The notes under the pieces: generated by a model
Databases searched by the model: none
Told to the model about the DNA's origin: nothing
Seen by the model: the letters and a program-made list of their open reading frames with translations, nothing else
Part shown: positions 1 to 64,000 of the stretch, piece by piece
How positions within the stretch are numbered: the first letter of the stretch is position 1
How the letters are laid out: each line of letters opens with the position of its first letter
Program-made: the position numbers and the translations under genes
NCBI GenBank assembly: GCA_947493035.1
Contig: CANLOW010000001.1
Location: 186,001 to 250,000 of the forward strand
DNA length: 64,000 nt
Reading direction: 5' to 3'
From: an uncultured Aquimarina sp.
GTDB taxonomy: Bacteria; Bacteroidota; Bacteroidia; Flavobacteriales; Flavobacteriaceae

Positions 1-1049
1 GTAGCTCCAGAGTTATTGGTAAATTGCTTAGTTCTTAAAACATAAATCTTACCGTTTTCAAAATCTGCATCTCCATTTTCTGAAAGATACATAGATACTT
101 GACCGAAAGCTGTAAAATCACCACTATCATCATCACCTCCAATAATCACTGTTTTTCCTGGATAAGCATCTTTAGGAAGCGGAGTTGCATTTTCCCAACC
201 AAACTCTCCTAATGCATCCAATCCAAAATCTGCAGTTGGTGTAGGAACCTCTACTCGAGGATCAATTCCTTTTACATCAAAATGAAAGGCTTCTGAAGCA
301 GATAAAAATAAATCTTGATCTCCACCATGAATCTCCTTTTCCCACATAGTTGCTGAACATTGTCTTGAAACGTCCGCAACTTCAGAGTTTAATAAATAAT
401 CACCTGAAATTGGCTTCAAATTTGCATCTAGCTTAATTCTTGCAACAGCATAAGAATCTTCACAATTAACAACATACATAAAACCATCTCCATCTTTCAA
501 AAACCCAGCACCATCAGCAGAACCCGCCAATTGAAAATTATTTCGACCTACAATAGGATTTGTTGGAGCTAAAATATCTGTAGAAGATATTAGAGTTGAA
601 ATTTGAATATTCTCAAAACCAGGTAATGTTCTTACCAATGCATTAGCATTTGAAAAGTTAGGAAATTCCTGCTGTGCACTTAATAATGCATCTATTTGTG
701 CCATTAAAGCATCGATTTCAGCTTGAGATGCTCCATTTTGAGCAGCTAAATCTTCAATAGTTGCTTCTGCAGCTTCAATCTCAGCTTGTGAAGCATCGGC
801 TTCAGCAGCTAATTCTTCTAATCTTTGCTCTGCAGCATCGATTTCAGCTTGTGAAGCATTACCGCTAGTTACTAGAGCTGTAATTTGAGCTCTTAATGCT
901 TCTATTTCACTATCAGAAGCATTTTGATTAGAAGTAGCACCAGCTATCTCTTTTTCTAATTTCAATAAGTCATCTTCAGAAGCATTATTTTGACAAGCTG
1001 TAAAAGCCGCTGCAAATGCTAATGCAATACATACTTTAGTAAGTTTCAT
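1..1049 (-). CDS. Surface lipoprotein with coiled-coil stalk, 3' end cut by window edge
   Basis: The frame stays open from an ATG at 1049 down to the window edge, so only the first 349 or so residues are visible. The N-terminus is a lipoprotein signal ending in the lipobox FTAC, with Cys19 as the lipidated residue. Residues 44-126 form four imperfect repeats of about 21 residues with the core ASQAEIDA, rich in Ala and Glu; this should be a coiled-coil spacer lifting the rest off the membrane. The following part has many Asp/Gly loops and phrases such as NGKIYVLR and GGDDDDSG. These recall PhoX/DUF839-type beta-propeller proteins, but this is only an impression and the catalytic part would lie outside the window. 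The ATG has a Bacteroidota -7 box 36 bp upstream. I am sure of the lipoprotein and repeat nature, not of the function. Confidence 0.75.
   Translation of the reverse strand, partial: MKLTKVCIALAFAAAFTACQNNASEDDLLKLEKEIAGATSNQNASDSEIEALRAQITALVTSGNASQAEIDAAEQRLEELAAEADASQAEIEAAEATIEDLAAQNGASQAEIDALMAQIDALLSAQQEFPNFSNANALVRTLPGFENIQISTLISSTDILAPTNPIVGRNNFQLAGSADGAGFLKDGDGFMYVVNCEDSYAVARIKLDANLKPISGDYLLNSEVADVSRQCSATMWEKEIHGGDQDLFLSASEAFHFDVKGIDPRVEVPTPTADFGLDALGEFGWENATPLPKDAYPGKTVIIGGDDDSGDFTAFGQVSMYLSENGDADFENGKIYVLRTKQFTNNSGA
672..920 (-). repeat. Four in-frame ~63-bp repeats coding for a coiled coil
   Basis: Within the left-edge lipoprotein, residues 44-126 consist of four diverged units of 20-21 residues. 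Each starts near (N)AS-[DQ]-[SA]-EI and continues with a hydrophobic heptad pattern. Unit number could vary between strains through recombination between the units. Confidence 0.7.
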
Positions 1050-1084
1050 TTTTATTTAGTTAATGTTAATAGATAAATGCATGT

Positions 1085-1092
1085 CAAATTTA
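1085..1092 (-). promoter_or_regulatory. -7 element for the left-edge lipoprotein
   Basis: The minus strand reads TAAATTTG, matching the Bacteroidota -7 consensus TAnnTTTG, 36 bp before the ATG at 1049. No clear -33 TTTG is present. The rest of the 1050-1480 gap is AT-rich and holds no gene I can support. Confidence 0.45.
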
Positions 1093-1454
1093 CTTTGACG
1101 ACATAGTAATCGTGTTAACTAAACATGACGATGATTTTATAATACTTTTAGAATAATGTTACCTATTTAAAGAAAATCCTTTGATATGTAAATTAATTAA
1201 CAAACGTTCTGTAGATATTTTAAAACTATAGTTACCTTAAGATCACATACACATAACACCTTCTCTTAAAACTACTCACTGTTAACATCTTACTCATTAA
1301 CAATTAAAATATCAAAAAGAACAATTAGGTAAAAAATCAAAAAAAACAGAAACCACTTTCGAAAACATATATATTCACAAAGCTTCTATTCTATCTTTTA
1401 AAAAATTGAGCTATGAAGATCATTATTTAATCATTTCCCGTATCTCAAAATCAT

Positions 1455-1462
1455 TATATTTG
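1455..1462 (+). promoter_or_regulatory. -7 element of pyrH-frr
   Basis: TATATTTG lies 18 bp before the pyrH ATG at 1481, an exact TAnnTTTG match. It implies a very short leader of about 10 nt. It also argues against the upstream TTG (1406) as the translation start, because the promoter would then lie inside the coding region. Confidence 0.6.
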
Positions 1463-1480
1463 TATGATTTTTACAGAAAG

Positions 1481-2188
1481 ATGAAATACAAAAGAATACT
1501 CCTAAAATTGTCTGGTGAAGCCCTTATGGGAAATCTTCAATACGGTATAGACCCTGTTAGACTGACTGAATATGCACAACAAGTAAAAGACATCGTTGAC
1601 TTCGGTGTAGAAGTCGCTATTGTTATTGGTGGTGGTAATATATTTAGAGGAGTTTCTGGCGCTAGTAAAGGGATGGATCGTGTACAAGGAGATCACATGG
1701 GAATGTTAGCTACTGTAATTAATGGCTTGGCATTACAAGGTGCTCTAGAAGATCAAGGTTTAAATACACGTTTACAATCGGCTATTGAGATTGATGAAGT
1801 AGCTGAACCTTTTATTAGAAGAAGAGCTCTACGTCATTTAGAGAAAGGACGTGTCGTGATTTTCGGAGGTGGTACTGGTAACCCATACTTTACAACAGAC
1901 TCTGCTGCTGTATTAAGAGCTATTGAGATCAAAGCCGATGTTATCTTAAAAGGGACTCGTGTTGATGGTATTTACACTGCTGATCCTGAAAAAGATGCTA
2001 GTGCTACTAAATACGACTATATTAGCTTTAAAGATGTATTAGAAAAAGGACTAAAAGTAATGGATACTACAGCCTTTACACTTAGCCAAGAGAATGAGTT
2101 ACCTATTATCGTTTTTGATATGAATACTAATGGAAACTTGAAAAAATTAGTTTCAGGTGAACCTATTGGTACTACAGTTAATGTATAA
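1481..2188 (+). CDS. pyrH: UMP kinase
   Basis: This cytoplasmic enzyme phosphorylates UMP to UDP in pyrimidine nucleotide synthesis and belongs to the amino-acid-kinase fold family. I chose the ATG at 1481, giving 235 residues and the usual N-terminus [12 protein letters not shown]; the open frame reaches back to a TTG at 1406, but the extra 25 residues look non-coding and contain the -7 box. Visible motifs are the Lys/Ser-Gly-Glu phosphate-binding start (residues 8-14), GGGNIFRG (50-57), Asp71 in the UMP pocket, [15 protein letters not shown] (129-143) and [11 protein letters not shown] (159-169) in the nucleotide-binding part. The gene lies 55 bp upstream of frr, the common pyrH-frr pair, and no terminator is seen between them. 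Confidence 0.97.
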
Positions 2189-2243
2189 ATCAAAAAATTT
2201 TGAATAAAAGCTTTTTAGAAAAAGCAATCTAAAATAACATAAG

Positions 2244-2807
2244 ATGACTGAAGAGGTTAATTTTATACTAGACAGTACTAAAGAATCTATGAGCAATGCT
2301 ATAGATCACTTAGAAAAACAATTTCTAAATATTAGAGCAGGAAAGGCAAGTCCTGCAATGCTAGGAAGTGTAATGGTTGATTACTATGGATCTCAAACAC
2401 CACTTAATCAAGTAGGAAATGTATCTACACCTGATGCTCGTACTTTGACCATCACTCCGTATGAAAAATCTATGATTACGGAAATAGAGAAAGGGATTAT
2501 GTATGCTAACCTAGGTCTAAACCCTATGAATAATGGAGATATGGTAATCATTAACATACCACCATTGACAGAGGAAAGAAGACGTGATTTGGTGAAACAA
2601 GCAAAATCTGAAGCTGAAGATGCCAAAGTAAGTATTCGTAATGAGCGTAAGAATGCGAATAACGAAATTAAAAAATTAGAAAAAGACGGTCTTTCTGAAG
2701 ATATCGCATCAAATACAGAGGTAGATATACAATCACTTACTGACATCTATACTAAAAAGATTGATGAGCTTTTTATCGTTAAAGAAAAAGAGATCATGAC
2801 GGTCTAA
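2244..2807 (+). CDS. frr: Ribosome-recycling factor
   Basis: RRF splits post-termination ribosomes together with EF-G. The 187-residue length is close to the usual 185. The N-terminal helix contains FLNIRAGKASPAML (about residues 27-40), the family signature; the middle beta-rich domain carries NVSTPDARTLTITPYEKS; the C-terminal helices contain LTEERRRDLVKQAK and NERKNANNEIKKLEKDG. It follows pyrH by 55 bp and is followed 22 bp later by a strong hairpin terminator, so pyrH-frr is most likely a two-gene operon. Confidence 0.97.
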   Translation: MTEEVNFILDSTKESMSNAIDHLEKQFLNIRAGKASPAMLGSVMVDYYGSQTPLNQVGNVSTPDARTLTITPYEKSMITEIEKGIMYANLGLNPMNNGDMVIINIPPLTEERRRDLVKQAKSEAEDAKVSIRNERKNANNEIKKLEKDGLSEDIASNTEVDIQSLTDIYTKKIDELFIVKEKEIMTV

Positions 2808-2829
2808 TTAGACAATAACATATCATTAA

Positions 2830-2858
2830 AAGCAGCGTCACTTGCACGTTGCTTTTTT
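2830..2858 (+). terminator. Rho-independent terminator after frr
   Basis: A 9-bp stem (2830-2838 with 2846-2854, one G-T pair) and a 7-nt loop run into a T-rich tract, 22 bp downstream of the frr stop. Confidence 0.8.
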
Positions 2859-2897
2859 ATTTTACATCAATTACAACCTAGTACTTATAGAGTACTT

Positions 2898-5240
2898 ATG
2901 AAGAAAGTAAAAAAGAAAATACAGTCATTTTGGAGAAGTTTCGCTCTTCTTATTCTAAATAACAAAATTGCAGTAACAGCAATTTTAGTAGCACTAACTA
3001 TCGGACTTATTAGTCAATGGAAAAATATTGGTTTCTCTTTTACAGAAACAAATCTTTTACCAGACAAGCACCCTATTAACCTACAGTACAATAAATTCTT
3101 TGAGAAATTTGGTGAAGAAGGAGTTGTTGTGGTAATGGGTGTCAACGACAGTACAATCTACGAGCCGAAGAAATTCAACAATTGGATTCGGCTCAATCAA
3201 CAATTACGGAAATTTGAAGAAGTTGATTTTGTAATCTCTTTCTCTGAAATGCAGGATTTAATTAAAACGGATAATCCTAAATCATTTCAACTAAAACCCA
3301 TTGTTGACACTGATCAATTCTCTGAAGAACAGATTGATTATTACCGAAACAGATTATTACAAGAGCTCCCTTTCTATGAAGGACTTGCATATAGTAGTTC
3401 TAAAAAAACCATACAATCGGCATTATACATCCGAAAAGATGTTGTAAACACAAGAGCTCGTAGGGATTTTATCATAAAAAAACTGAACCCCATTCTTGAA
3501 GCCTTTGAAAAAGAAAATAATATCGACATGAAAATTTCGGGTATGCCCTATATCCGAACAATGAATTCTAATAATATATTCGATGAAATGAAGCTTTTCT
3601 TAGGAGCTGCTTTATTTGTTACCTCATTTATATTTTTACTATTCTTTAGATCTTTTCGTGCCACCGTAATTTCAATGATTACAGTAATCGTTGGGGTTTT
3701 ATGGGCTTTCGGATTTATTGGCTTATTTCATTTTCAGATTACAGTACTTACAGCAATTATTCCTCCCCTAGTTATTGTTATTGGTATTCCTAACTGTATT
3801 TTCTTAATCAATAAATACCAACAACAAATAAAGAAAGGGCTACCTAAAATGGACGCCTTGGTTGAAATGGTTAGCAAAGTAGGTTATGCTACTTTAATGA
3901 CCAATGTCACTACTGCTGCGGGTTTTGCAACTTTTTGCTTGACAGGAAACACTTTACTAATTCAATTTGGTTTAGTCTCTGCTGTTTGTATTCTTGCTTT
4001 ATTTATACTTTGTATTTTAGTTATTCCACTATTATATACCTTAATGCCAGTCCCTAAAGAAAGGCACTTAAAACACCTAGACAAAAGGTGGATGGACGGC
4101 TTGATCAATGGAATGGTAAATTTGGTAAGTAACAAACGAAAATCCGTATACATTACTGCACTCGTTATTTTAATTGTCAGTATTATCGGAATGAAACAAA
4201 TAAAAGTTTCCGGATCGCTACTTGAAGAAATGTCTAAATCGGAACAATTTTATAGTGATATAAAGTTCTACGAAAATGAATTCGATGGAATTATGCCATT
4301 GGAAATTTTTATTGACACTAAAAAAGAAAAAGGGGCTTACAAACTTTCAACACTGAAACGTATTGAAAAACTAAGTACTGAAATAGAGAAATTCCCTGAG
4401 TTATCTCCGACTAAATCTGTTGTTAATATTGTAAAATATACAAAACAGGCTTTTTATAATGGAAATACTAAGTACTATTCTTTACCTACAAGTCAAGAAA
4501 AAAACTTCATGCTTCCTTATTTAAAATCGGTACAGAATAATAAGAATTTACTTTCTTCTTATGTGGATAGCACAGGCCAATATGTGCGTGTTTCTACCTT
4601 TATGAAAGATGTCGGAACCGAAAAAATGGAGGAGCTAGAAAATACATTATATCCTAAAATAGATGAAATTTTCCCTAAAGATCGTTTTGAAGTCTTCTTT
4701 ACAGGAAGAGCATTACTTTTTCAAAAAGGAACAGAATATTTAGTGAAGAACCTAATGCAGTCCTTACTAATTGCTATTGGACTGATCATTTTAATTATGT
4801 TTTACATGTTCCGCTCTGTGAAAATGATTTTAATTTCATTAATCCCTAATCTTTTACCTCTATTAATTACTGGTGGACTAATGGGATATTTTGGAGTACC
4901 TATTAAACCATCTACTATTTTAGTATTTAGTATTGCTTTTGGTATTTCGGTAGACGACACCATACATTTCTTGGCTAAATATCGTCAAGAGCTATTAGCT
5001 ACTGGAAATAATGTTGTTCAAAGTACACTAATCGCTTTAAAAGAAACTGGTGTTAGTATGTTCTACACCTCAACTGTACTATTCTTTGGGTTTGCTGTAT
5101 TTATGATATCTAGTTTCGGAGGAACAAAAGCGCTTGGAGGTCTTATTTCTGCGACACTATTATTTGCTATGCTTTCTAATCTTGTTTTACTTCCTGCATT
5201 ACTTTTAGGATTAAATAAGTTAAAGAAGAATAAATCTTGA
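2898..5240 (+). CDS. MMPL/RND-family membrane exporter
   Basis: A 780-residue inner-membrane protein of the RND superfamily (MMPL type, SSD-like). One membrane helix near residues 22-40 is followed by a periplasmic domain to about residue 225, then a block of helices at about 228-385; a second copy of this plan follows with one helix near 415-435, a periplasmic domain to about 640 and the last helices to about 775. The second helix block carries FGISVDDTIHFLAKYR, the Asp pair expected in the proton-relay helix. Such proteins export lipids or hopanoid-like molecules driven by the proton gradient; the substrate cannot be told from the sequence. It stands alone between the frr terminator and the phosphatase scar. 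Unlike tripartite RND pumps, no membrane-fusion or outer-membrane partner is adjacent. Confidence 0.9.
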   Translation: MKKVKKKIQSFWRSFALLILNNKIAVTAILVALTIGLISQWKNIGFSFTETNLLPDKHPINLQYNKFFEKFGEEGVVVVMGVNDSTIYEPKKFNNWIRLNQQLRKFEEVDFVISFSEMQDLIKTDNPKSFQLKPIVDTDQFSEEQIDYYRNRLLQELPFYEGLAYSSSKKTIQSALYIRKDVVNTRARRDFIIKKLNPILEAFEKENNIDMKISGMPYIRTMNSNNIFDEMKLFLGAALFVTSFIFLLFFRSFRATVISMITVIVGVLWAFGFIGLFHFQITVLTAIIPPLVIVIGIPNCIFLINKYQQQIKKGLPKMDALVEMVSKVGYATLMTNVTTAAGFATFCLTGNTLLIQFGLVSAVCILALFILCILVIPLLYTLMPVPKERHLKHLDKRWMDGLINGMVNLVSNKRKSVYITALVILIVSIIGMKQIKVSGSLLEEMSKSEQFYSDIKFYENEFDGIMPLEIFIDTKKEKGAYKLSTLKRIEKLSTEIEKFPELSPTKSVVNIVKYTKQAFYNGNTKYYSLPTSQEKNFMLPYLKSVQNNKNLLSSYVDSTGQYVRVSTFMKDVGTEKMEELENTLYPKIDEIFPKDRFEVFFTGRALLFQKGTEYLVKNLMQSLLIAIGLIILIMFYMFRSVKMILISLIPNLLPLLITGGLMGYFGVPIKPSTILVFSIAFGISVDDTIHFLAKYRQELLATGNNVVQSTLIALKETGVSMFYTSTVLFFGFAVFMISSFGGTKALGGLISATLLFAMLSNLVLLPALLLGLNKLKKNKS

Positions 5241-5250
5241 AGGTTAACTA

Positions 5251-5505
5251 ATTGTCATCTCAATATTTTTTAAAAAACTTCCTAGTTATTTAGAAAATTA
5301 TAATATAAAAACCGTAATTGATCTTCGCACTGGAGGAAGTTTTGACCCTTTAAATCCTGCCTTGTCAAATGATCTTCAAAAAGAAAAGCAATTGATAGAT
5401 GGAATTCGTGGTATTTCGTATGTCAACATCCCTTCTGATCAAATTCCTTCCGAAGAAAATTTAAATATTTTTTTTGCCGTCTTAGACAATCGTTCTCTAA
5501 AATAA
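5251..5505 (+). pseudogene. Dual-specificity/tyrosine phosphatase fragment, catalytic end deleted
   Basis: Reading this strand without a usable start codon gives about 80 residues with phrases LPSYLENYNIKTVIDLR, GISYVNIPSDQ and IPSEENLNIFFAVLDN. These match the N-terminal half of bacterial dual-specificity/tyrosine phosphatases (NIKTVIDLR and the YVNIP strand). In intact relatives the next segment holds the HCxxGxxR catalytic loop. Here the homology stops near 5490 and a stop follows at 5503. The loss point coincides with where the opposite-strand PAP2 gene also loses its C-terminus. The start is missing as well, so this is a remnant. Confidence 0.75.
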
Positions 5506-5963
5506 ATAGCAAAAAAAGCCGCGGCAAAAGTAGCTCCAGTGGTATGTCCTGAAGGAAATGAATGATGACGATGTACTCTCAATCCATTTACCAAATACAA
5601 TAAATGCTCTTTTCCTTCTTTTTCAAAACATCCTAAAGGCCTTAACACATCTTCAAATAAAAGGTGTTTCCCGATATTAATGAACACCAAGTGTAGTACT
5701 AAAGCAACTGTAAAAATGATGAACCATCGAATTTTAGAAAACAATGCCATAATACCCGCACATACAATCAAAAATCCTTCCCCTAACCAAGTAATATTTA
5801 AAAACAATCGATCAAAAAATGAAGTATGATTTCCGTTAATTAGAAAAAGCCAGAAGAATTTATCTTTAATTGAAACCACCAACAGTAATAGCAGAAATAC
5901 AACTCCAAAAGTATAGGTCGCCTTAATATTTTTTAATTGCTTTTTAGACATCTTCATATCCAT
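5439..5963 (-). pseudogene. PAP2-family phosphatase truncated at its C-terminus
   Basis: The 174-residue frame begins at one of three closely spaced ATGs (5963, 5957, 5951). It has three or four membrane helices and two of the three PAP2 motifs: a Lys...Arg-Pro motif (GKHLLFEDVLRPLG) and HSFPSGHTTGA. The third motif, SRxxxxxHxxxD, which holds the nucleophilic His, is absent. After FAAAFFAIYF (near 5500) the frame runs about 19 residues into DNA that is the antisense of the tyrosine-phosphatase fragment. Intact family members act on lipid phosphates or undecaprenyl pyrophosphate at the membrane; this copy should be catalytically dead. Confidence 0.75.
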
Positions 5964-6103
5964 AAAACTATTATTCGTGTATTATTCAAACATCACCTGC
6001 ACATTATCTGTATCATTTATACGGGTTAATTCTATGTTAACCCTTGTTGAAAATGACCAAAAAACGAATTCTTACGTTTTATAATCAATACATGCCATTT
6101 TAG

Positions 6104-6111
6104 TAAATTTG
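6104..6111 (+). promoter_or_regulatory. -7 element upstream of rpoN
   Basis: TAAATTTG fits the TAnnTTTG consensus and lies 67 bp before the proposed rpoN ATG at 6179. No convincing -33 TTTG is visible. Confidence 0.5.
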
Positions 6112-6178
6112 TATGACTATATTTCAGCGAGAATAGTATTTGAAAGGGCAAACGCTCATTTATGATAGAAAAGATATT

Positions 6179-7627
6179 ATGTTAAAGCAACAATTCAATT
6201 TAAAATTATCTCAGAAATTATCTCCGCAACAGATTCAATTGATGAAATTGATTCAGTTGCCTACACAAGCTTTTGAACAACGTTTAAAGCAGGAGATTGA
6301 AGAAAATCCGGCATTAGATTCTGGCAAGGAAAAAACCAATGAAAATGAAGATGAATTTTCTAATCAAGATGATTATGAAACTGAAAGCCAGGAAACGGAA
6401 ATTAATATCGATGAGTACTTAAGCGATGACGAAATCCCTAATTATCGCTTACAAAGTAATAATTATAGTGCTGATGATGAGGAAAAGTCGGTTCCATACG
6501 CCAGTGGAACAACTTTTAACCAACATCTGATTTCTCAATTAAACACCTATCGATTATCCGAAAACGATTATCAAATAGCTACTTTTCTAATTGGTAGTAT
6601 TAACGAGAATGGATATATCCGTAGAGAACTTGCAGATATCGCTGATGACTTAGCTTTTACTCAAAACATCTATGTGGAAGCTATCGATGTAGAAAAAGTA
6701 TTACACATTGTACATCAATTAGATCCTGCTGGTGTTGGAGCTCGTTCACTACAAGAATGTCTTTCGATACAATTACATAGAAAAACGATCAATGCAGCTA
6801 TTGAATTAGCTATAAAGCTTATCGATGAGGCTTTCGAGTTATTCACGAAAAAACACTATAAGAAACTGATTGCTAAGTTTGGCATCTCCGAAGAGCAATT
6901 AAAAGATGCGATCGAAGAGATTGAACATTTAAACCCAAAACCTGGAGGAAGCTTTGCTGGGAATACTAAGATCGTAGAACACGTCGTACCTGACTTTACG
7001 ATTAGAATAGTCGAGGGTGAATTAGAACTTACCCTTAACGGCCGTAATGCTCCTGAGCTACACGTATCAGGATCCTATAACAATATGTTGAAGGGATACA
7101 AAGAGGCTAAAAACAAAACTAAGGCTCAAAAAGATGCGGTACAATTCATCAAACAAAAGTTAGATGCTGCAAAATGGTTTATCGAAGCTGTTAGGCAACG
7201 TCAACAAACTTTAATGATTACCATGAGTGCTATTATGCATTATCAAAAAGAGTTTTTCTTATCAGGTGATGAACGACATTTAAAACCAATGATCTTAAAA
7301 GACATTGCCGATGAAATAGAAATGGATGTTAGTACTATTTCTCGTGTTGCAAATAGTAAATATGTAGACACACCATACGGAACAAAATTAATTAAAGAGT
7401 TTTTCTCTGAATCGATGACAAATGATCAAGGTGAAGAAGTTTCTACCCGAGAAATCAAAAAAATTCTAGAGATTACGATCAATGAAGAAGATAAACGAAA
7501 GCCTTTAACGGACGATAAACTAGCAAAAATTTTAAAAGAAAAAGGGTATCCTATTGCAAGACGTACTGTAGCCAAGTATCGAGAACAATTGGATCTTCCT
7601 GTTGCGCGATTAAGAAAGAAAATATAG
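6179..7627 (+). CDS. rpoN: RNA polymerase sigma-54 factor
   Basis: Sigma-54 directs RNA polymerase to -24/-12 promoters and needs AAA+ activators to open them. I start at ATG 6179 (482 residues); an upstream in-frame TTG at 6140 would add 13 unlikely residues. Region I is the Gln/Leu-rich LKLSQKLSPQQIQLMKLIQLP near residues 7-30, ending in EIEENPAL; an acidic region II follows (about 45-110); the core-binding and HTH regions occupy about 115-440; the RpoN box is ARRTVAKYRE near residue 460, close to the C-terminus as usual. The metallophosphoesterase gene follows after 4 bp, so the two are probably cotranscribed. No sigma-54 activator is encoded in the window. Confidence 0.97.
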   Translation: MLKQQFNLKLSQKLSPQQIQLMKLIQLPTQAFEQRLKQEIEENPALDSGKEKTNENEDEFSNQDDYETESQETEINIDEYLSDDEIPNYRLQSNNYSADDEEKSVPYASGTTFNQHLISQLNTYRLSENDYQIATFLIGSINENGYIRRELADIADDLAFTQNIYVEAIDVEKVLHIVHQLDPAGVGARSLQECLSIQLHRKTINAAIELAIKLIDEAFELFTKKHYKKLIAKFGISEEQLKDAIEEIEHLNPKPGGSFAGNTKIVEHVVPDFTIRIVEGELELTLNGRNAPELHVSGSYNNMLKGYKEAKNKTKAQKDAVQFIKQKLDAAKWFIEAVRQRQQTLMITMSAIMHYQKEFFLSGDERHLKPMILKDIADEIEMDVSTISRVANSKYVDTPYGTKLIKEFFSESMTNDQGEEVSTREIKKILEITINEEDKRKPLTDDKLAKILKEKGYPIARRTVAKYREQLDLPVARLRKKI

Positions 7628-7631
7628 CTTA

Positions 7632-8843
7632 ATGGTCATACGCTTTATTATTCTTGTTTCCATTTTAGTTTCTATCGAAGGGCTATTTTTTAGAGGAATA
7701 GTTTATAATAATTGGAATAGTTCCCTAAAATGGAGCCACTTATTCCTCACTACTTTTGTATATCTTTTCTTCTTTTATCAACTTTTAAAGTTTGATAGAA
7801 GTCAAGGCGTTACAACTACTTTCTACTGGGCATTGGGGCTCTTATTACTTTCAATTGTTCCCAAATTAGTTAGTTTACTTTTTTTAGGGGTTACATTATT
7901 AGGTGATATTCTATGGAATACCACTACTAAACAACCTTCTGACTCACGCCGTTTGTTCTTAAAAAACTTTAGCTTAGCCATTGGAAGTATTCCGTTTCTT
8001 GGTATTGTCCATGGAATATGGAAAGGTCGTTACAACTTTAAAGTTATTAAACACTCTATTGCATTTGACGATTTACCTAAAGCCTTTCACGGATTCAAAA
8101 TTCTTCAAATTTCCGACATACATTCAGGAAGTTTCGATAATGCAGAAAAAATCGAATACGCAATCAGTTTAATCAATCAACAAGATGCGGATTTATTTCT
8201 TTTTACAGGAGATATTGTAAACACCAAGGCATCTGAGTTTTATCCCTGGATTGACACTTTCAAGAAAATAAAGCATTTTACACATGGTAAATATTCTGTC
8301 CTAGGCAATCACGATTATGGAGAATATGTCACTTGGCCGTCTGAAAAGGATAAAGAAGCTAACTTTAGAGCTATAAAAGATTTACATCCTGCAGTAGATT
8401 TTCAATTGCTATGTAATCAAAATGTAACTTTAGAGAAAGACGGTGAAAACATAAAATTAATTGGTGTTGAAAATTGGGGTAAAAACTTTAAGCAAGCAGG
8501 AGACTTATCTTTAGCCTCAAAAGGAACTCAAAAAAGTGATTTCAAAATACTAATGAGTCACGACCCATCTCACTGGGATGCTGAAGTAAAAAATCACCCT
8601 AACAATTATCAATTGACCCTTAGTGGACATACTCACGGACTACAATTCGGAATCGAAATACCGGGTTTTATTAAATGGAGTCCCATCAAATACATCTATG
8701 AACAATGGGCCGGAATGTATCGGGATAACCAAAAATACATTAATGTCAATCGAGGTTTTGGTTATCATGCCTTCCCTGGACGTGTAGGTATTTGGCCTGA
8801 AATTACAGTGATTGAATTACAGAATAAAGAACTCCAAGCCTAA
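7632..8843 (+). CDS. Membrane-anchored calcineurin-like metallophosphoesterase
   Basis: A 403-residue protein with several membrane helices in the first 130 residues, followed by a calcineurin-like phosphoesterase domain. The dimetal site is complete: DIH (Asp162, His164), GD (Asp194), GNHD (225-228) and GHTHG (332-336). The layout matches the YaeI/YkuE-like group, some members of which cleave UDP-diacylglucosamine or other phosphodiesters at the membrane; the substrate here is unknown. It follows rpoN by 4 bp. Its last 27 bp overlap the 3' end of the convergent barrel-protein gene (stop at 8817). Confidence 0.9.
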   Translation: MVIRFIILVSILVSIEGLFFRGIVYNNWNSSLKWSHLFLTTFVYLFFFYQLLKFDRSQGVTTTFYWALGLLLLSIVPKLVSLLFLGVTLLGDILWNTTTKQPSDSRRLFLKNFSLAIGSIPFLGIVHGIWKGRYNFKVIKHSIAFDDLPKAFHGFKILQISDIHSGSFDNAEKIEYAISLINQQDADLFLFTGDIVNTKASEFYPWIDTFKKIKHFTHGKYSVLGNHDYGEYVTWPSEKDKEANFRAIKDLHPAVDFQLLCNQNVTLEKDGENIKLIGVENWGKNFKQAGDLSLASKGTQKSDFKILMSHDPSHWDAEVKNHPNNYQLTLSGHTHGLQFGIEIPGFIKWSPIKYIYEQWAGMYRDNQKYINVNRGFGYHAFPGRVGIWPEITVIELQNKELQA

Positions 8844-9527
8844 TTTAATCGTTGACATATTTTTTCGATCCTGATCACTTAATGTACCTGTTTTAAAAAA
8901 ATCAACTAGAGAGTAATAGACATGAAAATTCCATGTATTCCAACCTATGCTTAATGTCGCTCCAAGACGCAATCGGTTAATACCTGTGGGATTAGTAAAT
9001 TGATAACGCTCACCTGTTTCTGCTTCAAAATCTGTTCGAAATCGTGTTACATATCCACCACGTAATCCTGTATAAACACGCCAAAATTTATAACTCTCAG
9101 CCGTTGATGTACGCCAGCGAATTTGAAAAGGCACTTCTACTAATTGGATATGAAATCTATTCCTTTTAATTTCTAAATCCTCAAGGACACTAAAATCTAG
9201 AGTTCCGTTAACGTTCGGTGATACTACGAGATTGTGATTATAAATATTTAAACTATAACCTACACCTAATCCTAATGCCCAATTTCTCTTTTTATTAATA
9301 GGAAAATCTCTTATAAAACCCGCATGAACACCTCCAGAGAATCCTGATTGAGATATACCAACAGGTAAATTATTTAACACATTAAAGGTCGCAGAGATAT
9401 AAATTTGATCTTCTCGATAACGTTCATCTATCCCATCGTACATCTTTTTTGCTGGCTTCGTTTGAGACAGCATACTATAATTCAACAAAAATAGTGCTAG
9501 GACAATAAGGCCTTTTAATAATTTCAA
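8817..9527 (-). CDS. Outer-membrane beta-barrel protein, PorT-like family
   Basis: A 236-residue protein with a signal peptide (cleavage likely after LSQ near residue 22) and alternating aromatic/hydrophobic strands ending in a C-terminal KLGLEFFIL, the typical last strand of an outer-membrane barrel. Phrases such as VEVPFQIRWRTSTAESYKFWRVYTGLRGGY are characteristic of the flavobacterial OMP_b-brl_2/PorT-like porin family. PorT itself is part of type IX secretion, but similarity at this level does not prove that role. It converges on and overlaps the phosphoesterase gene. Confidence 0.8.
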   Translation of the reverse strand: MKLLKGLIVLALFLLNYSMLSQTKPAKKMYDGIDERYREDQIYISATFNVLNNLPVGISQSGFSGGVHAGFIRDFPINKKRNWALGLGVGYSLNIYNHNLVVSPNVNGTLDFSVLEDLEIKRNRFHIQLVEVPFQIRWRTSTAESYKFWRVYTGLRGGYVTRFRTDFEAETGERYQFTNPTGINRLRLGATLSIGWNTWNFHVYYSLVDFFKTGTLSDQDRKNMSTIKLGLEFFIL

Positions 9528-9715
9528 TGCTAAAAGAGATTAGTAAACTACTATGAGTCAAACTCTAGGAGTAATTACAAGAAACAAAATTTTAATTACA
9601 ATGCTAGCCATAGACTATATATCCACAGTAACATCAATAAAAACACTAAGATAAGTTTAGAATTGCCTAGTAAAAAATAGATTTCAAATAAAATTATGTA
9701 CTCTTGAGGGTATAT

Positions 9716-10011
9716 CTAATCAAACAAATCAGTCTCCATCATTACTAAACCAATTACATGATTCGCTACTATAGGTGATATTTTTGTATTTGCATCTAAT
9801 ACTCCGTAACCTAAACTCTCAATAGAATAGAAAGGCTTTCGAAAAGAAGCTATTGTATCATCGGGATAGTTAATCGTTTCTTCTTGATAGACCACTTTAA
9901 TTGTTCCTTGTATATCGACTCTAAAATGGATTGATCTTGTAATTGCCCTCCATATACAGGATCGGGCACTTTTCTGACAACTTTAAGTGTGACACCTAAA
10001 TTAGTGCCAAA
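9716..10011 (-). pseudogene. Decayed di-heme oxidoreductase (DUF1111) fragment
   Basis: On the minus strand one frame encodes GVTLKVVRKVPDPVYGGQLQ and DQSIL, then a second frame takes over with VDIQGTIKVVYQEE, SIESLGYGVLDAN and SPIVANHVIGLVMMETD. Joined, these match the middle of DUF1111 (COG3488) di-heme/thiol oxidoreductases, whose hallmark phrases are PDPxYGGQLQ and SPRVAPxxIGLGLLEAI. A single missing base near 9919-9922 explains the shift (ILE-S to ILGVDIQ). There is no start, no CxxCH heme motif and a stop soon after the match, so only an internal piece of about 98 codons is left. It lies between the barrel-protein gene and the LRR protein; the rest of 9528-10049 shows nothing I can support. 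Confidence 0.75.
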
Positions 10012-10049
10012 TTAAAGCCTAAATCGTACAATATGTATACAATGTAATA

Positions 10050-10967
10050 TTATCGAATTAGTTTTGTTTGAAATAATCCTTCGTCAAACTCAAGAGTTAA
10101 AATATAAACCCCATGAGCCAAGTTTTCAGTTGAAATTAGAGTATCTGATCCTTTTAAGACGTCTGCTCCTGTTAGGTCATATACATGGAAGTACTTCAAT
10201 TTGGCTTTCGAACTAGATACTCGAACACTACCCTCAGTTATTTGTAATTCTACGTCTTTTTCAAGGCTATCAAATAGTGCTTCTTCGGCATTCGCTACTC
10301 CCAAGGTAGAATCTTCTTTAATCGACTGAAAACCAGTCCAACCTTCTGCTATGTATGCATCTCGAGTACCAGCTGGAACCGTTACGCAAATTTGTGCTCT
10401 CATCTCTAAATTCCCAGTTGTAATAGGTATCGGCACCTCAGAGTCGCATATAATCTCTCTGAGAGGATTATCACTAAATGCATCTGGGTAAAACAGAATT
10501 AAGCTGGCAGGAAGGGTGATACTACTTATTTGATTGCCATAAAATGCATCTTGTTCTATTTCTTTAACCCCATTTGGTATCGTTAATTTAGATATGTTGT
10601 TACCTGCAAAAGAAAACAAGATAACACGTTCTAAAGCAGCAGGTAGATCGACACTAGTCAGCATATTCCCAAAAAAAGCATTTTCATCAATACTAAATAC
10701 GGTATCAGGAATAACAATACTAGTTAAGTTATTATTAGAAAAGGAGGCATTACGAATACCCGTTACAGTATAATCGGCACCTTCATAAGTAATAGTTTCA
10801 GGGATGACTACATCACCAGAAGCAGTAGTATTCATTTCTGAAACAAATACGGTATTATGAGAATTTATTACATATTCGATATCGTCAATAATGAATTCTT
10901 GAGAATACAAGGTATTTCCTAGTAAAACAGACAGGAGCGATAGAACAAAAAGCGTATTTTTTTTCAT
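10050..10967 (-). CDS. Secreted leucine-rich-repeat (BspA-type) protein with T9SS sorting domain
   Basis: The 305 residues start with a signal peptide ending near LYSQ (residue 22). Residues about 60-180 hold five or so LRR_5 (BspA/Treponema-type) repeats of about 23 residues with the pattern N-x-I/L-T-x-I-x-I-P-x-x-V-x-x-I-x-x-x-A-F. The C-terminal 70 residues, with YFHVYDLTGADVLKG and GVYILTLEFDEGLFQTKLIR, form a T9SS type A sorting domain, so the protein should be exported through type IX secretion and anchored or released. Such repeats mediate adhesion or binding; the ligand is unknown. It is transcribed alone towards the DUF1111 remnant. Confidence 0.88.
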   Translation of the reverse strand: MKKNTLFVLSLLSVLLGNTLYSQEFIIDDIEYVINSHNTVFVSEMNTTASGDVVIPETITYEGADYTVTGIRNASFSNNNLTSIVIPDTVFSIDENAFFGNMLTSVDLPAALERVILFSFAGNNISKLTIPNGVKEIEQDAFYGNQISSITLPASLILFYPDAFSDNPLREIICDSEVPIPITTGNLEMRAQICVTVPAGTRDAYIAEGWTGFQSIKEDSTLGVANAEEALFDSLEKDVELQITEGSVRVSSSKAKLKYFHVYDLTGADVLKGSDTLISTENLAHGVYILTLEFDEGLFQTKLIR

Positions 10968-11142
10968 GATAAGTTAGTATTTTAAAACTAGTAACTCGCT
11001 CACAGCAAGCTCCAAGCTTTACATAATTATTAAGTTGTGTTGATAAGCCGATAACGTATTTTACACGCCTATATTGTTCTGGAATTTCTAATAAAAAATT
11101 ATTTTAATATAAGAGCTTCATAGATGCATCACCTCATAAGTT

Positions 11143-11643
11143 TTACTTCGAGTCCCCTATAAACCCTTCAATATCTTTATCAAACAAATAATACCCTGAG
11201 CGATCATCCCCTAGAATATTTAGTTTATCTAATAAAGTTCGAGCTGTAGCTTCTTCCTCTAACTGTTCGGTTACATACCATTGCATAAAATTATGCACAT
11301 TGTAATCCTTCTTTTCTAAACATTCAAAAATTACTTTATTGATTTGTTCGGTGACGAAAATTTCACTGTTTAAGAATTTCTCAAATAAAGCTTTAAGAGA
11401 ATCAAATTCTAATATTGGTGCGTCCAAGGCTGGTACTAGTACTTTTCCGCTACGTTCGTTGACAAACTTGACCAATTTGGTCATATGCAATCGTTCTTCT
11501 TCAGACTGGCTGTAGAAAAAATTTGCAATTCCACTATATCCTGCCGCATCTGCCCATGAAGCCATCGCTAAATATTGCATGGATGCTTGGGCTTCAAACT
11601 TAATCTGGTCATTTAATAATTTTTCTATAGATGCTTTCATCAT
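11143..11643 (-). CDS. ftnA: Non-heme ferritin
   Basis: This cytoplasmic iron-storage protein of 166 residues (or 165 from the second of two adjacent ATGs) has the four-helix ferritin fold. Counting from the second Met, the ferroxidase ligands Glu16, Glu49 and His52 (SEEERLH) are visible, with later acidic ligands in FLNSEIFVTEQIN and WYVTEQLEEEA. Length and spacing match the FtnA type; no heme-binding Met as in bacterioferritin is evident. It lies just downstream of the PepSY reductase gene on the same strand with a 74-bp gap, in the middle of an iron-acquisition block, so storage sits beside uptake. Confidence 0.95.
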   Translation of the reverse strand: MMKASIEKLLNDQIKFEAQASMQYLAMASWADAAGYSGIANFFYSQSEEERLHMTKLVKFVNERSGKVLVPALDAPILEFDSLKALFEKFLNSEIFVTEQINKVIFECLEKKDYNVHNFMQWYVTEQLEEEATARTLLDKLNILGDDRSGYYLFDKDIEGFIGDSK

Positions 11644-11717
11644 TTTTTAATTATAAGTTCTCTTTAAAAATAATATTTGATTTTGAGGAAATACAAATCT
11701 TTCAACTAAATACACCT

Positions 11718-13292
11718 CTAAGCTAATTCCTCATTTGTCTTCTCTCTCTTTTGATTTTTAAATAAAATAATCATAGAAATAATTCCTAAAAGAAACCAAG
11801 TAATATCTACATGAGCTACTGATCTATTGTAGCTATTGAATACATCCCATACCCAATCCCTTGTAATGATTCCATTAAAAATAGGGGTCCCAAAGCTTAG
11901 TATTGAAAAAAGTATGAGGTTAAGGTTTGTTATGGTTCTAAAGGATTTCATTAATAAACCAGAAGAGAAAAACAGCAACCAACCACTAAAGAAAATAGCA
12001 TTCACATAAAAGACACGATTTTCAACATGCAAAGGAATTAGTTTATTGCCCCAAAACATAAGTGCTACAGCAGATACTAACCCTAATGTTAAAGACAAAT
12101 AAATCCTAGTTGTTTTAAAGTGAAATTGTCGTTGTTTATCGCTATACTTTTTATTATCTCGAGCACTATACCAAAGCATATTTCCACTCGTAATTACGTA
12201 ACACGTAATCAATGCTAAAATGAAATAAATAACCTTGAGTCCTAATCCTCCAAAAGTCACATAATGCAATTTGATCAAAAGTGCATAAGTTGAGGAAACA
12301 TATGATTTTTTATAAGGAATACTTCTGTAAGCTATAGCACCATCTTTTAAATTAAAAACAGTGGTTCCATCCCCCATAATACCTTTATGATCGGTATAAT
12401 ATACTGTTGCTGTGCCATCCTGTTTTTTAAAATTCTTTAAAAAGATTTTATGAATATGAAAATTACTGTATTCTTCTGTAATATTTTTATACAAACTATT
12501 TAATGAGATGGCATTGGTCTGTTCGCTAGCATTTTTATCATATTGGATAGCAAATTCTGGGCGAATAATTTCTGCAATTTTCTCTCGATCACCGTCAAAC
12601 AAATATAAACTAGGAAGTAACAATAAGATTGATAGCCCCAACAGTGCTCCTGACATCCCATAGATAAGCTGTATAGGAAGTGTTAAAAAACCTAGTGAAA
12701 TATGGCTTTCAGTCCAAATACGCTTCCATTTTCCTTTCCATTGAAATGCATGGAATTTTTCTATAATATTTTTCCAATGTATCAGTAAACCAGTGACCAT
12801 CGCAAAGATTAAAAAAAAGCCCGCAAAACCAGATATATATATTCCTATAACAGGTATTTGTCTTAAGTAATGAAGCCTATATATAGTGTTTATTAAAGTA
12901 GTATGTTTTGGTAAGCCTTCATAATACATATATGACCTTGGGTCTATACTTGCATTTTTTCGTTTTACTTTTCCATTAGCACCTTCAACGGCATAAAACA
13001 GTTCAATAAAAGGATTTGTTTTTTCAGGAGGAATTATTGTAGTCCCTTCATCTAATAATAAACAATGATTATTTGATTTCAATACTGCTATCACTTTATC
13101 ATAATCTACTTCATCAGGGCCTTTAAAACGTGCCATAGGGTTTTCCCAACGGTATACTTCCTCTTTAAAAAAAGAAACGGCCCCACAAAAGAAAATAACA
13201 AACAACACAAAGCTTAATACAATACCCGATACCGTATGCGTATGAAAGAGCACATTATGTAATCTTTTTGGCAGTGGTTTTAACTTACTCAT
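11718..13292 (-). CDS. PepSY-domain inner-membrane protein, probable siderophore-iron reductase
   Basis: I start at ATG 13292, which overlaps the stop of the upstream gene as ATGA; the longer open frame back to 13400 only repeats the other gene's DNA. The 524 residues begin KPLPKRLHNVLFHTHTVSG, with a His-rich first helix typical of PepSY-associated TM proteins (PiuB/FpvG type). About four helices alternate with a large periplasmic part; conserved His residues occur in LHYLRQIP, ESHISLGFLTLP and LLIKLHYVTFGG. Members reduce ferric siderophores in the periplasm (FpvG) or form part of the Bacteroides XusC system, using heme in the membrane; here that is inferred. It is last in a three-gene operon with the DUF3649- and DUF3325-like genes and divergent from the TonB receptor. 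Confidence 0.85.
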   Translation of the reverse strand: MSKLKPLPKRLHNVLFHTHTVSGIVLSFVLFVIFFCGAVSFFKEEVYRWENPMARFKGPDEVDYDKVIAVLKSNNHCLLLDEGTTIIPPEKTNPFIELFYAVEGANGKVKRKNASIDPRSYMYYEGLPKHTTLINTIYRLHYLRQIPVIGIYISGFAGFFLIFAMVTGLLIHWKNIIEKFHAFQWKGKWKRIWTESHISLGFLTLPIQLIYGMSGALLGLSILLLLPSLYLFDGDREKIAEIIRPEFAIQYDKNASEQTNAISLNSLYKNITEEYSNFHIHKIFLKNFKKQDGTATVYYTDHKGIMGDGTTVFNLKDGAIAYRSIPYKKSYVSSTYALLIKLHYVTFGGLGLKVIYFILALITCYVITSGNMLWYSARDNKKYSDKQRQFHFKTTRIYLSLTLGLVSAVALMFWGNKLIPLHVENRVFYVNAIFFSGWLLFFSSGLLMKSFRTITNLNLILFSILSFGTPIFNGIITRDWVWDVFNSYNRSVAHVDITWFLLGIISMIILFKNQKREKTNEELA

Positions 13293-13570
13293 TTCGTTAA
13301 AATTATAATAGGAACAAACAATACCAAAAGCCCTAATAGCGCCCAAAGTACCAACCGTATAGATTTGGATAAAAAAACAAAAAGCATAAATCCAGTCCAA
13401 ACTAAGAAACTACTGTAAATAGAAGTCCCAACAAGATGTTTTCTATCAGCAATCAAAGTACCAATGCCAACATGAATTAGACTAGTAACAATATAGCCTC
13501 CTAATATTGCTAATGTCATCTTAGCCCAGCGTTGTTTAGAATTCGATAGATATTTTGGGTTTGCAGGCAT
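13289..13570 (-). CDS. Small membrane protein, DUF3649-like (siderophore-uptake associated)
   Basis: A 93-residue protein with three membrane helices (about 18-38, 47-66, 70-90). Its position just before a PepSY reductase and after a DUF3325-like gene, and its size, match DUF3649 (FpvH-like) proteins that accompany FpvG-type reductases. Starts ATG 13570, 2 bp after the previous stop; its TGA overlaps the next ATG by 2 bp, so translation is likely coupled. The assignment rests on size, topology and context more than on sequence motifs. Confidence 0.65.
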   Translation of the reverse strand: MPANPKYLSNSKQRWAKMTLAILGGYIVTSLIHVGIGTLIADRKHLVGTSIYSSFLVWTGFMLFVFLSKSIRLVLWALLGLLVLFVPIIILTK

Positions 13571-13572
13571 AA

Positions 13573-13881
13573 TTAAATAGAAAAAAACACGGTTATTAAT
13601 AATGATATTACTAGAAAGAAAAAGAAGAAGAATTTACTTAATGGAAGAAATATATGCTGTATCGCAAAAGTCAATGTAATGGCTAATAACGAAAATACAA
13701 TGGCTGTCGACCATCCCATTTGCTGTTGTAAATTCAGCACACCAACCCCACACAAACCAAAACACAAAAAGTAAGTATACCAACTATTCTTATTTAAGAA
13801 AAAATTCACCCTTGCAAAATAACTAGGGTAATAGTTTGACTTAGAAAATATTAGCACCGTTGAGATATAAAAAAAAGCCAT
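13573..13881 (-). CDS. Small membrane protein, DUF3325-like (siderophore-uptake associated)
   Basis: A 102-residue, mainly hydrophobic protein: a first helix, a polar stretch SKSNYYPSYFARVNFFLNKN, then helices at about 35-50, 55-75 and 80-100. DUF3325 proteins have this plan and occur with PepSY reductases and DUF3649 proteins in siderophore loci. It is first in the operon; the start codon is 21 bp from a candidate -7 box. A run of Phe codons (KFFFFFFLV) is made of A/T homopolymer on the DNA and could be a slippage site. Family assignment is tentative. Confidence 0.55.
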   Translation of the reverse strand: MAFFYISTVLIFSKSNYYPSYFARVNFFLNKNSWYTYFLCFGLCGVGVLNLQQQMGWSTAIVFSLLAITLTFAIQHIFLPLSKFFFFFFLVISLLITVFFSI

Positions 13882-13901
13882 TTTTAGCAGTATTAATGAC
13901 T

Positions 13902-13909
13902 CAAAACTA
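13902..13909 (-). promoter_or_regulatory. -7 element of the DUF3325-DUF3649-PepSY operon
   Basis: The minus strand reads TAGTTTTG, a TAnnTTTG match, 21 bp before the first start codon of the operon. The candidate operator at 13921-13940 lies just upstream of it, so one site could control both divergent promoters. Confidence 0.5.
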
Positions 13910-13920
13910 ATATTTATTTT

Positions 13921-13940
13921 TATTTAGAACTAATTAAAAC
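13921..13940 (+). promoter_or_regulatory. Candidate iron-responsive operator between divergent uptake operons
   Basis: The 20-mer begins TATTTAGAA and ends TTAAAAC. It shares 16 of 20 positions with a site upstream of flavodoxin (18889-18908, other strand), and in both cases lies 4-5 bp upstream of an identical TATATTTG box. A repressor bound here would cover the space between -33 and -7. Fur is the natural candidate because the controlled genes are iron-uptake and iron-sparing genes, but the regulator is inferred. Confidence 0.5.
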
Positions 13941-13944
13941 TATG

Positions 13945-13952
13945 TATATTTG
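13945..13952 (+). promoter_or_regulatory. -7 element of the TonB receptor operon
   Basis: TATATTTG is an exact TAnnTTTG match, 33 bp before the receptor ATG and 4 bp after the candidate operator. Confidence 0.6.
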
Positions 13953-13985
13953 AGCGCTCAATATTTTTATTGAATCTAAATAAAT

Positions 13986-16382
13986 ATGAAAAAATCATTA
14001 CTATTACTACTATTAACTTGTTGTTTAGGCACTCTATATGCACAACAAAAAGTTGCCTACACCGGCCGTATTACGGATATTAATAAATTACCTATTCAGT
14101 ATGCTACAATAAATGCTGATGATGGTGCTGCTTATGCAATTACTAATGAAAAAGGAAGTTTTGAACTACAGCTTACCAAAGGCTCTCACATCATAAAGAT
14201 TGAGTTTTTGGGCTACCAATCTATTGTTACCAAGGTAATGGTAGAAAAAGCATCATTTAATAATAATTACACTTTAAAAGAATCTTCTCAAGGGTTTGAA
14301 GCGGTAACTATCGAAGCCGAAACTAAAGAAGAGAAAAAAGAATCTCAAATCATTACCGTGGAAAGCATTTCATTAGAGAATGTTGAGGCAAAAATAAACA
14401 TCATTACTGATGAAATCGAAAAAGCATCTGGTGTTCGTGTACGTAGATCTGGGTCTTTAGGAGATAATGCACAAATTACCCTAAATGGGCTTTCTGGTAA
14501 TGCTGTCCGAACTTTTATAGATGGTATACCTTTAGAGTTCTTATACCCTGGTCAAAACATTGCAAATATCCCCTTAACCGATATCGAAAATGTTGAAATC
14601 TACAAAGGGGTATTACCTTCTGAACTTTCTGCTGATGCTCTCGGGGGTGGTATTAACTTAATCACTAAAAGGAAAGATAAAAACAAACTAAAAGCTTCCT
14701 ACTCCTTAGGATCTTTTAATACTCATCGAGGAAATCTGTACCTAAATCTTGTAGACAGACAATCAAACTTTATCAATTTTTCTGCTGGGATAGATTACAG
14801 TGATAATGATTACACCTTTAAGGCGCCTGTAATCATCTCGAATCCTTTCGGCTCGCAATTAACTCCAATAGCAATAGGAAGTTTTAGAATAAAGCGTTTT
14901 CATGACCGGTACAGACAACAATACTCGAGTGTTAGTTTAGGAACTTATGCTAAAAAATGGACCGATGAAGCTTCACTAAATTTTAATTATCAAAGAAGCC
15001 ATAGACAAATCAATAATAATTTTAGAATTAATGAAATTGCTATTGGTGAAGCTACAGATAGACGTGAGAATATAGCTTTAATAGCAAAATATAAAAAAGC
15101 TTTGTTTAACAATCATTGGAAGATAGGAGCCACCGGAAGTTATAGCGAAGAAATACAAACTTTTAAAGACACCTCTAGAAATGTCTATAATTGGCTAGGT
15201 CAAGTTATCCGACAACAGCCTCTTAGAGGTGCCGAATTTACAGGAGCAAACCCTGTAATAAGAGATAACACTACGGTCAATTGGTCTACACGATTGACAT
15301 CTAATCTTAAGCTATTCAAAAATCATTTTTGGATTACTTCATTTAACTATAATAAACAAGAAAGGGATTTAATTCTAAATCGAATTACTAGGGTTATAGA
15401 GGCTCCCACGCAAGTAGTTAAAAAACAAACAATAGCTTCCGAATTAAAGGGGTCTGCATTTAATAAAAAACTAGAATATTTCGGTGGAGGTAAGTTTTAT
15501 AATTTCGAAGCTACTCTTACGCCCAATACTGATAATGATTTCACTTTCAAGAATTCTGACGATTTTTTCGGCTTCTTTACAGGGCTAAAGTATAAACCTT
15601 TTAATAATTTGACACTTCGGGGCTCTTATGAACGCGCCATCCTATCTCCTACTATTTTTCAACTGGCTGGTGACCCACCTAATTTACTTCCTAACCCTGG
15701 GTTGAATCCTGAAGAAAGTGACAATATTAATGCTGGAATAATATTTAGGAAACGGGTAGATGAAAACTTCAGGCTTAAAGCAGATATTGGTGGCTATTAC
15801 CGATACCGAAGAAAAGAAATATTTCTAACAACTAGTGGTCCTAATCAGCAATTTGTAAACTTTTTCGATACTAAAACTAGAGGAATTGAAGCTGAACTAG
15901 AATTAGAATTTCTTAAGAAAGTTAAGTTTGTTACTGATGTTACGGTACAAGAAAAGATTCTTGACAAATTAGCATTACCAGAAGAGGGAAACAATTTTGA
16001 AGTAGACCCAAGAGAGTTTGGCCTTGGAACTCCTGTCCCTAATACTCCTAGCTTTTTTTATGATATTGAATTAAACTATAACCCTACCATATTTTCTGAA
16101 GACAAAATTAAAACATCGTTTTACACCTTATTTAACTACTCCGATACTTTCAACTTTTTAGGCCTTGGAGGCAGTAATACCAAACAAAATAGCCCTGAAC
16201 GCTTCGTGTTTCAACAAAATCGATGGGATATGGGTTGCTCCATAGAATTAATCAAATACAATATTACAGCTGCATTTAATGCTCGTAACATACTAGATGA
16301 AGAGTTGTTTGACAATTTTAGTATCCCTAGAGCTGGAAGAAGTTTTGACATCAAATTAATTTACGAACTAGACAAATTTTAA
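13986..16382 (+). CDS. TonB-dependent outer-membrane receptor, probable siderophore receptor
   Basis: The 798 residues comprise a signal peptide (1-19, ending LYAQ), a carboxypeptidase-regulatory-like beta-sandwich (about 22-105, with TGRITDINKLPIQYATI and GYQSIVTKV), a plug domain (about 120-235, with VRVRRSGSLGDNAQITLNGL and VEIYKGVLPSELSADALGG) and a 22-strand barrel to the C-terminal YELDKF. It lacks SusC-type features. It is followed after 18 bp by a lipoprotein gene and divergent from the PepSY reductase operon, an arrangement like XusA-XusB/XusC of Bacteroides or Fpv loci, so a ferric (xeno)siderophore is the likely substrate. The candidate operator upstream suggests induction by iron shortage. 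Confidence 0.88.
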   Translation: MKKSLLLLLLTCCLGTLYAQQKVAYTGRITDINKLPIQYATINADDGAAYAITNEKGSFELQLTKGSHIIKIEFLGYQSIVTKVMVEKASFNNNYTLKESSQGFEAVTIEAETKEEKKESQIITVESISLENVEAKINIITDEIEKASGVRVRRSGSLGDNAQITLNGLSGNAVRTFIDGIPLEFLYPGQNIANIPLTDIENVEIYKGVLPSELSADALGGGINLITKRKDKNKLKASYSLGSFNTHRGNLYLNLVDRQSNFINFSAGIDYSDNDYTFKAPVIISNPFGSQLTPIAIGSFRIKRFHDRYRQQYSSVSLGTYAKKWTDEASLNFNYQRSHRQINNNFRINEIAIGEATDRRENIALIAKYKKALFNNHWKIGATGSYSEEIQTFKDTSRNVYNWLGQVIRQQPLRGAEFTGANPVIRDNTTVNWSTRLTSNLKLFKNHFWITSFNYNKQERDLILNRITRVIEAPTQVVKKQTIASELKGSAFNKKLEYFGGGKFYNFEATLTPNTDNDFTFKNSDDFFGFFTGLKYKPFNNLTLRGSYERAILSPTIFQLAGDPPNLLPNPGLNPEESDNINAGIIFRKRVDENFRLKADIGGYYRYRRKEIFLTTSGPNQQFVNFFDTKTRGIEAELELEFLKKVKFVTDVTVQEKILDKLALPEEGNNFEVDPREFGLGTPVPNTPSFFYDIELNYNPTIFSEDKIKTSFYTLFNYSDTFNFLGLGGSNTKQNSPERFVFQQNRWDMGCSIELIKYNITAAFNARNILDEELFDNFSIPRAGRSFDIKLIYELDKF

Positions 16383-16400
16383 AAAATAAATTCCTGACAA

Positions 16401-17807
16401 ATGAAAAAAATATACCCTTTAAGTTTTATAGCTATGGTGATATATGGATCACTACTATTAAACTCGTGTAACGATGAAGAATTAACATCAGAAGATGTTG
16501 CTCTTATTGTCAATGAAGTAATAAAAGCCAATCCTAAAACAGTTACAGACCCAGTAATAGACAAAGAAGATGACAAATATGCTTCGGAAGGATCAATTGT
16601 TGCTGCGGTGATCGAAAACACTTCAGAGAGCACTACTTTTCTTAAATATTTTGAGAATGACATCCCTTTAAATGTCGATACTGAATCAGGATCTGCTTTT
16701 ACTGAGTTTAATTCTAGATTTGTTTATAAAAACCAAATATTTACCGCTGACCCGCTTTCTAGTTCTAGAAGGAAATTAGCAAAGATGCAAGTGAATAAAG
16801 AAACAGGGCTTGTTGAAGTCGTAGACAATATTATTCTAACAAATAACCTACAAGGGGTTAGAATTATTAATGACAACACAGGAGTCTTTACTATTTCTAA
16901 AGAACGTAGACTCTTTATTTTTGACCCATCTACAATGCGTGTTAATGATGTAATCGATTTGCCGAATTCACAATTTATAAGTACTAATGATGATAACCAT
17001 TATATAAATTTACAATATCGAAAAAATGACAATCGTATTTTCTTATCACTATACACCGACTCAAATTCAACACCAGCTTTTTATGATGCTACCACCGTTT
17101 GGGTAGAGGTCATTAATTTAAATACTCGACAATGGGAAAAAACAATTTCTTATGATAATGCGCAGTATCCTATACAAAGAGGTGCCGACAATAATTTAGT
17201 AGATGAGGAAGGTAATGTATATATATTATGCCAAGGGTCTTATGGCTTAGATGGTAAAGCTTCTTTAGCTTCCACACAAGATTCTAGACCTCAATTTTTA
17301 AAAATTCCTGCAGGCAAAACAGACTTTGACCCTAATTATTCATTCAACCCTGTACAAGTAAACAATCCTTTATTAGCTGGTAATTTCTCTCAATTTGTTA
17401 CTGGTCCTGTCTTAGATAATGAAGGAAATGGATATGCTGCAATTACTACTGTTCCTGATGCTCCTAGAGTATTAGAATTGTTACGAAAATTTGCTACGAA
17501 TACCATAACCCCTGCCGAATCTGCTGAACTACGATTATTAGTTTTTAGTAACCCTACTTCAAAATGGGCAAAATTAAATTTTGACACCCAAAGCGTAGAA
17601 ATATTAGACATCCCAGTTACAGCTGCTTTTGCTTTTCCTATGAGTCACAGATATGGGGATGAAGACAATTTATATTTTAGTGTATTCAATCCATCCGAAT
17701 CTATTAATGCTATTTATGAATATTCCCCTGAGACAAACTCGTCTAATTTACTTTATAATGTAACTTCTGGTGGACAAGCAATTAATTATATTAAATTGAC
17801 CAAATAG
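16401..17807 (+). CDS. Surface lipoprotein, DUF4374/XusB-like putative siderophore-binding propeller
   Basis: The 468-residue protein has a lipoprotein signal (lipobox LLNSC, Cys23) and a helical linker (24-75), then a repetitive all-beta body with motifs such as NNLQGVRIINDNTGVF, RRLFIFDPSTMRVND and VDEEGNVYILCQGSYG. This looks like a beta-propeller, as in DUF4374 proteins. The Bacteroides member XusB is a surface lipoprotein that captures enterobactin for the receptor XusA. The gene is 18 bp downstream of the receptor gene and ends 48 bp before a large palindromic terminator. Family membership is from the overall plan and context, so the siderophore role is inference. Confidence 0.7.
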   Translation: MKKIYPLSFIAMVIYGSLLLNSCNDEELTSEDVALIVNEVIKANPKTVTDPVIDKEDDKYASEGSIVAAVIENTSESTTFLKYFENDIPLNVDTESGSAFTEFNSRFVYKNQIFTADPLSSSRRKLAKMQVNKETGLVEVVDNIILTNNLQGVRIINDNTGVFTISKERRLFIFDPSTMRVNDVIDLPNSQFISTNDDNHYINLQYRKNDNRIFLSLYTDSNSTPAFYDATTVWVEVINLNTRQWEKTISYDNAQYPIQRGADNNLVDEEGNVYILCQGSYGLDGKASLASTQDSRPQFLKIPAGKTDFDPNYSFNPVQVNNPLLAGNFSQFVTGPVLDNEGNGYAAITTVPDAPRVLELLRKFATNTITPAESAELRLLVFSNPTSKWAKLNFDTQSVEILDIPVTAAFAFPMSHRYGDEDNLYFSVFNPSESINAIYEYSPETNSSNLLYNVTSGGQAINYIKLTK

Positions 17808-17855
17808 TAGTCATTCTTTCTCTAAAGATATTTTATATCTAACAAGTAATACTAC

Positions 17856-17903
17856 TAAATAGTAAGAGGTCTTTACAACGTTGTAAAGACCTCTTACTAT
17901 TTA
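17856..17903. terminator. 48-nt perfect palindrome, likely strong bidirectional terminator
   Basis: Two 24-nt arms (17856-17879 and 17880-17903) are exact reverse complements with no spacer. The transcript would form a stem of about 22 bp with a minimal loop. It lies 48 bp after the stop of the lipoprotein gene and is followed by a weak T-rich tract, so termination of the receptor operon is the simplest role. The arm length and zero spacer are unusual compared with the other terminators in the window. Confidence 0.7.
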
Positions 17904-18304
17904 ATTCATTTTCTTTTTAAAACTATGCAATTCCCTATAGCGCTCAATGAGAACATAGCATTCTATCCTGCTTTTTTGTGCATTCGAACAACTTGCTGTT
18001 TCGAATCTTGTAGAGGTATTACGAGATTAGACCTATTAGAATATTAACTAGCTTAGAAAAAGCCTATAAAACATCTATATTGAATATAAAATAGAAGGAG
18101 AGGCTGGTAGTATTATACCATTTGGCATAATCAATAAAAGCCTAGCGGTTGCATTTATCTATTAACTCTAACTGTAAAGGGAGTGTTTTTGATCCGCCAG
18201 GCTTATTAGAAGTAACATTTCCGTTTGATATACGCCGGGGTTAGAATACTATGGAAAACTAACCCCTTTGTATATACCTAAAAACAAATGGAAAGTGCTT
18301 TATA
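17904..18304 (+). other. Gene-free stretch with decayed coding remnants
   Basis: No intact frame exists here. Plus-strand pieces still look protein-like but shift frame: EYKIEGEAGSIIPFGIINKS followed by LAVAFIY (near 18090-18165), KGSVFDPPGLLEVTFPFDI (near 18177-18235) and GLEYYGKLTPLYIPKNKWKV (near 18235-18297). Stops and frame changes separate them, so this seems to be a gene eroded by at least two indels. I do not recognise the family. It ends just short of the flavodoxin stop on the opposite strand. Confidence 0.45.
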
Positions 18305-18850
18305 TTATATTGTTATATGCTCTGCTAAAAGAACTGTATTCAATTCCTTTTTTACTTGATCGATCCATGTAGTTAATCGTTCATCATTTAATTGCGATTC
18401 ATTATCATTATCAAGTGCAAGTCCATAAAATTGACTTTCATCATCATCAACAAATGCAACAGAATCTGTATGTCGATAGCCTTCGGTAGGCCAGTAGCCT
18501 ATAACTTTGCCCCCGTTATCTATAACTACTTTAGCCAAAATACCGATGCCATCAACAAAATATTCTGCATATCCTATTTGGTCTCCTAGACCATATATCG
18601 CTACAATTTTATCTGTGAAATCTATAGCTTGAAAGTCATCAAAAAAAGTTTCCCAATCGCTTTGCAAGTCTCCATCATACCATGTAGATAATCCTAAAAC
18701 AAGTACTTTATACTGTTCTAAATCCTCGATAGTAGCATCTCCTATCTCCATTACTTCCAAATCATCACTACCCCAAATTTCAACAAAGTCTTTTGTGATA
18801 TCATCTGTAACCCCGGTATCAGATCCGTAAAACAATCCTATCTTTTCCAT
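18305..18850 (-). CDS. fldA: Flavodoxin, long-chain
   Basis: Flavodoxin is a soluble FMN electron carrier that replaces ferredoxin when iron is short. The 181 residues start MEKIGLFYGSDTGVTDDI, whose GSDTGVT is a variant of the GSSTGNTE phosphate loop; the FMN-ring segments are GLSTWYDGDLQSDW (about 54-67) and YGLGDQIGYAEYFVDG (about 86-101), and the later insertion places it in the long-chain class. It is transcribed alone, divergent from a small cysteine-rich protein. Its promoter region carries TATATTTG at 18876-18883 and, 5 bp further upstream, the candidate operator also found before the TonB receptor, fitting iron control. Confidence 0.93.
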   Translation of the reverse strand: MEKIGLFYGSDTGVTDDITKDFVEIWGSDDLEVMEIGDATIEDLEQYKVLVLGLSTWYDGDLQSDWETFFDDFQAIDFTDKIVAIYGLGDQIGYAEYFVDGIGILAKVVIDNGGKVIGYWPTEGYRHTDSVAFVDDDESQFYGLALDNDNESQLNDERLTTWIDQVKKELNTVLLAEHITI

Positions 18851-18875
18851 AATTCGATTTTCACTGATTTCAATT

Positions 18876-18883
18876 CAAATATA
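18876..18883 (-). promoter_or_regulatory. -7 element of flavodoxin
   Basis: Minus-strand TATATTTG, identical to the -7 box of the TonB receptor operon, 25 bp before the flavodoxin ATG. Confidence 0.6.
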
Positions 18884-18888
18884 ATACT

Positions 18889-18908
18889 ATTTTAAATTAT
18901 TCTAAATA
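18889..18908 (-). promoter_or_regulatory. Candidate iron-responsive operator upstream of flavodoxin
   Basis: Read on the minus strand, this 20-mer starts TATTTAGAAT and ends TTTAAAAT; 16 of 20 positions equal the site at 13921-13940. The spacing to the -7 box is 5 bp here and 4 bp there. The centre TTAGAAT-A-ATTTAAA is an imperfect 7-1-7 dyad as expected for a Fur-type site. Confidence 0.5.
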
Positions 18909-18943
18909 AAAATAATATCTATATTTAAAAAAAATATAATTCA

Positions 18944-19300
18944 ATGCATTATTTAAAACCTGTATACCACAATAGTATTGGTACTACTTATATTATAACA
19001 AGTGATTTAGAAGAGAATAATTTTCAAAAAATTCAACTGCAATTAGCCGAACTAGCCATATTACTTTCTATACAAGAATTAAAACACCTATTAAAAATTA
19101 TAGATACTTCTAGGAAAGGCTGTGAATGTAAAGGCTGTGGAAAAAAATACTGTTTCAAATTAATCAAATGCGATACCACTTTTGCACAAATACATTTTAA
19201 AACAACTGCTAAAAATGTAAATGGATTAGAAGAGCTAATTCAAGGCACTTTGTTCGAATTAGCTATGGAAGATTTATTAACAGCAAATGAGATTGACTAA
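18944..19300 (+). CDS. Small cysteine-rich protein, unknown
   Basis: A 118-residue soluble protein starting at ATG 18944. The first 50 residues include a helical, Leu-rich part (NFQKIQLQLAELAILLSIQELKHLL). Residues about 59-76 carry a compact cysteine cluster, C-E-C-K-G-C-G-K-K-Y-C-x5-C, which could bind a metal or an Fe-S cluster. The rest is a short beta part and a C-terminal helix. It is divergent from flavodoxin and shares the intergenic region holding the candidate iron operator, so an iron-linked role is possible. I do not recognise the family. Confidence 0.7.
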   Translation: MHYLKPVYHNSIGTTYIITSDLEENNFQKIQLQLAELAILLSIQELKHLLKIIDTSRKGCECKGCGKKYCFKLIKCDTTFAQIHFKTTAKNVNGLEELIQGTLFELAMEDLLTANEID

Positions 19301-19340
19301 TAGCATCCACTTAGATAAATTATTGAAATGATAACTACAT

Positions 19341-19373
19341 TAAAAAAAGTCCAAGCTATTTAATACTTGGACT
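19341..19373 (-). terminator. Terminator of the third exbD gene
   Basis: An 8-bp perfect stem (19348-19355 with 19366-19373) with a 10-nt loop; on the minus strand it is followed by a run of seven T. It sits between convergent genes. Confidence 0.7.
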
Positions 19374-19404
19374 CTATATGATACATTTAAAATTTAAATG
19401 ACAA

Positions 19405-20007
19405 TTAACTCTCTGATTCAGATTCAGAAATCCTTTCAGGAAAAAGGCTTTTAATGTAATCTCTTTTGTTTTTTAATGCTTCTTTTTCTGTAGACCCATC
19501 TTCAGCGGCTTTCCATTTACTGGTTATACTTCGAAAAGACTCACCATATAAACGTACAGATTCACGATCTCTTAGATGATTATAAGCTGCTATCAACTCG
19601 TTTTGAACAGCAATAAAAGTACTGTAGCTAGTTTCTCTACTATTACTAACTGCTATTACAGCTTTTGAAGGATGCGAGGACAAATTAATCACTTGTTTTC
19701 CTTTACAGTAATTACAATTCCCTTTCCCATTATTATCCAAAAAGGCAATTGTAGCTTCCCTAAGCTGAGAGATATCCATCGGTTCTTGTTCGACCAATAA
19801 ATTATTATTACGATTAATAGAAACTTCAAAAAGATCCATCTTTCGTATTGGAGGCGGATCAACAGGTCCATCTATTTTAGGCGGTAATCGACGGTTGATT
19901 CCAATATCAGACGCGAGCGTAGTCGTAACTAAAAAGAAGATTAATAACAAAAATGCGATATCGGCCATTGAGCCGGCATTAACTTCGGGTGCATTTCTCT
20001 TTGACAT
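19405..20007 (-). CDS. exbD: ExbD/TolR-family protein, paralogue of the operon copy
   Basis: ExbD-type proteins have one membrane helix and a periplasmic domain and, with an ExbB pentamer, pass proton-motive energy to TonB or related proteins. This 200-residue copy shows the canonical start NAGSMADIAFLLLIFFLVTTT with the proton-carrying Asp at residue 17. It is close to the copy at 20670-21269 throughout, including an inserted segment with a CxxC (NCNYCKGKQV) and the later LIAAYNHLRDRES part. It is separated from the exbB operon by a strong terminator and has its own terminator, so it is probably transcribed separately. It looks like a tandem duplicate. Confidence 0.9.
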   Translation of the reverse strand: MSKRNAPEVNAGSMADIAFLLLIFFLVTTTLASDIGINRRLPPKIDGPVDPPPIRKMDLFEVSINRNNNLLVEQEPMDISQLREATIAFLDNNGKGNCNYCKGKQVINLSSHPSKAVIAVSNSRETSYSTFIAVQNELIAAYNHLRDRESVRLYGESFRSITSKWKAAEDGSTEKEALKNKRDYIKSLFPERISESESES

Positions 20008-20109
20008 ATGAAATAGTTTAAATGATTACAAAACAACTGAACGCACATCTGTACAGTAACACGTTATTAAAACGTTATAGTTGAATAGGTATCACAATGA
20101 CTATACCAT

Positions 20110-20142
20110 AAAAAAATAAAGGCCGCTAATAGCGGCCTTTAT
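20110..20142 (-). terminator. Terminator of the exbB-exbD operon
   Basis: A 12-bp perfect GC-containing stem (20116-20127 with 20131-20142), loop AAT, followed on the minus strand by a T tract. Confidence 0.85.
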
Positions 20143-20166
20143 CATATAGTGTAATAAGATTACTTA

Positions 20167-20646
20167 CTATTTTTTCTTAGTAGGATCTCCATTAACAGTA
20201 GCGTAGTTAATCTTTAATTGATTTACTTCTCTTAACTGTTCTTTTACATCTCCTATTAATCCCATATTAGTACTTCTATCAACTTTCAAAGCTGCTAGTA
20301 ATTTACCTACTTGAGTTTCTCCTACTCGATTTCTATTCTCTTGAACAAAATTCTGGATCTCAGTTACATTACTCACCATTTTGTCATCTAACTGAACTTT
20401 GGCTTCTGTACCGTACTTCTTATATCCAGGACCAGGTTTACCAGCATATACATACATTATCGGAGATTTTTTATCTAGCTTCTCTACTTGATCCGCAGAA
20501 GGCAATGTATTCTCTATAAATAATGTGTTCTCACGCATAACAGTTGCTACCATGAAAAAGAAAAGTAACATAAATACAATGTCAGGAAGTGACGCTGTAG
20601 AAATCGCTGGAAGCTCTTTACCTCCGCCTTTATTAAATTTTGACAT
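20167..20646 (-). CDS. exbD: ExbD/TolR-family protein, short form
   Basis: A 159-residue ExbD-type protein, last in the exbB operon. The helix ISTASLPDIVFMLLFFFMVATVM (about 15-37) carries the functional Asp (PDIVF), and the periplasmic part contains YVYAGKPGPGYKKYG. It lacks the CxxC insert of the two longer paralogues. Paired long and short ExbD proteins behind one ExbB are common in Flavobacteriaceae; they may form a heterodimer in the ExbB pore. The preceding gene ends 23 bp upstream. Confidence 0.92.
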   Translation of the reverse strand: MSKFNKGGGKELPAISTASLPDIVFMLLFFFMVATVMRENTLFIENTLPSADQVEKLDKKSPIMYVYAGKPGPGYKKYGTEAKVQLDDKMVSNVTEIQNFVQENRNRVGETQVGKLLAALKVDRSTNMGLIGDVKEQLREVNQLKINYATVNGDPTKKK

Positions 20647-20669
20647 CTTTCACTTTTTTTGGTTAACAA

Positions 20670-21269
20670 CTATTCTTTAGCTTCAGATTCAGAAATCTTT
20701 TCTGGAAAAAGCTTTTTGATTTCCTCTCTTTTCTTGTCCCATTCTTCTTTTTCTTCATCACTCTCAGCCTTCTTCCATTTCTGTACGATGCTTAAAAATG
20801 ACTCACCAAATAGTCGTTGAGCTTCTCTGTTTCTAAGAAAGTTATATGCTGCAATCAATTCATTTTGAATAGCTATGTAAGAACCATAATTGGTTTCACG
20901 GCTATTTTGAACTGATATTACGGCTTTGTTAGGGTGTGCAGATAAATTCTCATCTTTTTTCCCTTTACAATAAGCACATTTTCCATCACCATTATTATCT
21001 AAGAAAGCAATTGTTGCTTCTCTTAAATCTTTAAGCTCCATTGGTTGTTCTTCCACCAATAGCTGATTATCCTTACTTACTACAACAGTAAACAAGTTTT
21101 TCTGCTTGATAATTGGCGGAGTAATCCTATCATCGAACTTCGGAGGTAACTTACGATTGATACCAGTATCTGATTCAATAGTTGTAGTTACTAAGAAGAA
21201 AATCAATAATAAAAATGCAATGTCGGCCATCGAGCCGGCATTAACTTCGGGTGCTGCTCTTTTTGCCAT
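20670..21269 (-). CDS. exbD: ExbD/TolR-family protein, long form with CxxC insert
   Basis: A 199-residue ExbD with helix NAGSMADIAFLLLIFFLVTTT (about 10-30, Asp17). Its periplasmic domain has a segment with KCAYCKGKK (a CxxC pair) not found in classical ExbD, which is near 140 residues. The gene starts 5 bp after the four-helix protein gene and lies 23 bp before the short exbD, so they are cotranscribed. The CxxC is conserved in the paralogue at 19405-20007, hinting at a disulphide or metal site in the periplasm. Confidence 0.93.
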   Translation of the reverse strand: MAKRAAPEVNAGSMADIAFLLLIFFLVTTTIESDTGINRKLPPKFDDRITPPIIKQKNLFTVVVSKDNQLLVEEQPMELKDLREATIAFLDNNGDGKCAYCKGKKDENLSAHPNKAVISVQNSRETNYGSYIAIQNELIAAYNFLRNREAQRLFGESFLSIVQKWKKAESDEEKEEWDKKREEIKKLFPEKISESEAKE

Positions 21270-21274
21270 AATTA

Positions 21275-21748
21275 TTAGTTGCTAATTGATTTTTTGATTC
21301 CTGAAACTACCATAGCTCCAAGGGTACCTGCAATCAAAATATAAAATACTTTTAACCCAGCGTCAACCCACTTTGTAGTGCTTGCTCCAATCTGAGTTCC
21401 ATCAATTAGAGTTACATCTTCTCCTTTAGCGGTAAAGTAAGCTATAGCAACTACTACAGCAAAAGCAACAACGCCTAATAATGTCTTTTTAAGACTAGAA
21501 GGGTTTTTGATTAGACCACTAATAATTGTGACTACAGTTACAATTAATAATATAATTGAAACAATAAGCGCAACATTATACAATGGTGTTACATAAGGAG
21601 CTGTTTGACTTAATGGTAAGTCTAAAGCCTCCTCTGCTCCATTTTCTAATACTAGTGCATTTAGTCCTTTGCTCATGGTATACAAAAACACTCCTGATAC
21701 CAAGCCAACGACTAATACTAGATATGATACTATTTTTGAAATTTTCAT
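21275..21748 (-). CDS. Four-helix membrane protein of the exbB operon, unknown
   Basis: A 157-residue protein with helices at about 7-25, 53-80, 88-107 and 127-152 and a short extracytoplasmic loop between helices 1 and 2. It is encoded between exbB and exbD, an arrangement I recall from other Flavobacteriia, with 91 bp to exbB and 5 bp to exbD. It may be an accessory subunit of the ExbB-ExbD motor; no catalytic motif is visible. Confidence 0.75.
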   Translation of the reverse strand: MKISKIVSYLVLVVGLVSGVFLYTMSKGLNALVLENGAEEALDLPLSQTAPYVTPLYNVALIVSIILLIVTVVTIISGLIKNPSSLKKTLLGVVAFAVVVAIAYFTAKGEDVTLIDGTQIGASTTKWVDAGLKVFYILIAGTLGAMVVSGIKKSISN

Positions 21749-21839
21749 GGTTTTTAGTTTTTTAAAGCCTGCAAATGCTGACTTGTATGATAAAAATTAC
21801 ACTTTACTTTAGATTTTATTTCTAAAGTCTAGGCAACCA

Positions 21840-22616
21840 TTACTTCTTTTTGTTTGCTACTAAAATATCGATCAATGAGATAGAAGCATCTTCCATATCA
21901 TTTACAATAGAATCGATTTTAGATACGATGTAGTTGTAAAAAATTTGAAGAATAATCGCAACAACAAGACCAAATACAGTCGTTAAAAGTGCTACTTTAA
22001 TACCTCCTGCAACTAATGATGGATCCATTGCTCCTGCAGTTTGAATCTTATCAAATGCCTGGATCATACCGATTACCGTACCCATAAACCCTAACATCGG
22101 TGCTAAAGCGATAAATAAAGATAACCAAGAAACGTTTTTCTCTAATTGTCCCATTTGAACACCTCCGTAAGCAACTACTGCTTTTTCAGCAGCTTCAATG
22201 CTTTCGTCAGCTCTATCCAAACCTTGGTAGTAGATAGAAGCTACAGGACCTTTTGTATTTCTACATACTTCCTTAGCTGCTTCAACCCCTCCAGACGCTA
22301 AAGCATCTTCTACATTTTTTTGTAATTTTTTAGAATTTGAAGTTGAAAGATTCAAGAAAATGATTCTTTCGATAGCGATAGCTAATCCTAAGATTAAACA
22401 AATCAATACGATCCCCATAAATTCTGGACCCCCTTGTATAAAACGGTCTTTCAATCCTTGGTGGAAAGATTTTTTAACTACTGGCGCATTTGCAGCTTCC
22501 TCCTGTACTACTTCAACGGCTGTAGATTCAACAGCAGCTTCTGCTGTGTTAGCATTAGCAATGTTTGAAATCATCATTGCACCTGCGATAGCTAAAATTG
22601 AAAAAATTTTTTTCAT
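21840..22616 (-). CDS. exbB: MotA/TolQ/ExbB proton-channel protein
   Basis: The ExbB-type subunit forms the pentameric proton channel that powers TonB-dependent uptake or related envelope processes. The 258 residues begin with a signal-peptide-like helix and a 30-residue Ala/Glu/Val-rich periplasmic stretch absent from classical ExbB. Three helices follow: about 67-90, 148-180 and 190-225. The signature APMLGFMGTVIGMIQAFDKI and the Thr-containing VALLTTVFGLVVAI are present. First gene of a four-gene operon. A -7 box lies at 22714-22721. The neighbouring TonB receptor locus could be one user of this motor. Confidence 0.94.
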   Translation of the reverse strand: MKKIFSILAIAGAMMISNIANANTAEAAVESTAVEVVQEEAANAPVVKKSFHQGLKDRFIQGGPEFMGIVLICLILGLAIAIERIIFLNLSTSNSKKLQKNVEDALASGGVEAAKEVCRNTKGPVASIYYQGLDRADESIEAAEKAVVAYGGVQMGQLEKNVSWLSLFIALAPMLGFMGTVIGMIQAFDKIQTAGAMDPSLVAGGIKVALLTTVFGLVVAIILQIFYNYIVSKIDSIVNDMEDASISLIDILVANKKK

Positions 22617-22645
22617 CAGTTCAAGTCTTAAGATTTTTTTTTAAG

Positions 22646-22666
22646 TTTTAATTTTTGTTCTAAATA
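22646..22666 (-). promoter_or_regulatory. Partial match to the candidate iron operator in the exbB leader
   Basis: The minus strand reads TATTTAGAAC then A-rich sequence and TTAAAA. The first ten bases equal the site at 13921-13930, but the inner spacing differs by 1 bp and the site lies downstream of the only -7 box seen. Weak. Confidence 0.25.
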
Positions 22667-22713
22667 TTATAAGTAAAATACTAAGTCATTACAGTCTTCA
22701 CCATAATGGCTAT

Positions 22714-22721
22714 CAAAAATA
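22714..22721 (-). promoter_or_regulatory. -7 element of the exbB operon
   Basis: Minus-strand TATTTTTG fits TAnnTTTG, about 98 bp before the exbB ATG, implying a leader of about 90 nt. Confidence 0.4.
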
Positions 22722-22791
22722 CATCAACATTTTTTTTAACGGTAACAAATAAATAAAAATTTAATCGTTTTCTAAAATAGAATTACCTTTT

Positions 22792-23793
22792 TTACCCCAT
22801 TTCACCACAATAATCTTTAAAAAAAGCTAGTTTGAATTCTAAAACGTTCGGTTTCCGATAGTAAAGCCAAGCTGCTTTTACAATAACCGATTCCAAAGTC
22901 ATATCATTTGCCGGTATTACTCCGATTTTATTTAACATATTGCTAGTTTCATAGACTCCTTGATCAACTTTCCCTTGATAACACTGTGTTTTATTAATGA
23001 CAATACCTCCAGAATTAGAGAATTTTCGCAACGCATCCATCAACCAAGGATATGTGGGTAACGTTCCTGAACCATAACTTTGTAAAATCAAAATATTGAC
23101 ACCAGGCTTCAGATGCTCTAAAAAAAGCTCTTTATTCAATAATGGATGCCAAGTAACTACGGCAATACCTTTTTGTGAAAAATGAGGCTGGAAGCTAAAA
23201 GTCGTTTTACTATTCAAAAAAAGAGAAGAGTTCATCCTGCCTTTTTCAAACATAGGCGCTGTATTAGGTGATCCAAAACCATCAAAACTAGAACTATGAA
23301 TTTTAGTTACTCTTGTTGCTCGAAAAAGTTTTTGATGAAAATACAATCCAACTTCAACAAAAGGGTTCTTCTTATTTTCTTTAGTTAAAAGTTCAAAAAC
23401 TCCTAGTACATTTTCTTTAGCATCTGTATTTGGATGCGAAATGGGCAATTGAGATCCTGTAAAAATGATAGGTTTCTCTAATCCTTGTAACATAAAACTA
23501 CATGCGGTTGCAGAATATGCCATAGTATCTGTACCATGTAAAACGACAAAAGCATCAAATGTATCTTTTTTTTGAAAGATCACATTTCCTATTTCCATCC
23601 ATGTATCTACGGAAGCATTAGCCGAATCAATAGGCTCTTCAAAAGAATAACTGGATAAGTTAGCTTTAACTTCTTTCAATTCTGGCATCTGAGACAACAA
23701 TGATGTTAAAGAAAAAGGAATTAAAACCCCTGATTCAGTATCAATTTCCATCCCAATTGTTCCGCCTGTATATATAATAAGTACGTCTTTCAC
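22792..23793 (-). CDS. ansA: Type I (cytoplasmic) L-asparaginase
   Basis: This enzyme hydrolyses asparagine to aspartate and ammonia. The 333 residues begin MKDVLIIYTGGTIGM, with the first catalytic Thr12 in TGGTIG, and the second motif HGTDTMAYSA holds Thr88 and Asp89. A Lys near residue 162 completes the site in this family. No signal peptide is present, so it should be cytoplasmic. It lies 24 bp downstream of tatD on the same strand and is likely cotranscribed. Confidence 0.93.
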   Translation of the reverse strand: MKDVLIIYTGGTIGMEIDTESGVLIPFSLTSLLSQMPELKEVKANLSSYSFEEPIDSANASVDTWMEIGNVIFQKKDTFDAFVVLHGTDTMAYSATACSFMLQGLEKPIIFTGSQLPISHPNTDAKENVLGVFELLTKENKKNPFVEVGLYFHQKLFRATRVTKIHSSSFDGFGSPNTAPMFEKGRMNSSLFLNSKTTFSFQPHFSQKGIAVVTWHPLLNKELFLEHLKPGVNILILQSYGSGTLPTYPWLMDALRKFSNSGGIVINKTQCYQGKVDQGVYETSNMLNKIGVIPANDMTLESVIVKAAWLYYRKPNVLEFKLAFFKDYCGEMG

Positions 23794-23817
23794 TTAACCA
23801 AAATAAATGTTATGATA

Positions 23818-24585
23818 TCAAATTCCAAAAACGGATTTCGAATTATCAGTAGTTACCCTAGCGATCTCTGCTAACGGAAGCTCATAAATATCTGAAAGCT
23901 TTTCTGCAATATGTACTAAATACGAAGACTCGTTTCGTTTCCCTCTAAATGGTGTAGGCGCTAAATAAGGAGCGTCAGTTTCTAAAACAATTTGTTCTAA
24001 TGGAATATCTTTTAAAAACGCATCAATTTTTCCATTTTTAAAAGTACTTACCCCACCGATACCCAGTTTCATATTGTAAGAAATAGCTTTTTCTGCTTGC
24101 TCTTTATTTCCCGTAAAGCAATGAAATATTCCACGCAATGTGTCTGCTTTTTGACTTTCTAACACTTCAAACACTTCATCAAAAGCATCTCTACAGTGTA
24201 TATTGATTGGCATTCCTCTCTCTTTAGCCCAATTCACTTGAATATTAAACGCATCTTGCTGAGACTCGCTAAATGTCTTATCCCAATACAAATCCATCCC
24301 AATTTCTCCAACTGCATAAAAGCCTCCTTTATCTAGCTCTTGCTTTACATGTGCTAACTCTTCTTTATAATTTTCTTTGACATGCGTTGGATGCAAACCC
24401 ATCATTAAAAATACATTTTCAGGGTAAGATTTTTTTAAAGCATACATAGATGATGTGTATGCTGAATCTATTGCAGGAATAAAAAAACGAGTTACACCTT
24501 CACTTATAGCTCTTTGTATCATTTCATCTCTATCATCACTAAAGGCTTCACTATATAAATGAGTATGAGTGTCTGTAAAAATCAT
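23818..24585 (-). CDS. tatD: TatD-family metal-dependent deoxyribonuclease
   Basis: The 255-residue TIM-barrel hydrolase has the metal ligands expected for TatD/YcfH: DTHTHL (His7, His9), Glu94 in VGEIGMDLYWD, His130 in NIHCRDA, His155 in GIFHCFTG and Asp204 in LETDAPYLAP. Members are 3'-5' exonucleases in DNA repair or D-aminoacyl-tRNA related quality control. It is the first gene of the tatD-ansA pair. Confidence 0.95.
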   Translation of the reverse strand: MIFTDTHTHLYSEAFSDDRDEMIQRAISEGVTRFFIPAIDSAYTSSMYALKKSYPENVFLMMGLHPTHVKENYKEELAHVKQELDKGGFYAVGEIGMDLYWDKTFSESQQDAFNIQVNWAKERGMPINIHCRDAFDEVFEVLESQKADTLRGIFHCFTGNKEQAEKAISYNMKLGIGGVSTFKNGKIDAFLKDIPLEQIVLETDAPYLAPTPFRGKRNESSYLVHIAEKLSDIYELPLAEIARVTTDNSKSVFGI

Positions 24586-24715
24586 AAATCAATCTTTTGT
24601 AATGCAAATTAAAGAATAAAACTCCCTTTAATCGACTCGTTTAAATATTGATAATAAGAAAAATCTTAACAATAAATAATATCAGTTTTTAGTTATAGAC
24701 AAACAAAAACTAAAT

Positions 24716-25951
24716 ATGAAAACAATTAACTTCTACAGCACAATTATTTTTACCCTCGTATTAAATACCCTTTTTGCCCAAGGACCCGTACAAAAACACG
24801 GAAGATTACAAGTTAACGGCAGTCATGTGACTGCCGAAAACGGTGATAAAATAAGTCTTGCTGGACCTAGCCTATTTTGGAGTAACGACGAAGGAGATAG
24901 CGCTGATTTTTACAATAAAGAAACTATAGATTTTTTATCCGAAAATTGGGGTATTGGAATCATTCGAGCTGCAATGGGTGTTAAAGAAAGTTGGGATGGC
25001 GGAAGAGGCTATATAGAAAGCCCTGCTTTTCAAAAAGCTAAAATTAAAAAAGTCATAGACGCAGCTATTGAAAACAACGTATATGTAATTGTTGACTGGC
25101 ACACTCATGAAGCAGAAATATACACTAATGAAGCTGTACAATTTTTCTCAGAAATAGCTGAAGAGTATGGCGATAACGATCATATAATTTATGAAATATA
25201 TAACGAACCCAGAGCACAATCATGGGACATCATAAAAAATTATGCAGAAACAGTGATCTCTGCTATTCGCGAAAAAGACCCTGACAATTTGATTATCGTA
25301 GGTAACAGAGAATGGTCTCAACAAATAGAAGAAGCTGCAGCGAAACCTATAAATGACAACAATGTCGCCTACACATTGCATTTTTATTCAGGAAATCATA
25401 AACAATGGTTACGTGACAGAGCAATAAGAGTTATGAACAGTGGTATCGCTCTTTTCGTAACAGAATGGGGAAGTGTTAATGCTGATGGAAAAGGAGCCGT
25501 TGATGTTGAAGAAACTGAAAAGTGGCTTCAATTTATGAAAGACAATTATATTAGTCATGTTAATTGGAGTCTTAGTGACAAAAATGAATCTGCTAGTATC
25601 ATCAATCCTGGTAAAGGGTTTGAAGGTTTAAAAAACGATGAGTTAACACAAAGTGGCGAGTTGATCAAAAAAATTATTATTGATCAAAAAGTTACTCTAA
25701 GCACTAATGATTTCAACCTAAATAATACGCCTTTCAAAATACACCCAAACCCTACGAGTGACTTTGTTACAATTCCTCAAATATTTAACAAAGAACAATT
25801 TGTACTTGCTGATATGAACGGAAAAATCATTGAACAATTGATAGTAAAAGATAACACTATCGATTTATCAAAATATCCTGTAGGTGTTTACATAGTACAC
25901 ATGCACAAAGGAGACGGAAATCTATCTAGTGAATTGATTATTAAAAACTAA
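24716..25951 (+). CDS. Secreted GH5 glycoside hydrolase with T9SS sorting domain
   Basis: A 411-residue cellulase-family enzyme. Signal peptide 1-22 (LFAQ), GH5 catalytic domain about 25-310, and a C-terminal T9SS type A sorting domain (about 335-411, IHPNPTSDFVTI...GVYIVHMHKGDG). Catalytic residues are visible: acid/base Glu164 in YEIYNEPR and nucleophile Glu250 in FVTEWGS, with supporting Arg84, His129, Asn163, His222 and Tyr224. It should hydrolyse beta-1,4 glucans or mannans at the cell surface or outside; GH5 subfamily and substrate are not decidable by eye. The NRAMP-like gene follows after 46 bp, but functional linkage is not obvious. Confidence 0.93.
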   Translation: MKTINFYSTIIFTLVLNTLFAQGPVQKHGRLQVNGSHVTAENGDKISLAGPSLFWSNDEGDSADFYNKETIDFLSENWGIGIIRAAMGVKESWDGGRGYIESPAFQKAKIKKVIDAAIENNVYVIVDWHTHEAEIYTNEAVQFFSEIAEEYGDNDHIIYEIYNEPRAQSWDIIKNYAETVISAIREKDPDNLIIVGNREWSQQIEEAAAKPINDNNVAYTLHFYSGNHKQWLRDRAIRVMNSGIALFVTEWGSVNADGKGAVDVEETEKWLQFMKDNYISHVNWSLSDKNESASIINPGKGFEGLKNDELTQSGELIKKIIIDQKVTLSTNDFNLNNTPFKIHPNPTSDFVTIPQIFNKEQFVLADMNGKIIEQLIVKDNTIDLSKYPVGVYIVHMHKGDGNLSSELIIKN

Positions 25952-25997
25952 CACTTGCTTTTCTTATTTTCGCTAACATTAAAAAGAAAATAAGACG

Positions 25998-27233
25998 ATG
26001 TCTGTTTGGTATAAAAAATTAGGCCCCGGTTTACTATACGCCGGGGCTGCTATAGGAGTTTCTCACCTTGTACAATCCACAACTGCTGGCGCAAAATTTG
26101 GATACGAATTAGTGTGGGCAATTATCATTGCCAATATCTTAAAATACCCTTTTTTTGAATTTGCCCCTAGATACGCTGCTAGTACAGGGAAAAGCCTACT
26201 TCATGGATACCAATCTTTAGGAAAATGGCCTATCTACTTATTTGCCATTTTTACCATCGGAACAATGTTCATCATACAAGCTGCTGTAAGCATTGTCACA
26301 GCAGGACTAATTAGCGAAATATTCCAATGGAATGCCCCTAATTGGATAATAACAACAGTACTTTTAGTTTTTTGCTCTAGTATACTTTTAATTGGAAACT
26401 ACAATTTTCTTGACAAAGGAATGAAATATGTCATTCTACTACTTACTATAACCACCATAGTTGCTTTAATTGCTACCCAACAAGGACACACAATACAACT
26501 AATTGGACATAAGGTCTTTTTTTCTTTCAAAGAAAATAAGCACCTCCTTTTTTTAATAACTTTAATAGGTTGGATGCCTGCTCCATTAGATGTTTCTGTA
26601 TGGCACTCCTTATGGTCTACAGAAAAAGCAAAATCTACAAAAGAAGTCACCTCTCTAAAATCTGCTCTTTTTGATTTCAAAATAGGATACTGGGGCACTA
26701 TGATCTTAGCTGTCTTATTCCTAGCACTAGGAGCTAATACTATTTACGGCACAGGAACACCTTTAGCCTCTAGTGGAGGAGCCTTTGCCAAACAATTAAT
26801 TAATCTCTACACAAGTAGTCTCGGAAATTGGGCTTATTACATTATCGCAACAGCTGCATTAACCACAATGTTTAGCACAACACTTACTTGCTTAGATGCT
26901 TTCCCGAGAGTAATGACACCAACTACGAAAATGATATTCCCTTCAATTAAAAGAGAATCTCTATTATTTAGTTTCTGGACATTCATTGTAGCTATTGGCT
27001 CAATCCTTTTAATTCGATTTGGAATAACAAATATGAAAGCGATGGTTAACTTCGCCACTATGGTCTCATTTGTAACTGCTCCAGTAATTGCCATCTTAAA
27101 CTATCTTGCTGTTACCGGAAACACAATGCCAGAAAACCAAAAACCTAAGCGATGGATGCGAATATTCAGCATTATTGGCATCATATACTTCATATTATTT
27201 AGCATTTATTTTTTGCTTAAAATAAATCTTTAA
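25998..27233 (+). CDS. NRAMP-like divalent-metal transporter with altered metal motifs
   Basis: The 411-residue inner-membrane protein has about 11 helices and the start GPGLLYAGAAIGVSHLVQST, recognisable as NRAMP family helix 1. The DPGN motif of classical NRAMP transporters is replaced by IGVSH in helix 1, and the MPH motif of helix 6 by WMPAPLDVSVWHS. Both helices line the metal site, so the substrate may not be manganese or iron. It precedes the alpha/beta hydrolase lipoprotein gene by 16 bp and probably shares its transcript. Confidence 0.8.
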   Translation: MSVWYKKLGPGLLYAGAAIGVSHLVQSTTAGAKFGYELVWAIIIANILKYPFFEFAPRYAASTGKSLLHGYQSLGKWPIYLFAIFTIGTMFIIQAAVSIVTAGLISEIFQWNAPNWIITTVLLVFCSSILLIGNYNFLDKGMKYVILLLTITTIVALIATQQGHTIQLIGHKVFFSFKENKHLLFLITLIGWMPAPLDVSVWHSLWSTEKAKSTKEVTSLKSALFDFKIGYWGTMILAVLFLALGANTIYGTGTPLASSGGAFAKQLINLYTSSLGNWAYYIIATAALTTMFSTTLTCLDAFPRVMTPTTKMIFPSIKRESLLFSFWTFIVAIGSILLIRFGITNMKAMVNFATMVSFVTAPVIAILNYLAVTGNTMPENQKPKRWMRIFSIIGIIYFILFSIYFLLKINL

Positions 27234-27249
27234 AACACTAACACTTATC

Positions 27250-28095
27250 ATGAAAACACTCTTAAAGCTTCCTATATCACTCTTATTGATTTTCACTACT
27301 ATTAGTTGCAAACAAAACGAAAGCACTCTAAAAACATCAACACACCAACAGATAAGTGACTTTAAAATATTTTCCTCATTCGACGGAACTAAAATCGCCT
27401 TTACTGATGTAGGGCATGGCATTCCCGTGGTTTTACTTCATGGCTTTATCAACACCCGAAAATCTTGGGATAAAAGTGCCTTAAAAGCACAATTGATTAA
27501 AGAAGGTTTCAGGGTAATCATTCCTGACTTGAGAGGGAATGGCGATTCTGACCAACCGCTTAACAGCAATGCATACGCTAATAGCGCTCAATCAAAAGAT
27601 ATTTCAGCACTGATTGATTACCTGAATATCAAAACATATTATTGTATTGGTTACTCTAGAGGCTCCATCGTATTAGCCAATCACCTTACTAGAGACTTTA
27701 GAATTAAAAAAGCTGTTTTAGGAGGTATGGGACTCAACTTTACGATTAAAAACTGGGATATTCCTAAAATTTTTGGTGATGCTTTTTTAGGTAAGACACC
27801 TTTAAATGATATGACGAAAGGAGCGGTTACATACGCATCTTCAATTAACGCTAACCTAATCCCATTAGGACATCAACAAACTCACCAACCTTACACCTCT
27901 CTAGAAGCTATAAAAAACTATTCTGCACCTATATTAGTCATCGCTGGAGACAAAGATCAATCTAATGGAGACCCCAAATTACTACACAAGGCGATACCAA
28001 AAAGCAAATTATCTATTGTTAAAGGGGAACACAATCACACTTATAAACAAGCTGATTTCGCTGCATCGATTATTGAGTTTCTAAAACAAAAATAA
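27250..28095 (+). CDS. Lipoprotein alpha/beta hydrolase
   Basis: A 281-residue protein with a lipoprotein signal (lipobox TTISC, Cys20), so it should sit on the periplasmic face of a membrane or on the surface. The alpha/beta-hydrolase fold shows the oxyanion segment LLHGFINTRKSW (63-73), the nucleophile elbow GYSRGS (Ser136), an acid in VIAGDKDQ (about 236) and the His in GEHNHTY (about 262). It is 16 bp after the NRAMP-like gene. An esterase or lipase-like activity is likely; the substrate is unknown. Confidence 0.85.
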   Translation: MKTLLKLPISLLLIFTTISCKQNESTLKTSTHQQISDFKIFSSFDGTKIAFTDVGHGIPVVLLHGFINTRKSWDKSALKAQLIKEGFRVIIPDLRGNGDSDQPLNSNAYANSAQSKDISALIDYLNIKTYYCIGYSRGSIVLANHLTRDFRIKKAVLGGMGLNFTIKNWDIPKIFGDAFLGKTPLNDMTKGAVTYASSINANLIPLGHQQTHQPYTSLEAIKNYSAPILVIAGDKDQSNGDPKLLHKAIPKSKLSIVKGEHNHTYKQADFAASIIEFLKQK

Positions 28096-28172
28096 CTTAA
28101 AGAAATTTAGACCATCCTGCCGAAGTATTATACAAATTTAAGAGTACTAAGTAAACAAAATCTATAAAAGCA

Positions 28173-28211
28173 AAACACCCTCTTTTCACATGTTGCAAAA
28201 AGAGGGTGTTT
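28173..28211. terminator. Bidirectional terminator between convergent genes
   Basis: A 14-bp stem (28173-28186 with 28198-28211) flanked by A and T tracts serves the hydrolase gene on one side and sucB on the other. Confidence 0.85.
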
Positions 28212-28230
28212 GTATACAAAACAAAAACTA

Positions 28231-29442
28231 CTATAACTCTAAAGCTTTTAGTAAATTTTTATCCATTAATAATTCTTGAGGATTTTCTAATGCTTCTTTA
28301 ACAGCAACTAAGAAACCTACTGATTCTTTCCCATCAATGATTCTATGATCATATGACAAAGCTACATACATAATTGGTTGTATGACTACTTGACCATTAA
28401 CTGCCATTGGTCTCTCGACAATATTATGCATTCCTAAAATTGCAGATTGCGGAGGGTTAATAATCGGTGTAGACAACATAGAACCAAATACACCACCATT
28501 AGTAATGGTAAATGTACCACCAGTCATTTCATCAACAGTAATTTGACCATCTCGAGCACGTATTGCTAAACGCTTTACTTCACTTTCAACTCCACGGAAA
28601 GATAAATTTTCTGCATTTCTAATAACAGGCACCATTAATCCTTTTGGTCCAGAAACCGCTATACTGATATCCTGGAAATCGTGCATGATCATCTCTTTAC
28701 CGTCGATCATCGCATTTACTGCTGGGTACATTTGTAACGCTCGAACACAAGCTAATGTAAAGAAAGACATAAAGCCTAATCCAACACCATGCTTAGATTT
28801 AAATTCCTCTTTATATTGTTTACGAATATCAAAAATTGGCTGCATGTTTACTTCATTGAATGTAGTTAACATCGCTGTCTCATTTTTCACCGACACTAAA
28901 CGCTCAGCTACTTTACGACGAAGCATCGACATTTTCTTACGCTCTGTACCTCGACTACCTCCTGTAACAGGTGTCCCCATTGAAGGAACTGCTTTTACCG
29001 CATCAGCTTTGGTTATACGACCATCTTTCCCTGTACCTTTTACCTGAGTTGGCTCGATCCCCTTCTCTGCTAAAACTTTCTTAGCCGCTGGAGAGGCTGA
29101 ACCGGTAGCATATGTTTCTGTCTTAACTGGAGCAGCAACTGGAGCTGGTTTCGCCTCTTCTTTAGGAGCTTCTTCTTTTTTAGAAGCGCTTCCTTCTGGC
29201 TTAGCCGCATCAGTATCAATCAAACAAACTACTTCACCGACAGCAACAGCATCGCCTTCTTCTGCTTTAAGAGTAATTACTCCACTTGCTTCAGCTGGCA
29301 ATTCTAATGTTGCCTTATCACTATCTACTTCAGCAATAGCTTGATCTTTTTCTACATAATCACCGTCTTGCACTAACCAAGTAGCGATTTCAACTTCGGT
29401 AATAGATTCTCCCGGTGATGGGACTTTCATTTCTAAAGCCAT
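28231..29442 (-). CDS. sucB: Dihydrolipoyllysine-residue succinyltransferase (2-oxoglutarate dehydrogenase E2)
   Basis: E2 core of the 2-oxoglutarate dehydrogenase complex of the TCA cycle. The 403 residues contain one lipoyl domain (1-78, lipoyl-Lys43 in [13 protein letters not shown]), an Ala/Pro/Lys-rich linker, a peripheral subunit-binding domain (about 115-150, [31 protein letters not shown]) and the catalytic domain (about 170-403) with the His366/Asp370 pair in SYDHRIIDG. It follows sucA by 64 bp on the same strand. Confidence 0.97.
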
Positions 29443-29506
29443 AATATGTTTATTTTTCCTTTTGGGTAAGGTTTTATTTTAAATTTATTTTTCTTCTACT
29501 TTATTA

Positions 29507-32287
29507 TTATCTCTGATTGTTTTTCGTTTTATCAAAAACAAAATCAATCACTTGTTGGTGACGGCGCTTAGATCTTGTTGAACTACCCGCTGCTGGAGCA
29601 CCGTAAGGCCTTCTTGTCGCATAACGAAAAGCTGTTGCTTTATCATAATGCATTAAAACATGAGACATTGCCCCCATATTTCTTGGCTCTTCTTGTGCAA
29701 AAACAAGATCATCAGCATCTTTATATTTAGCTAATATATCGTTCATTTGATCTACTGGAAGTGGAAATAATTGCTCAATACGCACTAATGCCACATCATC
29801 ACGCCCAAGTTTCTCTCTCTCATCTAACAAATCGTAATAAAACTTACCGTAACAGAATACGACACTTTTTACTTTTTTAGCTTGCGCATCTGCATCATCA
29901 ATCAACAATTGAAAGCTACCTGTAGCTAATTCTTCTTTAGTAGATACTACTTTTGGGTGACGTAATAAGCTTTTAGGTGTAAACACAATTAACGGTTTAC
30001 GATATTCCGCTTTCATTTGGCGTCGCAACAAGTGGAATAAATTTGCTGGCGTAGTTACATCTGCAATGAACATATTGTCTTTTGCACACAACTGCAAGTA
30101 ACGCTCCATTCTAGCAGAAGAATGCTCAGCCCCCTGACCTTCATAACCGTGTGGCAACAACATTACCAAACCATTTTGCATTTTCCATTTATCTTCAGCT
30201 GCTGAAATATATTGGTCAATCATAATTTGTGCTCCATTACTGAAATCTCCAAATTGTGCCTCCCAAATCGTTAATGTTTTTGGACTTGCCATGGCATAAC
30301 CATAATCAAAACCTACTACACCATATTCTGACAAAAATGAATTATAAACGTAAAAATCACCTTGATCGCCTTTTAGCTGATTTAATAATTCAACCTCTTC
30401 TTCACTTTCCTCTACTTTAACTACTGCGTGACGGTGTGAAAAAGTTCCACGCTCAACATCTTGACCACTTAAACGAACATCATAACCTTCTTTCAATAAA
30501 GATCCATAAGCTAGTAACTCACCCATTGCCCAATCTAATTGATTGGATTCAAAGTACATTTTACTACGGTCTTTAATTACTTTTGAAGCTTTTCTAAAGA
30601 ATTTTTTATCTTCAGGAAGCTGCGTAATTACCTCAGCAACTTCTGTTAATTTGTCTATTTCATAAGTCGTATCAATGTTTTCCATCATACGATCTTCTTG
30701 AACACGCGTAAAACCTTCCCATTCATTTTCCATGAAAGGAGTAATGACTGTTTTCTCTTCTTTTCTAGATGATTCTAATTCTTCTTCTAAACTACTTTTG
30801 TAATCAGCTTCAATTTCTTTAACATAAGTATCATCTACAATTCCTGACGCTTTCAATTTCTCCGCATAAATATCTCTAGGATTTTTCTGCTTTGCAATGG
30901 CTTTATATAATTTAGGCTGCGTAAATTTAGGCTCATCACCTTCATTATGCCCATATTTTCTATAACCCAATAAATCAATAAATACATCACGTTTAAACTT
31001 CATACGATAGTCTAACGCAAAATTTACCGCATGTACAACTGCCTCAGCATCATCAGCATTCACGTGTAATACGGGTGACAAAGTTACTTTAGCAACATCA
31101 GTACAATACGTGGATGAACGCGCATCCAAGTAATTAGTAGTAAAACCAATCTGATTATTTACAACAATATGAATTGTTCCATTAGTCTTATAACCGTCTA
31201 ATCTAGACATTTGTACAATTTCGTATGCTATACCTTGTCCAGCGATAGCCGCATCACCATGAACTACAATAGGTAGCACTGCTGACTCATTATTCTTATA
31301 AATACGATCTTGCTTTGCTCTTGCAATCCCTTCTACAACAGCCCCTACGGTTTCTAAGTGAGATGGATTGGGCGCTATATTCATATTAATAGCATTTCCT
31401 GAAGCACTTTTACGCACTCCTGTCCATCCCATATGATATTTTACATCTCCATCAAAAATATCTTCTTCATAATCCTTACCGTCAAATTCACTAAAAATAT
31501 CTTTTGCGCTTTTTCCGAAAATATTTGTCAAAGTACTTAAACGACCACGGTGTGCCATACCCATAACAAATTCTTTCACTCCTAAATCAGATGCTTTTTC
31601 TAACAAATGATCTAAAGCAGGAATCAAAGCTTCACATCCTTCTAAAGAAAAACGTTTCTGACCTACATATTTAGTATGCAAAAAACTTTCAAAGGCTACT
31701 GCCTCATTTAATTTTCCTAAGATATTTTTCTTCTCTTCAGCTGAAAATATGGTGCGATTACCATTAGCATTTAGCTTATCTTGTATCCACTGACGCTCCT
31801 CTGGCCCTCGAATATACATATATTCTACCCCGATAGATTCGCAATAAATTTTCTCTAGGTGCGCTATAATTTGACTTAAAGTAGCTTTACCTAACCCAAC
31901 AATTTCACCAGCATTAAAAGTCTTATTCAAATCAGAAGCAGTCAATCCAAAAGACTCAATTGCTAAAGAAGGTTTATATTTTCTACGCTCACGAACCGGA
32001 TTTGTTCTTGTAAACAAATGACCTCTTGTTCTATAACCGTCTATCAATCTTACTACCTGAAATTCTTTTTGAACCTCCTCCGGAATCACTACCGAATTAG
32101 TAGTGTTAGCCACTGAAGGTTGATCTATAATCAAATCTCCTTCATGTGCACTTTCCATCCCAAAATCGAAACCTTGAAAAAAAGCTCTCCAACTTGGCTC
32201 TACACTATCAGGACTTTGCAAATACCTCTCATACAGCTCTGCAAAAAAAGCTGAAGATGCAGCATTTAAAAACGAATATTTATCCAT
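29507..32287 (-). CDS. sucA: 2-oxoglutarate dehydrogenase E1 component
   Basis: The thiamine-diphosphate E1 subunit decarboxylates 2-oxoglutarate and passes succinyl to SucB. The 926 residues begin with the E1o-specific N-terminus (FLNAASSAFFAELYERYLQSPDSVEPSWRAFF), which binds E2; the active-site region includes GMAHRGRLSTLTNI, GDAAIAGQGIAYE and NNQIGFTT (thiamine-diphosphate/Mg site), and the transketolase-like pyrimidine-binding part carries EAQFGDFSNGAQIMIDQY and LLPHGYEGQGAEHSSAR. First gene of the sucA-sucB operon. Confidence 0.97.
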   Translation of the reverse strand: MDKYSFLNAASSAFFAELYERYLQSPDSVEPSWRAFFQGFDFGMESAHEGDLIIDQPSVANTTNSVVIPEEVQKEFQVVRLIDGYRTRGHLFTRTNPVRERRKYKPSLAIESFGLTASDLNKTFNAGEIVGLGKATLSQIIAHLEKIYCESIGVEYMYIRGPEERQWIQDKLNANGNRTIFSAEEKKNILGKLNEAVAFESFLHTKYVGQKRFSLEGCEALIPALDHLLEKASDLGVKEFVMGMAHRGRLSTLTNIFGKSAKDIFSEFDGKDYEEDIFDGDVKYHMGWTGVRKSASGNAINMNIAPNPSHLETVGAVVEGIARAKQDRIYKNNESAVLPIVVHGDAAIAGQGIAYEIVQMSRLDGYKTNGTIHIVVNNQIGFTTNYLDARSSTYCTDVAKVTLSPVLHVNADDAEAVVHAVNFALDYRMKFKRDVFIDLLGYRKYGHNEGDEPKFTQPKLYKAIAKQKNPRDIYAEKLKASGIVDDTYVKEIEADYKSSLEEELESSRKEEKTVITPFMENEWEGFTRVQEDRMMENIDTTYEIDKLTEVAEVITQLPEDKKFFRKASKVIKDRSKMYFESNQLDWAMGELLAYGSLLKEGYDVRLSGQDVERGTFSHRHAVVKVEESEEEVELLNQLKGDQGDFYVYNSFLSEYGVVGFDYGYAMASPKTLTIWEAQFGDFSNGAQIMIDQYISAAEDKWKMQNGLVMLLPHGYEGQGAEHSSARMERYLQLCAKDNMFIADVTTPANLFHLLRRQMKAEYRKPLIVFTPKSLLRHPKVVSTKEELATGSFQLLIDDADAQAKKVKSVVFCYGKFYYDLLDEREKLGRDDVALVRIEQLFPLPVDQMNDILAKYKDADDLVFAQEEPRNMGAMSHVLMHYDKATAFRYATRRPYGAPAAGSSTRSKRRHQQVIDFVFDKTKNNQR

Positions 32288-32327
32288 TACTCTGGTTTAT
32301 ACCTACTTTTATCTAAATTCTAATTAC

Positions 32328-32335
32328 CAAAAGTA
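32328..32335 (-). promoter_or_regulatory. -7 element of sucA-sucB
   Basis: Minus-strand TACTTTTG matches TAnnTTTG, 41 bp before the sucA ATG. Confidence 0.45.
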
Positions 32336-32420
32336 CAACTTACAACGTTATAATGATTGTAATTATTTATATTTATAGAGCGGTTTTTTTACAAAAAACA
32401 CAATTAAAATATAAAATATT

Positions 32421-32942
32421 ATGAAATCAAAAATCCTTTTATTTTTTGTCTTACAAATAGGTTTTATGACCATTTTAACAGCACAAGAGACCACAGACAA
32501 ACCTTCGTTTTGGGAGAATGTTCGATTTGGAGGAAATCTTGGACTCGATTTTTCAAATAACTCAACCAGTATTATCATAGGCCCATCTGCCGTATATCAA
32601 TTTAACAATCAGTTTTCTGCCGGAGCAGGTATCAATTTTGGATATGCTAGTTTTAAAAGAACAGATACAAGACAGACCAATTACGGAGGAAGACTAATAG
32701 CTTTATACAACCCAACAAGACAATTTCAACTATCTGGTGAATTCGAACACACTTTTGTAAATAACTCTACCGAATTTCAAGGAAGGAAAATTAAAACTAG
32801 CTTCAGCGTTCCCGCATTACATCTCGGAGCAGGATATCGACTAGGAAATATCGCTGCTGGAGTTAGATATGATGTACTTTACAACAAAGACAAAAGACTT
32901 TATGCGTCTCCTTGGAGCCCTTATGTACAAGTTTACTTTTAG
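32421..32942 (+). CDS. Small outer-membrane beta-barrel protein
   Basis: A 173-residue protein with a signal peptide (cleavage near TAQ, residue 22) and about eight alternating beta-strands, such as VRFGGNLGLDFSNNSTSIIIGPSAVY and FSAGAGINFGYASF, ending in SPYVQVYF with a terminal Phe as for barrel insertion. It resembles the small 8-strand OmpW/OmpX-like barrel families of Bacteroidota. It is divergent from sucA and stands alone before a terminator. Confidence 0.75.
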   Translation: MKSKILLFFVLQIGFMTILTAQETTDKPSFWENVRFGGNLGLDFSNNSTSIIIGPSAVYQFNNQFSAGAGINFGYASFKRTDTRQTNYGGRLIALYNPTRQFQLSGEFEHTFVNNSTEFQGRKIKTSFSVPALHLGAGYRLGNIAAGVRYDVLYNKDKRLYASPWSPYVQVYF

Positions 32943-32974
32943 AAAAAAATTCGAACAAAATAATATAGTTATGT

Positions 32975-33013
32975 TAATAAGCTCAAAGACTCATCAAGTC
33001 TTTGAGCTTATTA
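32975..33013 (+). terminator. Terminator after the small barrel protein
   Basis: A 17-bp perfect stem (32975-32991 with 32997-33013) and a 5-nt loop. The downstream T tract is weak and overlaps the start of the SulP promoter. Confidence 0.7.
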
Positions 33014-33014
33014 C

Positions 33015-33044
33015 TTTGTACTTAATACTAATATCTTACTTTTG
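33015..33044 (+). promoter_or_regulatory. Promoter of the SulP transporter gene
   Basis: TTTG (33015-33018) and TACTTTTG (33037-33044), 18 bp apart, match the Bacteroidota -33/-7 consensus. The start codon TTG at 33068 follows 23 bp later, giving a short leader. This is the best two-box promoter in the window. Confidence 0.65.
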
Positions 33045-33067
33045 CACTTTCTTTAAAACAAATTACG

Positions 33068-34681
33068 TTGAAACAGTATTTTAAGACCGATTCGGCAAGT
33101 GTAAAAAATGACATTACTGCTGGAATTACTACTTCTTTGGCTATGATTCCTGAAGTAGTTGCTTTCGCTTTTGTATTAGGAATAGATCCTTTAGTTGCAC
33201 TTTCTGGTGCTTTTATGATTGGGTTAATCGCAGCTATTTTTGGTGGACGCCCTGGCTTGATATCAGGAGCTGCTGGTGCCGTAGCAGTTGTACTAATCCA
33301 CCTTTTAATAGAGGGAAATGAGCGCGGACTAGCTTTCGAAAAACCTGTTGAAAACATGGGGTACTTCTACCTATTGGCTACTGTTATTTTAATGGGAATT
33401 ATCCAAATTAGCGCTGGCCTCTTGAAACTAGGAAAGTTTGTACGCTTAATCCCTCACCCTGTTATGATGGGATTTGTCAATGGATTAGCAATTGTTATTT
33501 TCTTAGCTCAATTGAAAATGTTTTTCCACAAAAATCCTGAAGGTGATTCTTGGATGATGGCAGGCCCTGAACTTTGGAGTATGATTGGCCTTGTTGCATT
33601 AACGATGGCTATTGTATATTTCTTACCTAAATGGAAAGTCACCAAAAAACTACCTGCCGCATTGACTGCTATTTTAGTCGTTACTTTCATAAAAATATTA
33701 GGCAACGTTAATGTATCAACTGTTGGGTCTTATATCCGTGAAGGTGGAGGAGCAGGGCTTAAAGGAAAATTTCCTACACCAAATCTTGAGTTATGGCAAA
33801 ATCTCCCTTTCGCACTAGATACTTTTACCTTCATCCTTCCTTATGCTGCTTTAGCTGCTGCCGTAGGATTGATTGAAACCTTAATGACTCTAAATTTAGT
33901 GGATGAAATCACAGAGACTAGAGGAAATGGAAATAAAGAGTGTATCGCTCAAGGAGCTGGAAATATCGTAAGTGGTCTATTTGGTGGTACTGCTGGATGC
34001 GGAATGATCGGACAAACGATGATTAATATTAACTCAGGAGGACGCGGACGTTTATCAGGAATTATGATGGCAGTCACTTTACTGATTTTCATCCTTTTTG
34101 CTGATACCTATATCGAGATGGTACCTATAGCCGCGTTAGTTGGTGTAATGTTTATAATGGTTATTGAAACCTTCGCTTGGAGTAGTTTTAGAATTTTACC
34201 TCGCATTCCTCGTTCTGATGCTTTTGTACTAATAGCAGTTTCTACTATTACTGTCTTTGTTGATTTAGCTATAGCCGTAATCGCAGGTGTTATCATTTCT
34301 GCACTAGTATTTGCATGGGAAAGTGCTAAACGTGTACGCGTTAATCATTCTACAAAAGAAGACGGCACTAAAATCTATACCATTTGGGGGACTGTATTTT
34401 TTGGAAGTATCTCTAGCTTTAATAATAAGTTTGACATCAACAATGATCCTGAAAATGTTGAAATCGATTTTATGGAAGCTAAGGTTGCAGACCACTCTGC
34501 ACTAGAAGCTATTTTTGTACTACAAGAGAAATATGAAAAACAAGGAAAGAAACTAACTCTAAAACACCTGAGTGATGAATGCAAAGACCTAATGAGAAAG
34601 GCTTCTCCTAAGTTTCATGACATTATAGAAGAAAGTGTTGAAGACCCTCGTTATCATGTGATGGCTAAAGCTTTGAAATAG
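33068..34681 (+). CDS. SulP-family anion transporter with STAS domain
   Basis: A 537-residue inner-membrane transporter of the SLC26/SulP family. The N-terminal part has the signature DITAGITTSLAMIPEVVAFAFVLGIDPLVALSG and helices up to about residue 415; the C-terminal STAS domain (about 430-537) contains YTIWGTVFFGSISSFNNKF and VEIDFMEAKVADHSALEAI. Translation begins at TTG 33068: the next in-frame ATG (MIPEVV) falls inside the conserved first helix. Substrates in the family are sulphate, bicarbonate or dicarboxylates; no neighbouring gene decides. A strong hairpin terminator follows. Confidence 0.92.
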   Translation: MKQYFKTDSASVKNDITAGITTSLAMIPEVVAFAFVLGIDPLVALSGAFMIGLIAAIFGGRPGLISGAAGAVAVVLIHLLIEGNERGLAFEKPVENMGYFYLLATVILMGIIQISAGLLKLGKFVRLIPHPVMMGFVNGLAIVIFLAQLKMFFHKNPEGDSWMMAGPELWSMIGLVALTMAIVYFLPKWKVTKKLPAALTAILVVTFIKILGNVNVSTVGSYIREGGGAGLKGKFPTPNLELWQNLPFALDTFTFILPYAALAAAVGLIETLMTLNLVDEITETRGNGNKECIAQGAGNIVSGLFGGTAGCGMIGQTMININSGGRGRLSGIMMAVTLLIFILFADTYIEMVPIAALVGVMFIMVIETFAWSSFRILPRIPRSDAFVLIAVSTITVFVDLAIAVIAGVIISALVFAWESAKRVRVNHSTKEDGTKIYTIWGTVFFGSISSFNNKFDINNDPENVEIDFMEAKVADHSALEAIFVLQEKYEKQGKKLTLKHLSDECKDLMRKASPKFHDIIEESVEDPRYHVMAKALK

Positions 34682-34690
34682 TTATCGATT

Positions 34691-34716
34691 GATAGTTATC
34701 AGTTATCAGTTGTCAG
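34691..34716 (+). repeat. Heptameric intergenic repeat (TTATCAG type)
   Basis: Just after the SulP stop, TTATCAG TTATCAG TTGTCAG in tandem with a diverged upstream unit. Belongs to the 7-bp-period family also at 41523, 42716, 44385, 44560 and 50155. Confidence 0.7.
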
Positions 34717-34717
34717 T

Positions 34718-34762
34718 AAAAACAAAAGAGGTTTGCATTTTATGCAAACCTCTTTTGTTTTT
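34718..34762. terminator. Strong bidirectional terminator between convergent genes
   Basis: A 21-bp perfect stem (34718-34738 with 34742-34762) with loop TTT, and A/T tracts at both ends, between the SulP gene and the convergent lipoprotein gene. Confidence 0.9.
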
Positions 34763-34784
34763 ATACAGTTAATTTAACCCATTA

Positions 34785-35495
34785 TTACTGTTTTATTAAA
34801 GTAAACGAATCAAAAGCAAAGAAATCTGACCTTGGTGCTATTTCAATAGTATATGTTCCTTTTGCATCATATGTTGCAAAAATTTCATGAAAATTATGAT
34901 CAGAAGTACCAATAGTTTCAAACCACTTGTCATTCGTATTCATATACCCTTTAAAGAATCCATTTCCATTTTCTCCTGCTGGGTTAGGTGATTTCCCCGA
35001 ACCATTTGGGTATAATTTACTATCTCCTTTTTGAGCAAAAAACTCATCTGCATCTGGAAGCTTTATCCATATATCATTGTGCTCTGTATTGGGCTTTTCC
35101 GGGTCTTTTTTAGCTATGTACGTTCTCATTACAAACTTATACGTCCCCGCCTCAAGCACTTCAACTGAATAGGATAGTTTCCCTTTTTTCCCAATATTCT
35201 CTTGCCCTTTCCAAAATTGTGCTGGACCTTCCCAAACTAAATATCCTGTCCCAGTAAACCCCTCTAGTTCCGTTTTCAATTCCCAATCTTCAATAACTGC
35301 AACGCTTTCCGCATCTACAGTTATACCATCGATTACAGGTTCTTCTTTTGGTCCATCTACAACCTCTTTTTTATCTTCCCCCTGCTGCTGACCATCCGCA
35401 GCGGTATCACTATTATTATCTGAATCAGAACAAAAAGACATTAACATCGTTAAACTAGTAAGTCCGACTAATTTTAAACTATTTACAAAACTCAT
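34785..35495 (-). CDS. Lipoprotein with carbohydrate-binding-like beta-sandwich
   Basis: The 236 residues have a lipoprotein signal (lipobox MSFC, Cys22), a low-complexity linker rich in Asp, Gln, Glu and Lys (23-55), and one beta-sandwich domain (about 58-236) ending GTYTIEIAPRSDFFAFDSFTLIK. Phrases such as GTGYLVWEGPAQFW and AGTYKFVMRTYIAKKD resemble the CBM6/malectin-like sugar-binding modules found next to secreted glucose-dehydrogenase-type proteins. It lies 165 bp downstream of the 1774-residue mosaic protein on the same strand, which also has a malectin-like domain, so both may bind the same surface polysaccharide. No enzyme motif is seen. Confidence 0.7.
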   Translation of the reverse strand: MSFVNSLKLVGLTSLTMLMSFCSDSDNNSDTAADGQQQGEDKKEVVDGPKEEPVIDGITVDAESVAVIEDWELKTELEGFTGTGYLVWEGPAQFWKGQENIGKKGKLSYSVEVLEAGTYKFVMRTYIAKKDPEKPNTEHNDIWIKLPDADEFFAQKGDSKLYPNGSGKSPNPAGENGNGFFKGYMNTNDKWFETIGTSDHNFHEIFATYDAKGTYTIEIAPRSDFFAFDSFTLIKQ

Positions 35496-35660
35496 TTTTT
35501 GTTTTTAAAATTACATGATAATGTAACGAAATCGTTTTAGTTAAAATATAAATATAACGACAACTATAACTAGTTAATAGAGATCAACTTAGAGCAATTC
35601 AATTTACCAAATAAATGAAATGAACTATTTTAAGCTTCACTTCAATTTACTTAATGCAGT

Positions 35661-38600
35661 CTATTTTACCACAATACTCTTAGAAATCTTAACTCCGTTT
35701 TTTTGTTCTATTCTAACAAGATAAACTCCTGAAGCTAGGTGACCCATATTAAATTCAGTATTACCTGGGTGCTTTACTTCAAAAACAGGTCTTCCTAATT
35801 GGTCATAAATTTGAATTCCCTCTATCGACTCTTTAAGAATACCCAAAACACGAAACTCTTCTTCTACAGGATTTGGGTAAATACCAATTTCAAAATCATT
35901 AGAAAAATTAGATAGATTAAGAATTTCTTCTTCAAAAACTCCTTCAAGACTTACATTAACAGTACTTCCATCAATATCTAACTCTAAATTCCCTGTAACT
36001 GTATCTAAATCTAGTCTATTAAAAATTATTTCTATATCTAGTGATTGATTTGACTCTATCAATCTATTACCACTGTTATTACCAACAGAAAACCCTTCTC
36101 CTGAAACACTAACATCACCTAAGAAAGCTGCGGTATCACCATTTAAATTCTCAATTTTCACTACTAAATCTACTTGTGCTTGCTCGTTATTATAGATAAA
36201 GCTTAATTGACTTACCTCAGGAGCTGGCGAAGTTGCCGTAATCGAATTCCCACTAGGATTATTCACACCATACACTTCCATATTTCTCTGATTACCTCCT
36301 CCTCTATTTGGAGAACCTCCTAAAATATAAATACCATTCCCAGAAACTATTGCCTGCGTACCATGACGTCCATGATTCAAACTTGACTTCGTTGACCAAG
36401 AACTTGTATCAGGATCGTAAGCCTCTACTTTTTTAAATGCAGGGCCTGGTTGAGTTCCTTCTCCCCCAATTACAAATAATTCACTTTCAAAATTAACCAC
36501 ACTTGCTCCTGCTCTAGGGGTAGGTAAATCTAGATCTACAGGCAAACTAGACCAAGTACCATTATTGAAATCGTAAACATCAACTTCTGGAACAAGTGGA
36601 GCAAATACACCTCCTGCACCTCCAGAAAGCCTTCCTCCAATTGCATATAATCTATCTCCTTCTATGATAGCCTGAAAATGATCTCGCTGATGTGGTGCAT
36701 TAGCCAAAGTAGTCCATGTACCTGCAACTGGGTCGTAAACATCAAACCAATTAACATACCCACCATCATGACCATCTGTATTCCCTCCAAGTATATAAAA
36801 CTTATCATTATGAACTACCAAACCAGCTCCTCCTCTTCTTCTACTTGAAGGTATTTCCATACCTTGTATCCATTTTCTGGTAGCAGGATTATACATATAA
36901 ATATGTGTAGCAGGAGTTTCATTAGGGAAACTATTCGTTTGAAAAGCTCCGATTACCCAAACTAATCCTTTATATGTTATTGCTTGAAAATGATTAAAAG
37001 GAAATGGAGCCATACCTCCTTCTGACCAAGTATCATTTTCAAAATCATAAACGTCTAATTTCTGTGCAGATTCTCTTCCTCCAAAAAGAATAAATTGATC
37101 CCCAGCTTGAACAAATGAACATTCGTGTCTCGGAGTATAATTTTCATCTTCATTAAGATCAACCCAACTATTAGTATCACCATTGACATTCCACTCAAAA
37201 ATTTTAGAAGTACTACTTCCACTCTCCTGAGAAACAATAACCTCAACTTCATAACTCCCATTAGCATTCGCACTAATTTCACCAGAAATAACTCCTGTAC
37301 TAGCGTCAATAAAAATCCCTTCTGGCTGATTTTTTATAAGAAAAGTATAAGCTTCACCAATAATTCCTCCCGTCACAAACGTTTTAACTGAAACCAGATC
37401 ATTTATATTATTTGTTTGTGTTGAAATATCTTCAATTTGCAACTCGGTTAATTGTAATACCGATTCCAAAACTTCTATTCCGTTGATTAATGGATTCTCC
37501 GTTACATGATCAAATTCAACATTTAACACTCCATTGGAAATCGTTATTGGATAACTCACCATCCCTCCCGATCTGTGCCCAAATCGTTCAGCAAGATCAA
37601 AATTCGTTTCTACCTCTTGACCTTCTACTAGAATATTAAAAACACGCTGGCCGACCTGCGAAGTTCCACTAAAACTATTTCCCATATATAGATTCAATGT
37701 ATAATCGCCATTACTAATTGGTATGGTATATTCCATTTCGGGATTAGCTCCTGGATCCCAACGCTCTCTTCTAAATATTTCTTCAAAAACACTTTCGGTA
37801 ATGTAATCTGGAATAGAACTATTCCTATCTGAATACGATAGATTGGCATCAGAAAAATTCCCCGTATTTACTGTAAAAGTACTTGTCGAATTAGCCCCTG
37901 AAGGTGTATCGCTATTCCAATCTAAATCGGATACACTTATCGCATCACCAGCACAATTAATTCGACCTACAGCTTTTATTTCATTATCAACAATAGCCTC
38001 TAAAGGTATAATTAATGGAGAATTACTACCCGAATGTACAATCTCTAACGATGCTTCTTTTACACCTGTTGTAACCATATCCGTATCTAAGGTTATAGGT
38101 ATTGTAAATAAACCATCAACCAAGACTTGCTGTGGAGTTACTAAACTTTGTGTAAATGAACTACTATCAACACCTGTAATCGAAATACTAGTTATTTCCA
38201 CACTCCCTTCATTAGGGTCATTTACATTTCCAACCTCTATATTTCGCTGAATGACACCACTATTTACCTGTTTAACACCAAAATTTAGTTTAGACAAAGT
38301 CGCTTCTAAAGAATTACTAGAAGCACTGTTAATGTTTATATAATCCCAAATCGCTGAAAATTCAGGTGAAGCCCCTTCAGAAGAAGCAATAATACCAACT
38401 GCTAAACCTTTCTGGTCATTTCCATCAAAAAAAGATGATGGCAAATCAAATTGAGCGCCTACTTGCAGAATCGTATTTCCTCCATCTGAACTCACAAATA
38501 CTAATGCGGTGCTATTAGATGGTTCTACAGTAATATATAAATCAACAGCACTATTTTCTAACAAATTAGCTACATCATAGTTTTCATTTAGTAATGACAC

Positions 38601-40985
38601 TCCATCAGATTCAATTAAAACACTAATACCATCAACACTATCATTTGAATTGGTTCCGTTATCCACAACAACTTTCATGAAATTATCTTGATCCCCAGTA
38701 CCAATAAAAATTCCTATCGATGCATTTTCCTGCGGAGAAGAGGCTGAACCATTGATACCGAAAAAAGGCGATTCTACTTCAGAATGTATAGTGAAATTTA
38801 CAGAAGTATCATCAATATCAATTCCAAATTGAAAAGCATACTCTTGATCATTTGAATCTAAATTAGCCGTTCCATCAGGGATCAAGTCAACTGAAGCTTT
38901 ACCTGACGCACCTCCAAAAGAAATATTATTTTCATCATATTGATTTAAATAATCCGTATTACCAGATGGATCTAACATCAATCCTGTAAAACCTAAACCA
39001 AAAAAACCTATCCCGGGATCATCATTAAAGAAGGAATATCTAATAGGTAATTGGGTGGTTAAACCATTGTTAGGATCAATAGCAAATGCATCTTCTGCAT
39101 CAGGAATACTATCGTTATCGTCATCTAAATCATTTAAGTCTGAAACCTTATCGTTATCATTATCATTAGGAAAACTAGCTGCAGAACAATAGTTAGTACC
39201 ATTGTCTATTTCATCTTGATTCGTAAACCCATCTAGATCATAATCTTCACTAGCCTCAAACAACGGATCATTAACATCAATACAATTTGCAACTTCAGTG
39301 GGCTCGAAAATAGTTATATCATCTGCCCCAAAAGTTACTGCCCATAAAGTACCCGCAAATTCATGATCATCATCTAATGCAATAATATCTAAAGGAATTG
39401 CCCCAAAACCACTAAATATAATTTCTTTATTACTTAAACCAGTTCCCGAGTTATCTAGTTCATACCTCGTAATATTCCCATTAAAAGACGCTGCAAAAAT
39501 ATTCCCTTTCAATGCATTATCGAAAGTAGATGCCGTATACTCGCATATTCCATTAGTTGACGAGTTAATAACATCTAGAATATTAACTTTACTGCCATCT
39601 AAATTACCAGCCAAATACTCTCCGGCTCTATCATCATCATTAAAATCGCTAGAAGAAAAACTAGTCTTGAAATAACCTGAAACACTAGAAAGGCCATTAG
39701 AAAAAGTATTCCTAGATATTTCTTCCCAAGTACTACTATTATTTTGATAATTTACAATATCTGCTCTATTAGGAAAAGCATAAATCGGATTAGGGTGTCC
39801 TCCATAATATGTTTTCTCTTCATCATTAATAGTACCTATATAATGTAATGCATCTCCAACACCATTACTACCTGATTCACTGAACTCTCCTTTTATATAA
39901 TCTCCAGCAGCAGCAGCATAGCTTGTAGTTTCTTGAGTACCTTTAAGCTGATCTGAACTATTATATATTAATGGCAAACCTCCCCAGCCTGTATTGGGAC
40001 CATTGTCATAAGTATAAATCTTCCCAGACTTCGTAACTAAAATATCATAAGGGTTCCTGAATCCTGGAGCAAATATTCGAACTGGCCCTCCCTCTTCTTC
40101 AAAAGCTTGATTTAAACCATCATTTCCACCAAAAGGGTCCCCAACATCAATAGTAGCGTTGTACATTGGATGCATTGACGGATAAGGAAATCTTGAATCT
40201 GTATTATCGATATCATCTCTTGTAGGATCATTTAATGTTGGCAAATCATATACATATTCTGTATTTGTTCGAGGATCAGTATAAACAGACATTGACTCTA
40301 ACTGGGTCAGATTAACTAATAATGTTGCCGCAGATAAATAATATTCGGGAGTTCCTACAAAATTATTACTAGGCACTCCTTTATTGGTATTCCCTCCGGA
40401 TTGGAGTAATAAAAAATCCTCTCCTCCTTTAGTAAAAAAATCAATTCCATTAATACTATGCTTCTCTTCTGATCGAGGTAAACCTCTTACTAAATCGATC
40501 TTATCCCAACTACTACCATTCCATGTAAGTTTTGATAATATTCCTGAGTTGGTGTCTAGGTTTACATTATTAGCCCCATTACCTCCACCATTAAGGTTAT
40601 CCGAAGAGGTCACATATAAAATTGGGGTTTGAGAAGTACCCATTGCTAAAATTCCGGTAACCTGTCTAGCATCAGAAGAAGTAACTTCACCTTGATCATT
40701 ATGATTTGTAATACCTTCTTTAACAATACTTATGTTATTCAGTGAGGCTACTGAAAATTTACCTTGACCTAGAGGTGAATCATCTCTAGAAATATCATAT
40801 TGAAGTATTAATCCATTCTGTTGAGAAACATATAATTTTCCATCAGGACCAAAATCTAATGACGTAGGGTTATTGATGTTTTCACCATCTAATCCAATAG
40901 CATTAAAACTAATATTCTGCGCGAATATGTTAACAAAAGTAGATAGAAGAAAAAAGAAAAGACCTAAGGGAGTAATTCGTCTCAT
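35661..40985 (-). CDS. Giant secreted mosaic protein: sugar-dehydrogenase-like propeller, TSP3, malectin, Kelch, T9SS sorting
   Basis: A 1774-residue exported protein. In order: signal peptide (1-22, IFAQ); glucose/sorbosone dehydrogenase-like beta-propeller (about 25-560, with NPTSLDFGPDGKLYVSQQNG and GFRNPYDILVTKSGKIYTYDNG); Ca-binding thrombospondin type 3-like Asp repeats (about 580-638); a concanavalin-like sandwich (about 650-885); an anchor-D-type Ig-like domain (about 890-995); a malectin domain (about 1003-1173); an Ig/cadherin-like segment (1175-1265); Kelch propeller repeats (about 1273-1571, with repeated LYAIGG or FILGG cores); another anchor-D-type domain (about 1585-1680); and a T9SS type A sorting domain (about 1698-1774, IGIYPNPVEEEF...GVYLVRIEQ). 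It probably acts in binding or oxidising surface polysaccharide; the active site was not verified. Confidence 0.88.
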   Translation of the reverse strand: MRRITPLGLFFFLLSTFVNIFAQNISFNAIGLDGENINNPTSLDFGPDGKLYVSQQNGLILQYDISRDDSPLGQGKFSVASLNNISIVKEGITNHNDQGEVTSSDARQVTGILAMGTSQTPILYVTSSDNLNGGGNGANNVNLDTNSGILSKLTWNGSSWDKIDLVRGLPRSEEKHSINGIDFFTKGGEDFLLLQSGGNTNKGVPSNNFVGTPEYYLSAATLLVNLTQLESMSVYTDPRTNTEYVYDLPTLNDPTRDDIDNTDSRFPYPSMHPMYNATIDVGDPFGGNDGLNQAFEEEGGPVRIFAPGFRNPYDILVTKSGKIYTYDNGPNTGWGGLPLIYNSSDQLKGTQETTSYAAAAGDYIKGEFSESGSNGVGDALHYIGTINDEEKTYYGGHPNPIYAFPNRADIVNYQNNSSTWEEISRNTFSNGLSSVSGYFKTSFSSSDFNDDDRAGEYLAGNLDGSKVNILDVINSSTNGICEYTASTFDNALKGNIFAASFNGNITRYELDNSGTGLSNKEIIFSGFGAIPLDIIALDDDHEFAGTLWAVTFGADDITIFEPTEVANCIDVNDPLFEASEDYDLDGFTNQDEIDNGTNYCSAASFPNDNDNDKVSDLNDLDDDNDSIPDAEDAFAIDPNNGLTTQLPIRYSFFNDDPGIGFFGLGFTGLMLDPSGNTDYLNQYDENNISFGGASGKASVDLIPDGTANLDSNDQEYAFQFGIDIDDTSVNFTIHSEVESPFFGINGSASSPQENASIGIFIGTGDQDNFMKVVVDNGTNSNDSVDGISVLIESDGVSLLNENYDVANLLENSAVDLYITVEPSNSTALVFVSSDGGNTILQVGAQFDLPSSFFDGNDQKGLAVGIIASSEGASPEFSAIWDYININSASSNSLEATLSKLNFGVKQVNSGVIQRNIEVGNVNDPNEGSVEITSISITGVDSSSFTQSLVTPQQVLVDGLFTIPITLDTDMVTTGVKEASLEIVHSGSNSPLIIPLEAIVDNEIKAVGRINCAGDAISVSDLDWNSDTPSGANSTSTFTVNTGNFSDANLSYSDRNSSIPDYITESVFEEIFRRERWDPGANPEMEYTIPISNGDYTLNLYMGNSFSGTSQVGQRVFNILVEGQEVETNFDLAERFGHRSGGMVSYPITISNGVLNVEFDHVTENPLINGIEVLESVLQLTELQIEDISTQTNNINDLVSVKTFVTGGIIGEAYTFLIKNQPEGIFIDASTGVISGEISANANGSYEVEVIVSQESGSSTSKIFEWNVNGDTNSWVDLNEDENYTPRHECSFVQAGDQFILFGGRESAQKLDVYDFENDTWSEGGMAPFPFNHFQAITYKGLVWVIGAFQTNSFPNETPATHIYMYNPATRKWIQGMEIPSSRRRGGAGLVVHNDKFYILGGNTDGHDGGYVNWFDVYDPVAGTWTTLANAPHQRDHFQAIIEGDRLYAIGGRLSGGAGGVFAPLVPEVDVYDFNNGTWSSLPVDLDLPTPRAGASVVNFESELFVIGGEGTQPGPAFKKVEAYDPDTSSWSTKSSLNHGRHGTQAIVSGNGIYILGGSPNRGGGNQRNMEVYGVNNPSGNSITATSPAPEVSQLSFIYNNEQAQVDLVVKIENLNGDTAAFLGDVSVSGEGFSVGNNSGNRLIESNQSLDIEIIFNRLDLDTVTGNLELDIDGSTVNVSLEGVFEEEILNLSNFSNDFEIGIYPNPVEEEFRVLGILKESIEGIQIYDQLGRPVFEVKHPGNTEFNMGHLASGVYLVRIEQKNGVKISKSIVVK

Positions 40986-41063
40986 TTTACACGTTACTAA
41001 ACATTAATTATTCAGCAAAATAACGCTTTTAATCAGTGAAAAAACATCTTTTAAACGATAAAA

Positions 41064-41516
41064 TTACATACGTACTGCATCAGGTACTAAATGTGTATAG
41101 TCCCCACCATTTCGAATAACATCTCTTACAATAGAGCTACTAATAAAAGAAGTCCCCGAAGCGGTTAACAAGAAAACGGTATCAATACCAGCTAATACTT
41201 TATTGGTATGTGCAATAGCTTTTTCAAATTCAAAATCAGCAGGATTCCTTAACCCTCTAAGAATAAAATCAGCTCCTATTTCCTTACAGAAATCTACTGT
41301 AAGACCAGAATAACTAACTACTTTAATATTCTTCTTCCCTTCAAAACACTTTTCTATAAACTGTATACGCTCTTCTAAAGAGAACATATATTTTTTATTA
41401 GCATTGACCCCTATAGCAACCACTAATTCATCAAATAATTCAGACCCTCTCGATATGATATCAAAATGCCCTAAAGTTATGGGATCAAAAGATCCTGGAA
41501 AAATAGCACGACGCAT
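41064..41516 (-). CDS. coaD: Pantetheine-phosphate adenylyltransferase
   Basis: The penultimate enzyme of coenzyme A synthesis transfers AMP from ATP to 4'-phosphopantetheine. The 150 residues show the nucleotidyltransferase start RAIFPGSFDPITLGH with the T/HxGH motif ending at His17, the LRGLRNPADFEFE segment (about 88-100) and the ISSSIVRD motif (about 127-134) that binds the triphosphate. Length is slightly below the usual 155-160. It lies 109 bp downstream of ddl on the same strand, separated by a heptameric repeat. Confidence 0.96.
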   Translation of the reverse strand: MRRAIFPGSFDPITLGHFDIISRGSELFDELVVAIGVNANKKYMFSLEERIQFIEKCFEGKKNIKVVSYSGLTVDFCKEIGADFILRGLRNPADFEFEKAIAHTNKVLAGIDTVFLLTASGTSFISSSIVRDVIRNGGDYTHLVPDAVRM

Positions 41517-41522
41517 GATTTT

Positions 41523-41559
41523 AAAGCTATCGGCTGTCAGCTATCAACTATCAGCACTG
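41523..41559 (-). repeat. Heptameric intergenic repeat (CTATCAG type)
   Basis: Units CTATCGG, CTGTCAG, CTATCAA, CTATCAG in tandem. Positions 41526-41545 are a 20-bp exact inverted copy of 44570-44589. Confidence 0.75.
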
Positions 41560-41624
41560 TTTTACACAAAGTTGAACATTTTAATAAAGCTAACCAAAAC
41601 TATAAACCAAAAATTAAAGAATAA

Positions 41625-42596
41625 CTATTTAAGACATTCCTCTATCTCATTTTCAAATAATGTCGACAATGAAATTCCTTTATGTACTGATTGCTGAGGC
41701 AAAATACTTGCTTCACTCAAACCAGGGTTTGTATTAATTTCTACAAAATGTGGTTTCTCATTATGGAATATAAAATCAATTCTAGCAAAACCTTGCATAT
41801 CTAATACCTTGTAAATCTTTAAAGCCAAACTCTCAACTTCCGTATTTTGTTCCGAAGTCAAACGTGCTGGAGTAATCTCTTCTGACTTCCCTTCATATTT
41901 TGCTTGAAAATCGAAAAAGTCATTTTCAGAAACAATTTCAGTGATTCCAAAAACAATTGGTTCATCTTTAAAAACACCTACACCAACTGAAATTTCAGTT
42001 CCTGACAAAAAAGATTCTATTATTATTTGATCATCAACCTTAAAGGCTTCTTCTATTGCAGGTAATACATCTTCTTTTTTGTGTGCTTTTACCACTCCAA
42101 AACTACTCCCCGAACGATTTGCCTTCACAAAGCACGGCAACTTGACTCTCTCTACTATTGCTTCAACATCTATGACATCTCCTTTATTCACAAAGTAGTT
42201 GATAGCTGTAGGAATTTGATAAGGTTGCAACACACTAATACAATCACGCTTATTAAATGTAACTGCAGATTGATAAAACCCACAGCTTGTTTGTGGAATA
42301 TTTAACAAATCTAAATATGCTTGTAAAAGACCATCTTCCCCTGGAGTACCATGAATCGTATTAAAAACAGCATCAAATTTTATTATTTCACCACTATCTA
42401 TTATCGTAAAATCCGATTTATCAACAACTACTTTTTCTCCATCATCTTTTAACCAATACCAAGATGTTTCTTCAAAAACAATCCTGTATGTACTGTAGAC
42501 TTCCTTAGGTAAATGCTTATAAACAACATTTCCACTTTTTATAGAAATAGGATATTCTTGAGAATATCCTCCCATAGCAATTGCGATATTTTTCAT
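41625..42596 (-). CDS. ddl: D-alanine--D-alanine ligase
   Basis: This ATP-grasp enzyme makes the D-Ala-D-Ala dipeptide of peptidoglycan. The 323 residues begin KNIAIAMGGYSQEYPISIKSG, the Ddl N-terminal domain; the HGTPGEDG motif (about 80-87) binds substrate; KANRSGSSFGVVKAHKKED (about 158-176) is the ATP-grasp loop, and EINTNPGLSEASILPQQ (about 287-303) carries the Mg ligands and C-terminal signature. The neighbouring divergent PASTA gene and coaD downstream are the usual flavobacterial company. Confidence 0.96.
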   Translation of the reverse strand: MKNIAIAMGGYSQEYPISIKSGNVVYKHLPKEVYSTYRIVFEETSWYWLKDDGEKVVVDKSDFTIIDSGEIIKFDAVFNTIHGTPGEDGLLQAYLDLLNIPQTSCGFYQSAVTFNKRDCISVLQPYQIPTAINYFVNKGDVIDVEAIVERVKLPCFVKANRSGSSFGVVKAHKKEDVLPAIEEAFKVDDQIIIESFLSGTEISVGVGVFKDEPIVFGITEIVSENDFFDFQAKYEGKSEEITPARLTSEQNTEVESLALKIYKVLDMQGFARIDFIFHNEKPHFVEINTNPGLSEASILPQQSVHKGISLSTLFENEIEECLK

Positions 42597-42646
42597 TTAT
42601 AATAACTGTAAACCTTAAGCGTAAAGCTTTAAGTGAATTTTGGATT

Positions 42647-42654
42647 CAAAAATA
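42647..42654 (-). promoter_or_regulatory. -7 element of ddl
   Basis: Minus-strand TATTTTTG, a TAnnTTTG match, 51 bp before the ddl ATG. Confidence 0.4.
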
Positions 42655-42715
42655 CTATGATTGTTTACTTCCAGAGAACAGAAAACAGAAAAGTTTCGCC
42701 TTTTTAACCAACTAC

Positions 42716-42748
42716 TACTAACTAACCACTGACAACTGGCAACTAACT
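42716..42748 (-). repeat. Degenerate heptameric intergenic repeat
   Basis: On the minus strand TTGCCAG, TTGTCAG, TGGTTAG and TTAGTAG units run in tandem; a diverged member of the same 7-bp family. It ends just before the -7 box of the PASTA gene. Confidence 0.5.
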
Positions 42749-42750
42749 TA

Positions 42751-42758
42751 TATATTTG
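42751..42758 (+). promoter_or_regulatory. -7 element of the PASTA-rluD transcript
   Basis: TATATTTG, exact consensus, 15 bp before the ATG at 42774, so the transcript would be nearly leaderless. Confidence 0.55.
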
Positions 42759-42773
42759 TCTTAAAATTTAGGT

Positions 42774-43325
42774 ATGAGTTTTTTTAAGTTTATTTTCAGT
42801 AAGTCCTTTCTTATTCAGCTTGGCTTAGCTATTGTCGCCATATTTCTTTTTTGCTTTTTAGGGCTAAAATGGATGGGGTTTTACACGAAACATTCACAGC
42901 GAATTGAAGTACCCAACGTAAAACGCCTAAGTGTAGAACTTGCTAAAAAATCATTAGCTAACAAGGAATTACAAATGGCTATACAAGATTCAGCTAATTT
43001 CGACCCTAAATTCCCTCCTCTATCTATTATTGATCAAAATCCTAAAGCAGGAAATTTAGTAAAAGAAAACAGAAAAATATATTTAACGATTAACCCTTCA
43101 GGGTATCGAAAAGTAAAAATCCCTGATGTGATTCAAAAAACACTTCGTCAGGCAAAACCTACATTGAAGGCCATTGGGTTTAATATTGGAAAAAAAACCT
43201 ATGTCCCAAATTTAGCAAAAGATGTTGTGTTAAAACTAAAACATAACGGAAAGGTGTTAAAACCAGGTGATCTATTAATGAAAACTTCTACCGTCGATTT
43301 AGTGTTAGGAGACGGAACGCAATGA
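42774..43325 (+). CDS. Membrane-anchored PASTA-domain protein
   Basis: A 183-residue protein with one N-terminal membrane helix (about 13-33) followed by two PASTA domains (about 45-110 and 112-180), each starting with V/I-P-[ND]-V and containing the NPKAG or KPGD turn. PASTA domains bind uncrosslinked peptidoglycan stems in penicillin-binding proteins and Ser/Thr kinases; here they are without a kinase or transpeptidase. The location next to ddl supports a cell-wall role. The pseudouridine-synthase gene follows after 22 bp. Confidence 0.88.
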   Translation: MSFFKFIFSKSFLIQLGLAIVAIFLFCFLGLKWMGFYTKHSQRIEVPNVKRLSVELAKKSLANKELQMAIQDSANFDPKFPPLSIIDQNPKAGNLVKENRKIYLTINPSGYRKVKIPDVIQKTLRQAKPTLKAIGFNIGKKTYVPNLAKDVVLKLKHNGKVLKPGDLLMKTSTVDLVLGDGTQ

Positions 43326-43347
43326 TTGACTTAATGACGACTGAATT

Positions 43348-44385
43348 ATGAATGAAGAAAATCAACAACACGACCCTATGGAAGAAGATTTGCATGAGCA
43401 TTATCGTTTTGTAGCTGGAAAAGGGCAAATTCCGTTAAGAGTAGATAAATTCTTAATGAATTTCATCGAAAATGCTACTCGAACTAAAGTGCAACAAGCC
43501 GCTAAAGATGGAGCCGTTTGGGTAAATGATATCCCTGTAAAAAGCAATCATAAGGTAAAACCTAATGATGTGGTACGTGTGATGTTTTCACATCCTCCAT
43601 ACGAAAACCTATTAACTCCCCAAGATATTCCCATTGATGTTATCTATGAAGATGATGATGTATTAGTCGTTAATAAGGCTGCGGGTATGGTTGTACACCC
43701 TGGACATGGGAATTATGAAGGCACTTTAATCAATGCTTTGATTTACCACTTTGAAAACTTACCAAACAATAGCAGTGATCGCCCTGGATTGGTACATCGT
43801 ATTGACAAAGATACTAGCGGACTTTTAGTTGTAGCAAAGACCGAGGAAGCTATGACACACTTGTCTAAACAGTTTTTCGAAAAGACAAGTCAACGAGAAT
43901 ATATAGCATTGGTTTGGGGAAATGTCGAAGAAGACCAAGGAACTATTGAAGGAAATATTGGGCGTCACCCGAAAAACAGATTACAAAACACGGTTTGGGA
44001 GGGAGATGATGATGAAAAAGGAAAACCAGCGGTAACACATTTCGAAGTTATCGAACGTCTTGGCTATGTTACTTTAGTAAAATGCAAACTAGAAACAGGT
44101 CGTACACATCAAATTCGTGTTCACATGAAACATATTGGACATACATTATTTAATGATGAACGCTATGGTGGCGAAAAAATGTTAAAAGGAACAACATTCA
44201 CAAAATACAAACAGTTTGTAGACAATTGTTTCCGCATTTTACCTCGACAAGCACTACATGCAAGAACTTTAGGTTTTGAACACCCAACTACTGGCGAATG
44301 GAAATTCTTTGAAGCTCCAATTCCTGAAGATATTGCTACTTGTGTAGAGAAATGGAGGAAATATGCTGAGAATAGTATTTCTTGA
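43348..44385 (+). CDS. rluD: RluA/RluD-family 23S rRNA pseudouridine synthase
   Basis: The 345 residues comprise an S4 RNA-binding domain (about 30-90, RVDKFLMNFIENATRTKVQQ), a linker, and the catalytic domain (about 95-330). The catalytic Asp153 lies in VHRIDKDTSGLLVVAKT; further family motifs are VVNKAAGMVVHPGHG (107-121) and ETGRTHQIRVHMKHIGH. Architecture matches RluD, which modifies helix 69 of 23S rRNA. It follows the PASTA gene by 22 bp and its stop codon merges into a heptameric repeat tract. Confidence 0.93.
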   Translation: MNEENQQHDPMEEDLHEHYRFVAGKGQIPLRVDKFLMNFIENATRTKVQQAAKDGAVWVNDIPVKSNHKVKPNDVVRVMFSHPPYENLLTPQDIPIDVIYEDDDVLVVNKAAGMVVHPGHGNYEGTLINALIYHFENLPNNSSDRPGLVHRIDKDTSGLLVVAKTEEAMTHLSKQFFEKTSQREYIALVWGNVEEDQGTIEGNIGRHPKNRLQNTVWEGDDDEKGKPAVTHFEVIERLGYVTLVKCKLETGRTHQIRVHMKHIGHTLFNDERYGGEKMLKGTTFTKYKQFVDNCFRILPRQALHARTLGFEHPTTGEWKFFEAPIPEDIATCVEKWRKYAENSIS

Positions 44386-44416
44386 TCAGGTATCAGGTAT
44401 CAGGTATCAGGTATCA
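44385..44416 (+). repeat. Tandem heptamer TATCAGG, about 4.5 copies
   Basis: Near-perfect tandem units beginning in the rluD stop codon. The most homogeneous member of the family in the window, suggesting recent expansion by slippage. Confidence 0.85.
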
Positions 44417-44559
44417 AAATTCTGAAAATTTCTTAATCATAAAATTTTCATCTTTAAAATAAGTTCACGGAATATTTACAAAAAAAATAATTTTATTTTT
44501 AAGGTAAGCTTCATAAATTATACTCTTTGACGGTAATTAAATTTAGAAAAGTCATTAAT

Positions 44560-44592
44560 GCTGATAGCCGATAGCTGACAGCCGATAGCCAT
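44560..44592 (+). repeat. Heptameric intergenic repeat (CCGATAG type)
   Basis: Units CTGATAG, CCGATAG, CTGACAG, CCGATAG immediately before yaaA. Positions 44570-44589 are the exact reverse complement of 41526-41545, so the two copies flank the ddl/PASTA/rluD block as inverted repeats. Confidence 0.8.
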
Positions 44593-44596
44593 CATT

Positions 44597-45358
44597 ATGA
44601 AAATATTAGTATCTCCTGCGAAGTCATTAAATGAAACTTCCGATTTACCAAATTTAGAATTTACTCAACCTCAATTTTTAGAGCAATCGAAAGTATTGAA
44701 TATTGCTATCAAAGAAAAATCGCCTGCAGAGCTTTCTCAATTAATGAGTATTAGTGAAAAGCTAGCAAACCTCAACTGGCAGCGCAATCAAGATTGGCAA
44801 CTTCCTTTCTCAAACACAAACGCTAGACCTGCTGTTTTTACTTTTGATGGTGATGTGTATAGCGGGTTAGATGCCTATTCTTTTCCTTTAGAAAAAACAG
44901 AAAAGCTTCAAGATTCATTAAGAATACTTTCTGGCCTATATGGCATTTTAAAGCCTTTAGATTTTATGCAACCTTATCGTCTTGAGATGGGAACTAAATT
45001 TGGAGCTAATGGTAGTAAAAATCTTTATGGTTTTTGGAAAGAGACATTAACAAAACACCTTAACGAAGAATTAAATGATGGTGAATTGGTCGTAAATCTT
45101 GCCAGCACCGAATACTCGAAAGCTGTTGATCTTAAAAAACTAAATAATACTGTTATTACACCTGTTTTTAAAGATTGGAAAAATGACAAATTAAAAGTGA
45201 TCAGCTTCTATGCTAAAAAAGCTCGTGGATTAATGTCTCGTTACTTAATTGAAAATGATATTGAATCTATCGAAGGCATCAAAGCTTTTAATGTAGCAGA
45301 GTATCGTTTTAGCGAAGAATATACGGTAAAGGAAAATGAGCCTGTTTTTGTAAGATAG
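44597..45358 (+). CDS. yaaA: YaaA-family peroxide-stress protein
   Basis: The 253 residues begin MKILVSPAKSLNE, the DUF328/YaaA signature, and contain SGLYGILKPLDFMQPYRLEMGTK and NLASTEYSKAV. Near the end ARGLMSRYLIEN is the expected KxARGxMAR motif. E. coli YaaA lowers intracellular free iron and protects DNA from Fenton damage, which connects loosely to the iron genes elsewhere in the window. It is transcribed alone. Confidence 0.94.
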   Translation: MKILVSPAKSLNETSDLPNLEFTQPQFLEQSKVLNIAIKEKSPAELSQLMSISEKLANLNWQRNQDWQLPFSNTNARPAVFTFDGDVYSGLDAYSFPLEKTEKLQDSLRILSGLYGILKPLDFMQPYRLEMGTKFGANGSKNLYGFWKETLTKHLNEELNDGELVVNLASTEYSKAVDLKKLNNTVITPVFKDWKNDKLKVISFYAKKARGLMSRYLIENDIESIEGIKAFNVAEYRFSEEYTVKENEPVFVR

Positions 45359-45456
45359 AGACTAGGCTTCATCCCCTTGTTATTTCATAAATATTCTAAA
45401 AAGAGGAAATATCTGCTAAAATAAGTTCGTACCTTGATTTTAAAATCAACACCCTT

Positions 45457-46434
45457 ATGAAAACTAATATTGTAAAAGCATTGCTTCCCGTAGGTTTATC
45501 TTTTTTTGTTTGTTGTAAAAAAACACAATCAAATAATGAGGTAACCAAAAACGAGGAACCAAAAAAAGAAGAAACTACAGCCTCAGAGGTTGTTTTTAAA
45601 AAAGAGAAAACACTTCCGACACATCTAGCTAAAACACAATACTACCGCTGGTATCAACTTTATGAGCGCCCAATGAATCCTCAAAGGGTTTCCAATCAAA
45701 TGGAACTTCTATCGGAAAATATTACCATCGAAACTAGCGCTGGCACCATGACGGGTAAAGAAAATTACCCAAAGAGATTAGACGTTTACAAAGGGTGGAA
45801 AAATGCACATCAAGTACAGCAAGTATCTTATCAAAATACAGAGAGCAATGGCCCTCAATTAATTGCTAAAATAAATTACAACAACATTCAACCTGATGGT
45901 AAAAAAGCTAATTATGCTCTTGACTATACTATCGATTTAATTGAAAAAGAAGGAGAACTTCCTCTGTTCTCATCTGTAAAAATAACTCCGACAAGTCCTA
46001 TTGAGGCAAACTTCAAGGATAGTTATCATACCAATAGGGCCTTATCTTTAATGCATTATTGGATGGTAAATATGGAACGCCTTGATGGAAATGTGACTCC
46101 TTTTGAAGAGTTGCTCACTGATGACTTTGAACTAAATTTTTCTTCTGAATCTAAAATTAGTTCTATTGAGCAATTTAAAACGTGGCTAAACGGAACTCCA
46201 TTACAGCTTAAATCTAGTAATCATCATCCTGAGAATTTTGAAATCGAAGTGATCGATGAAAACAATTATAAAGTCTCGGTTGCTTTTGATTGGTACGGAA
46301 TTGCAAAAAACGATCAGAAGATGAAAGTGAAAACACTACACAAGTGGCTTGTTACTGATAATCCAAATGAGCGTTTTTCTCGTATCAAAAAAATTGATGT
46401 AAGACGTTTAGAGCCTTTTACAATGGTTCCATAG
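45457..46434 (+). CDS. Lipoprotein with two NTF2-like domains, unknown
   Basis: A 325-residue protein. The N-terminus has a signal segment and CC (Cys20 possible lipid site in FFVCCKK), then a Lys/Glu-rich linker to about residue 50. The remainder seems to be two SnoaL/NTF2-like halves: about 60-185 (YYRWYQLYERPMNPQRVSNQMELLSENITIET) and about 200-320 (LMHYWMVNMERLDGNVTPFEELLTDDFELNFSS), each with the helix-then-strand plan of that fold. No catalytic residues can be named. It stands between yaaA and the PPIase gene. Confidence 0.65.
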   Translation: MKTNIVKALLPVGLSFFVCCKKTQSNNEVTKNEEPKKEETTASEVVFKKEKTLPTHLAKTQYYRWYQLYERPMNPQRVSNQMELLSENITIETSAGTMTGKENYPKRLDVYKGWKNAHQVQQVSYQNTESNGPQLIAKINYNNIQPDGKKANYALDYTIDLIEKEGELPLFSSVKITPTSPIEANFKDSYHTNRALSLMHYWMVNMERLDGNVTPFEELLTDDFELNFSSESKISSIEQFKTWLNGTPLQLKSSNHHPENFEIEVIDENNYKVSVAFDWYGIAKNDQKMKVKTLHKWLVTDNPNERFSRIKKIDVRRLEPFTMVP

Positions 46435-46519
46435 TAGTTTAATATGATTTTCAGGACTGAAGTTTAAAAAAAGTAGAAAGTCTCTTTTTTGTAACATCTT
46501 CATTCTACTCTCTTTTCCA

Positions 46520-46527
46520 TATTTTTG
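46520..46527 (+). promoter_or_regulatory. -7 element of the cyclophilin-FKBP gene
   Basis: TATTTTTG fits TAnnTTTG, 22 bp before the ATG. A possible TTTG at 46488-46491 is too far (28 bp) to be a normal -33. Confidence 0.45.
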
Positions 46528-46549
46528 CAACTCAATTAAAAATAAAATC

Positions 46550-47482
46550 ATGCAAGACGGATTATATGCTAAATTCACTACATCTAAAGGTGAAATTTTA
46601 GCAAACTTAGAGTTTGAAAAAACACCTGGAACTGTTGGAAACTTTGTTGCATTAGCCGAAGGAAACTTAGAAAATTCTGCAAAACCTCAAGGAACTAAAT
46701 ATTACGATGGCTTAAAATTCCACCGTGTTATTCCTGATTTTATGATTCAAGGTGGATGTCCACAAGGAACTGGAAGCGGTAACCCTGGATACCAATTTGA
46801 TGATGAAATTCACCCAGACTTAACACATAGTGGTCCTGGTATTTTATCTATGGCAAATGCTGGCCCTGGAACTAACGGAAGTCAATTCTTCATTACTCAT
46901 GTAGAGACTGCTTGGTTAGATGGTAAGCATACGGTTTTCGGAAATGTTGTAGATGGATTAGATGTTGTAAATGCCGTAGCACAAGGTGATGCTATTGAAA
47001 GCGTAGAAATCATTCGAGTTGGTGCAGACGCTGAAGCGTTTAATGCTGTAGAGACTTTCCGTCAATTTAATGGAGCTAAAGCAGAACGTGAAGCTGCCGC
47101 TAAACAAGCTGCCGAACAATTACTAAAAGACGCTTCTGAAGGTTTTGACCAAACAGAAAGTGGTTTACGTTATAAAATCATCCAAAACGGTGAGGGTACT
47201 CAAGCTGAAAAAGGAAAAACAGTTTCTGTACACTATAAAGGACAGTTATTAGATGGTACTGTTTTCGATTCTTCATACAAACGCAACCAACCTATCGATT
47301 TTGGATTAGGTCAAGGACAAGTAATCTCTGGTTGGGATGAAGGTATTTCTTTATTAAAAGTTGGAGATAAAGCTCGTTTTGTAATCCCTCCTCATTTAGG
47401 ATACGGAGCTCAAGGTGCTGGTGGAGTAATTCCTCCAAATGCTGTATTGATTTTCGACGTAGAATTAATGGAGGTGAAGTAA
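46550..47482 (+). CDS. Cyclophilin-FKBP fusion peptidyl-prolyl isomerase
   Basis: The 310-residue protein joins two unrelated prolyl isomerase folds. Residues about 5-165 are a cyclophilin (GNFVALAEGN, FHRVIPDFMIQGGCPQGTGSGNPGYQF, LSMANAGPGTNGSQFFIT, GKHTVFGNV) with the catalytic Arg of FHRV and the Gln of SQFF present. After a helical linker (about 168-200), residues about 205-310 are an FKBP domain (VSVHYKGQLLDGTVFDSSY, GWDEGISLLKVGDKARFVIPPHLGYG). No signal peptide is seen, so it is probably cytoplasmic. A clean terminator follows. Confidence 0.95.
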   Translation: MQDGLYAKFTTSKGEILANLEFEKTPGTVGNFVALAEGNLENSAKPQGTKYYDGLKFHRVIPDFMIQGGCPQGTGSGNPGYQFDDEIHPDLTHSGPGILSMANAGPGTNGSQFFITHVETAWLDGKHTVFGNVVDGLDVVNAVAQGDAIESVEIIRVGADAEAFNAVETFRQFNGAKAEREAAAKQAAEQLLKDASEGFDQTESGLRYKIIQNGEGTQAEKGKTVSVHYKGQLLDGTVFDSSYKRNQPIDFGLGQGQVISGWDEGISLLKVGDKARFVIPPHLGYGAQGAGGVIPPNAVLIFDVELMEVK

Positions 47483-47501
47483 TATTCTTTACAAAATATA
47501 A

Positions 47502-47540
47502 AACAAAAAAGGCTCAGGTGTACCGTGAGCCTTTTTTGTT
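47502..47540 (+). terminator. Terminator of the cyclophilin-FKBP gene
   Basis: Stem 47502-47516 with 47526-47540 around GGCTCA, 9-nt loop, flanking A and T tracts. Confidence 0.85.
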
Positions 47541-47567
47541 TTATATTCTTACTTAAATAAAATTTAT

Positions 47568-48266
47568 ATGAAAAAATATTTACTTCTTTTTACTAGTTTA
47601 ATAATATCAACTTTTGTGTTTGCGCAACAAGGCAAAGTAAGACTAGGCATGAACTTTGGTTATAGTTATAGAACAGCTGAATTAGCAGGCAATATTCCAA
47701 ATGACTTAAAATCGTATGCTGAAGATTTAAAATCTGGAACAACTTTAGATTTTAATTTAGGTTATAATGTTAAAGAAATCTGGGGATTAGGGGTTACTTT
47801 TAGTCAGTTTCACTCAAAAAATAGCATTACCAGTGATAATCTTCAATTTTTTGATATTTCTGGAAATCAAATACGTAACACAAGTGATAATATTAAAATA
47901 ACTTTTATCGCACCTGAATTTTATTCTATTCTCCCAATCGGAGGGAACGAAAAACATCTTTTCCTTGGAAGTGTCTCTATTGGTTATCTAGGATATAACA
48001 ACAAATCTACTATTGGCAATGCTTCAGTTGATTTCGAAGGAAGCACAGTAGGTTTTGGTGTAAATTTGGGTTATGAATTTAAAATCACTCCTATTATAGC
48101 CATAGGTGCTAATGCTGGATTCATTACAGGATCACTATCAGAATTTAAAATTTCTGGAGGTGGGGAGTCCCGAACTATTAGTGTTGAAGATGCTACACTA
48201 GGAGCTCAAGAAAGAGAGAATTTATCTAGAATTAACTTAAGTTTTGGATTGAAATTTTATTTATAA
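47568..48266 (+). CDS. Outer-membrane beta-barrel protein
   Basis: A 232-residue protein with signal peptide (cleavage after FAQ, residue 20) and repeated amphipathic strands with Gly/aromatic girdles (VRLGMNFGYSYRT, TLDFNLGYNVKEIWGLGVTFSQFHS, VGFGVNLGYEFKITPIIAIGANAGF), ending in INLSFGLKFYL with the C-terminal barrel strand. Similar to the OMP_b-brl families of Bacteroidota; function unknown. It follows the PPIase terminator, and its own terminator is shared with convergent argS. Confidence 0.8.
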   Translation: MKKYLLLFTSLIISTFVFAQQGKVRLGMNFGYSYRTAELAGNIPNDLKSYAEDLKSGTTLDFNLGYNVKEIWGLGVTFSQFHSKNSITSDNLQFFDISGNQIRNTSDNIKITFIAPEFYSILPIGGNEKHLFLGSVSIGYLGYNNKSTIGNASVDFEGSTVGFGVNLGYEFKITPIIAIGANAGFITGSLSEFKISGGGESRTISVEDATLGAQERENLSRINLSFGLKFYL

Positions 48267-48286
48267 GTCACTCTTTTTATCAGAAC

Positions 48287-48326
48287 AAAAAAGGACATTT
48301 TCAGAAAACTGAAATGTCCTTTTTTT
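48287..48326. terminator. Bidirectional terminator between convergent genes
   Basis: A 17-bp stem (48287-48304 with 48309-48326, one bulged T) with AAAA loop and A/T tracts, between the barrel-protein gene and argS. Confidence 0.8.
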
Positions 48327-48348
48327 AATAAATACTTTAAACTATAAT

Positions 48349-50121
48349 CTACATACGCTCTGGAACATTGATTCCTAGTAAGCTAAACGCTGATTTAATC
48401 ACATTCCCCACTAAATTCGATAGCTGTACACGGAACAACGTCAATTCTTCTGAGTCTGCTCCAAAAATAGATACATTTTGAAAGAATGAATTATAAGCTT
48501 TAACCAAGTCATACGTATAATTCGCAATAATAGCTGGACTATATTGTTTTGCCGCTTGTTGAATAATCTCTGGGTACATTTCCACTATTTTCAACAACTC
48601 TTTTTCTTTATCTTCTAAGGCTATATTTCCTATAGCAACTCCTTGATCATGTTCCGCTTTTCTTAAAATAGCTTGTATACGCGCATATGTATATTGAATA
48701 AAAGGCCCTGTGTTTCCTTGAAAATCTACAGATGCTTTAGGGTCAAAAAGAATACGTTTTTTAGGATCTACTTTTAAAATAAAATACTTTAACGCTCCTA
48801 ATCCAACCGTATTATAAACCTCTTTCTTTTCATCTTCAGTATACCCCTCTAGCTTCCCTAACTCTTGAGAAATCGTTTCGGCCGTTTGCTGCATTTCATC
48901 AATCAAGTCATCTGCATCTACCACGGTACCCTCACGACTTTTCATCTTCCCACTTGGTAAATCGACCATTCCATAACTCAAATGGAATAAATCTTCTGCC
49001 CAAGCATATCCTAACTTCTTCAGAATTAAGAACAATACTTTAAAGTGATAATCTTGTTCATTCCCTACGGTATACACCATACCATTTACCGTAAAGTCTT
49101 TTGCTCTTTGGATAGCTGTACCGATATCCTGGGTAATGTATACTGAAGTTCCGTTACTACGTAATACTAATTTCTCATCTAGCCCTTCATCCGTTAAATC
49201 GATCCAAACCGAACCATCTTCACGCTTATAAAAGATTCCTTTAGAAAGTCCTTCTTCTACAATATCCTTTCCTAACCTGTACGTATCACTTTCGTAATAG
49301 TTCTTCTCAAAACTAACACCAAGCTTATCATATGTCACTCCAAAACCATCGTATACCCATTGATTCATCTTTTCCCACAAAGCAACCACTTCTGGTTTCC
49401 CTGCTTCCCAATCCAACAACATTTGTTGTGCTTCTAATAATAATGGTGCTTCTTTCTTAGCTTCTTCTTCCGTTTTACCAGATGCCTTTAAAGCCTCAAT
49501 TTCCTTCTTATATTCTTGATCGAATTTCACATAGTAGTTTCCTACTAACTTATCTCCCTTAAGTCCTGTTGACTCTGGAGTTTCTCCATTTCCAAATTTA
49601 TCCCAAGCCAACATTGACTTACAAATATGGATTCCACGATCATTAATAATCTGTGTCTTGTACACCTTCTTACCACTAGCTGCTAAAATCTCTGCAACAG
49701 CATATCCCAATAGATTATTTCGTACATGTCCTAAATGCAAAGGCTTGTTTGTATTTGGTGAAGAATATTCGACCATTACTACTTCTCCATCTGTATTATC
49801 TACAAATCCATAGGTCGCATTGGTTTTATTTTCGCTAAAGAAATTCAGATAATAAGCATCTCCAACTACAAGATTCAAGAACCCTTTAACGACATTATAA
49901 GCCGTAATCTCTTCAACATTATCTACCAAAAATTGCCCTAACTGCTCTCCTATTTGAACAGGATTCCCTTTAATCACTCGCAACATTGAAAATACTACTA
50001 CTGTAATATCTCCTTCAAACTCTTTACGAGTTGCTTGAAATTCCACGGTTGGCAATTCAGCTTGAAACAATGCTTGCGCTGCTTCTTTTACTTTTGTAGT
50101 CAATAATTGTTGAAGACTCAT
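48349..50121 (-). CDS. argS: Arginyl-tRNA synthetase
   Basis: Class I synthetase that charges tRNA-Arg. From ATG 50121 (MSLQQLLTTKVKEAAQALF) it has 590 residues; a second ATG 9 bp upstream (50130) is possible. The N-terminal Add-1 domain (about 1-110) is followed by VEYSSPNTNKPLHLGHVRNNLLG, holding the HIGH-like HLGH motif; the KMSKS region appears as GKMKSREGTVV (about 405). The anticodon-binding DALR domain (about 470-590) ends LLGINVPERM. Single gene with a -7 box 20 bp upstream. Confidence 0.97.
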   Translation of the reverse strand: MSLQQLLTTKVKEAAQALFQAELPTVEFQATRKEFEGDITVVVFSMLRVIKGNPVQIGEQLGQFLVDNVEEITAYNVVKGFLNLVVGDAYYLNFFSENKTNATYGFVDNTDGEVVMVEYSSPNTNKPLHLGHVRNNLLGYAVAEILAASGKKVYKTQIINDRGIHICKSMLAWDKFGNGETPESTGLKGDKLVGNYYVKFDQEYKKEIEALKASGKTEEEAKKEAPLLLEAQQMLLDWEAGKPEVVALWEKMNQWVYDGFGVTYDKLGVSFEKNYYESDTYRLGKDIVEEGLSKGIFYKREDGSVWIDLTDEGLDEKLVLRSNGTSVYITQDIGTAIQRAKDFTVNGMVYTVGNEQDYHFKVLFLILKKLGYAWAEDLFHLSYGMVDLPSGKMKSREGTVVDADDLIDEMQQTAETISQELGKLEGYTEDEKKEVYNTVGLGALKYFILKVDPKKRILFDPKASVDFQGNTGPFIQYTYARIQAILRKAEHDQGVAIGNIALEDKEKELLKIVEMYPEIIQQAAKQYSPAIIANYTYDLVKAYNSFFQNVSIFGADSEELTLFRVQLSNLVGNVIKSAFSLLGINVPERM

Positions 50122-50140
50122 GATAATCATTTTGGAAGCG

Positions 50141-50148
50141 CAAAGATA
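50141..50148 (-). promoter_or_regulatory. -7 element of argS
   Basis: Minus-strand TATCTTTG, a TAnnTTTG match only 11-20 bp before the two possible start codons. The short distance favours the downstream ATG (50121). Confidence 0.5.
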
Positions 50149-50154
50149 ATATTA

Positions 50155-50247
50155 AGTATCAGTACTCAGTACTCAGTATAAAGACTTTTCTACTATACTT
50201 TTAGAATCATAATAAATCTTTATACTAACTACTGAGTACTTTGTACT
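50155..50247. repeat. Heptameric repeat tracts between argS and alkB
   Basis: At 50155-50178 the plus strand reads AGTATCAGTACTCAGTACTC and continues, giving units TACTCAG. A second short tract at 50228-50247 (CTACTGAGTACTTTGTACT) is partly inverted and reaches into the 3' end of alkB. Same 7-bp period as the other intergenic tracts. Confidence 0.6.
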
Positions 50248-50846
50248 ATTCTTCTGAACGTCAAATTAATCCTCGATCCAATCACCTTCTTTGTTTTTGG
50301 AATTTGATGCAAGTAGTTTTCTTGAGTTCCCTCCCCCATCAACAACAAACTACCTGACTCCAACAACAACTTCTTTTTAATCGTATGATCTGTCTTATGT
50401 TTTAAATGAAACCACCGTGGAGCCCCTAAACTTAAAGATGCTATTACAGGCCTTTCTCCTAACTCTCTTTCATCATCGGCATGCCAACCAACACTATCAC
50501 TTCCGTCCCGATATAAATTTGCTAAACAGGTATTAAACGAATAGGTTCCCAGCGCTTCTATTTTATGTTTCAACACTAATAATTCGTCTTCTATTTCAGT
50601 AGGATTTAATGTTAACCCTGAATATGCATAAGATAAATCCTTTGATCCAAACCAATGGGTTAATCTAGGCTGTTTATGAACTTTACCATACACAATGATA
50701 TCTTCTTCTTGCCAATCTGTATTTTTCTCTAACCCTTGAAAATAATGATGACTTTCTTCGAAATTCAAAAAACTGGGATAATACACGATTTTTGCATCGG
50801 GCAACCCTAAATCTAAGGGCTCGTTGTTTGAAAATAAGTCTAGCAT
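50229..50846 (-). CDS. alkB: AlkB-type 2-oxoglutarate/Fe(II) dioxygenase
   Basis: Repairs alkylated bases by oxidative demethylation. The 205 residues carry the full iron and 2-oxoglutarate site: His122 and Asp124 in WHADDERELG, His180 in NYLHQIP, Arg192 and Arg198 in SRINLTFRR, and NLYRDGSDSVGWH leading into the site. Size and sequence resemble the small AlkB/ALKBH2-like group of Bacteroidota. Single gene; its last codons share sequence with a heptameric repeat. Confidence 0.93.
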   Translation of the reverse strand: MLDLFSNNEPLDLGLPDAKIVYYPSFLNFEESHHYFQGLEKNTDWQEEDIIVYGKVHKQPRLTHWFGSKDLSYAYSGLTLNPTEIEDELLVLKHKIEALGTYSFNTCLANLYRDGSDSVGWHADDERELGERPVIASLSLGAPRWFHLKHKTDHTIKKKLLLESGSLLLMGEGTQENYLHQIPKTKKVIGSRINLTFRRIVQSTQ

Positions 50847-50950
50847 GGTTTAAAAGTAAAAAAACTATACAAGACAACATCCAGAATTAACCTGCTGTTA
50901 ATATCAAAACGAAAACTATTGCGCTAATTTGCCTTTTCAAACTTATTACC

Positions 50951-51781
50951 ATGAAAAAAAACGTACTTGTTTTACTTTTTGTTTTATTAACAACATTAAC
51001 AAACGCATCTATTGCTGAATGGGGAAAAACTGGACATAGAACCATAGGTGCTATTGCTGAAAAACATCTCAGCAAAAAAGCTAAAAAACATATTTACCGA
51101 TTGCTGAATGGGAGTACACTCGCTTTTGTTTCTATTCATAGTGATGAAATAAGAAGTGACCATCAATACGACCATTTCAAACCTTGGCATTATGTAAATT
51201 TTCCTGCTGATAGTAAATACGGAGAGCATCCTACCAATGAAGCAGGAGATGTAGTACAAGGAATCAAAAACTGCATCTTAAAAATTCGTAATGAAGAAGT
51301 ATCTATTAAAGAAAAGGCTTTTTATCTGAAATTACTTACGCATTTGGTTGGTGACTTACATCAACCCTTACATGTTGGTAACGGAGAAGATCGCGGAGGA
51401 AACGACATTAAAATCCAATGGTTTTGGGAAGACTCGAACCTACATCGAGTATGGGATTCCGATATGATTGACTCTTACAAAATGAGTTATTCTGAACTGG
51501 CTAATAATACCAACTATAAAACAAAAAAAGAAATCCAAACCCTGAAGCAGGGAAAATTAATTGACTGGGTTACCGAAACTAAAAAATTAGCTAATCAAAC
51601 TTATAATAGCGCTAAAAAAGGAGATAATTTGAAATACGAATACATGTATCATCAATTCCCTATTGTGAGACAGCAATTAGACTTAGGAGGCATTCGTTTA
51701 GCAGCAATACTAAATGAAATCTTTAAAAAGAAATCTGATTGGATTGATCATTTTCTAAGCAACACCCCTGACAATAAATAA
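50951..51781 (+). CDS. Secreted S1/P1-type nuclease
   Basis: A 276-residue zinc-dependent nuclease that degrades single-stranded DNA and RNA. Signal peptide to about residue 20 (LLTTLTNAS), then EWGKTGHRTIGAIAEKHL, where Trp24 and His29 correspond to the first Zn ligands. Further ligands are in FKPWHYVNF, in HLVGDLHQPLHVGNGEDRGGND (the family signature, about 131-152) and in NLHRVWDSDMID. It is probably periplasmic or secreted and scavenges nucleotides. In P1 the Trp is the mature N-terminus; here two residues may precede it. Confidence 0.93.
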   Translation: MKKNVLVLLFVLLTTLTNASIAEWGKTGHRTIGAIAEKHLSKKAKKHIYRLLNGSTLAFVSIHSDEIRSDHQYDHFKPWHYVNFPADSKYGEHPTNEAGDVVQGIKNCILKIRNEEVSIKEKAFYLKLLTHLVGDLHQPLHVGNGEDRGGNDIKIQWFWEDSNLHRVWDSDMIDSYKMSYSELANNTNYKTKKEIQTLKQGKLIDWVTETKKLANQTYNSAKKGDNLKYEYMYHQFPIVRQQLDLGGIRLAAILNEIFKKKSDWIDHFLSNTPDNK

Positions 51782-51940
51782 GACATATATTACAAATATA
51801 TCACACTTATTGTTCATAAGTAATTTCATAAACGAAGACTGAAGTCGATGCCTATAGGCACCCCCACTAATAATAAACCCTTCGACTACCCTCTCATGAT
51901 TAGGAGTTTCTATATTTAATACTTATGCCTCTTTTTCCTT

Positions 51941-52900
51941 CTAAAGTAAATCCTTACCGATATTGGTATCACTAATAATATATAATGGGCGATTCATAAC
52001 ATTTTTATTAATCCTACTGATATAAGTCCCAATAATACCAACAGAAAACAATTGAACACCACCAATAAACATCGTGCTAAAAATCAATGAAGTCCAACCT
52101 GCAATGGTCTTATCCAATATAAAGTGGGCATATAATGCATATATGATTACTAAAAAAGATACTAATGAAATTAAAAAACCTGCTCTAGTCACTGTTTTTA
52201 ATGGAATATCCGAAAAACTCGTAATGGCATCTGTTGCTAATTGCACCATTTTCTTTAAAGAATATCCTGTTTCTCCATGCTTTCGCCCATTCCTTTTATA
52301 CTGAATTCCTATCTGTTTAAATCCTAGCCAAGACACCTGCCCTCTTATAAACTTATTTTGCTCTGGCATTTGTTTTAAATACCGAACAATTCTATCATCA
52401 ATCAATCTAAAATCGCCTGTATCTAAAGGAATATCTATCATTGTTATTTTCCTTAATAATTTATAAAACAGTGCTGCCGTTGACTTTTTAAAAAAACTCT
52501 CTCCTTCTCTTTCTGCTCGTATTGCATAAACCACATTATATCCCTCTTTATGTTTTTTATACATGTCTAGGATTAATTCGGGAGGATCTTGCAAATCACC
52601 ATCTATGATAATAACCGCTTTCCCTTTACATAAATCGACACCTGCGGTTACCGCTATTTGGTGACCAAAATTTCGACTAAAATTAACATAAAACACCTTC
52701 TCATCATCCTCTACCAGACTATTAATCTTTTGTAAAGAATTATCACTACTACCATCATTTATAAAAATGATCTCATAATTATCAGATATTTTTTTTAGTG
52801 TAGTAGTAAGTCTTTCATACAATTCAAAAAGTACAGCCTCTTCATTATATACAGGAACTACAACAGATATATCTACAATGTCTTTTTTATTTTTTTCCAT
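51941..52900 (-). CDS. Family 2 glycosyltransferase, polyprenyl-phosphate type (DPM1/GtrB-like)
   Basis: The 319 residues have a GT-A catalytic domain (about 8-225) with SVVVPVYNEEAVLFELYERL, NDGSSDNS and IIDGDLQDPPELILDM (DxD), followed by two C-terminal helices (about 230-255, 265-290). Such enzymes move a sugar from a nucleotide donor to undecaprenyl phosphate on the cytoplasmic side. Its 5' end overlaps the 3' end of the upstream ArnT-like gene by 14 bp, fitting a donor-and-transferase pair: this enzyme makes the lipid-linked sugar and the partner transfers it outside. Confidence 0.9.
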   Translation of the reverse strand: MEKNKKDIVDISVVVPVYNEEAVLFELYERLTTTLKKISDNYEIIFINDGSSDNSLQKINSLVEDDEKVFYVNFSRNFGHQIAVTAGVDLCKGKAVIIIDGDLQDPPELILDMYKKHKEGYNVVYAIRAEREGESFFKKSTAALFYKLLRKITMIDIPLDTGDFRLIDDRIVRYLKQMPEQNKFIRGQVSWLGFKQIGIQYKRNGRKHGETGYSLKKMVQLATDAITSFSDIPLKTVTRAGFLISLVSFLVIIYALYAHFILDKTIAGWTSLIFSTMFIGGVQLFSVGIIGTYISRINKNVMNRPLYIISDTNIGKDLL

Positions 52901-54362
52901 GCAATTTATAGGTTACAATGCTTCCTTTAGAATATAAAACAGTATGTAAATAGTTATTCCTTATAAAATCATTTGTTTCTCCCTCTCCTGTAAAAACAAT
53001 TTGACCAACTTTCATTTCTTCAAGGTTTTCTACCGAAATATTTACTCCTTTATCCTTTAGTAGTTCAACATAGAACAATTCAACAGGACGATACTCACAC
53101 TCCTCAATTAATAGGGTTTGATTGTTAAGGTCTATACCATTCATTAAAGCATCTCTTAAATAATAGCTAACTTCATATAAGCTAATATCCCTTTCATGTT
53201 CTTTAGGTTTATACACCCTTTTTATACTTATTAAATATGGGATTAACGTTACTAAAACAAGAAAAAAATAAGGTGCTACCATTAGAAATGGTCGTTTCTT
53301 TTTTCGAAAATAACTTAAAAGCCTTCTAAAGTCATATTCAATAAAACTTGCTATAAAAAAGGCAAACCATGGGTACAATGGCACTTCGTACCACTTTAAT
53401 TTTGTCTTTGACAAAGAAATAATGAGAAGAAACGATAATGACACTAAAAAGATAAACTTAAAGAACCTTTTTAGTCTTTCATTTTGACTCCTTAACCCCG
53501 ACAAACATCCCGCAGGTAGAAGCACACTATAAATAAATAGTAAATCTTTAGATATTATATTATCTATATAAAACCAAAAAGGCGCATTATGCCCCTCAGT
53601 TGTTGCCATATATCGCCCTCCTAACTCATTATCCCATACTGCTTTTATATAACCTTCATTATAAAATTCCCTAGACAAATAATACCCTATAACTATAGAT
53701 AGAAATAACAAAACGGCAAGATAAAAATGTTTATTCTTCAACAAGAAAATCAATTCTTTTTGAAAAAGAACAAACAAGAAAATTCCTGGTAAAAACAATA
53801 ACCCCGCTACCCCTTTTGTTAATACTGCCAATGTAGAAACACCAAAGAATACATATAAATATTTACTCTGTTTAGATTCTATATAGATAAATGCAAAAAG
53901 CCCCATTAGCGTAGTGAAAAGCGTCAATAAAGCGTCATAATCACCGGTTCTAACAACATGTTCGTCTATATATCCCTGAGAAGATACAAGAACAACAACC
54001 CCTAAAAAACCTAACCAAAAATTCTTTAAATAACGAACCGCAAAAATAAAAATCACTCCACAGGTCAAAAATCCTGCAAGGGCTGATGGAAGTCTTATTG
54101 CTAGTTCATTAGCACCTATAACTTTCATTAAAGCTACTTGCAACCAAACAAGTAATGGTGGCTTGGTATTCCACATATCAGGACATCCTTGAAAATAGGT
54201 TACTATAAAATTCCCATTTTTATACATCTCGAAAGCATTAATAGCCTGCCTTGATTCATCCCATAACCGAATAGGTAAAGTCCCCAGGTACCCAAAAAGA
54301 GGAATCGAAGCTAAAACCATTAAAACCAAATACTTAAATCTTATTTTTTTTAAATATTCCAT
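52887..54362 (-). CDS. ArnT/PMT-like (GT39/GT83) glycosyltransferase
   Basis: A 491-residue polytopic membrane protein with about 11-12 helices. The first loop has LWDESRQAINAFEMYKNGNFIVTYFQG, including the Asp-Glu pair conserved in ArnT and PMT enzymes, and PPLLVWLQVALMKVIGANELAIRLPSALAGF follows. The C-terminal 100 residues form a small soluble domain. These enzymes transfer sugars from polyprenyl phosphate carriers to lipid A, polysaccharide or protein in the periplasm. It overlaps the GT2 gene by 14 bp. Acceptor unknown. Confidence 0.88.
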   Translation of the reverse strand: MEYLKKIRFKYLVLMVLASIPLFGYLGTLPIRLWDESRQAINAFEMYKNGNFIVTYFQGCPDMWNTKPPLLVWLQVALMKVIGANELAIRLPSALAGFLTCGVIFIFAVRYLKNFWLGFLGVVVLVSSQGYIDEHVVRTGDYDALLTLFTTLMGLFAFIYIESKQSKYLYVFFGVSTLAVLTKGVAGLLFLPGIFLFVLFQKELIFLLKNKHFYLAVLLFLSIVIGYYLSREFYNEGYIKAVWDNELGGRYMATTEGHNAPFWFYIDNIISKDLLFIYSVLLPAGCLSGLRSQNERLKRFFKFIFLVSLSFLLIISLSKTKLKWYEVPLYPWFAFFIASFIEYDFRRLLSYFRKKKRPFLMVAPYFFLVLVTLIPYLISIKRVYKPKEHERDISLYEVSYYLRDALMNGIDLNNQTLLIEECEYRPVELFYVELLKDKGVNISVENLEEMKVGQIVFTGEGETNDFIRNNYLHTVLYSKGSIVTYKLHGKK

Positions 54363-54570
54363 TCAACAAAAATGATAATTTCCAGATATTCATTACTAAA
54401 TCTTATAACAAATAAGATTCTACAATGCTATATTAATTAAAAACTCACTTATTTAACCATCCATCTCCCTTAAATATTCTCAAAGGAAAGCCTTTAATTA
54501 TTTACTTACATTTTTTTAATTACACTATTACTGTTGTATATTGAAGTATCAACACAAATTGTAACGTATC

Positions 54571-55719
54571 ATGGATTTGTTCAGAGAAATTAAATTAAAG
54601 CTAACAAAGGAATTTATTGATATCGTAGAGTGGTTAGACAATACTAACGATACTATTGTCCACCGTTTTGAACGTTATCAAAATGAAATAAAAAACAACG
54701 CCCAACTTATTGTTCGAGAAGGTCAAAAAGCTGTTTTCATAAGTGAAGGACGACTTGCCGATGTTTTTGACCCTGGAACTTACACTTTAAACACCAAAAA
54801 TCTTCCTATACTAACTACTTTAAAAGGTTGGAAATACGGATTTAATAGCCCCTTTAAAGCCGAAGTATATTTTGTAAACACTCGTTTATTTACCGATGAA
54901 AAATGGGGGACTAAAAACCCCATTACATTAAGTGATGACCGTTTTGGTCTTGTTGAAATCAGAGCTTTTGGAACATATAGTTTCAGAATCAATGACCCAG
55001 GAAAATTTATCGTCGATGTAGTCGGTACAGATGCAAATTTCACTAATTATGAAGTAAACGAACACTTAAAAAGCTTAATTGCTACAAGGTTTACCGATAC
55101 GGTTGGTGAAGCAAATGTCCCTATCGAACTATACGCTGCAAATACCACTGAGCTTTCCGATACTTGTCGAGAAGTAATGCTTCCTGAATTTGGCCGTATT
55201 GGGATAGAATTGGAAAAATTCTACATCGAAAATGTTTCGATGCCAGAGGAATTGAAGAAAGAAATCTTCGAGTATAGCCGTATCGACAAGATCGACCTAG
55301 ACAAGCTTACCAAATTCAAAACAGCTAAAGCTATAGAAGCTGCTGCGCAAAACGAAGGCGGTACTGCTGGCGCTGGGATGGGAATGGGAATGGGCTTTGC
55401 CTTAGCTCAACAAATGGGGGGACAGATGGGAGGACAAATGCAAAACCAACAATTTCAACACCATCAAAACACTTCCCAACCGACTCATATTGCTCCACCA
55501 CCAATACCACAAGCTGTTCAATATTACTATGCAGCAAATGGCCAACAACAAGGTCCTGTTCCTTTTGAAAATTTAAGATCTTTATTTGCATCTAGAACTA
55601 TCAACAAAGAAACACTTGTTTGGAAGCAAGGGATGCCCAACTGGACAGCTTTACAAGAAATTGAAGAATTAAAGTCCTTTTTAGGAGGAAATACACCTCC
55701 GCCATTGCCCAATCTATAA
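54571..55719 (+). CDS. SPFH-domain protein with C-terminal GYF_2 domain (YdjI-like)
   Basis: The 382 residues start with the YdjI-type SPFH (virion-core-protein-like) domain (about 1-250: ELIVREGQKAVFISEGRLADVFDPGTYTL and later VEIRAFGTYSFRINDPGKFIVDVVG), followed by a Gly/Met/Gln-rich low-complexity linker (about 268-310, repeated GMGMG and QMGGQMGG), then a GYF_2/DUF4339 domain (about 318-375: YYAANGQQQGPVPFENLRSLFASRTINKETLVWKQGMPNW). No membrane helix is evident. SPFH proteins assemble on membranes; B. subtilis YdjI works with YdjG and PspA in membrane-stress response. The next gene, 27 bp downstream, looks like the YdjG partner. Confidence 0.88.
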   Translation: MDLFREIKLKLTKEFIDIVEWLDNTNDTIVHRFERYQNEIKNNAQLIVREGQKAVFISEGRLADVFDPGTYTLNTKNLPILTTLKGWKYGFNSPFKAEVYFVNTRLFTDEKWGTKNPITLSDDRFGLVEIRAFGTYSFRINDPGKFIVDVVGTDANFTNYEVNEHLKSLIATRFTDTVGEANVPIELYAANTTELSDTCREVMLPEFGRIGIELEKFYIENVSMPEELKKEIFEYSRIDKIDLDKLTKFKTAKAIEAAAQNEGGTAGAGMGMGMGFALAQQMGGQMGGQMQNQQFQHHQNTSQPTHIAPPPIPQAVQYYYAANGQQQGPVPFENLRSLFASRTINKETLVWKQGMPNWTALQEIEELKSFLGGNTPPPLPNL

Positions 55720-55746
55720 TATTACAAATATTAGCTTCTAATATTG

Positions 55747-56844
55747 ATGTCTGAAATCAAACCAGAAAGTTCAAAAAACATAAAGCCCTGTGCCAATTGC
55801 GGGGCTGAACTTCGCTTCAAACCAGGAACCAATCAATTAGCTTGTGATTATTGCGGCTATGAGGAATTTATTGAAGAAAGTAAATCTAGCTTCGAAGAAC
55901 TCGAATTACAACATTATCTAAACCTTGTTGGAAATCATGTATTCACTGAAAAAATTGAAATACACGAATGCAAAAATTGTGGTGCCAATCAACATACCGA
56001 AGAAACTGTCAAATCACTACACTGCGTATATTGTGGCGAACCTCTTGTTAAAGAAGAGGCTGAAGAAGAAAGCTGGATCGCACCAAGTGCTATATTGCCT
56101 TTCCAACTTGAACTAAGAGATGCTCGAGTCTTATTCAAAAAATGGGTGAATAGTCTTTGGTTTGCCCCAAATAAATTAAAAAAAGCCGCATTAGACGCTG
56201 ATGGGTTGCACGGATTGTACATTCCTCATTGGACATTTGACTCTAATGTCGAAGCTACTTATACTGGCGAAAGAGGTCAATATTATTATGAGACCCAAAG
56301 GTACAAAGACACCAATGGCAAAACACAAACAAGACGTATTCAAAAGACGAAATGGACTAAAGCCCATGGTCACGTCGATGGATTTATTGATGATATATTA
56401 ATCAATGCTTCTAAAAAACAGAAACAAAAAATACTTTTGGAAGTAACAAATTGGAACCTAAAAGATCAATTAAAACCATACAGCAAAAAATATTTATCAG
56501 GGTTTGTCACTGAAAAATACACCATCTCACTAAAAGATGGGCATAAACAAGCTTACGAAGAAGCAAAAGAAATTGCATACTCCTGGATTAGAAAAGATAT
56601 TGGAGGAGACACTCAAATCATTGATGCCGCTGACATTAAAATAAGTGATGAAACATTTAAACATGTACTACTGCCAATGTACATCTGTACTTATAATTAC
56701 AAAGGAAAAAAATATAATTTCTTTGTTAATGGACAAACAGGAACTTCTAAAGGAAAGAGGCCGTATTCTTTTTGGAAGATCTTCTTCACTATTCTATTAG
56801 GCTTATTAATTATTGCAATCATCGCAATGTTTGGACTCATATGA
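55747..56844 (+). CDS. Zinc-ribbon membrane protein, partner of the SPFH protein (YdjG-like)
   Basis: I use the ATG at 55747 (365 residues); the frame also allows a TTG 3 bp earlier. Two zinc ribbons are visible at the N-terminus: CANCGAE...CDYCGYEE (about 16-40) and CKNCGAN...CVYCGEP (about 76-100). A beta-rich middle part follows (GLYIPHWTFDSNVEATYTGERGQYYYET), and a single C-terminal membrane helix (about 343-363, FFTILLGLLIIAIIAMFGLI). The plan matches YdjG-type proteins that pair with SPFH proteins. It follows the SPFH gene by 27 bp in the same operon. Confidence 0.85.
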   Translation: MSEIKPESSKNIKPCANCGAELRFKPGTNQLACDYCGYEEFIEESKSSFEELELQHYLNLVGNHVFTEKIEIHECKNCGANQHTEETVKSLHCVYCGEPLVKEEAEEESWIAPSAILPFQLELRDARVLFKKWVNSLWFAPNKLKKAALDADGLHGLYIPHWTFDSNVEATYTGERGQYYYETQRYKDTNGKTQTRRIQKTKWTKAHGHVDGFIDDILINASKKQKQKILLEVTNWNLKDQLKPYSKKYLSGFVTEKYTISLKDGHKQAYEEAKEIAYSWIRKDIGGDTQIIDAADIKISDETFKHVLLPMYICTYNYKGKKYNFFVNGQTGTSKGKRPYSFWKIFFTILLGLLIIAIIAMFGLI

Positions 56845-56884
56845 CGTCTAATTAGTTACACACTTAACTTTCAAAATAATTGTT

Positions 56885-57802
56885 TTGGACAGAATTTCAA
56901 CAATCCTAGTAGGCTTACTAACTATTTTAACAACAGTAACCACTTCTGCCCAACAAAAAGAATACAAAAGAGCTTTTACCTATACTTACGAAAACGATAT
57001 CATTCCTAATTCAGATCGTTACTATTCTTTTGGTAATTTCATTAACTATCGTCAACAATTAAAAAAAAGACCCCTTAAAGACAATGAAGACACAAAACGT
57101 TATATCAATTTCACTTTAGGACAGCAAGGCTACACTCCTACCTTATTCGGGCAACCAGATACGGCGCGTTATGATTATACTAATGCAGGTTGACTATTTA
57201 TAGAATCAGAATTTTCAAAAATTAAAACTAATACTGGCATTTCTCTAGCTATCGAGTTCGGGACTACCGGTAATGCTTCATTAGCCGATGAATCACAAAG
57301 ATTTATTCATGACTTACTTGGACTCTCTAAAGAACCTTTATGGGAATCCCAAATACCTTCTTCATTTTTAGCAAACCTTAATTTCACTTACATAAAACAA
57401 CTATTTAACTTTAATAATTTTCACTTCGATTCGTTCAGTAACAGCTCTCTTGGATTGAAAGATATTTTTATTGAAGAAGAAATTATCGCTTCTTTTGGAA
57501 AGAGAAACCCTTTTAATAACACCTCTCTATTAGGTGGAATTACAAATAAAAAAGAGTTCTACGGCTATATAAGCCTAAGCTATAAATATGTTTTTCACAA
57601 TCATTTATTGGAGGGTAGTTTATTTAACAATAATGCCCCCTTCACTATTGACATCCTTCATAATATAATATCCCTAAAAGCAGGAGGCAGTTTCCAAATT
57701 GGTAATTACAGACTAAAATTAGAGCACAACTTCAATTCTCCTGAAAATGTATTATCTGAATACCACACTTATAACTCTATAGCATTAGAACGAATATTCT
57801 AA
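56885..57802 (+). pseudogene. lpxR: LpxR-like lipid A deacylase gene with one in-frame TGA
   Basis: The frame from TTG 56885 continues to 57800 and is interrupted only by TGA at 57191-57193 (codon 103). Before it: signal peptide (1-22) and the LpxR start YTYENDIIPNSDRYYSFG with catalytic Asn37 and Asp38. The stop falls exactly where the family has the conserved Trp of the AGW motif (YTNAG-stop-LFIES). After it the protein continues with the His-containing RFIHDLLG (codon 142), PLWESQI and barrel strands to ALERIF. One TGG-to-TGA change explains it. Family members remove the 3' acyloxyacyl chain of lipid A in the outer membrane. It is a pseudogene, a readthrough case or a sequence error. Start by TTG is provisional. 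Confidence 0.8.
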
Positions 57803-57840
57803 CTTAAAATACATCCCTATATATTTAAAGCTGAGCATAA

Positions 57841-57867
57841 AAAAAGACTCCCAAATGGGAGCCTTTT
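57841..57867 (-). terminator. Terminator of pnp
   Basis: An 11-bp stem with one G-T pair when read on the minus strand (57841-57867), loop of 4, followed by a T tract 24 bp after the pnp stop. Confidence 0.7.
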
Positions 57868-57890
57868 AAATATCTCAAAAAAACTAAGAA

Positions 57891-60110
57891 TTAATCTCTT
57901 CTTTCTCTTGGTTTACGATCACGGTTATCTCTACCACGATTGTCTCTTCCTCCTCGATCATTTCTTTCTCTTGGTGGACGCTCTACATAACCTTCTGGTT
58001 TTGGTAAAATCGCTTTTCTTGAAACCTTCTCTTTACGTGTTCTCTTATCGATACCGAAATATTTTACATCAAGCTCATCACCTAAGTTCAATACATCTGT
58101 AACATTTTCTACACGCTCCCAAGCAAATTCAGATACATGAAGTAATACTTCGTTTCCTGGTGCTTCTTTGTATTCTACAACTACACCAAAGTCTAGTACC
58201 TTGATTACTTTTACTTCGTAAACACTTCCTACCTCTGGCTTGAATAGCATAGATTCGATCTTCGCTAATACTGTATCGATACCTTCTGCTCCAGTTCCTA
58301 AAATTTCAACAATTCCTTCTTCAGTTACAGGGTCTTCGTTAATAACAATTGTAGTTCCTGTTTCTTTCTGTAATTCTTGAATATTCTTTCCTCCTGGACC
58401 AATTAATGCTCCTATGTATTCATTAGGAATTACACGTGTAACCATCTTAGGTGCATGATCCTTAACATCTCCTGCAGGAGCTGAAATAGTCTCAACAAGT
58501 TTACTTAAGATATGTAAACGTCCATCACGTGCTTGTTTTAATGCATTTACCAAAATCTCATAGCTTAAGCCTTTAACTTTGATATCCATTTGACAAGCAG
58601 TAATCCCATCTTCAGTACCTGTAACTTTAAAATCCATATCTCCTAAATGATCTTCATCACCTAAGATATCTGATAATACTGCGTAATGCTCCCCATCGGA
58701 AATTAATCCCATAGCGATACCCGATACTGGTTTCTTTAACTGTACCCCTGCATCCATTAATGCCATTGTACCAGCACAAACAGTTGCCATAGATGAAGAA
58801 CCATTAGATTCTAAAATCTCTGACACTACACGAACCGTATAAGGACAATCATCTGGCACCATACCTTTCAAGGCACGTTGCGCTAAGTTTCCATGTCCTA
58901 CCTCACGACGAGAAGTACCTCTTAAAGGTCTTGCTTCTCCCGTAGAGAATGGAGGGAAGTTGTAATGTAAATAGAAACGCTCTTCACCTTCTTGAGATGG
59001 GTTATCAATCATATTAGCATCACGAGATGTACCTAATGTAACTGTGGCTAATGCTTGAGTTTCCCCTCTTGTAAAGATCGAAGATCCGTGTGTTGTTGGT
59101 AAATAATCTACCTCACACCAGATAGGACGAATCTCTGTAGTCTTACGACCATCTAAACGAATTCCTTCTTCTAATGTTAAGTTACGTACCGCTTCTTTTT
59201 GTGTCTTGTTGAAGTATTTAGAGATTAAGTCTCCTTTTTCTGCTAATTCTTCTTCAGAATATTGCGCTTTCAGCTCTTCTTTAACCTCAGCGAAAGCTGC
59301 TCCACGATCTGCTTTTGCAGATGCTTGCTTAGCAATTGCATAACATTTCTCGTAAGCAAAATCGTTAACTACTTTAGCTAAATCTTCATCACTATCTTCT
59401 GGCTCGTATTCGCGTGTTTCTTTCTTACCGAAAGCTTCTGCTAATTTTACCTGAGCAGCACATTGTACTTTGATGGCTTCATGAGCTACTTTGATAGCTT
59501 CAATCATTTCTTCTTCAGAAATTTCATCCATCTCTCCTTCAACCATCATTACCGAGTCTGCAGATGCCCCGATCACCATATCGATATCAGACGCTGCTAA
59601 TTGCTCGAAACTAGGGTTTACTACAAATTTTCCATCTACACGAGCTACACGTACTTCCGAAATAGGTGTTTCGAATGGAATATCTGATAATTGTATCGCT
59701 GTTGAAGCCGCCAAACCTGCTAATGCATCTGGCATTACCTCTGGATCATGCGACATCAACTGAATCATTATTTGAGTTTCAGCATGATAGTCTTTTGGGA
59801 AAAGTGGTCGTAATACACGATCAACAATTCTCATTACTAAAATCTCTTCTGTACTTGGGCGCGCTTCTCTTTTGAAGAATCCTCCTGGGTAACGACCCGC
59901 TGCAGCAAACTTTTCACGGTAATCTACAGTCAATGGTAAAAAATCAACATCAGATTGCTTGTAGTTAGATACTACAGTACAAAGTAACATTGTCTTCCCC
60001 ATAGTAACCACTACAGATCCATGTGCTTGTTTTGCCAATTTACCTGTCTCAATGGTGATCTCTCTACCATCTTCCAAGCTAATTGTTTCCTTAAAAACTT
60101 GTGGAATCAT
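57891..60110 (-). CDS. pnp: Polynucleotide phosphorylase
   Basis: A phosphorolytic 3'-5' exoribonuclease. The 739 residues contain two RNase PH-like cores (about 10-230 and 330-555), an alpha-helical linker between them (about 240-320), a KH domain (about 560-625, with [21 protein letters not shown]) and an S1 domain (about 628-700). The C-terminus is an Arg/Gly/Asp-rich tail of about 40 residues ([16 protein letters not shown]), resembling RNA-binding or disordered RGG tails and longer than in E. coli Pnp. The gene follows rpsO with 236 bp between, the classic rpsO-pnp order, but a terminator lies in the gap. Confidence 0.97.
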
Positions 60111-60303
60111 AATTTCTTTTGATTTAAATGTCTCTTTTGCTTGTTGGTGGCAAGCGTTGTTGTTGTGTTGCGTGAGGGTTTTCCAAGAGAAATTCCTTAC
60201 TGAAGGAGACCATTTAATATGGAATAGAATTTACGATATCGTTTTCTAAAAAACGTATCCTAAATCATAAATCACTGTTATTTGTTAACAGCTTATTAAA
60301 AAC

Positions 60304-60333
60304 ACAAAAGACGCTTTTTAAAGCGTCTTTTGT
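60304..60333 (-). terminator. Terminator of rpsO
   Basis: A 14-bp perfect stem (60304-60317 with 60320-60333), loop of 2-4 nt, followed on the minus strand by a T-rich tract, 13 bp after the rpsO stop. It separates rpsO from pnp. Confidence 0.8.
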
Positions 60334-60346
60334 ATATTATAATGGA

Positions 60347-60616
60347 TTACTTACGTAAACCTAACTCTTTTACGATCGCACGGTAACGTAAAACGTCTTT
60401 CTTGATTAAGTAGTTTAATAAGCTTCTACGCTTACCTACTAACTTCACTAACGAACGCTCTGTGTTATAATCTTTACGATTTTTCTTTAAGTGCTCTGTT
60501 AAGTGAGTAATTCGGTGAGTAAACAAAGCGATTTGTGCTTCAGCAGTTCCGCTATCGTTTTTGCCTTTCCCATGTTTTGCAAAAAGTTCTTCTTTTGCTT
60601 CTTTTGATAAATACAT
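60347..60616 (-). CDS. rpsO: Ribosomal protein S15
   Basis: The 89-residue S15 primary binding protein of the 30S platform. Signature residues include LFTHRITHLTEHLKKNRKDYNTERSLVKLVGKRRSLLNYLIKKD (about 31-74). Length and start (ATG 60616) are standard. Transcribed towards pnp, as in most bacteria. Confidence 0.98.
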   Translation of the reverse strand: MYLSKEAKEELFAKHGKGKNDSGTAEAQIALFTHRITHLTEHLKKNRKDYNTERSLVKLVGKRRSLLNYLIKKDVLRYRAIVKELGLRK

Positions 60617-60671
60617 GCCAATATTATTTTAAATGATTTTTATGCATTCGCAGAATTATTCTACGAGGATG

Positions 60672-60679
60672 CAAAATTA
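60672..60679 (-). promoter_or_regulatory. -7 element of rpsO
   Basis: Minus-strand TAATTTTG matches TAnnTTTG, 55 bp before the rpsO ATG. Confidence 0.4.
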
Positions 60680-60746
60680 ATCATTTTTTATTAGACATTA
60701 TACCGCTTCGCTATTAAATTTCAGAAATTAGATCTTCATATATTTT

Positions 60747-61346
60747 TTAACCATTAAGATACTTATTCCTTTTGAACGGAATTTTTTTACGAATCAAATA
60801 AGCATGGTAAGCACTAGGAATATCATGTGTCCATTTAGGCAAAATTAATGTAATTAACATACGATCTACATGAGACACCACACCCAAAATAATAGCCATC
60901 TGAAATGGCAGACCTGCATGATTAAAGCCCAATAGAGATGCGAATGCAATGAAGAGTGATATCCCCCAAAGTTTTGAAAGAAATGCATGTGAGCAAGTCT
61001 CTTTGCCAAACTTCACCAAACTTATTACGTAACACATCCCTTCCATGATGAGTATAAAACGTATCGGAATACTATTTTCTTGAATTAATCTTGGGTATAT
61101 TAACCAAGTTGCTATACCTATAGAAAGCCAAAAAACCATATCCACTTGACTGTCCAGTCTTCGTAATTTTTCTGATGATATATTTTGATATCTTGCAACA
61201 ATACCATCCAGAATATCTGACAATAACCCCAACAACATTAGTATTGTGATCGCAAATGTCGATTCGACTCCTTTAAAATATGCTAGCCCTATAATTAGCG
61301 GAGCAAACAAAAATCTTAGCGTTATTAATAACATTGGAATATTCAT
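60747..61346 (-). CDS. CDP-alcohol phosphatidyltransferase-family membrane protein
   Basis: The 199-residue protein has about six helices and the family motif SDILDGIVARYQNISSEKLRRLDSQVD at about 43-69. The four Asp of the Mg/CDP site (DG..AR.......D...D) are present, but the Gly that normally stands eight residues after AR is Leu here. Members make phosphatidylglycerophosphate, phosphatidylserine or related lipids; the exact product is not visible. It ends 130 bp before rpsO and starts 10 bp after the barrel-protein gene, so it may be transcribed with that gene. Confidence 0.85.
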   Translation of the reverse strand: MNIPMLLITLRFLFAPLIIGLAYFKGVESTFAITILMLLGLLSDILDGIVARYQNISSEKLRRLDSQVDMVFWLSIGIATWLIYPRLIQENSIPIRFILIMEGMCYVISLVKFGKETCSHAFLSKLWGISLFIAFASLLGFNHAGLPFQMAIILGVVSHVDRMLITLILPKWTHDIPSAYHAYLIRKKIPFKRNKYLNG

Positions 61347-61356
61347 AGCATCTATT

Positions 61357-62022
61357 TTAAAACCTATACATTATTTTGGGCACCAAGAAAAGACTCCCTA
61401 TATCCTCAACAATACGTTTACTTGACCGGTATGGAGCATAATGAAAATTTAACGCCAAGGATAATTCATTATTTTTTAATCGCTGCTTAAGCTCTAATCC
61501 TGGCGATATCAAAAAAGCGGCAATTGATTCGTATTTACTAGCATCTTCTTCTTTTTTATAATCTGGATTTCTAATAGTAGTATTCAAATTAGAAATACCA
61601 ATCCCTAACCCTATATCTAAATGCGTATTCTTTACATGGAAAATTCCTTTTTTAAAATTCACCATAGCATTAAACACACTCTTAATTTGAGTTTCAACAA
61701 CACCATTATTTGTTTGAAAAGGAAAATTATTTACTTTTTCTGGAACACCATATTGCATATTAACTCCTATCGTTTTTCGATTCCTTAAAGGGATATCTAC
61801 GCCTAAATCCACAACAGGAATACCTCCTGTCAACGCTTTTAACTTTCCTTGTGGAATTAGAAAACCTCCTCCTATCTTAAAAGATACTTTTTGCCAATAG
61901 TTATTATCGTTATGTATACTTGATAATGAATAGCCACTCACTCCCGATTCAACTGAATTATCTTGTGCACACATCACTAAGTTTCCGAAAAAGATTAAAA
62001 GCAATAAAAAATAAGTTTTCAT
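61357..62022 (-). CDS. Outer-membrane protein, likely beta-barrel
   Basis: A 221-residue protein with signal peptide (about 1-19) and amphipathic strands (FKIGGGFLIPQGKLKALTGGIPVVDLGVDIP, LDIGLGIGISNL, LSLALNFHYAPYRSS) ending in FLVPKIMYRF with terminal Phe. It precedes the phosphatidyltransferase gene by 10 bp. A -7 box and a copy of a palindromic half-site lie just upstream, and the divergent gene encodes an HTH regulator that could control it. Specific function unknown. Confidence 0.75.
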   Translation of the reverse strand: MKTYFLLLLIFFGNLVMCAQDNSVESGVSGYSLSSIHNDNNYWQKVSFKIGGGFLIPQGKLKALTGGIPVVDLGVDIPLRNRKTIGVNMQYGVPEKVNNFPFQTNNGVVETQIKSVFNAMVNFKKGIFHVKNTHLDIGLGIGISNLNTTIRNPDYKKEEDASKYESIAAFLISPGLELKQRLKNNELSLALNFHYAPYRSSKRIVEDIGSLFLVPKIMYRF

Positions 62023-62047
62023 ATCTGATTGTTTTATAATTATAGCT

Positions 62048-62066
62048 CAAAACTATTGTGATAATC
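62048..62066 (-). promoter_or_regulatory. -7 element and TGTGATAATC half-site of the barrel-protein gene
   Basis: CAAAACTA (62048-62055) is TAGTTTTG on the minus strand, a TAnnTTTG match 25 bp before the ATG at 62022. It is followed directly by ATTGTGATAATC (62055-62066), which repeats the core of the palindrome at 62107-62123. Confidence 0.5.
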
Positions 62067-62106
62067 GTCTTTTCAAGTTCGTTAAATAAGTTTTTCTTAT
62101 TTAATT

Positions 62107-62123
62107 TTTGTGATAATCACAAA
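62107..62123. promoter_or_regulatory. 17-bp palindrome, candidate operator of the divergent pair
   Basis: TTTGTGATAATCACAAA is a perfect 8-1-8 inverted repeat located 16 bp before the regulator ATG (62140). The same TTGTGATAATC occurs again at 62056-62066 next to the -7 box of the divergent gene. Probably the binding site of the adjacent HTH protein; the pairing is inferred. Confidence 0.55.
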
Positions 62124-62139
62124 TTTTATATTTTTAAGT

Positions 62140-63108
62140 ATGATAGATTACAATCTGATTCAAGAATTAAACAAGCATTTATCTAAAGGGAAATCTCTAA
62201 ACGATACCATTTCGGAGGTATTAGATATCAGTTACGACGCAGCACATCGCAGAGCAAGTGGTAAGAGTAAATTTTCACTAGAGGAAGGAATTTCGCTTTC
62301 TAAACATTTTGGGATTTCTCTTGACAAATTATTCAAGACTAATGATCGAGATTTTATAGCTGTTGAAAAAACAGCTCAAATAAACAACGAAGAAGATTTA
62401 GCGTCTTATTACAACAGATCATTTAAAGAAATTTCTGCTATCCCTAACAAACAACAATGTCAGTTATTTTATTCTGCAAAAGATATTCCCATATTCTATA
62501 CGCTAAGCAATGAAATTTTAAACAAATTCAAATCTTTTGTATGGTTGAAAATTCTAGATACGAGTTTCCCCCATATTACCTTCAGTGACTACACTCCTAT
62601 ACCTCAACTAAAAAAAGCTGCAGAAAACCTTGGCACTCTTTATGATAATTTCAAAAGAGTTGAAATTTGGGATATAACCACAATCAACAGCTTGTTAAAG
62701 CAAATTCATTTTTACTTTCTATCTCAAGAGCTATCCCATAAAGACGCATTCAAGATTACAACTGAATTGAAATCACTTGTTTTAGATATTGAACAAAAGA
62801 TCAACACCAACGACGAAAGGCTTTCTATCTATCATAATGAATTATTACTTATGAATAATAGTGTACTGATTAACAGTGAGCAGGCAAATTTCTTTTACAC
62901 CCCATTTACAATGTTGTCTTATTACAAAACGAATGACAAGCAAACCTACCAAGAAGCTGAACTCTTTTTCCAAAAACAACTTAGCAGCTCTAAAATGCTT
63001 AACACTTCTGGAGCCAAAGAACAAAAGACTTTTTTCAATAAAATACATGGAAAAATTGATGCCTTAGAACAACTGATTAGAGCAACATTGACTTTAGATT
63101 TTCAGTAA
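62140..63108 (+). CDS. HTH transcriptional regulator, XRE/BetR-like
   Basis: I start at ATG 62140 (322 residues); the frame extends to a GTG at 62110, but that lies inside the palindrome. Residues about 5-65 form a helix-turn-helix (IQELNKHLSKGKSLNDTISEVLDISYDAAHRRASGKSKFSLEEGISLSKHFGISLDKLF). The remaining 250 residues are mostly helical without a recognised ligand-binding motif, as in several flavobacterial regulators of this size. It is divergent from the barrel-protein gene and likely controls it and itself through the palindrome. Confidence 0.8.
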   Translation: MIDYNLIQELNKHLSKGKSLNDTISEVLDISYDAAHRRASGKSKFSLEEGISLSKHFGISLDKLFKTNDRDFIAVEKTAQINNEEDLASYYNRSFKEISAIPNKQQCQLFYSAKDIPIFYTLSNEILNKFKSFVWLKILDTSFPHITFSDYTPIPQLKKAAENLGTLYDNFKRVEIWDITTINSLLKQIHFYFLSQELSHKDAFKITTELKSLVLDIEQKINTNDERLSIYHNELLLMNNSVLINSEQANFFYTPFTMLSYYKTNDKQTYQEAELFFQKQLSSSKMLNTSGAKEQKTFFNKIHGKIDALEQLIRATLTLDFQ

Positions 63109-63196
63109 ACTAAATCGCAGCACTCATAAATCAAACACTAAAACCATCTATATAATGTATCTTTAATTACAGATATCAAAAAACTATCACAACATT

Positions 63197-63979
63197 ATGC
63201 TTAGATTAAACTATATACTAATATGTATTATCAGCTTACTTATTTCATGCTCAAACAATGATGATAGCAAGACTATTGAAACAAACAATAAGAATACAAA
63301 TCAAGAAAAACCAAATGTCACATCAATTCCTGATGATTTTGTAATTGGTTTTGATTTCAACAATGAATTAAGCGACCTAAGTCTTAACCCAAATACTATC
63401 AATTCTTCCAATATAAATTACGAGATAGACAGAAAAGGCATAACCAACGGTGCTGCAAGTTTTTCAAGTGATACTAAAAGCTATATAGAAATAGAACACA
63501 GCGAAACGATTAGCCTCGACAAAAAAATGTCCATATCTATCTGGTTTTATTACATAAAGCAAAAAAACAAATCATTCTACACCATTTTAGAGAAAAGTAA
63601 TCCTGCCGACGGAGGACACTCTCGATATGGAATGTGGGTTTACAATGATGGGATTATTGAACTCTGTATAGAGCCGGACACTTGCCCTCAATCGTTATGT
63701 CAAGAATGTATAGATGCTACTAGTCCATTAACAGAAAACACTTGGAATCATTTAGTAGGTATCTTTGATGGCGAAAATTTAAAATTATACTTGAATGGAA
63801 AAGAGAATATCTCAAAAAACATAGGGGAATCTGGTATATCTCAGACCAACTTTGAACTTTTCTTTGGAACTGATAAATATGGAATCCCAAGTCGTTTTTT
63901 AGATGGAAGAATAGATGATTTCAAACTTTATAATCGAGCAATCTCTGAGACAGAAATAAAAGCACTCTACAACGAATAA
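63197..63979 (+). CDS. Lipoprotein with LamG/concanavalin-like domain
   Basis: The 260 residues have a lipoprotein signal (lipobox LLISC, Cys18), an Asn/Thr/Asp-rich linker (about 19-48), and one LamG-like jelly-roll domain (about 50-260: FDFNNELSDLSLNPN, GAASFSSDTKSYIEIEHSETI, MSISIWFYYIKQKNKSFYTIL, WNHLVGIFDGENLKLYLNGKE, RIDDFKLYNRAISETEIKALY). Such domains bind sugars or surface glycans. Four Cys in ELCIEPDTCPQSLCQEC could form disulphides. It stands alone at the right edge of the window. Confidence 0.85.
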   Translation: MLRLNYILICIISLLISCSNNDDSKTIETNNKNTNQEKPNVTSIPDDFVIGFDFNNELSDLSLNPNTINSSNINYEIDRKGITNGAASFSSDTKSYIEIEHSETISLDKKMSISIWFYYIKQKNKSFYTILEKSNPADGGHSRYGMWVYNDGIIELCIEPDTCPQSLCQECIDATSPLTENTWNHLVGIFDGENLKLYLNGKENISKNIGESGISQTNFELFFGTDKYGIPSRFLDGRIDDFKLYNRAISETEIKALYNE

Positions 63980-64000
63980 AACATCTTCTTAATTAAACTC

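Follow-up and report, generated by a model that had tools for sequence, protein, structure and literature searches.

The window analysed here, a 64,000-nucleotide stretch of a contig from an uncultured Aquimarina sp., carries a gene for a siderophore-type TonB-dependent receptor, related to the myxochelin receptor MxcH (NF038079, 280.7 bits, under the cut-off of 925), and, about 2 kb past it, a gene for a long-chain flavodoxin. Both are preceded by the same -7 octamer, TATATTTG; the Bacteroidetes -7 consensus is TAnnTTTG. Three stretches that resemble a binding site of the ferric uptake regulator Fur lie in these promoter regions, two at the receptor (sites A and B) and one shared by the flavodoxin gene and a divergent small gene (Table 1).

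Table 1. Features of the receptor and flavodoxin promoter regions and the genes around them (positions in the window).
Feature	Position	Strand	Basis or remark
PepSY-associated membrane protein gene, possible divergent iron-uptake gene	11718..13400	-	PF03929, 155.2 bits
First open frame of divergent transcript towards PepSY_TM gene, 102 aa	13573..13881	-	no family
Possible -7 element TAGTTTTG of divergent transcript	13902..13909	-	sequence
Fur-box-like site A	13920..13942	+	centre 13931; first site of the sequence-only reading
-7 element TATATTTG of TonB receptor gene	13945..13952	+	sequence
Fur-box-like site B	13961..13983	-	centre 13972, between -7 element and ATG at 13986
TonB-dependent siderophore-type receptor, 798 aa	13986..16382	+	PF07715, PF00593, PF13715
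Long-chain flavodoxin, 181 aa	18305..18850	-	TIGR01752, 185.3 bits (passes cut-off of 146.75); PF00258
-7 element TATATTTG of flavodoxin gene	18876..18883	-	sequence
Fur-box-like flavodoxin site	18887..18909	-	centre 18898; second site of the sequence-only reading
-7-like element TATATTTA of divergent small gene	18920..18927	+	sequence
Conserved small protein, 118 aa, Cys-x-x-Cys pair	18944..19300	+	divergent from flavodoxin across the same box

The sequence-only reading had noticed that TATTTAGAACTAATTAAAAC (13921-13940, plus strand) and TATTTAGAATAATTTAAAAT (18889-18908, minus strand) agree in 16 of 20 positions, and that the shared octamer follows downstream after 4 bp at the receptor and 5 bp at the flavodoxin gene. 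Recomputing the positions from the sequence confirms this. Taken alone, the match is weak evidence, since both promoters are AT-rich and it does not exceed chance. Over the 100 bp compared at each promoter, the best pair of 20-mers shares 17 letters; after shuffling, 16 or more are reached in 85 of 300 trials and 17 or more in 14 of 300. The two-site consensus, with up to three mismatches, occurs at two places in the window against 1.61 expected. Whole-genome searches at three mismatches were likewise uninformative, both for this consensus (128 places against 90 for the reversed control) and for that of the Riemerella Fur box (24 against 14), the latter matching best at two places, the flavodoxin site and a site at pta-ackA. 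A fortuitous similarity, which the shuffles would allow if the pair stood alone, is overruled by conservation in other genomes, and it is this conservation that makes the pair significant.

A block like the flavodoxin site is present in all 23 relatives whose flavodoxin promoters were compared; one further locus of the 24 was left out, having no upstream DNA. A matrix built from these 23 promoters, all from other genomes, scores the flavodoxin site (30.7 bits), site B (22.1) and site A (16.1) highest of the whole window, so that both receptor sites are recovered unprompted; apart from the three and their opposite-strand readings, the rest of the window stays at or below 7.2 bits. The order is unchanged when the five Aquimarina-labelled sites are removed. 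In a 400 kb sample of the same genome, site B is equalled by none of 399,500 positions and site A by one. Site B also lies within three mismatches of the flavodoxin consensus, a pattern found at seven places in the genome and, when reversed, at none. Conversely, when the matrix is built from receptor sites of relatives (the 17 located first), the top scores go to site B (21.0 bits) and the flavodoxin site (18.5), against a maximum of 14.3 in the 400 kb.

Across 52 genomes of the genus, including this one, the element is matched 330 times, compared with eight for the reversed control, an enrichment of about 40-fold. Among 55 fetched stretches, which take in all 59 matches of seven genomes, 51 carry the site between genes; the coding share of the own-genome sample is 86%. 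No binomial probability is drawn from the sites, which as orthologues do not count independently. The 65 box-flanking genes include 13 with a TonB plug domain, seven DUF4856, six imelysin, seven AraC-type helix-turn-helix and five PLP decarboxylase genes. The box recurs before genes of iron uptake or iron sparing (TonB receptors, imelysins, siderophore decarboxylases and flavodoxin) and is rare elsewhere. The matrix scan of relatives, a test that the sequence-only reading had proposed, bears out, and supports well, the idea of one iron operator common to a siderophore-type receptor and flavodoxin. Within the genome the box is selective: 30 TonB-plug genes were scanned over the 1.5 kb before their plug domain, and a strong site turned up only at the receptor of the window, the next-best scores being 14.3 and then 5.6 bits. 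Some placements are exceptions to the association with iron genes, namely pta-ackA and T9SS plug genes; the seven best places in the genome include one before pta-ackA and one inside a ribonuclease III gene.

At the receptor promoter, the site first singled out is a real match, but it is the weaker of two, and site B had been overlooked. The two centres are 41 bp apart and flank the -7 element: measured from its first base, site A is centred at -14 and site B at +27, the flavodoxin site being centred at -15 from its own. A -7 spacing common to both promoters had been proposed. It holds for flavodoxin, for which 19 of 23 relatives have the box centre 12-16 bp before the -7 element, but not for receptors, since in 23 of 27 related receptors of the genus the box lies 26-30 bp downstream. 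In 26 of these 27, a site of at least 16 bits is found within 100 bp before the start of homology, from which the distances were measured (two of the loci, L091 and L106, are on short contigs). The signal weakens in receptors of other genera, where near the start at least 16 bits are reached in nine of 29 and at least 10.9 bits in 18 of 29. The three boxes of the window lie where RNA polymerase would be blocked, with like placements in the relatives.

The usual position in related receptors raises the question of whether site A matches by chance or is a decayed site, with the receptor controlled by site B alone. Site A scores only 8.6 bits with the receptor-derived matrix and is self-complementary at 10 of 22 positions, compared with 16 of 22 for both site B and the flavodoxin site. 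Against this stand its rarity under the flavodoxin matrix and the box upstream of the -7 element, as at site A, in L260, L261 and L080 (centres at -26, -17 and -17), which are among the nearest homologues found, at 31-34% identity. On balance, we consider a non-functional site A rather unlikely. Site A may plausibly serve the divergent operon too, judging from the -7-like TAGTTTTG on that side and from a relative, L255, with such a box before a PepSY gene.

The flavodoxin site is shared with a divergent gene, that of the small cysteine protein, whose -7 place is occupied by TATATTTG or TAAATTTG in seven of eight relatives examined. Of 23 relatives, 13 have this gene upstream of flavodoxin. The protein is 29% identical (E 2e-15) to a DUF6686-like protein of the same genome (DUF6686 match of 23.7 bits against a cut-off of 23.9) that adjoins another box. 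There are two distant copies, each back to back with an iron-related gene across a Fur-type box, the partners being flavodoxin and a haem-binding protein. A fold search with the small protein had no hit at E <= 0.001. Its production may be confined to iron shortage, and it may assist flavodoxin as a partner or maturation factor, or else handle iron or haem. As a tentative proposal, of less than even probability, such proteins would form a new iron-starvation family and the two receptor operators would act together as a tight double lock.

The sequence-only reading held that nothing else ties the two promoters together. Their proximity in the window argues otherwise, as do the relatives: in four of eight fetched loci, some of which were picked for two matches 1.5 kb apart, the flavodoxin gene adjoins a siderophore synthesis operon. 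In these four the flavodoxin is paired with the small cysteine protein, and in three a TonB receptor follows the next box.

Fur is the standard iron-sensing repressor of bacteria. This genome has a Fur gene between relA/spoT and purA, whose product matches PF01475 above the cut-off (87.3 bits), has Fur proteins as its best solved relatives (4ray, E 2.7e-18) and scores 73.9 bits against the best-matching NCBI Fur model (cut-off 220), below the NCBIfam Fur cut-offs. The 25 best sites of the set that contains the fur stretch reach down to 1.0 bit, and none of them lies in that stretch, which thus shows no sign of autoregulation. Three further Fur-family proteins are encoded; they carry two or three Cys-x-x-Cys motifs, absent from the relA-fur-purA copy, and a Zur- or PerR-like role seems likely for them. 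It is improbable that another iron regulator, such as one of these or an AraC-type siderophore regulator, is the reader of the element. The genome does hold four Fur-family proteins, AraC-type genes make up seven of the 65 box-flanking genes, and such a gene adjoins the receptor box in L252 and another a box in L255. Against this, the imelysin, DUF4856 and NqrA boxes have no AraC gene as a flanking gene, the extra motifs set the other Fur-family proteins apart, and the half-site is identical to that of the Riemerella box examined by gel shift. That the block is a promoter-strengthening or -33-type element, as its AT-richness and its usual position directly upstream of the flavodoxin -7 might suggest, is hardly credible given its place downstream of the -7 at most receptors, its near-palindromic form at the flavodoxin site and site B, its enrichment at iron genes and the lack of a strong block in the 1.5 kb scanned at the 29 other TonB-plug genes of the genome.

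In all likelihood the element is the Fur box already known from flavobacteria, because it shares axis and half-site with the Riemerella box, is enriched in the genus, lies between genes and has iron genes as neighbours. With considerable confidence we take sites A and B and the flavodoxin site to be Fur operators forming a common iron-starvation switch; we further infer that the relA-fur-purA Fur binds them and acts there as a repressor, and that the divergent PepSY gene is under the control of site A as well. When iron is sufficient, Fur-Fe(II) dimers would occupy the three sites. At flavodoxin, Fur would cover the DNA just before the -7 element and keep out RNA polymerase, which has to bind there; at the receptor, it would flank the -7 element on both sides, so that polymerase is excluded or blocked. 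Upon exhaustion of iron, Fur would be released, and receptor, flavodoxin and small cysteine protein would be produced together. This is a sound but ordinary case of known regulation.

Its value is that a guess from two sites becomes a Fur-box matrix that can be applied to Flavobacteriaceae other than Riemerella, the only genus for which our literature search found a tested box. The matrix reveals two promoter placements, before the -7 element at flavodoxin and after it at most receptors examined, and flags an uncharacterised small protein as a member of the iron response. It also offers a practical route to a regulon list, since attempts to delete fur were unsuccessful in F. columnare (PMC9618737) and F. 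psychrophilum (PMC9331221), the single Fur of the latter likewise having purA downstream.

The sites had been put forward as a candidate flavobacterial iron operator. The operator stands, but the novelty does not: Riemerella anatipestifer has a gel-shift-tested Fur box, 5'-ATTTAGAATTATTCTAAAT-3' (PMC5609570; also PMC10986502). The sites here are AT-rich inverted repeats, site A being weak in self-complementarity, and have in common with that box, tested in the same order, a 9-1-9 axis and the half-site ATTTAGAAT; identity to the consensus is 17/19 for the flavodoxin site and 14/19 each for sites A and B. In both systems boxes lie within about 100 bp of the start codons of iron-uptake receptors (PMC5609570, which also mentions -7/-33 promoters), and a Riemerella entry before an oxidoreductase, ATTTAGAATAATTAAAAAA, resembles the flavodoxin box (20.9 bits). 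Unlike in Riemerella, the half-sites are unequal, a strong one facing a degenerate one (TTATTTAGAnnAAnTAnAAATAA), and the conserved block spans about 23 bp. Of four gel-shifted Riemerella boxes, that of sprT scores -17.0 bits under our matrix and another 8.8. The classical Escherichia coli box, GATAATGATAATCATTATC (quoted in PMC5609570), is given as the putative box in a later Riemerella paper (PMC7976709); it shares with ours an AT-rich inverted repeat over iron-gene promoters, but the letters of the half-site differ.

Our literature search found no paper on an iron-repressed flavodoxin in Bacteroidetes, nor did we notice in it a flavobacterial Fur regulon that includes flavodoxin. In other bacteria flavodoxins are iron-repressed, serving as iron-free replacements of ferredoxin that are induced by lack of iron. 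The present case differs in that a single box is common to the flavodoxin gene and a divergent gene for a small protein, and that in four relatives the flavodoxin gene sits inside a siderophore locus.

Both the flavodoxin site and site B, the second of two sites at the promoter of the siderophore-type TonB-dependent receptor, are with high confidence putative Fur operators as judged from sequence, and for site A, the first receptor site, the same reading is the likelier one; site A may also serve the divergent PepSY operon. The finding of Fur-box-like elements (boxes) at such genes appears ordinary in kind and well supported. The sequence-only reading had paired site A with the flavodoxin site, on the grounds that the two agree in 16 of 20 positions and each precede the same TATATTTG; the sequence bears out the sites, their positions, the agreement and the downstream element. 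Taken alone, however, this pair is statistically weak, since in 85 of 300 trials shuffled 100-bp promoters share a 20-mer identity of at least 16, and the window shows no enrichment of the two-site consensus (2 places against 1.61 expected). The best identity observed was 17, and shuffled promoters reach at least 17 in 14 of 300 trials.

Flavodoxin promoters of relatives were taken from 24 loci of named genomes (labelled Aquimarina, Tamlana, Polaribacter, Wenyingzhuangia, Ochrovirga, and uncultured Flavobacteriaceae or Bacteroidia), 23 of them with upstream DNA. A block sharing 15 or more of 20 positions with TATTTAGAATAAATAAAAAT occurs in the last 100 bp upstream of flavodoxin in every one of the 23. 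The -7 element TAnnTTTG follows the box in 20 and is missing in its exact form from three; in 19 of the 23 the box is centred 12–16 bp ahead of the element's first base, and in one 23 bp ahead. The spacings in the window, -15 at the flavodoxin site and -14 at site A, are consistent with these distances.

A matrix built from these 23 sites, with no window sequence included, ranks the flavodoxin site, site B and site A first in the window, in this order (see table). Ranks 4–6 are opposite-strand readings of these places, everything else scores at most 7.2 bits, and the order of the three is unchanged when the five Aquimarina-labelled sites are dropped. Across a 400-kb sample of the own genome the maximum is 17.7 bits, with one of 399500 positions reaching the score of site A and none that of site B. 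Searching the whole own genome with the flavodoxin consensus at up to three mismatches gives seven places, against none for the reversed pattern. Besides site B and the flavodoxin site, these comprise two places at an imelysin/DUF4856/haem-binding/TonB locus, one that separates an AraC-type gene from hemA, one before pta-ackA, and one within a ribonuclease III gene. Site A is absent from these seven. At the imelysin locus, a haem-binding-domain gene lies between two strong boxes, and the pair stands before genes for DUF4856, imelysin and HTTM proteins and a TonB receptor; this is probably an operon for taking up iron or haem. The two overlapping boxes roughly 55–80 bp before pta-ackA suggest that acetate metabolism is under iron control.

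Positions of the sites, genes and boxes, with flavodoxin-matrix scores
Feature	Position	Strand	Matrix match	Bits
Site A	13920..13942	+	13918-13943	16.1
Site B	13961..13983	-	13960-13985	22.1
Flavodoxin site	18887..18909	-		30.7
Receptor gene	13986..16382	+
Flavodoxin gene	18305..18850	-
Small-protein gene	18944-19300	+
Ferritin gene	11143-11643	-
Box pair, haem-binding-domain gene	G000:C1:124105-124877 (L129 8104-8879)			25.1 and 33.5
Boxes before pta-ackA	G000:C2:519093-519115 (L131 11082-11117)			22.4 and 12.8
Box and ribonucleotide reductase, one relative	L218 332-1306

The best homologues of the window's receptor within the genus are only 28–33% identical to it. Of these homologues 26 of 27, all except L085, have a site of at least 16 bits no more than 100 bp before the start of homology. 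In 23 of the 27 the box is centred 26–30 bp past the point where TAnnTTTG begins, as is site B (+27), while among the nearest homologues found, L080 (-17), L260 (-26) and L261 (-17) place it upstream, as at site A; therefore both placements occur in the receptor family. The window's promoter has both, 41 bp apart centre to centre. No box was seen at L262, the next-nearest homologue. Among receptors of other genera, a site near the start scores 10.9 bits or more in 18 of 29 and 16 bits or more in nine; the lower value is the 99% point of the best scores given by 1000 random own-genome pieces of 1500 bp. Of the own genome's 31 TonB-plug genes, 30 were scanned over the 1.5 kb that precede the plug domain, and a strong site was found only at the window's receptor, the next scores being 14.3 and 5.6 bits; the boxes of the imelysin-locus receptor sit farther up its gene cluster. 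The ferritin gene beyond the PepSY gene has no box among the window's best 15 matrix matches.

Divergent from flavodoxin across its box lies a conserved gene for a protein of 118 amino acids, with two cysteines invariant in all 12 aligned sequences and a predicted fold (pLDDT 79.9) without a PDB match at E ≤ 0.001. Thirteen of 23 relatives have it upstream of flavodoxin, a 115–118 amino acid relative begins 27–31 bp from a box in six of seven genomes, and a distant copy (29% identity, DUF6686-like) adjoins another own-genome box. As -7-like elements flank the flavodoxin box on each side, it could serve both genes.

Allowing up to one mismatch, TTATTTAGANNAANTANAAATAA has 330 matches against 8 for its reverse in 52 genus genomes including the own, which itself holds just one. 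Seven genomes were covered completely, their 59 matches falling in 55 fetched stretches; the site is intergenic in 51 of these, and the coding share of the sampled own genome is 86%. The 65 flanking proteins, many of them orthologues from different genomes and hence not independent, include, among the 25 of 32 families listed, TonB plug (13), DUF4856 (7), AraC-type HTH (7), imelysin (6), PLP decarboxylase (5), NqrA (4), DUF6607 (4), T9SS plug domain (4) and ribonucleotide reductase small chain (1). The flavodoxin and receptor groups are partly circular, because TTATTTAGANNAANTANAAATAA was drawn from their sites, whereas the other targets are not. In four relatives (L204, L230, L236, L251) a box lies between nqrA, of the Na+-pumping NADH dehydrogenase, and a T9SS plug-domain gene, and in one the reductase small chain, possibly an iron-sparing isoform, begins 194 bp after a box.

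Flavodoxin lies about 2 kb past the receptor gene in the window. Eight relative loci were fetched, some picked for two matches 1.5 kb apart, and four of them (L252 of G004, L254 of G019, L255 of G020, L256 of G068) combine a flavodoxin homologue (68–72% identity), a 36–37 bit box and the small-protein gene with a box-led siderophore synthesis operon encoding a PLP decarboxylase and an IucA/IucC synthetase. L252, L254 and L256 have a TonB receptor behind a further box on the other side; in L255 that box precedes a PepSY_TM gene, and no receptor was seen in its stretch.

The 9-1-9 core of these elements agrees with the Fur box ATTTAGAATTATTCTAAAT of Riemerella anatipestifer, for which PMC5609570 reports gel shifts at four promoters; PMC10986502 reports one at rhuB with such a box, and PMC7976709 quotes the classical Fur sequence instead. 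On the four gel-shifted boxes in the first paper our matrix scores 16.9, 12.2, 8.8 and -17.0 bits, and thus one of the four is unlike the element described here. Three further Fur-family proteins of the own genome have Cys-x-x-Cys motifs, which are lacking in the Fur encoded between relA/spoT and purA; purA also lies downstream of the sole Fur of F. psychrophilum (PMC9331221).
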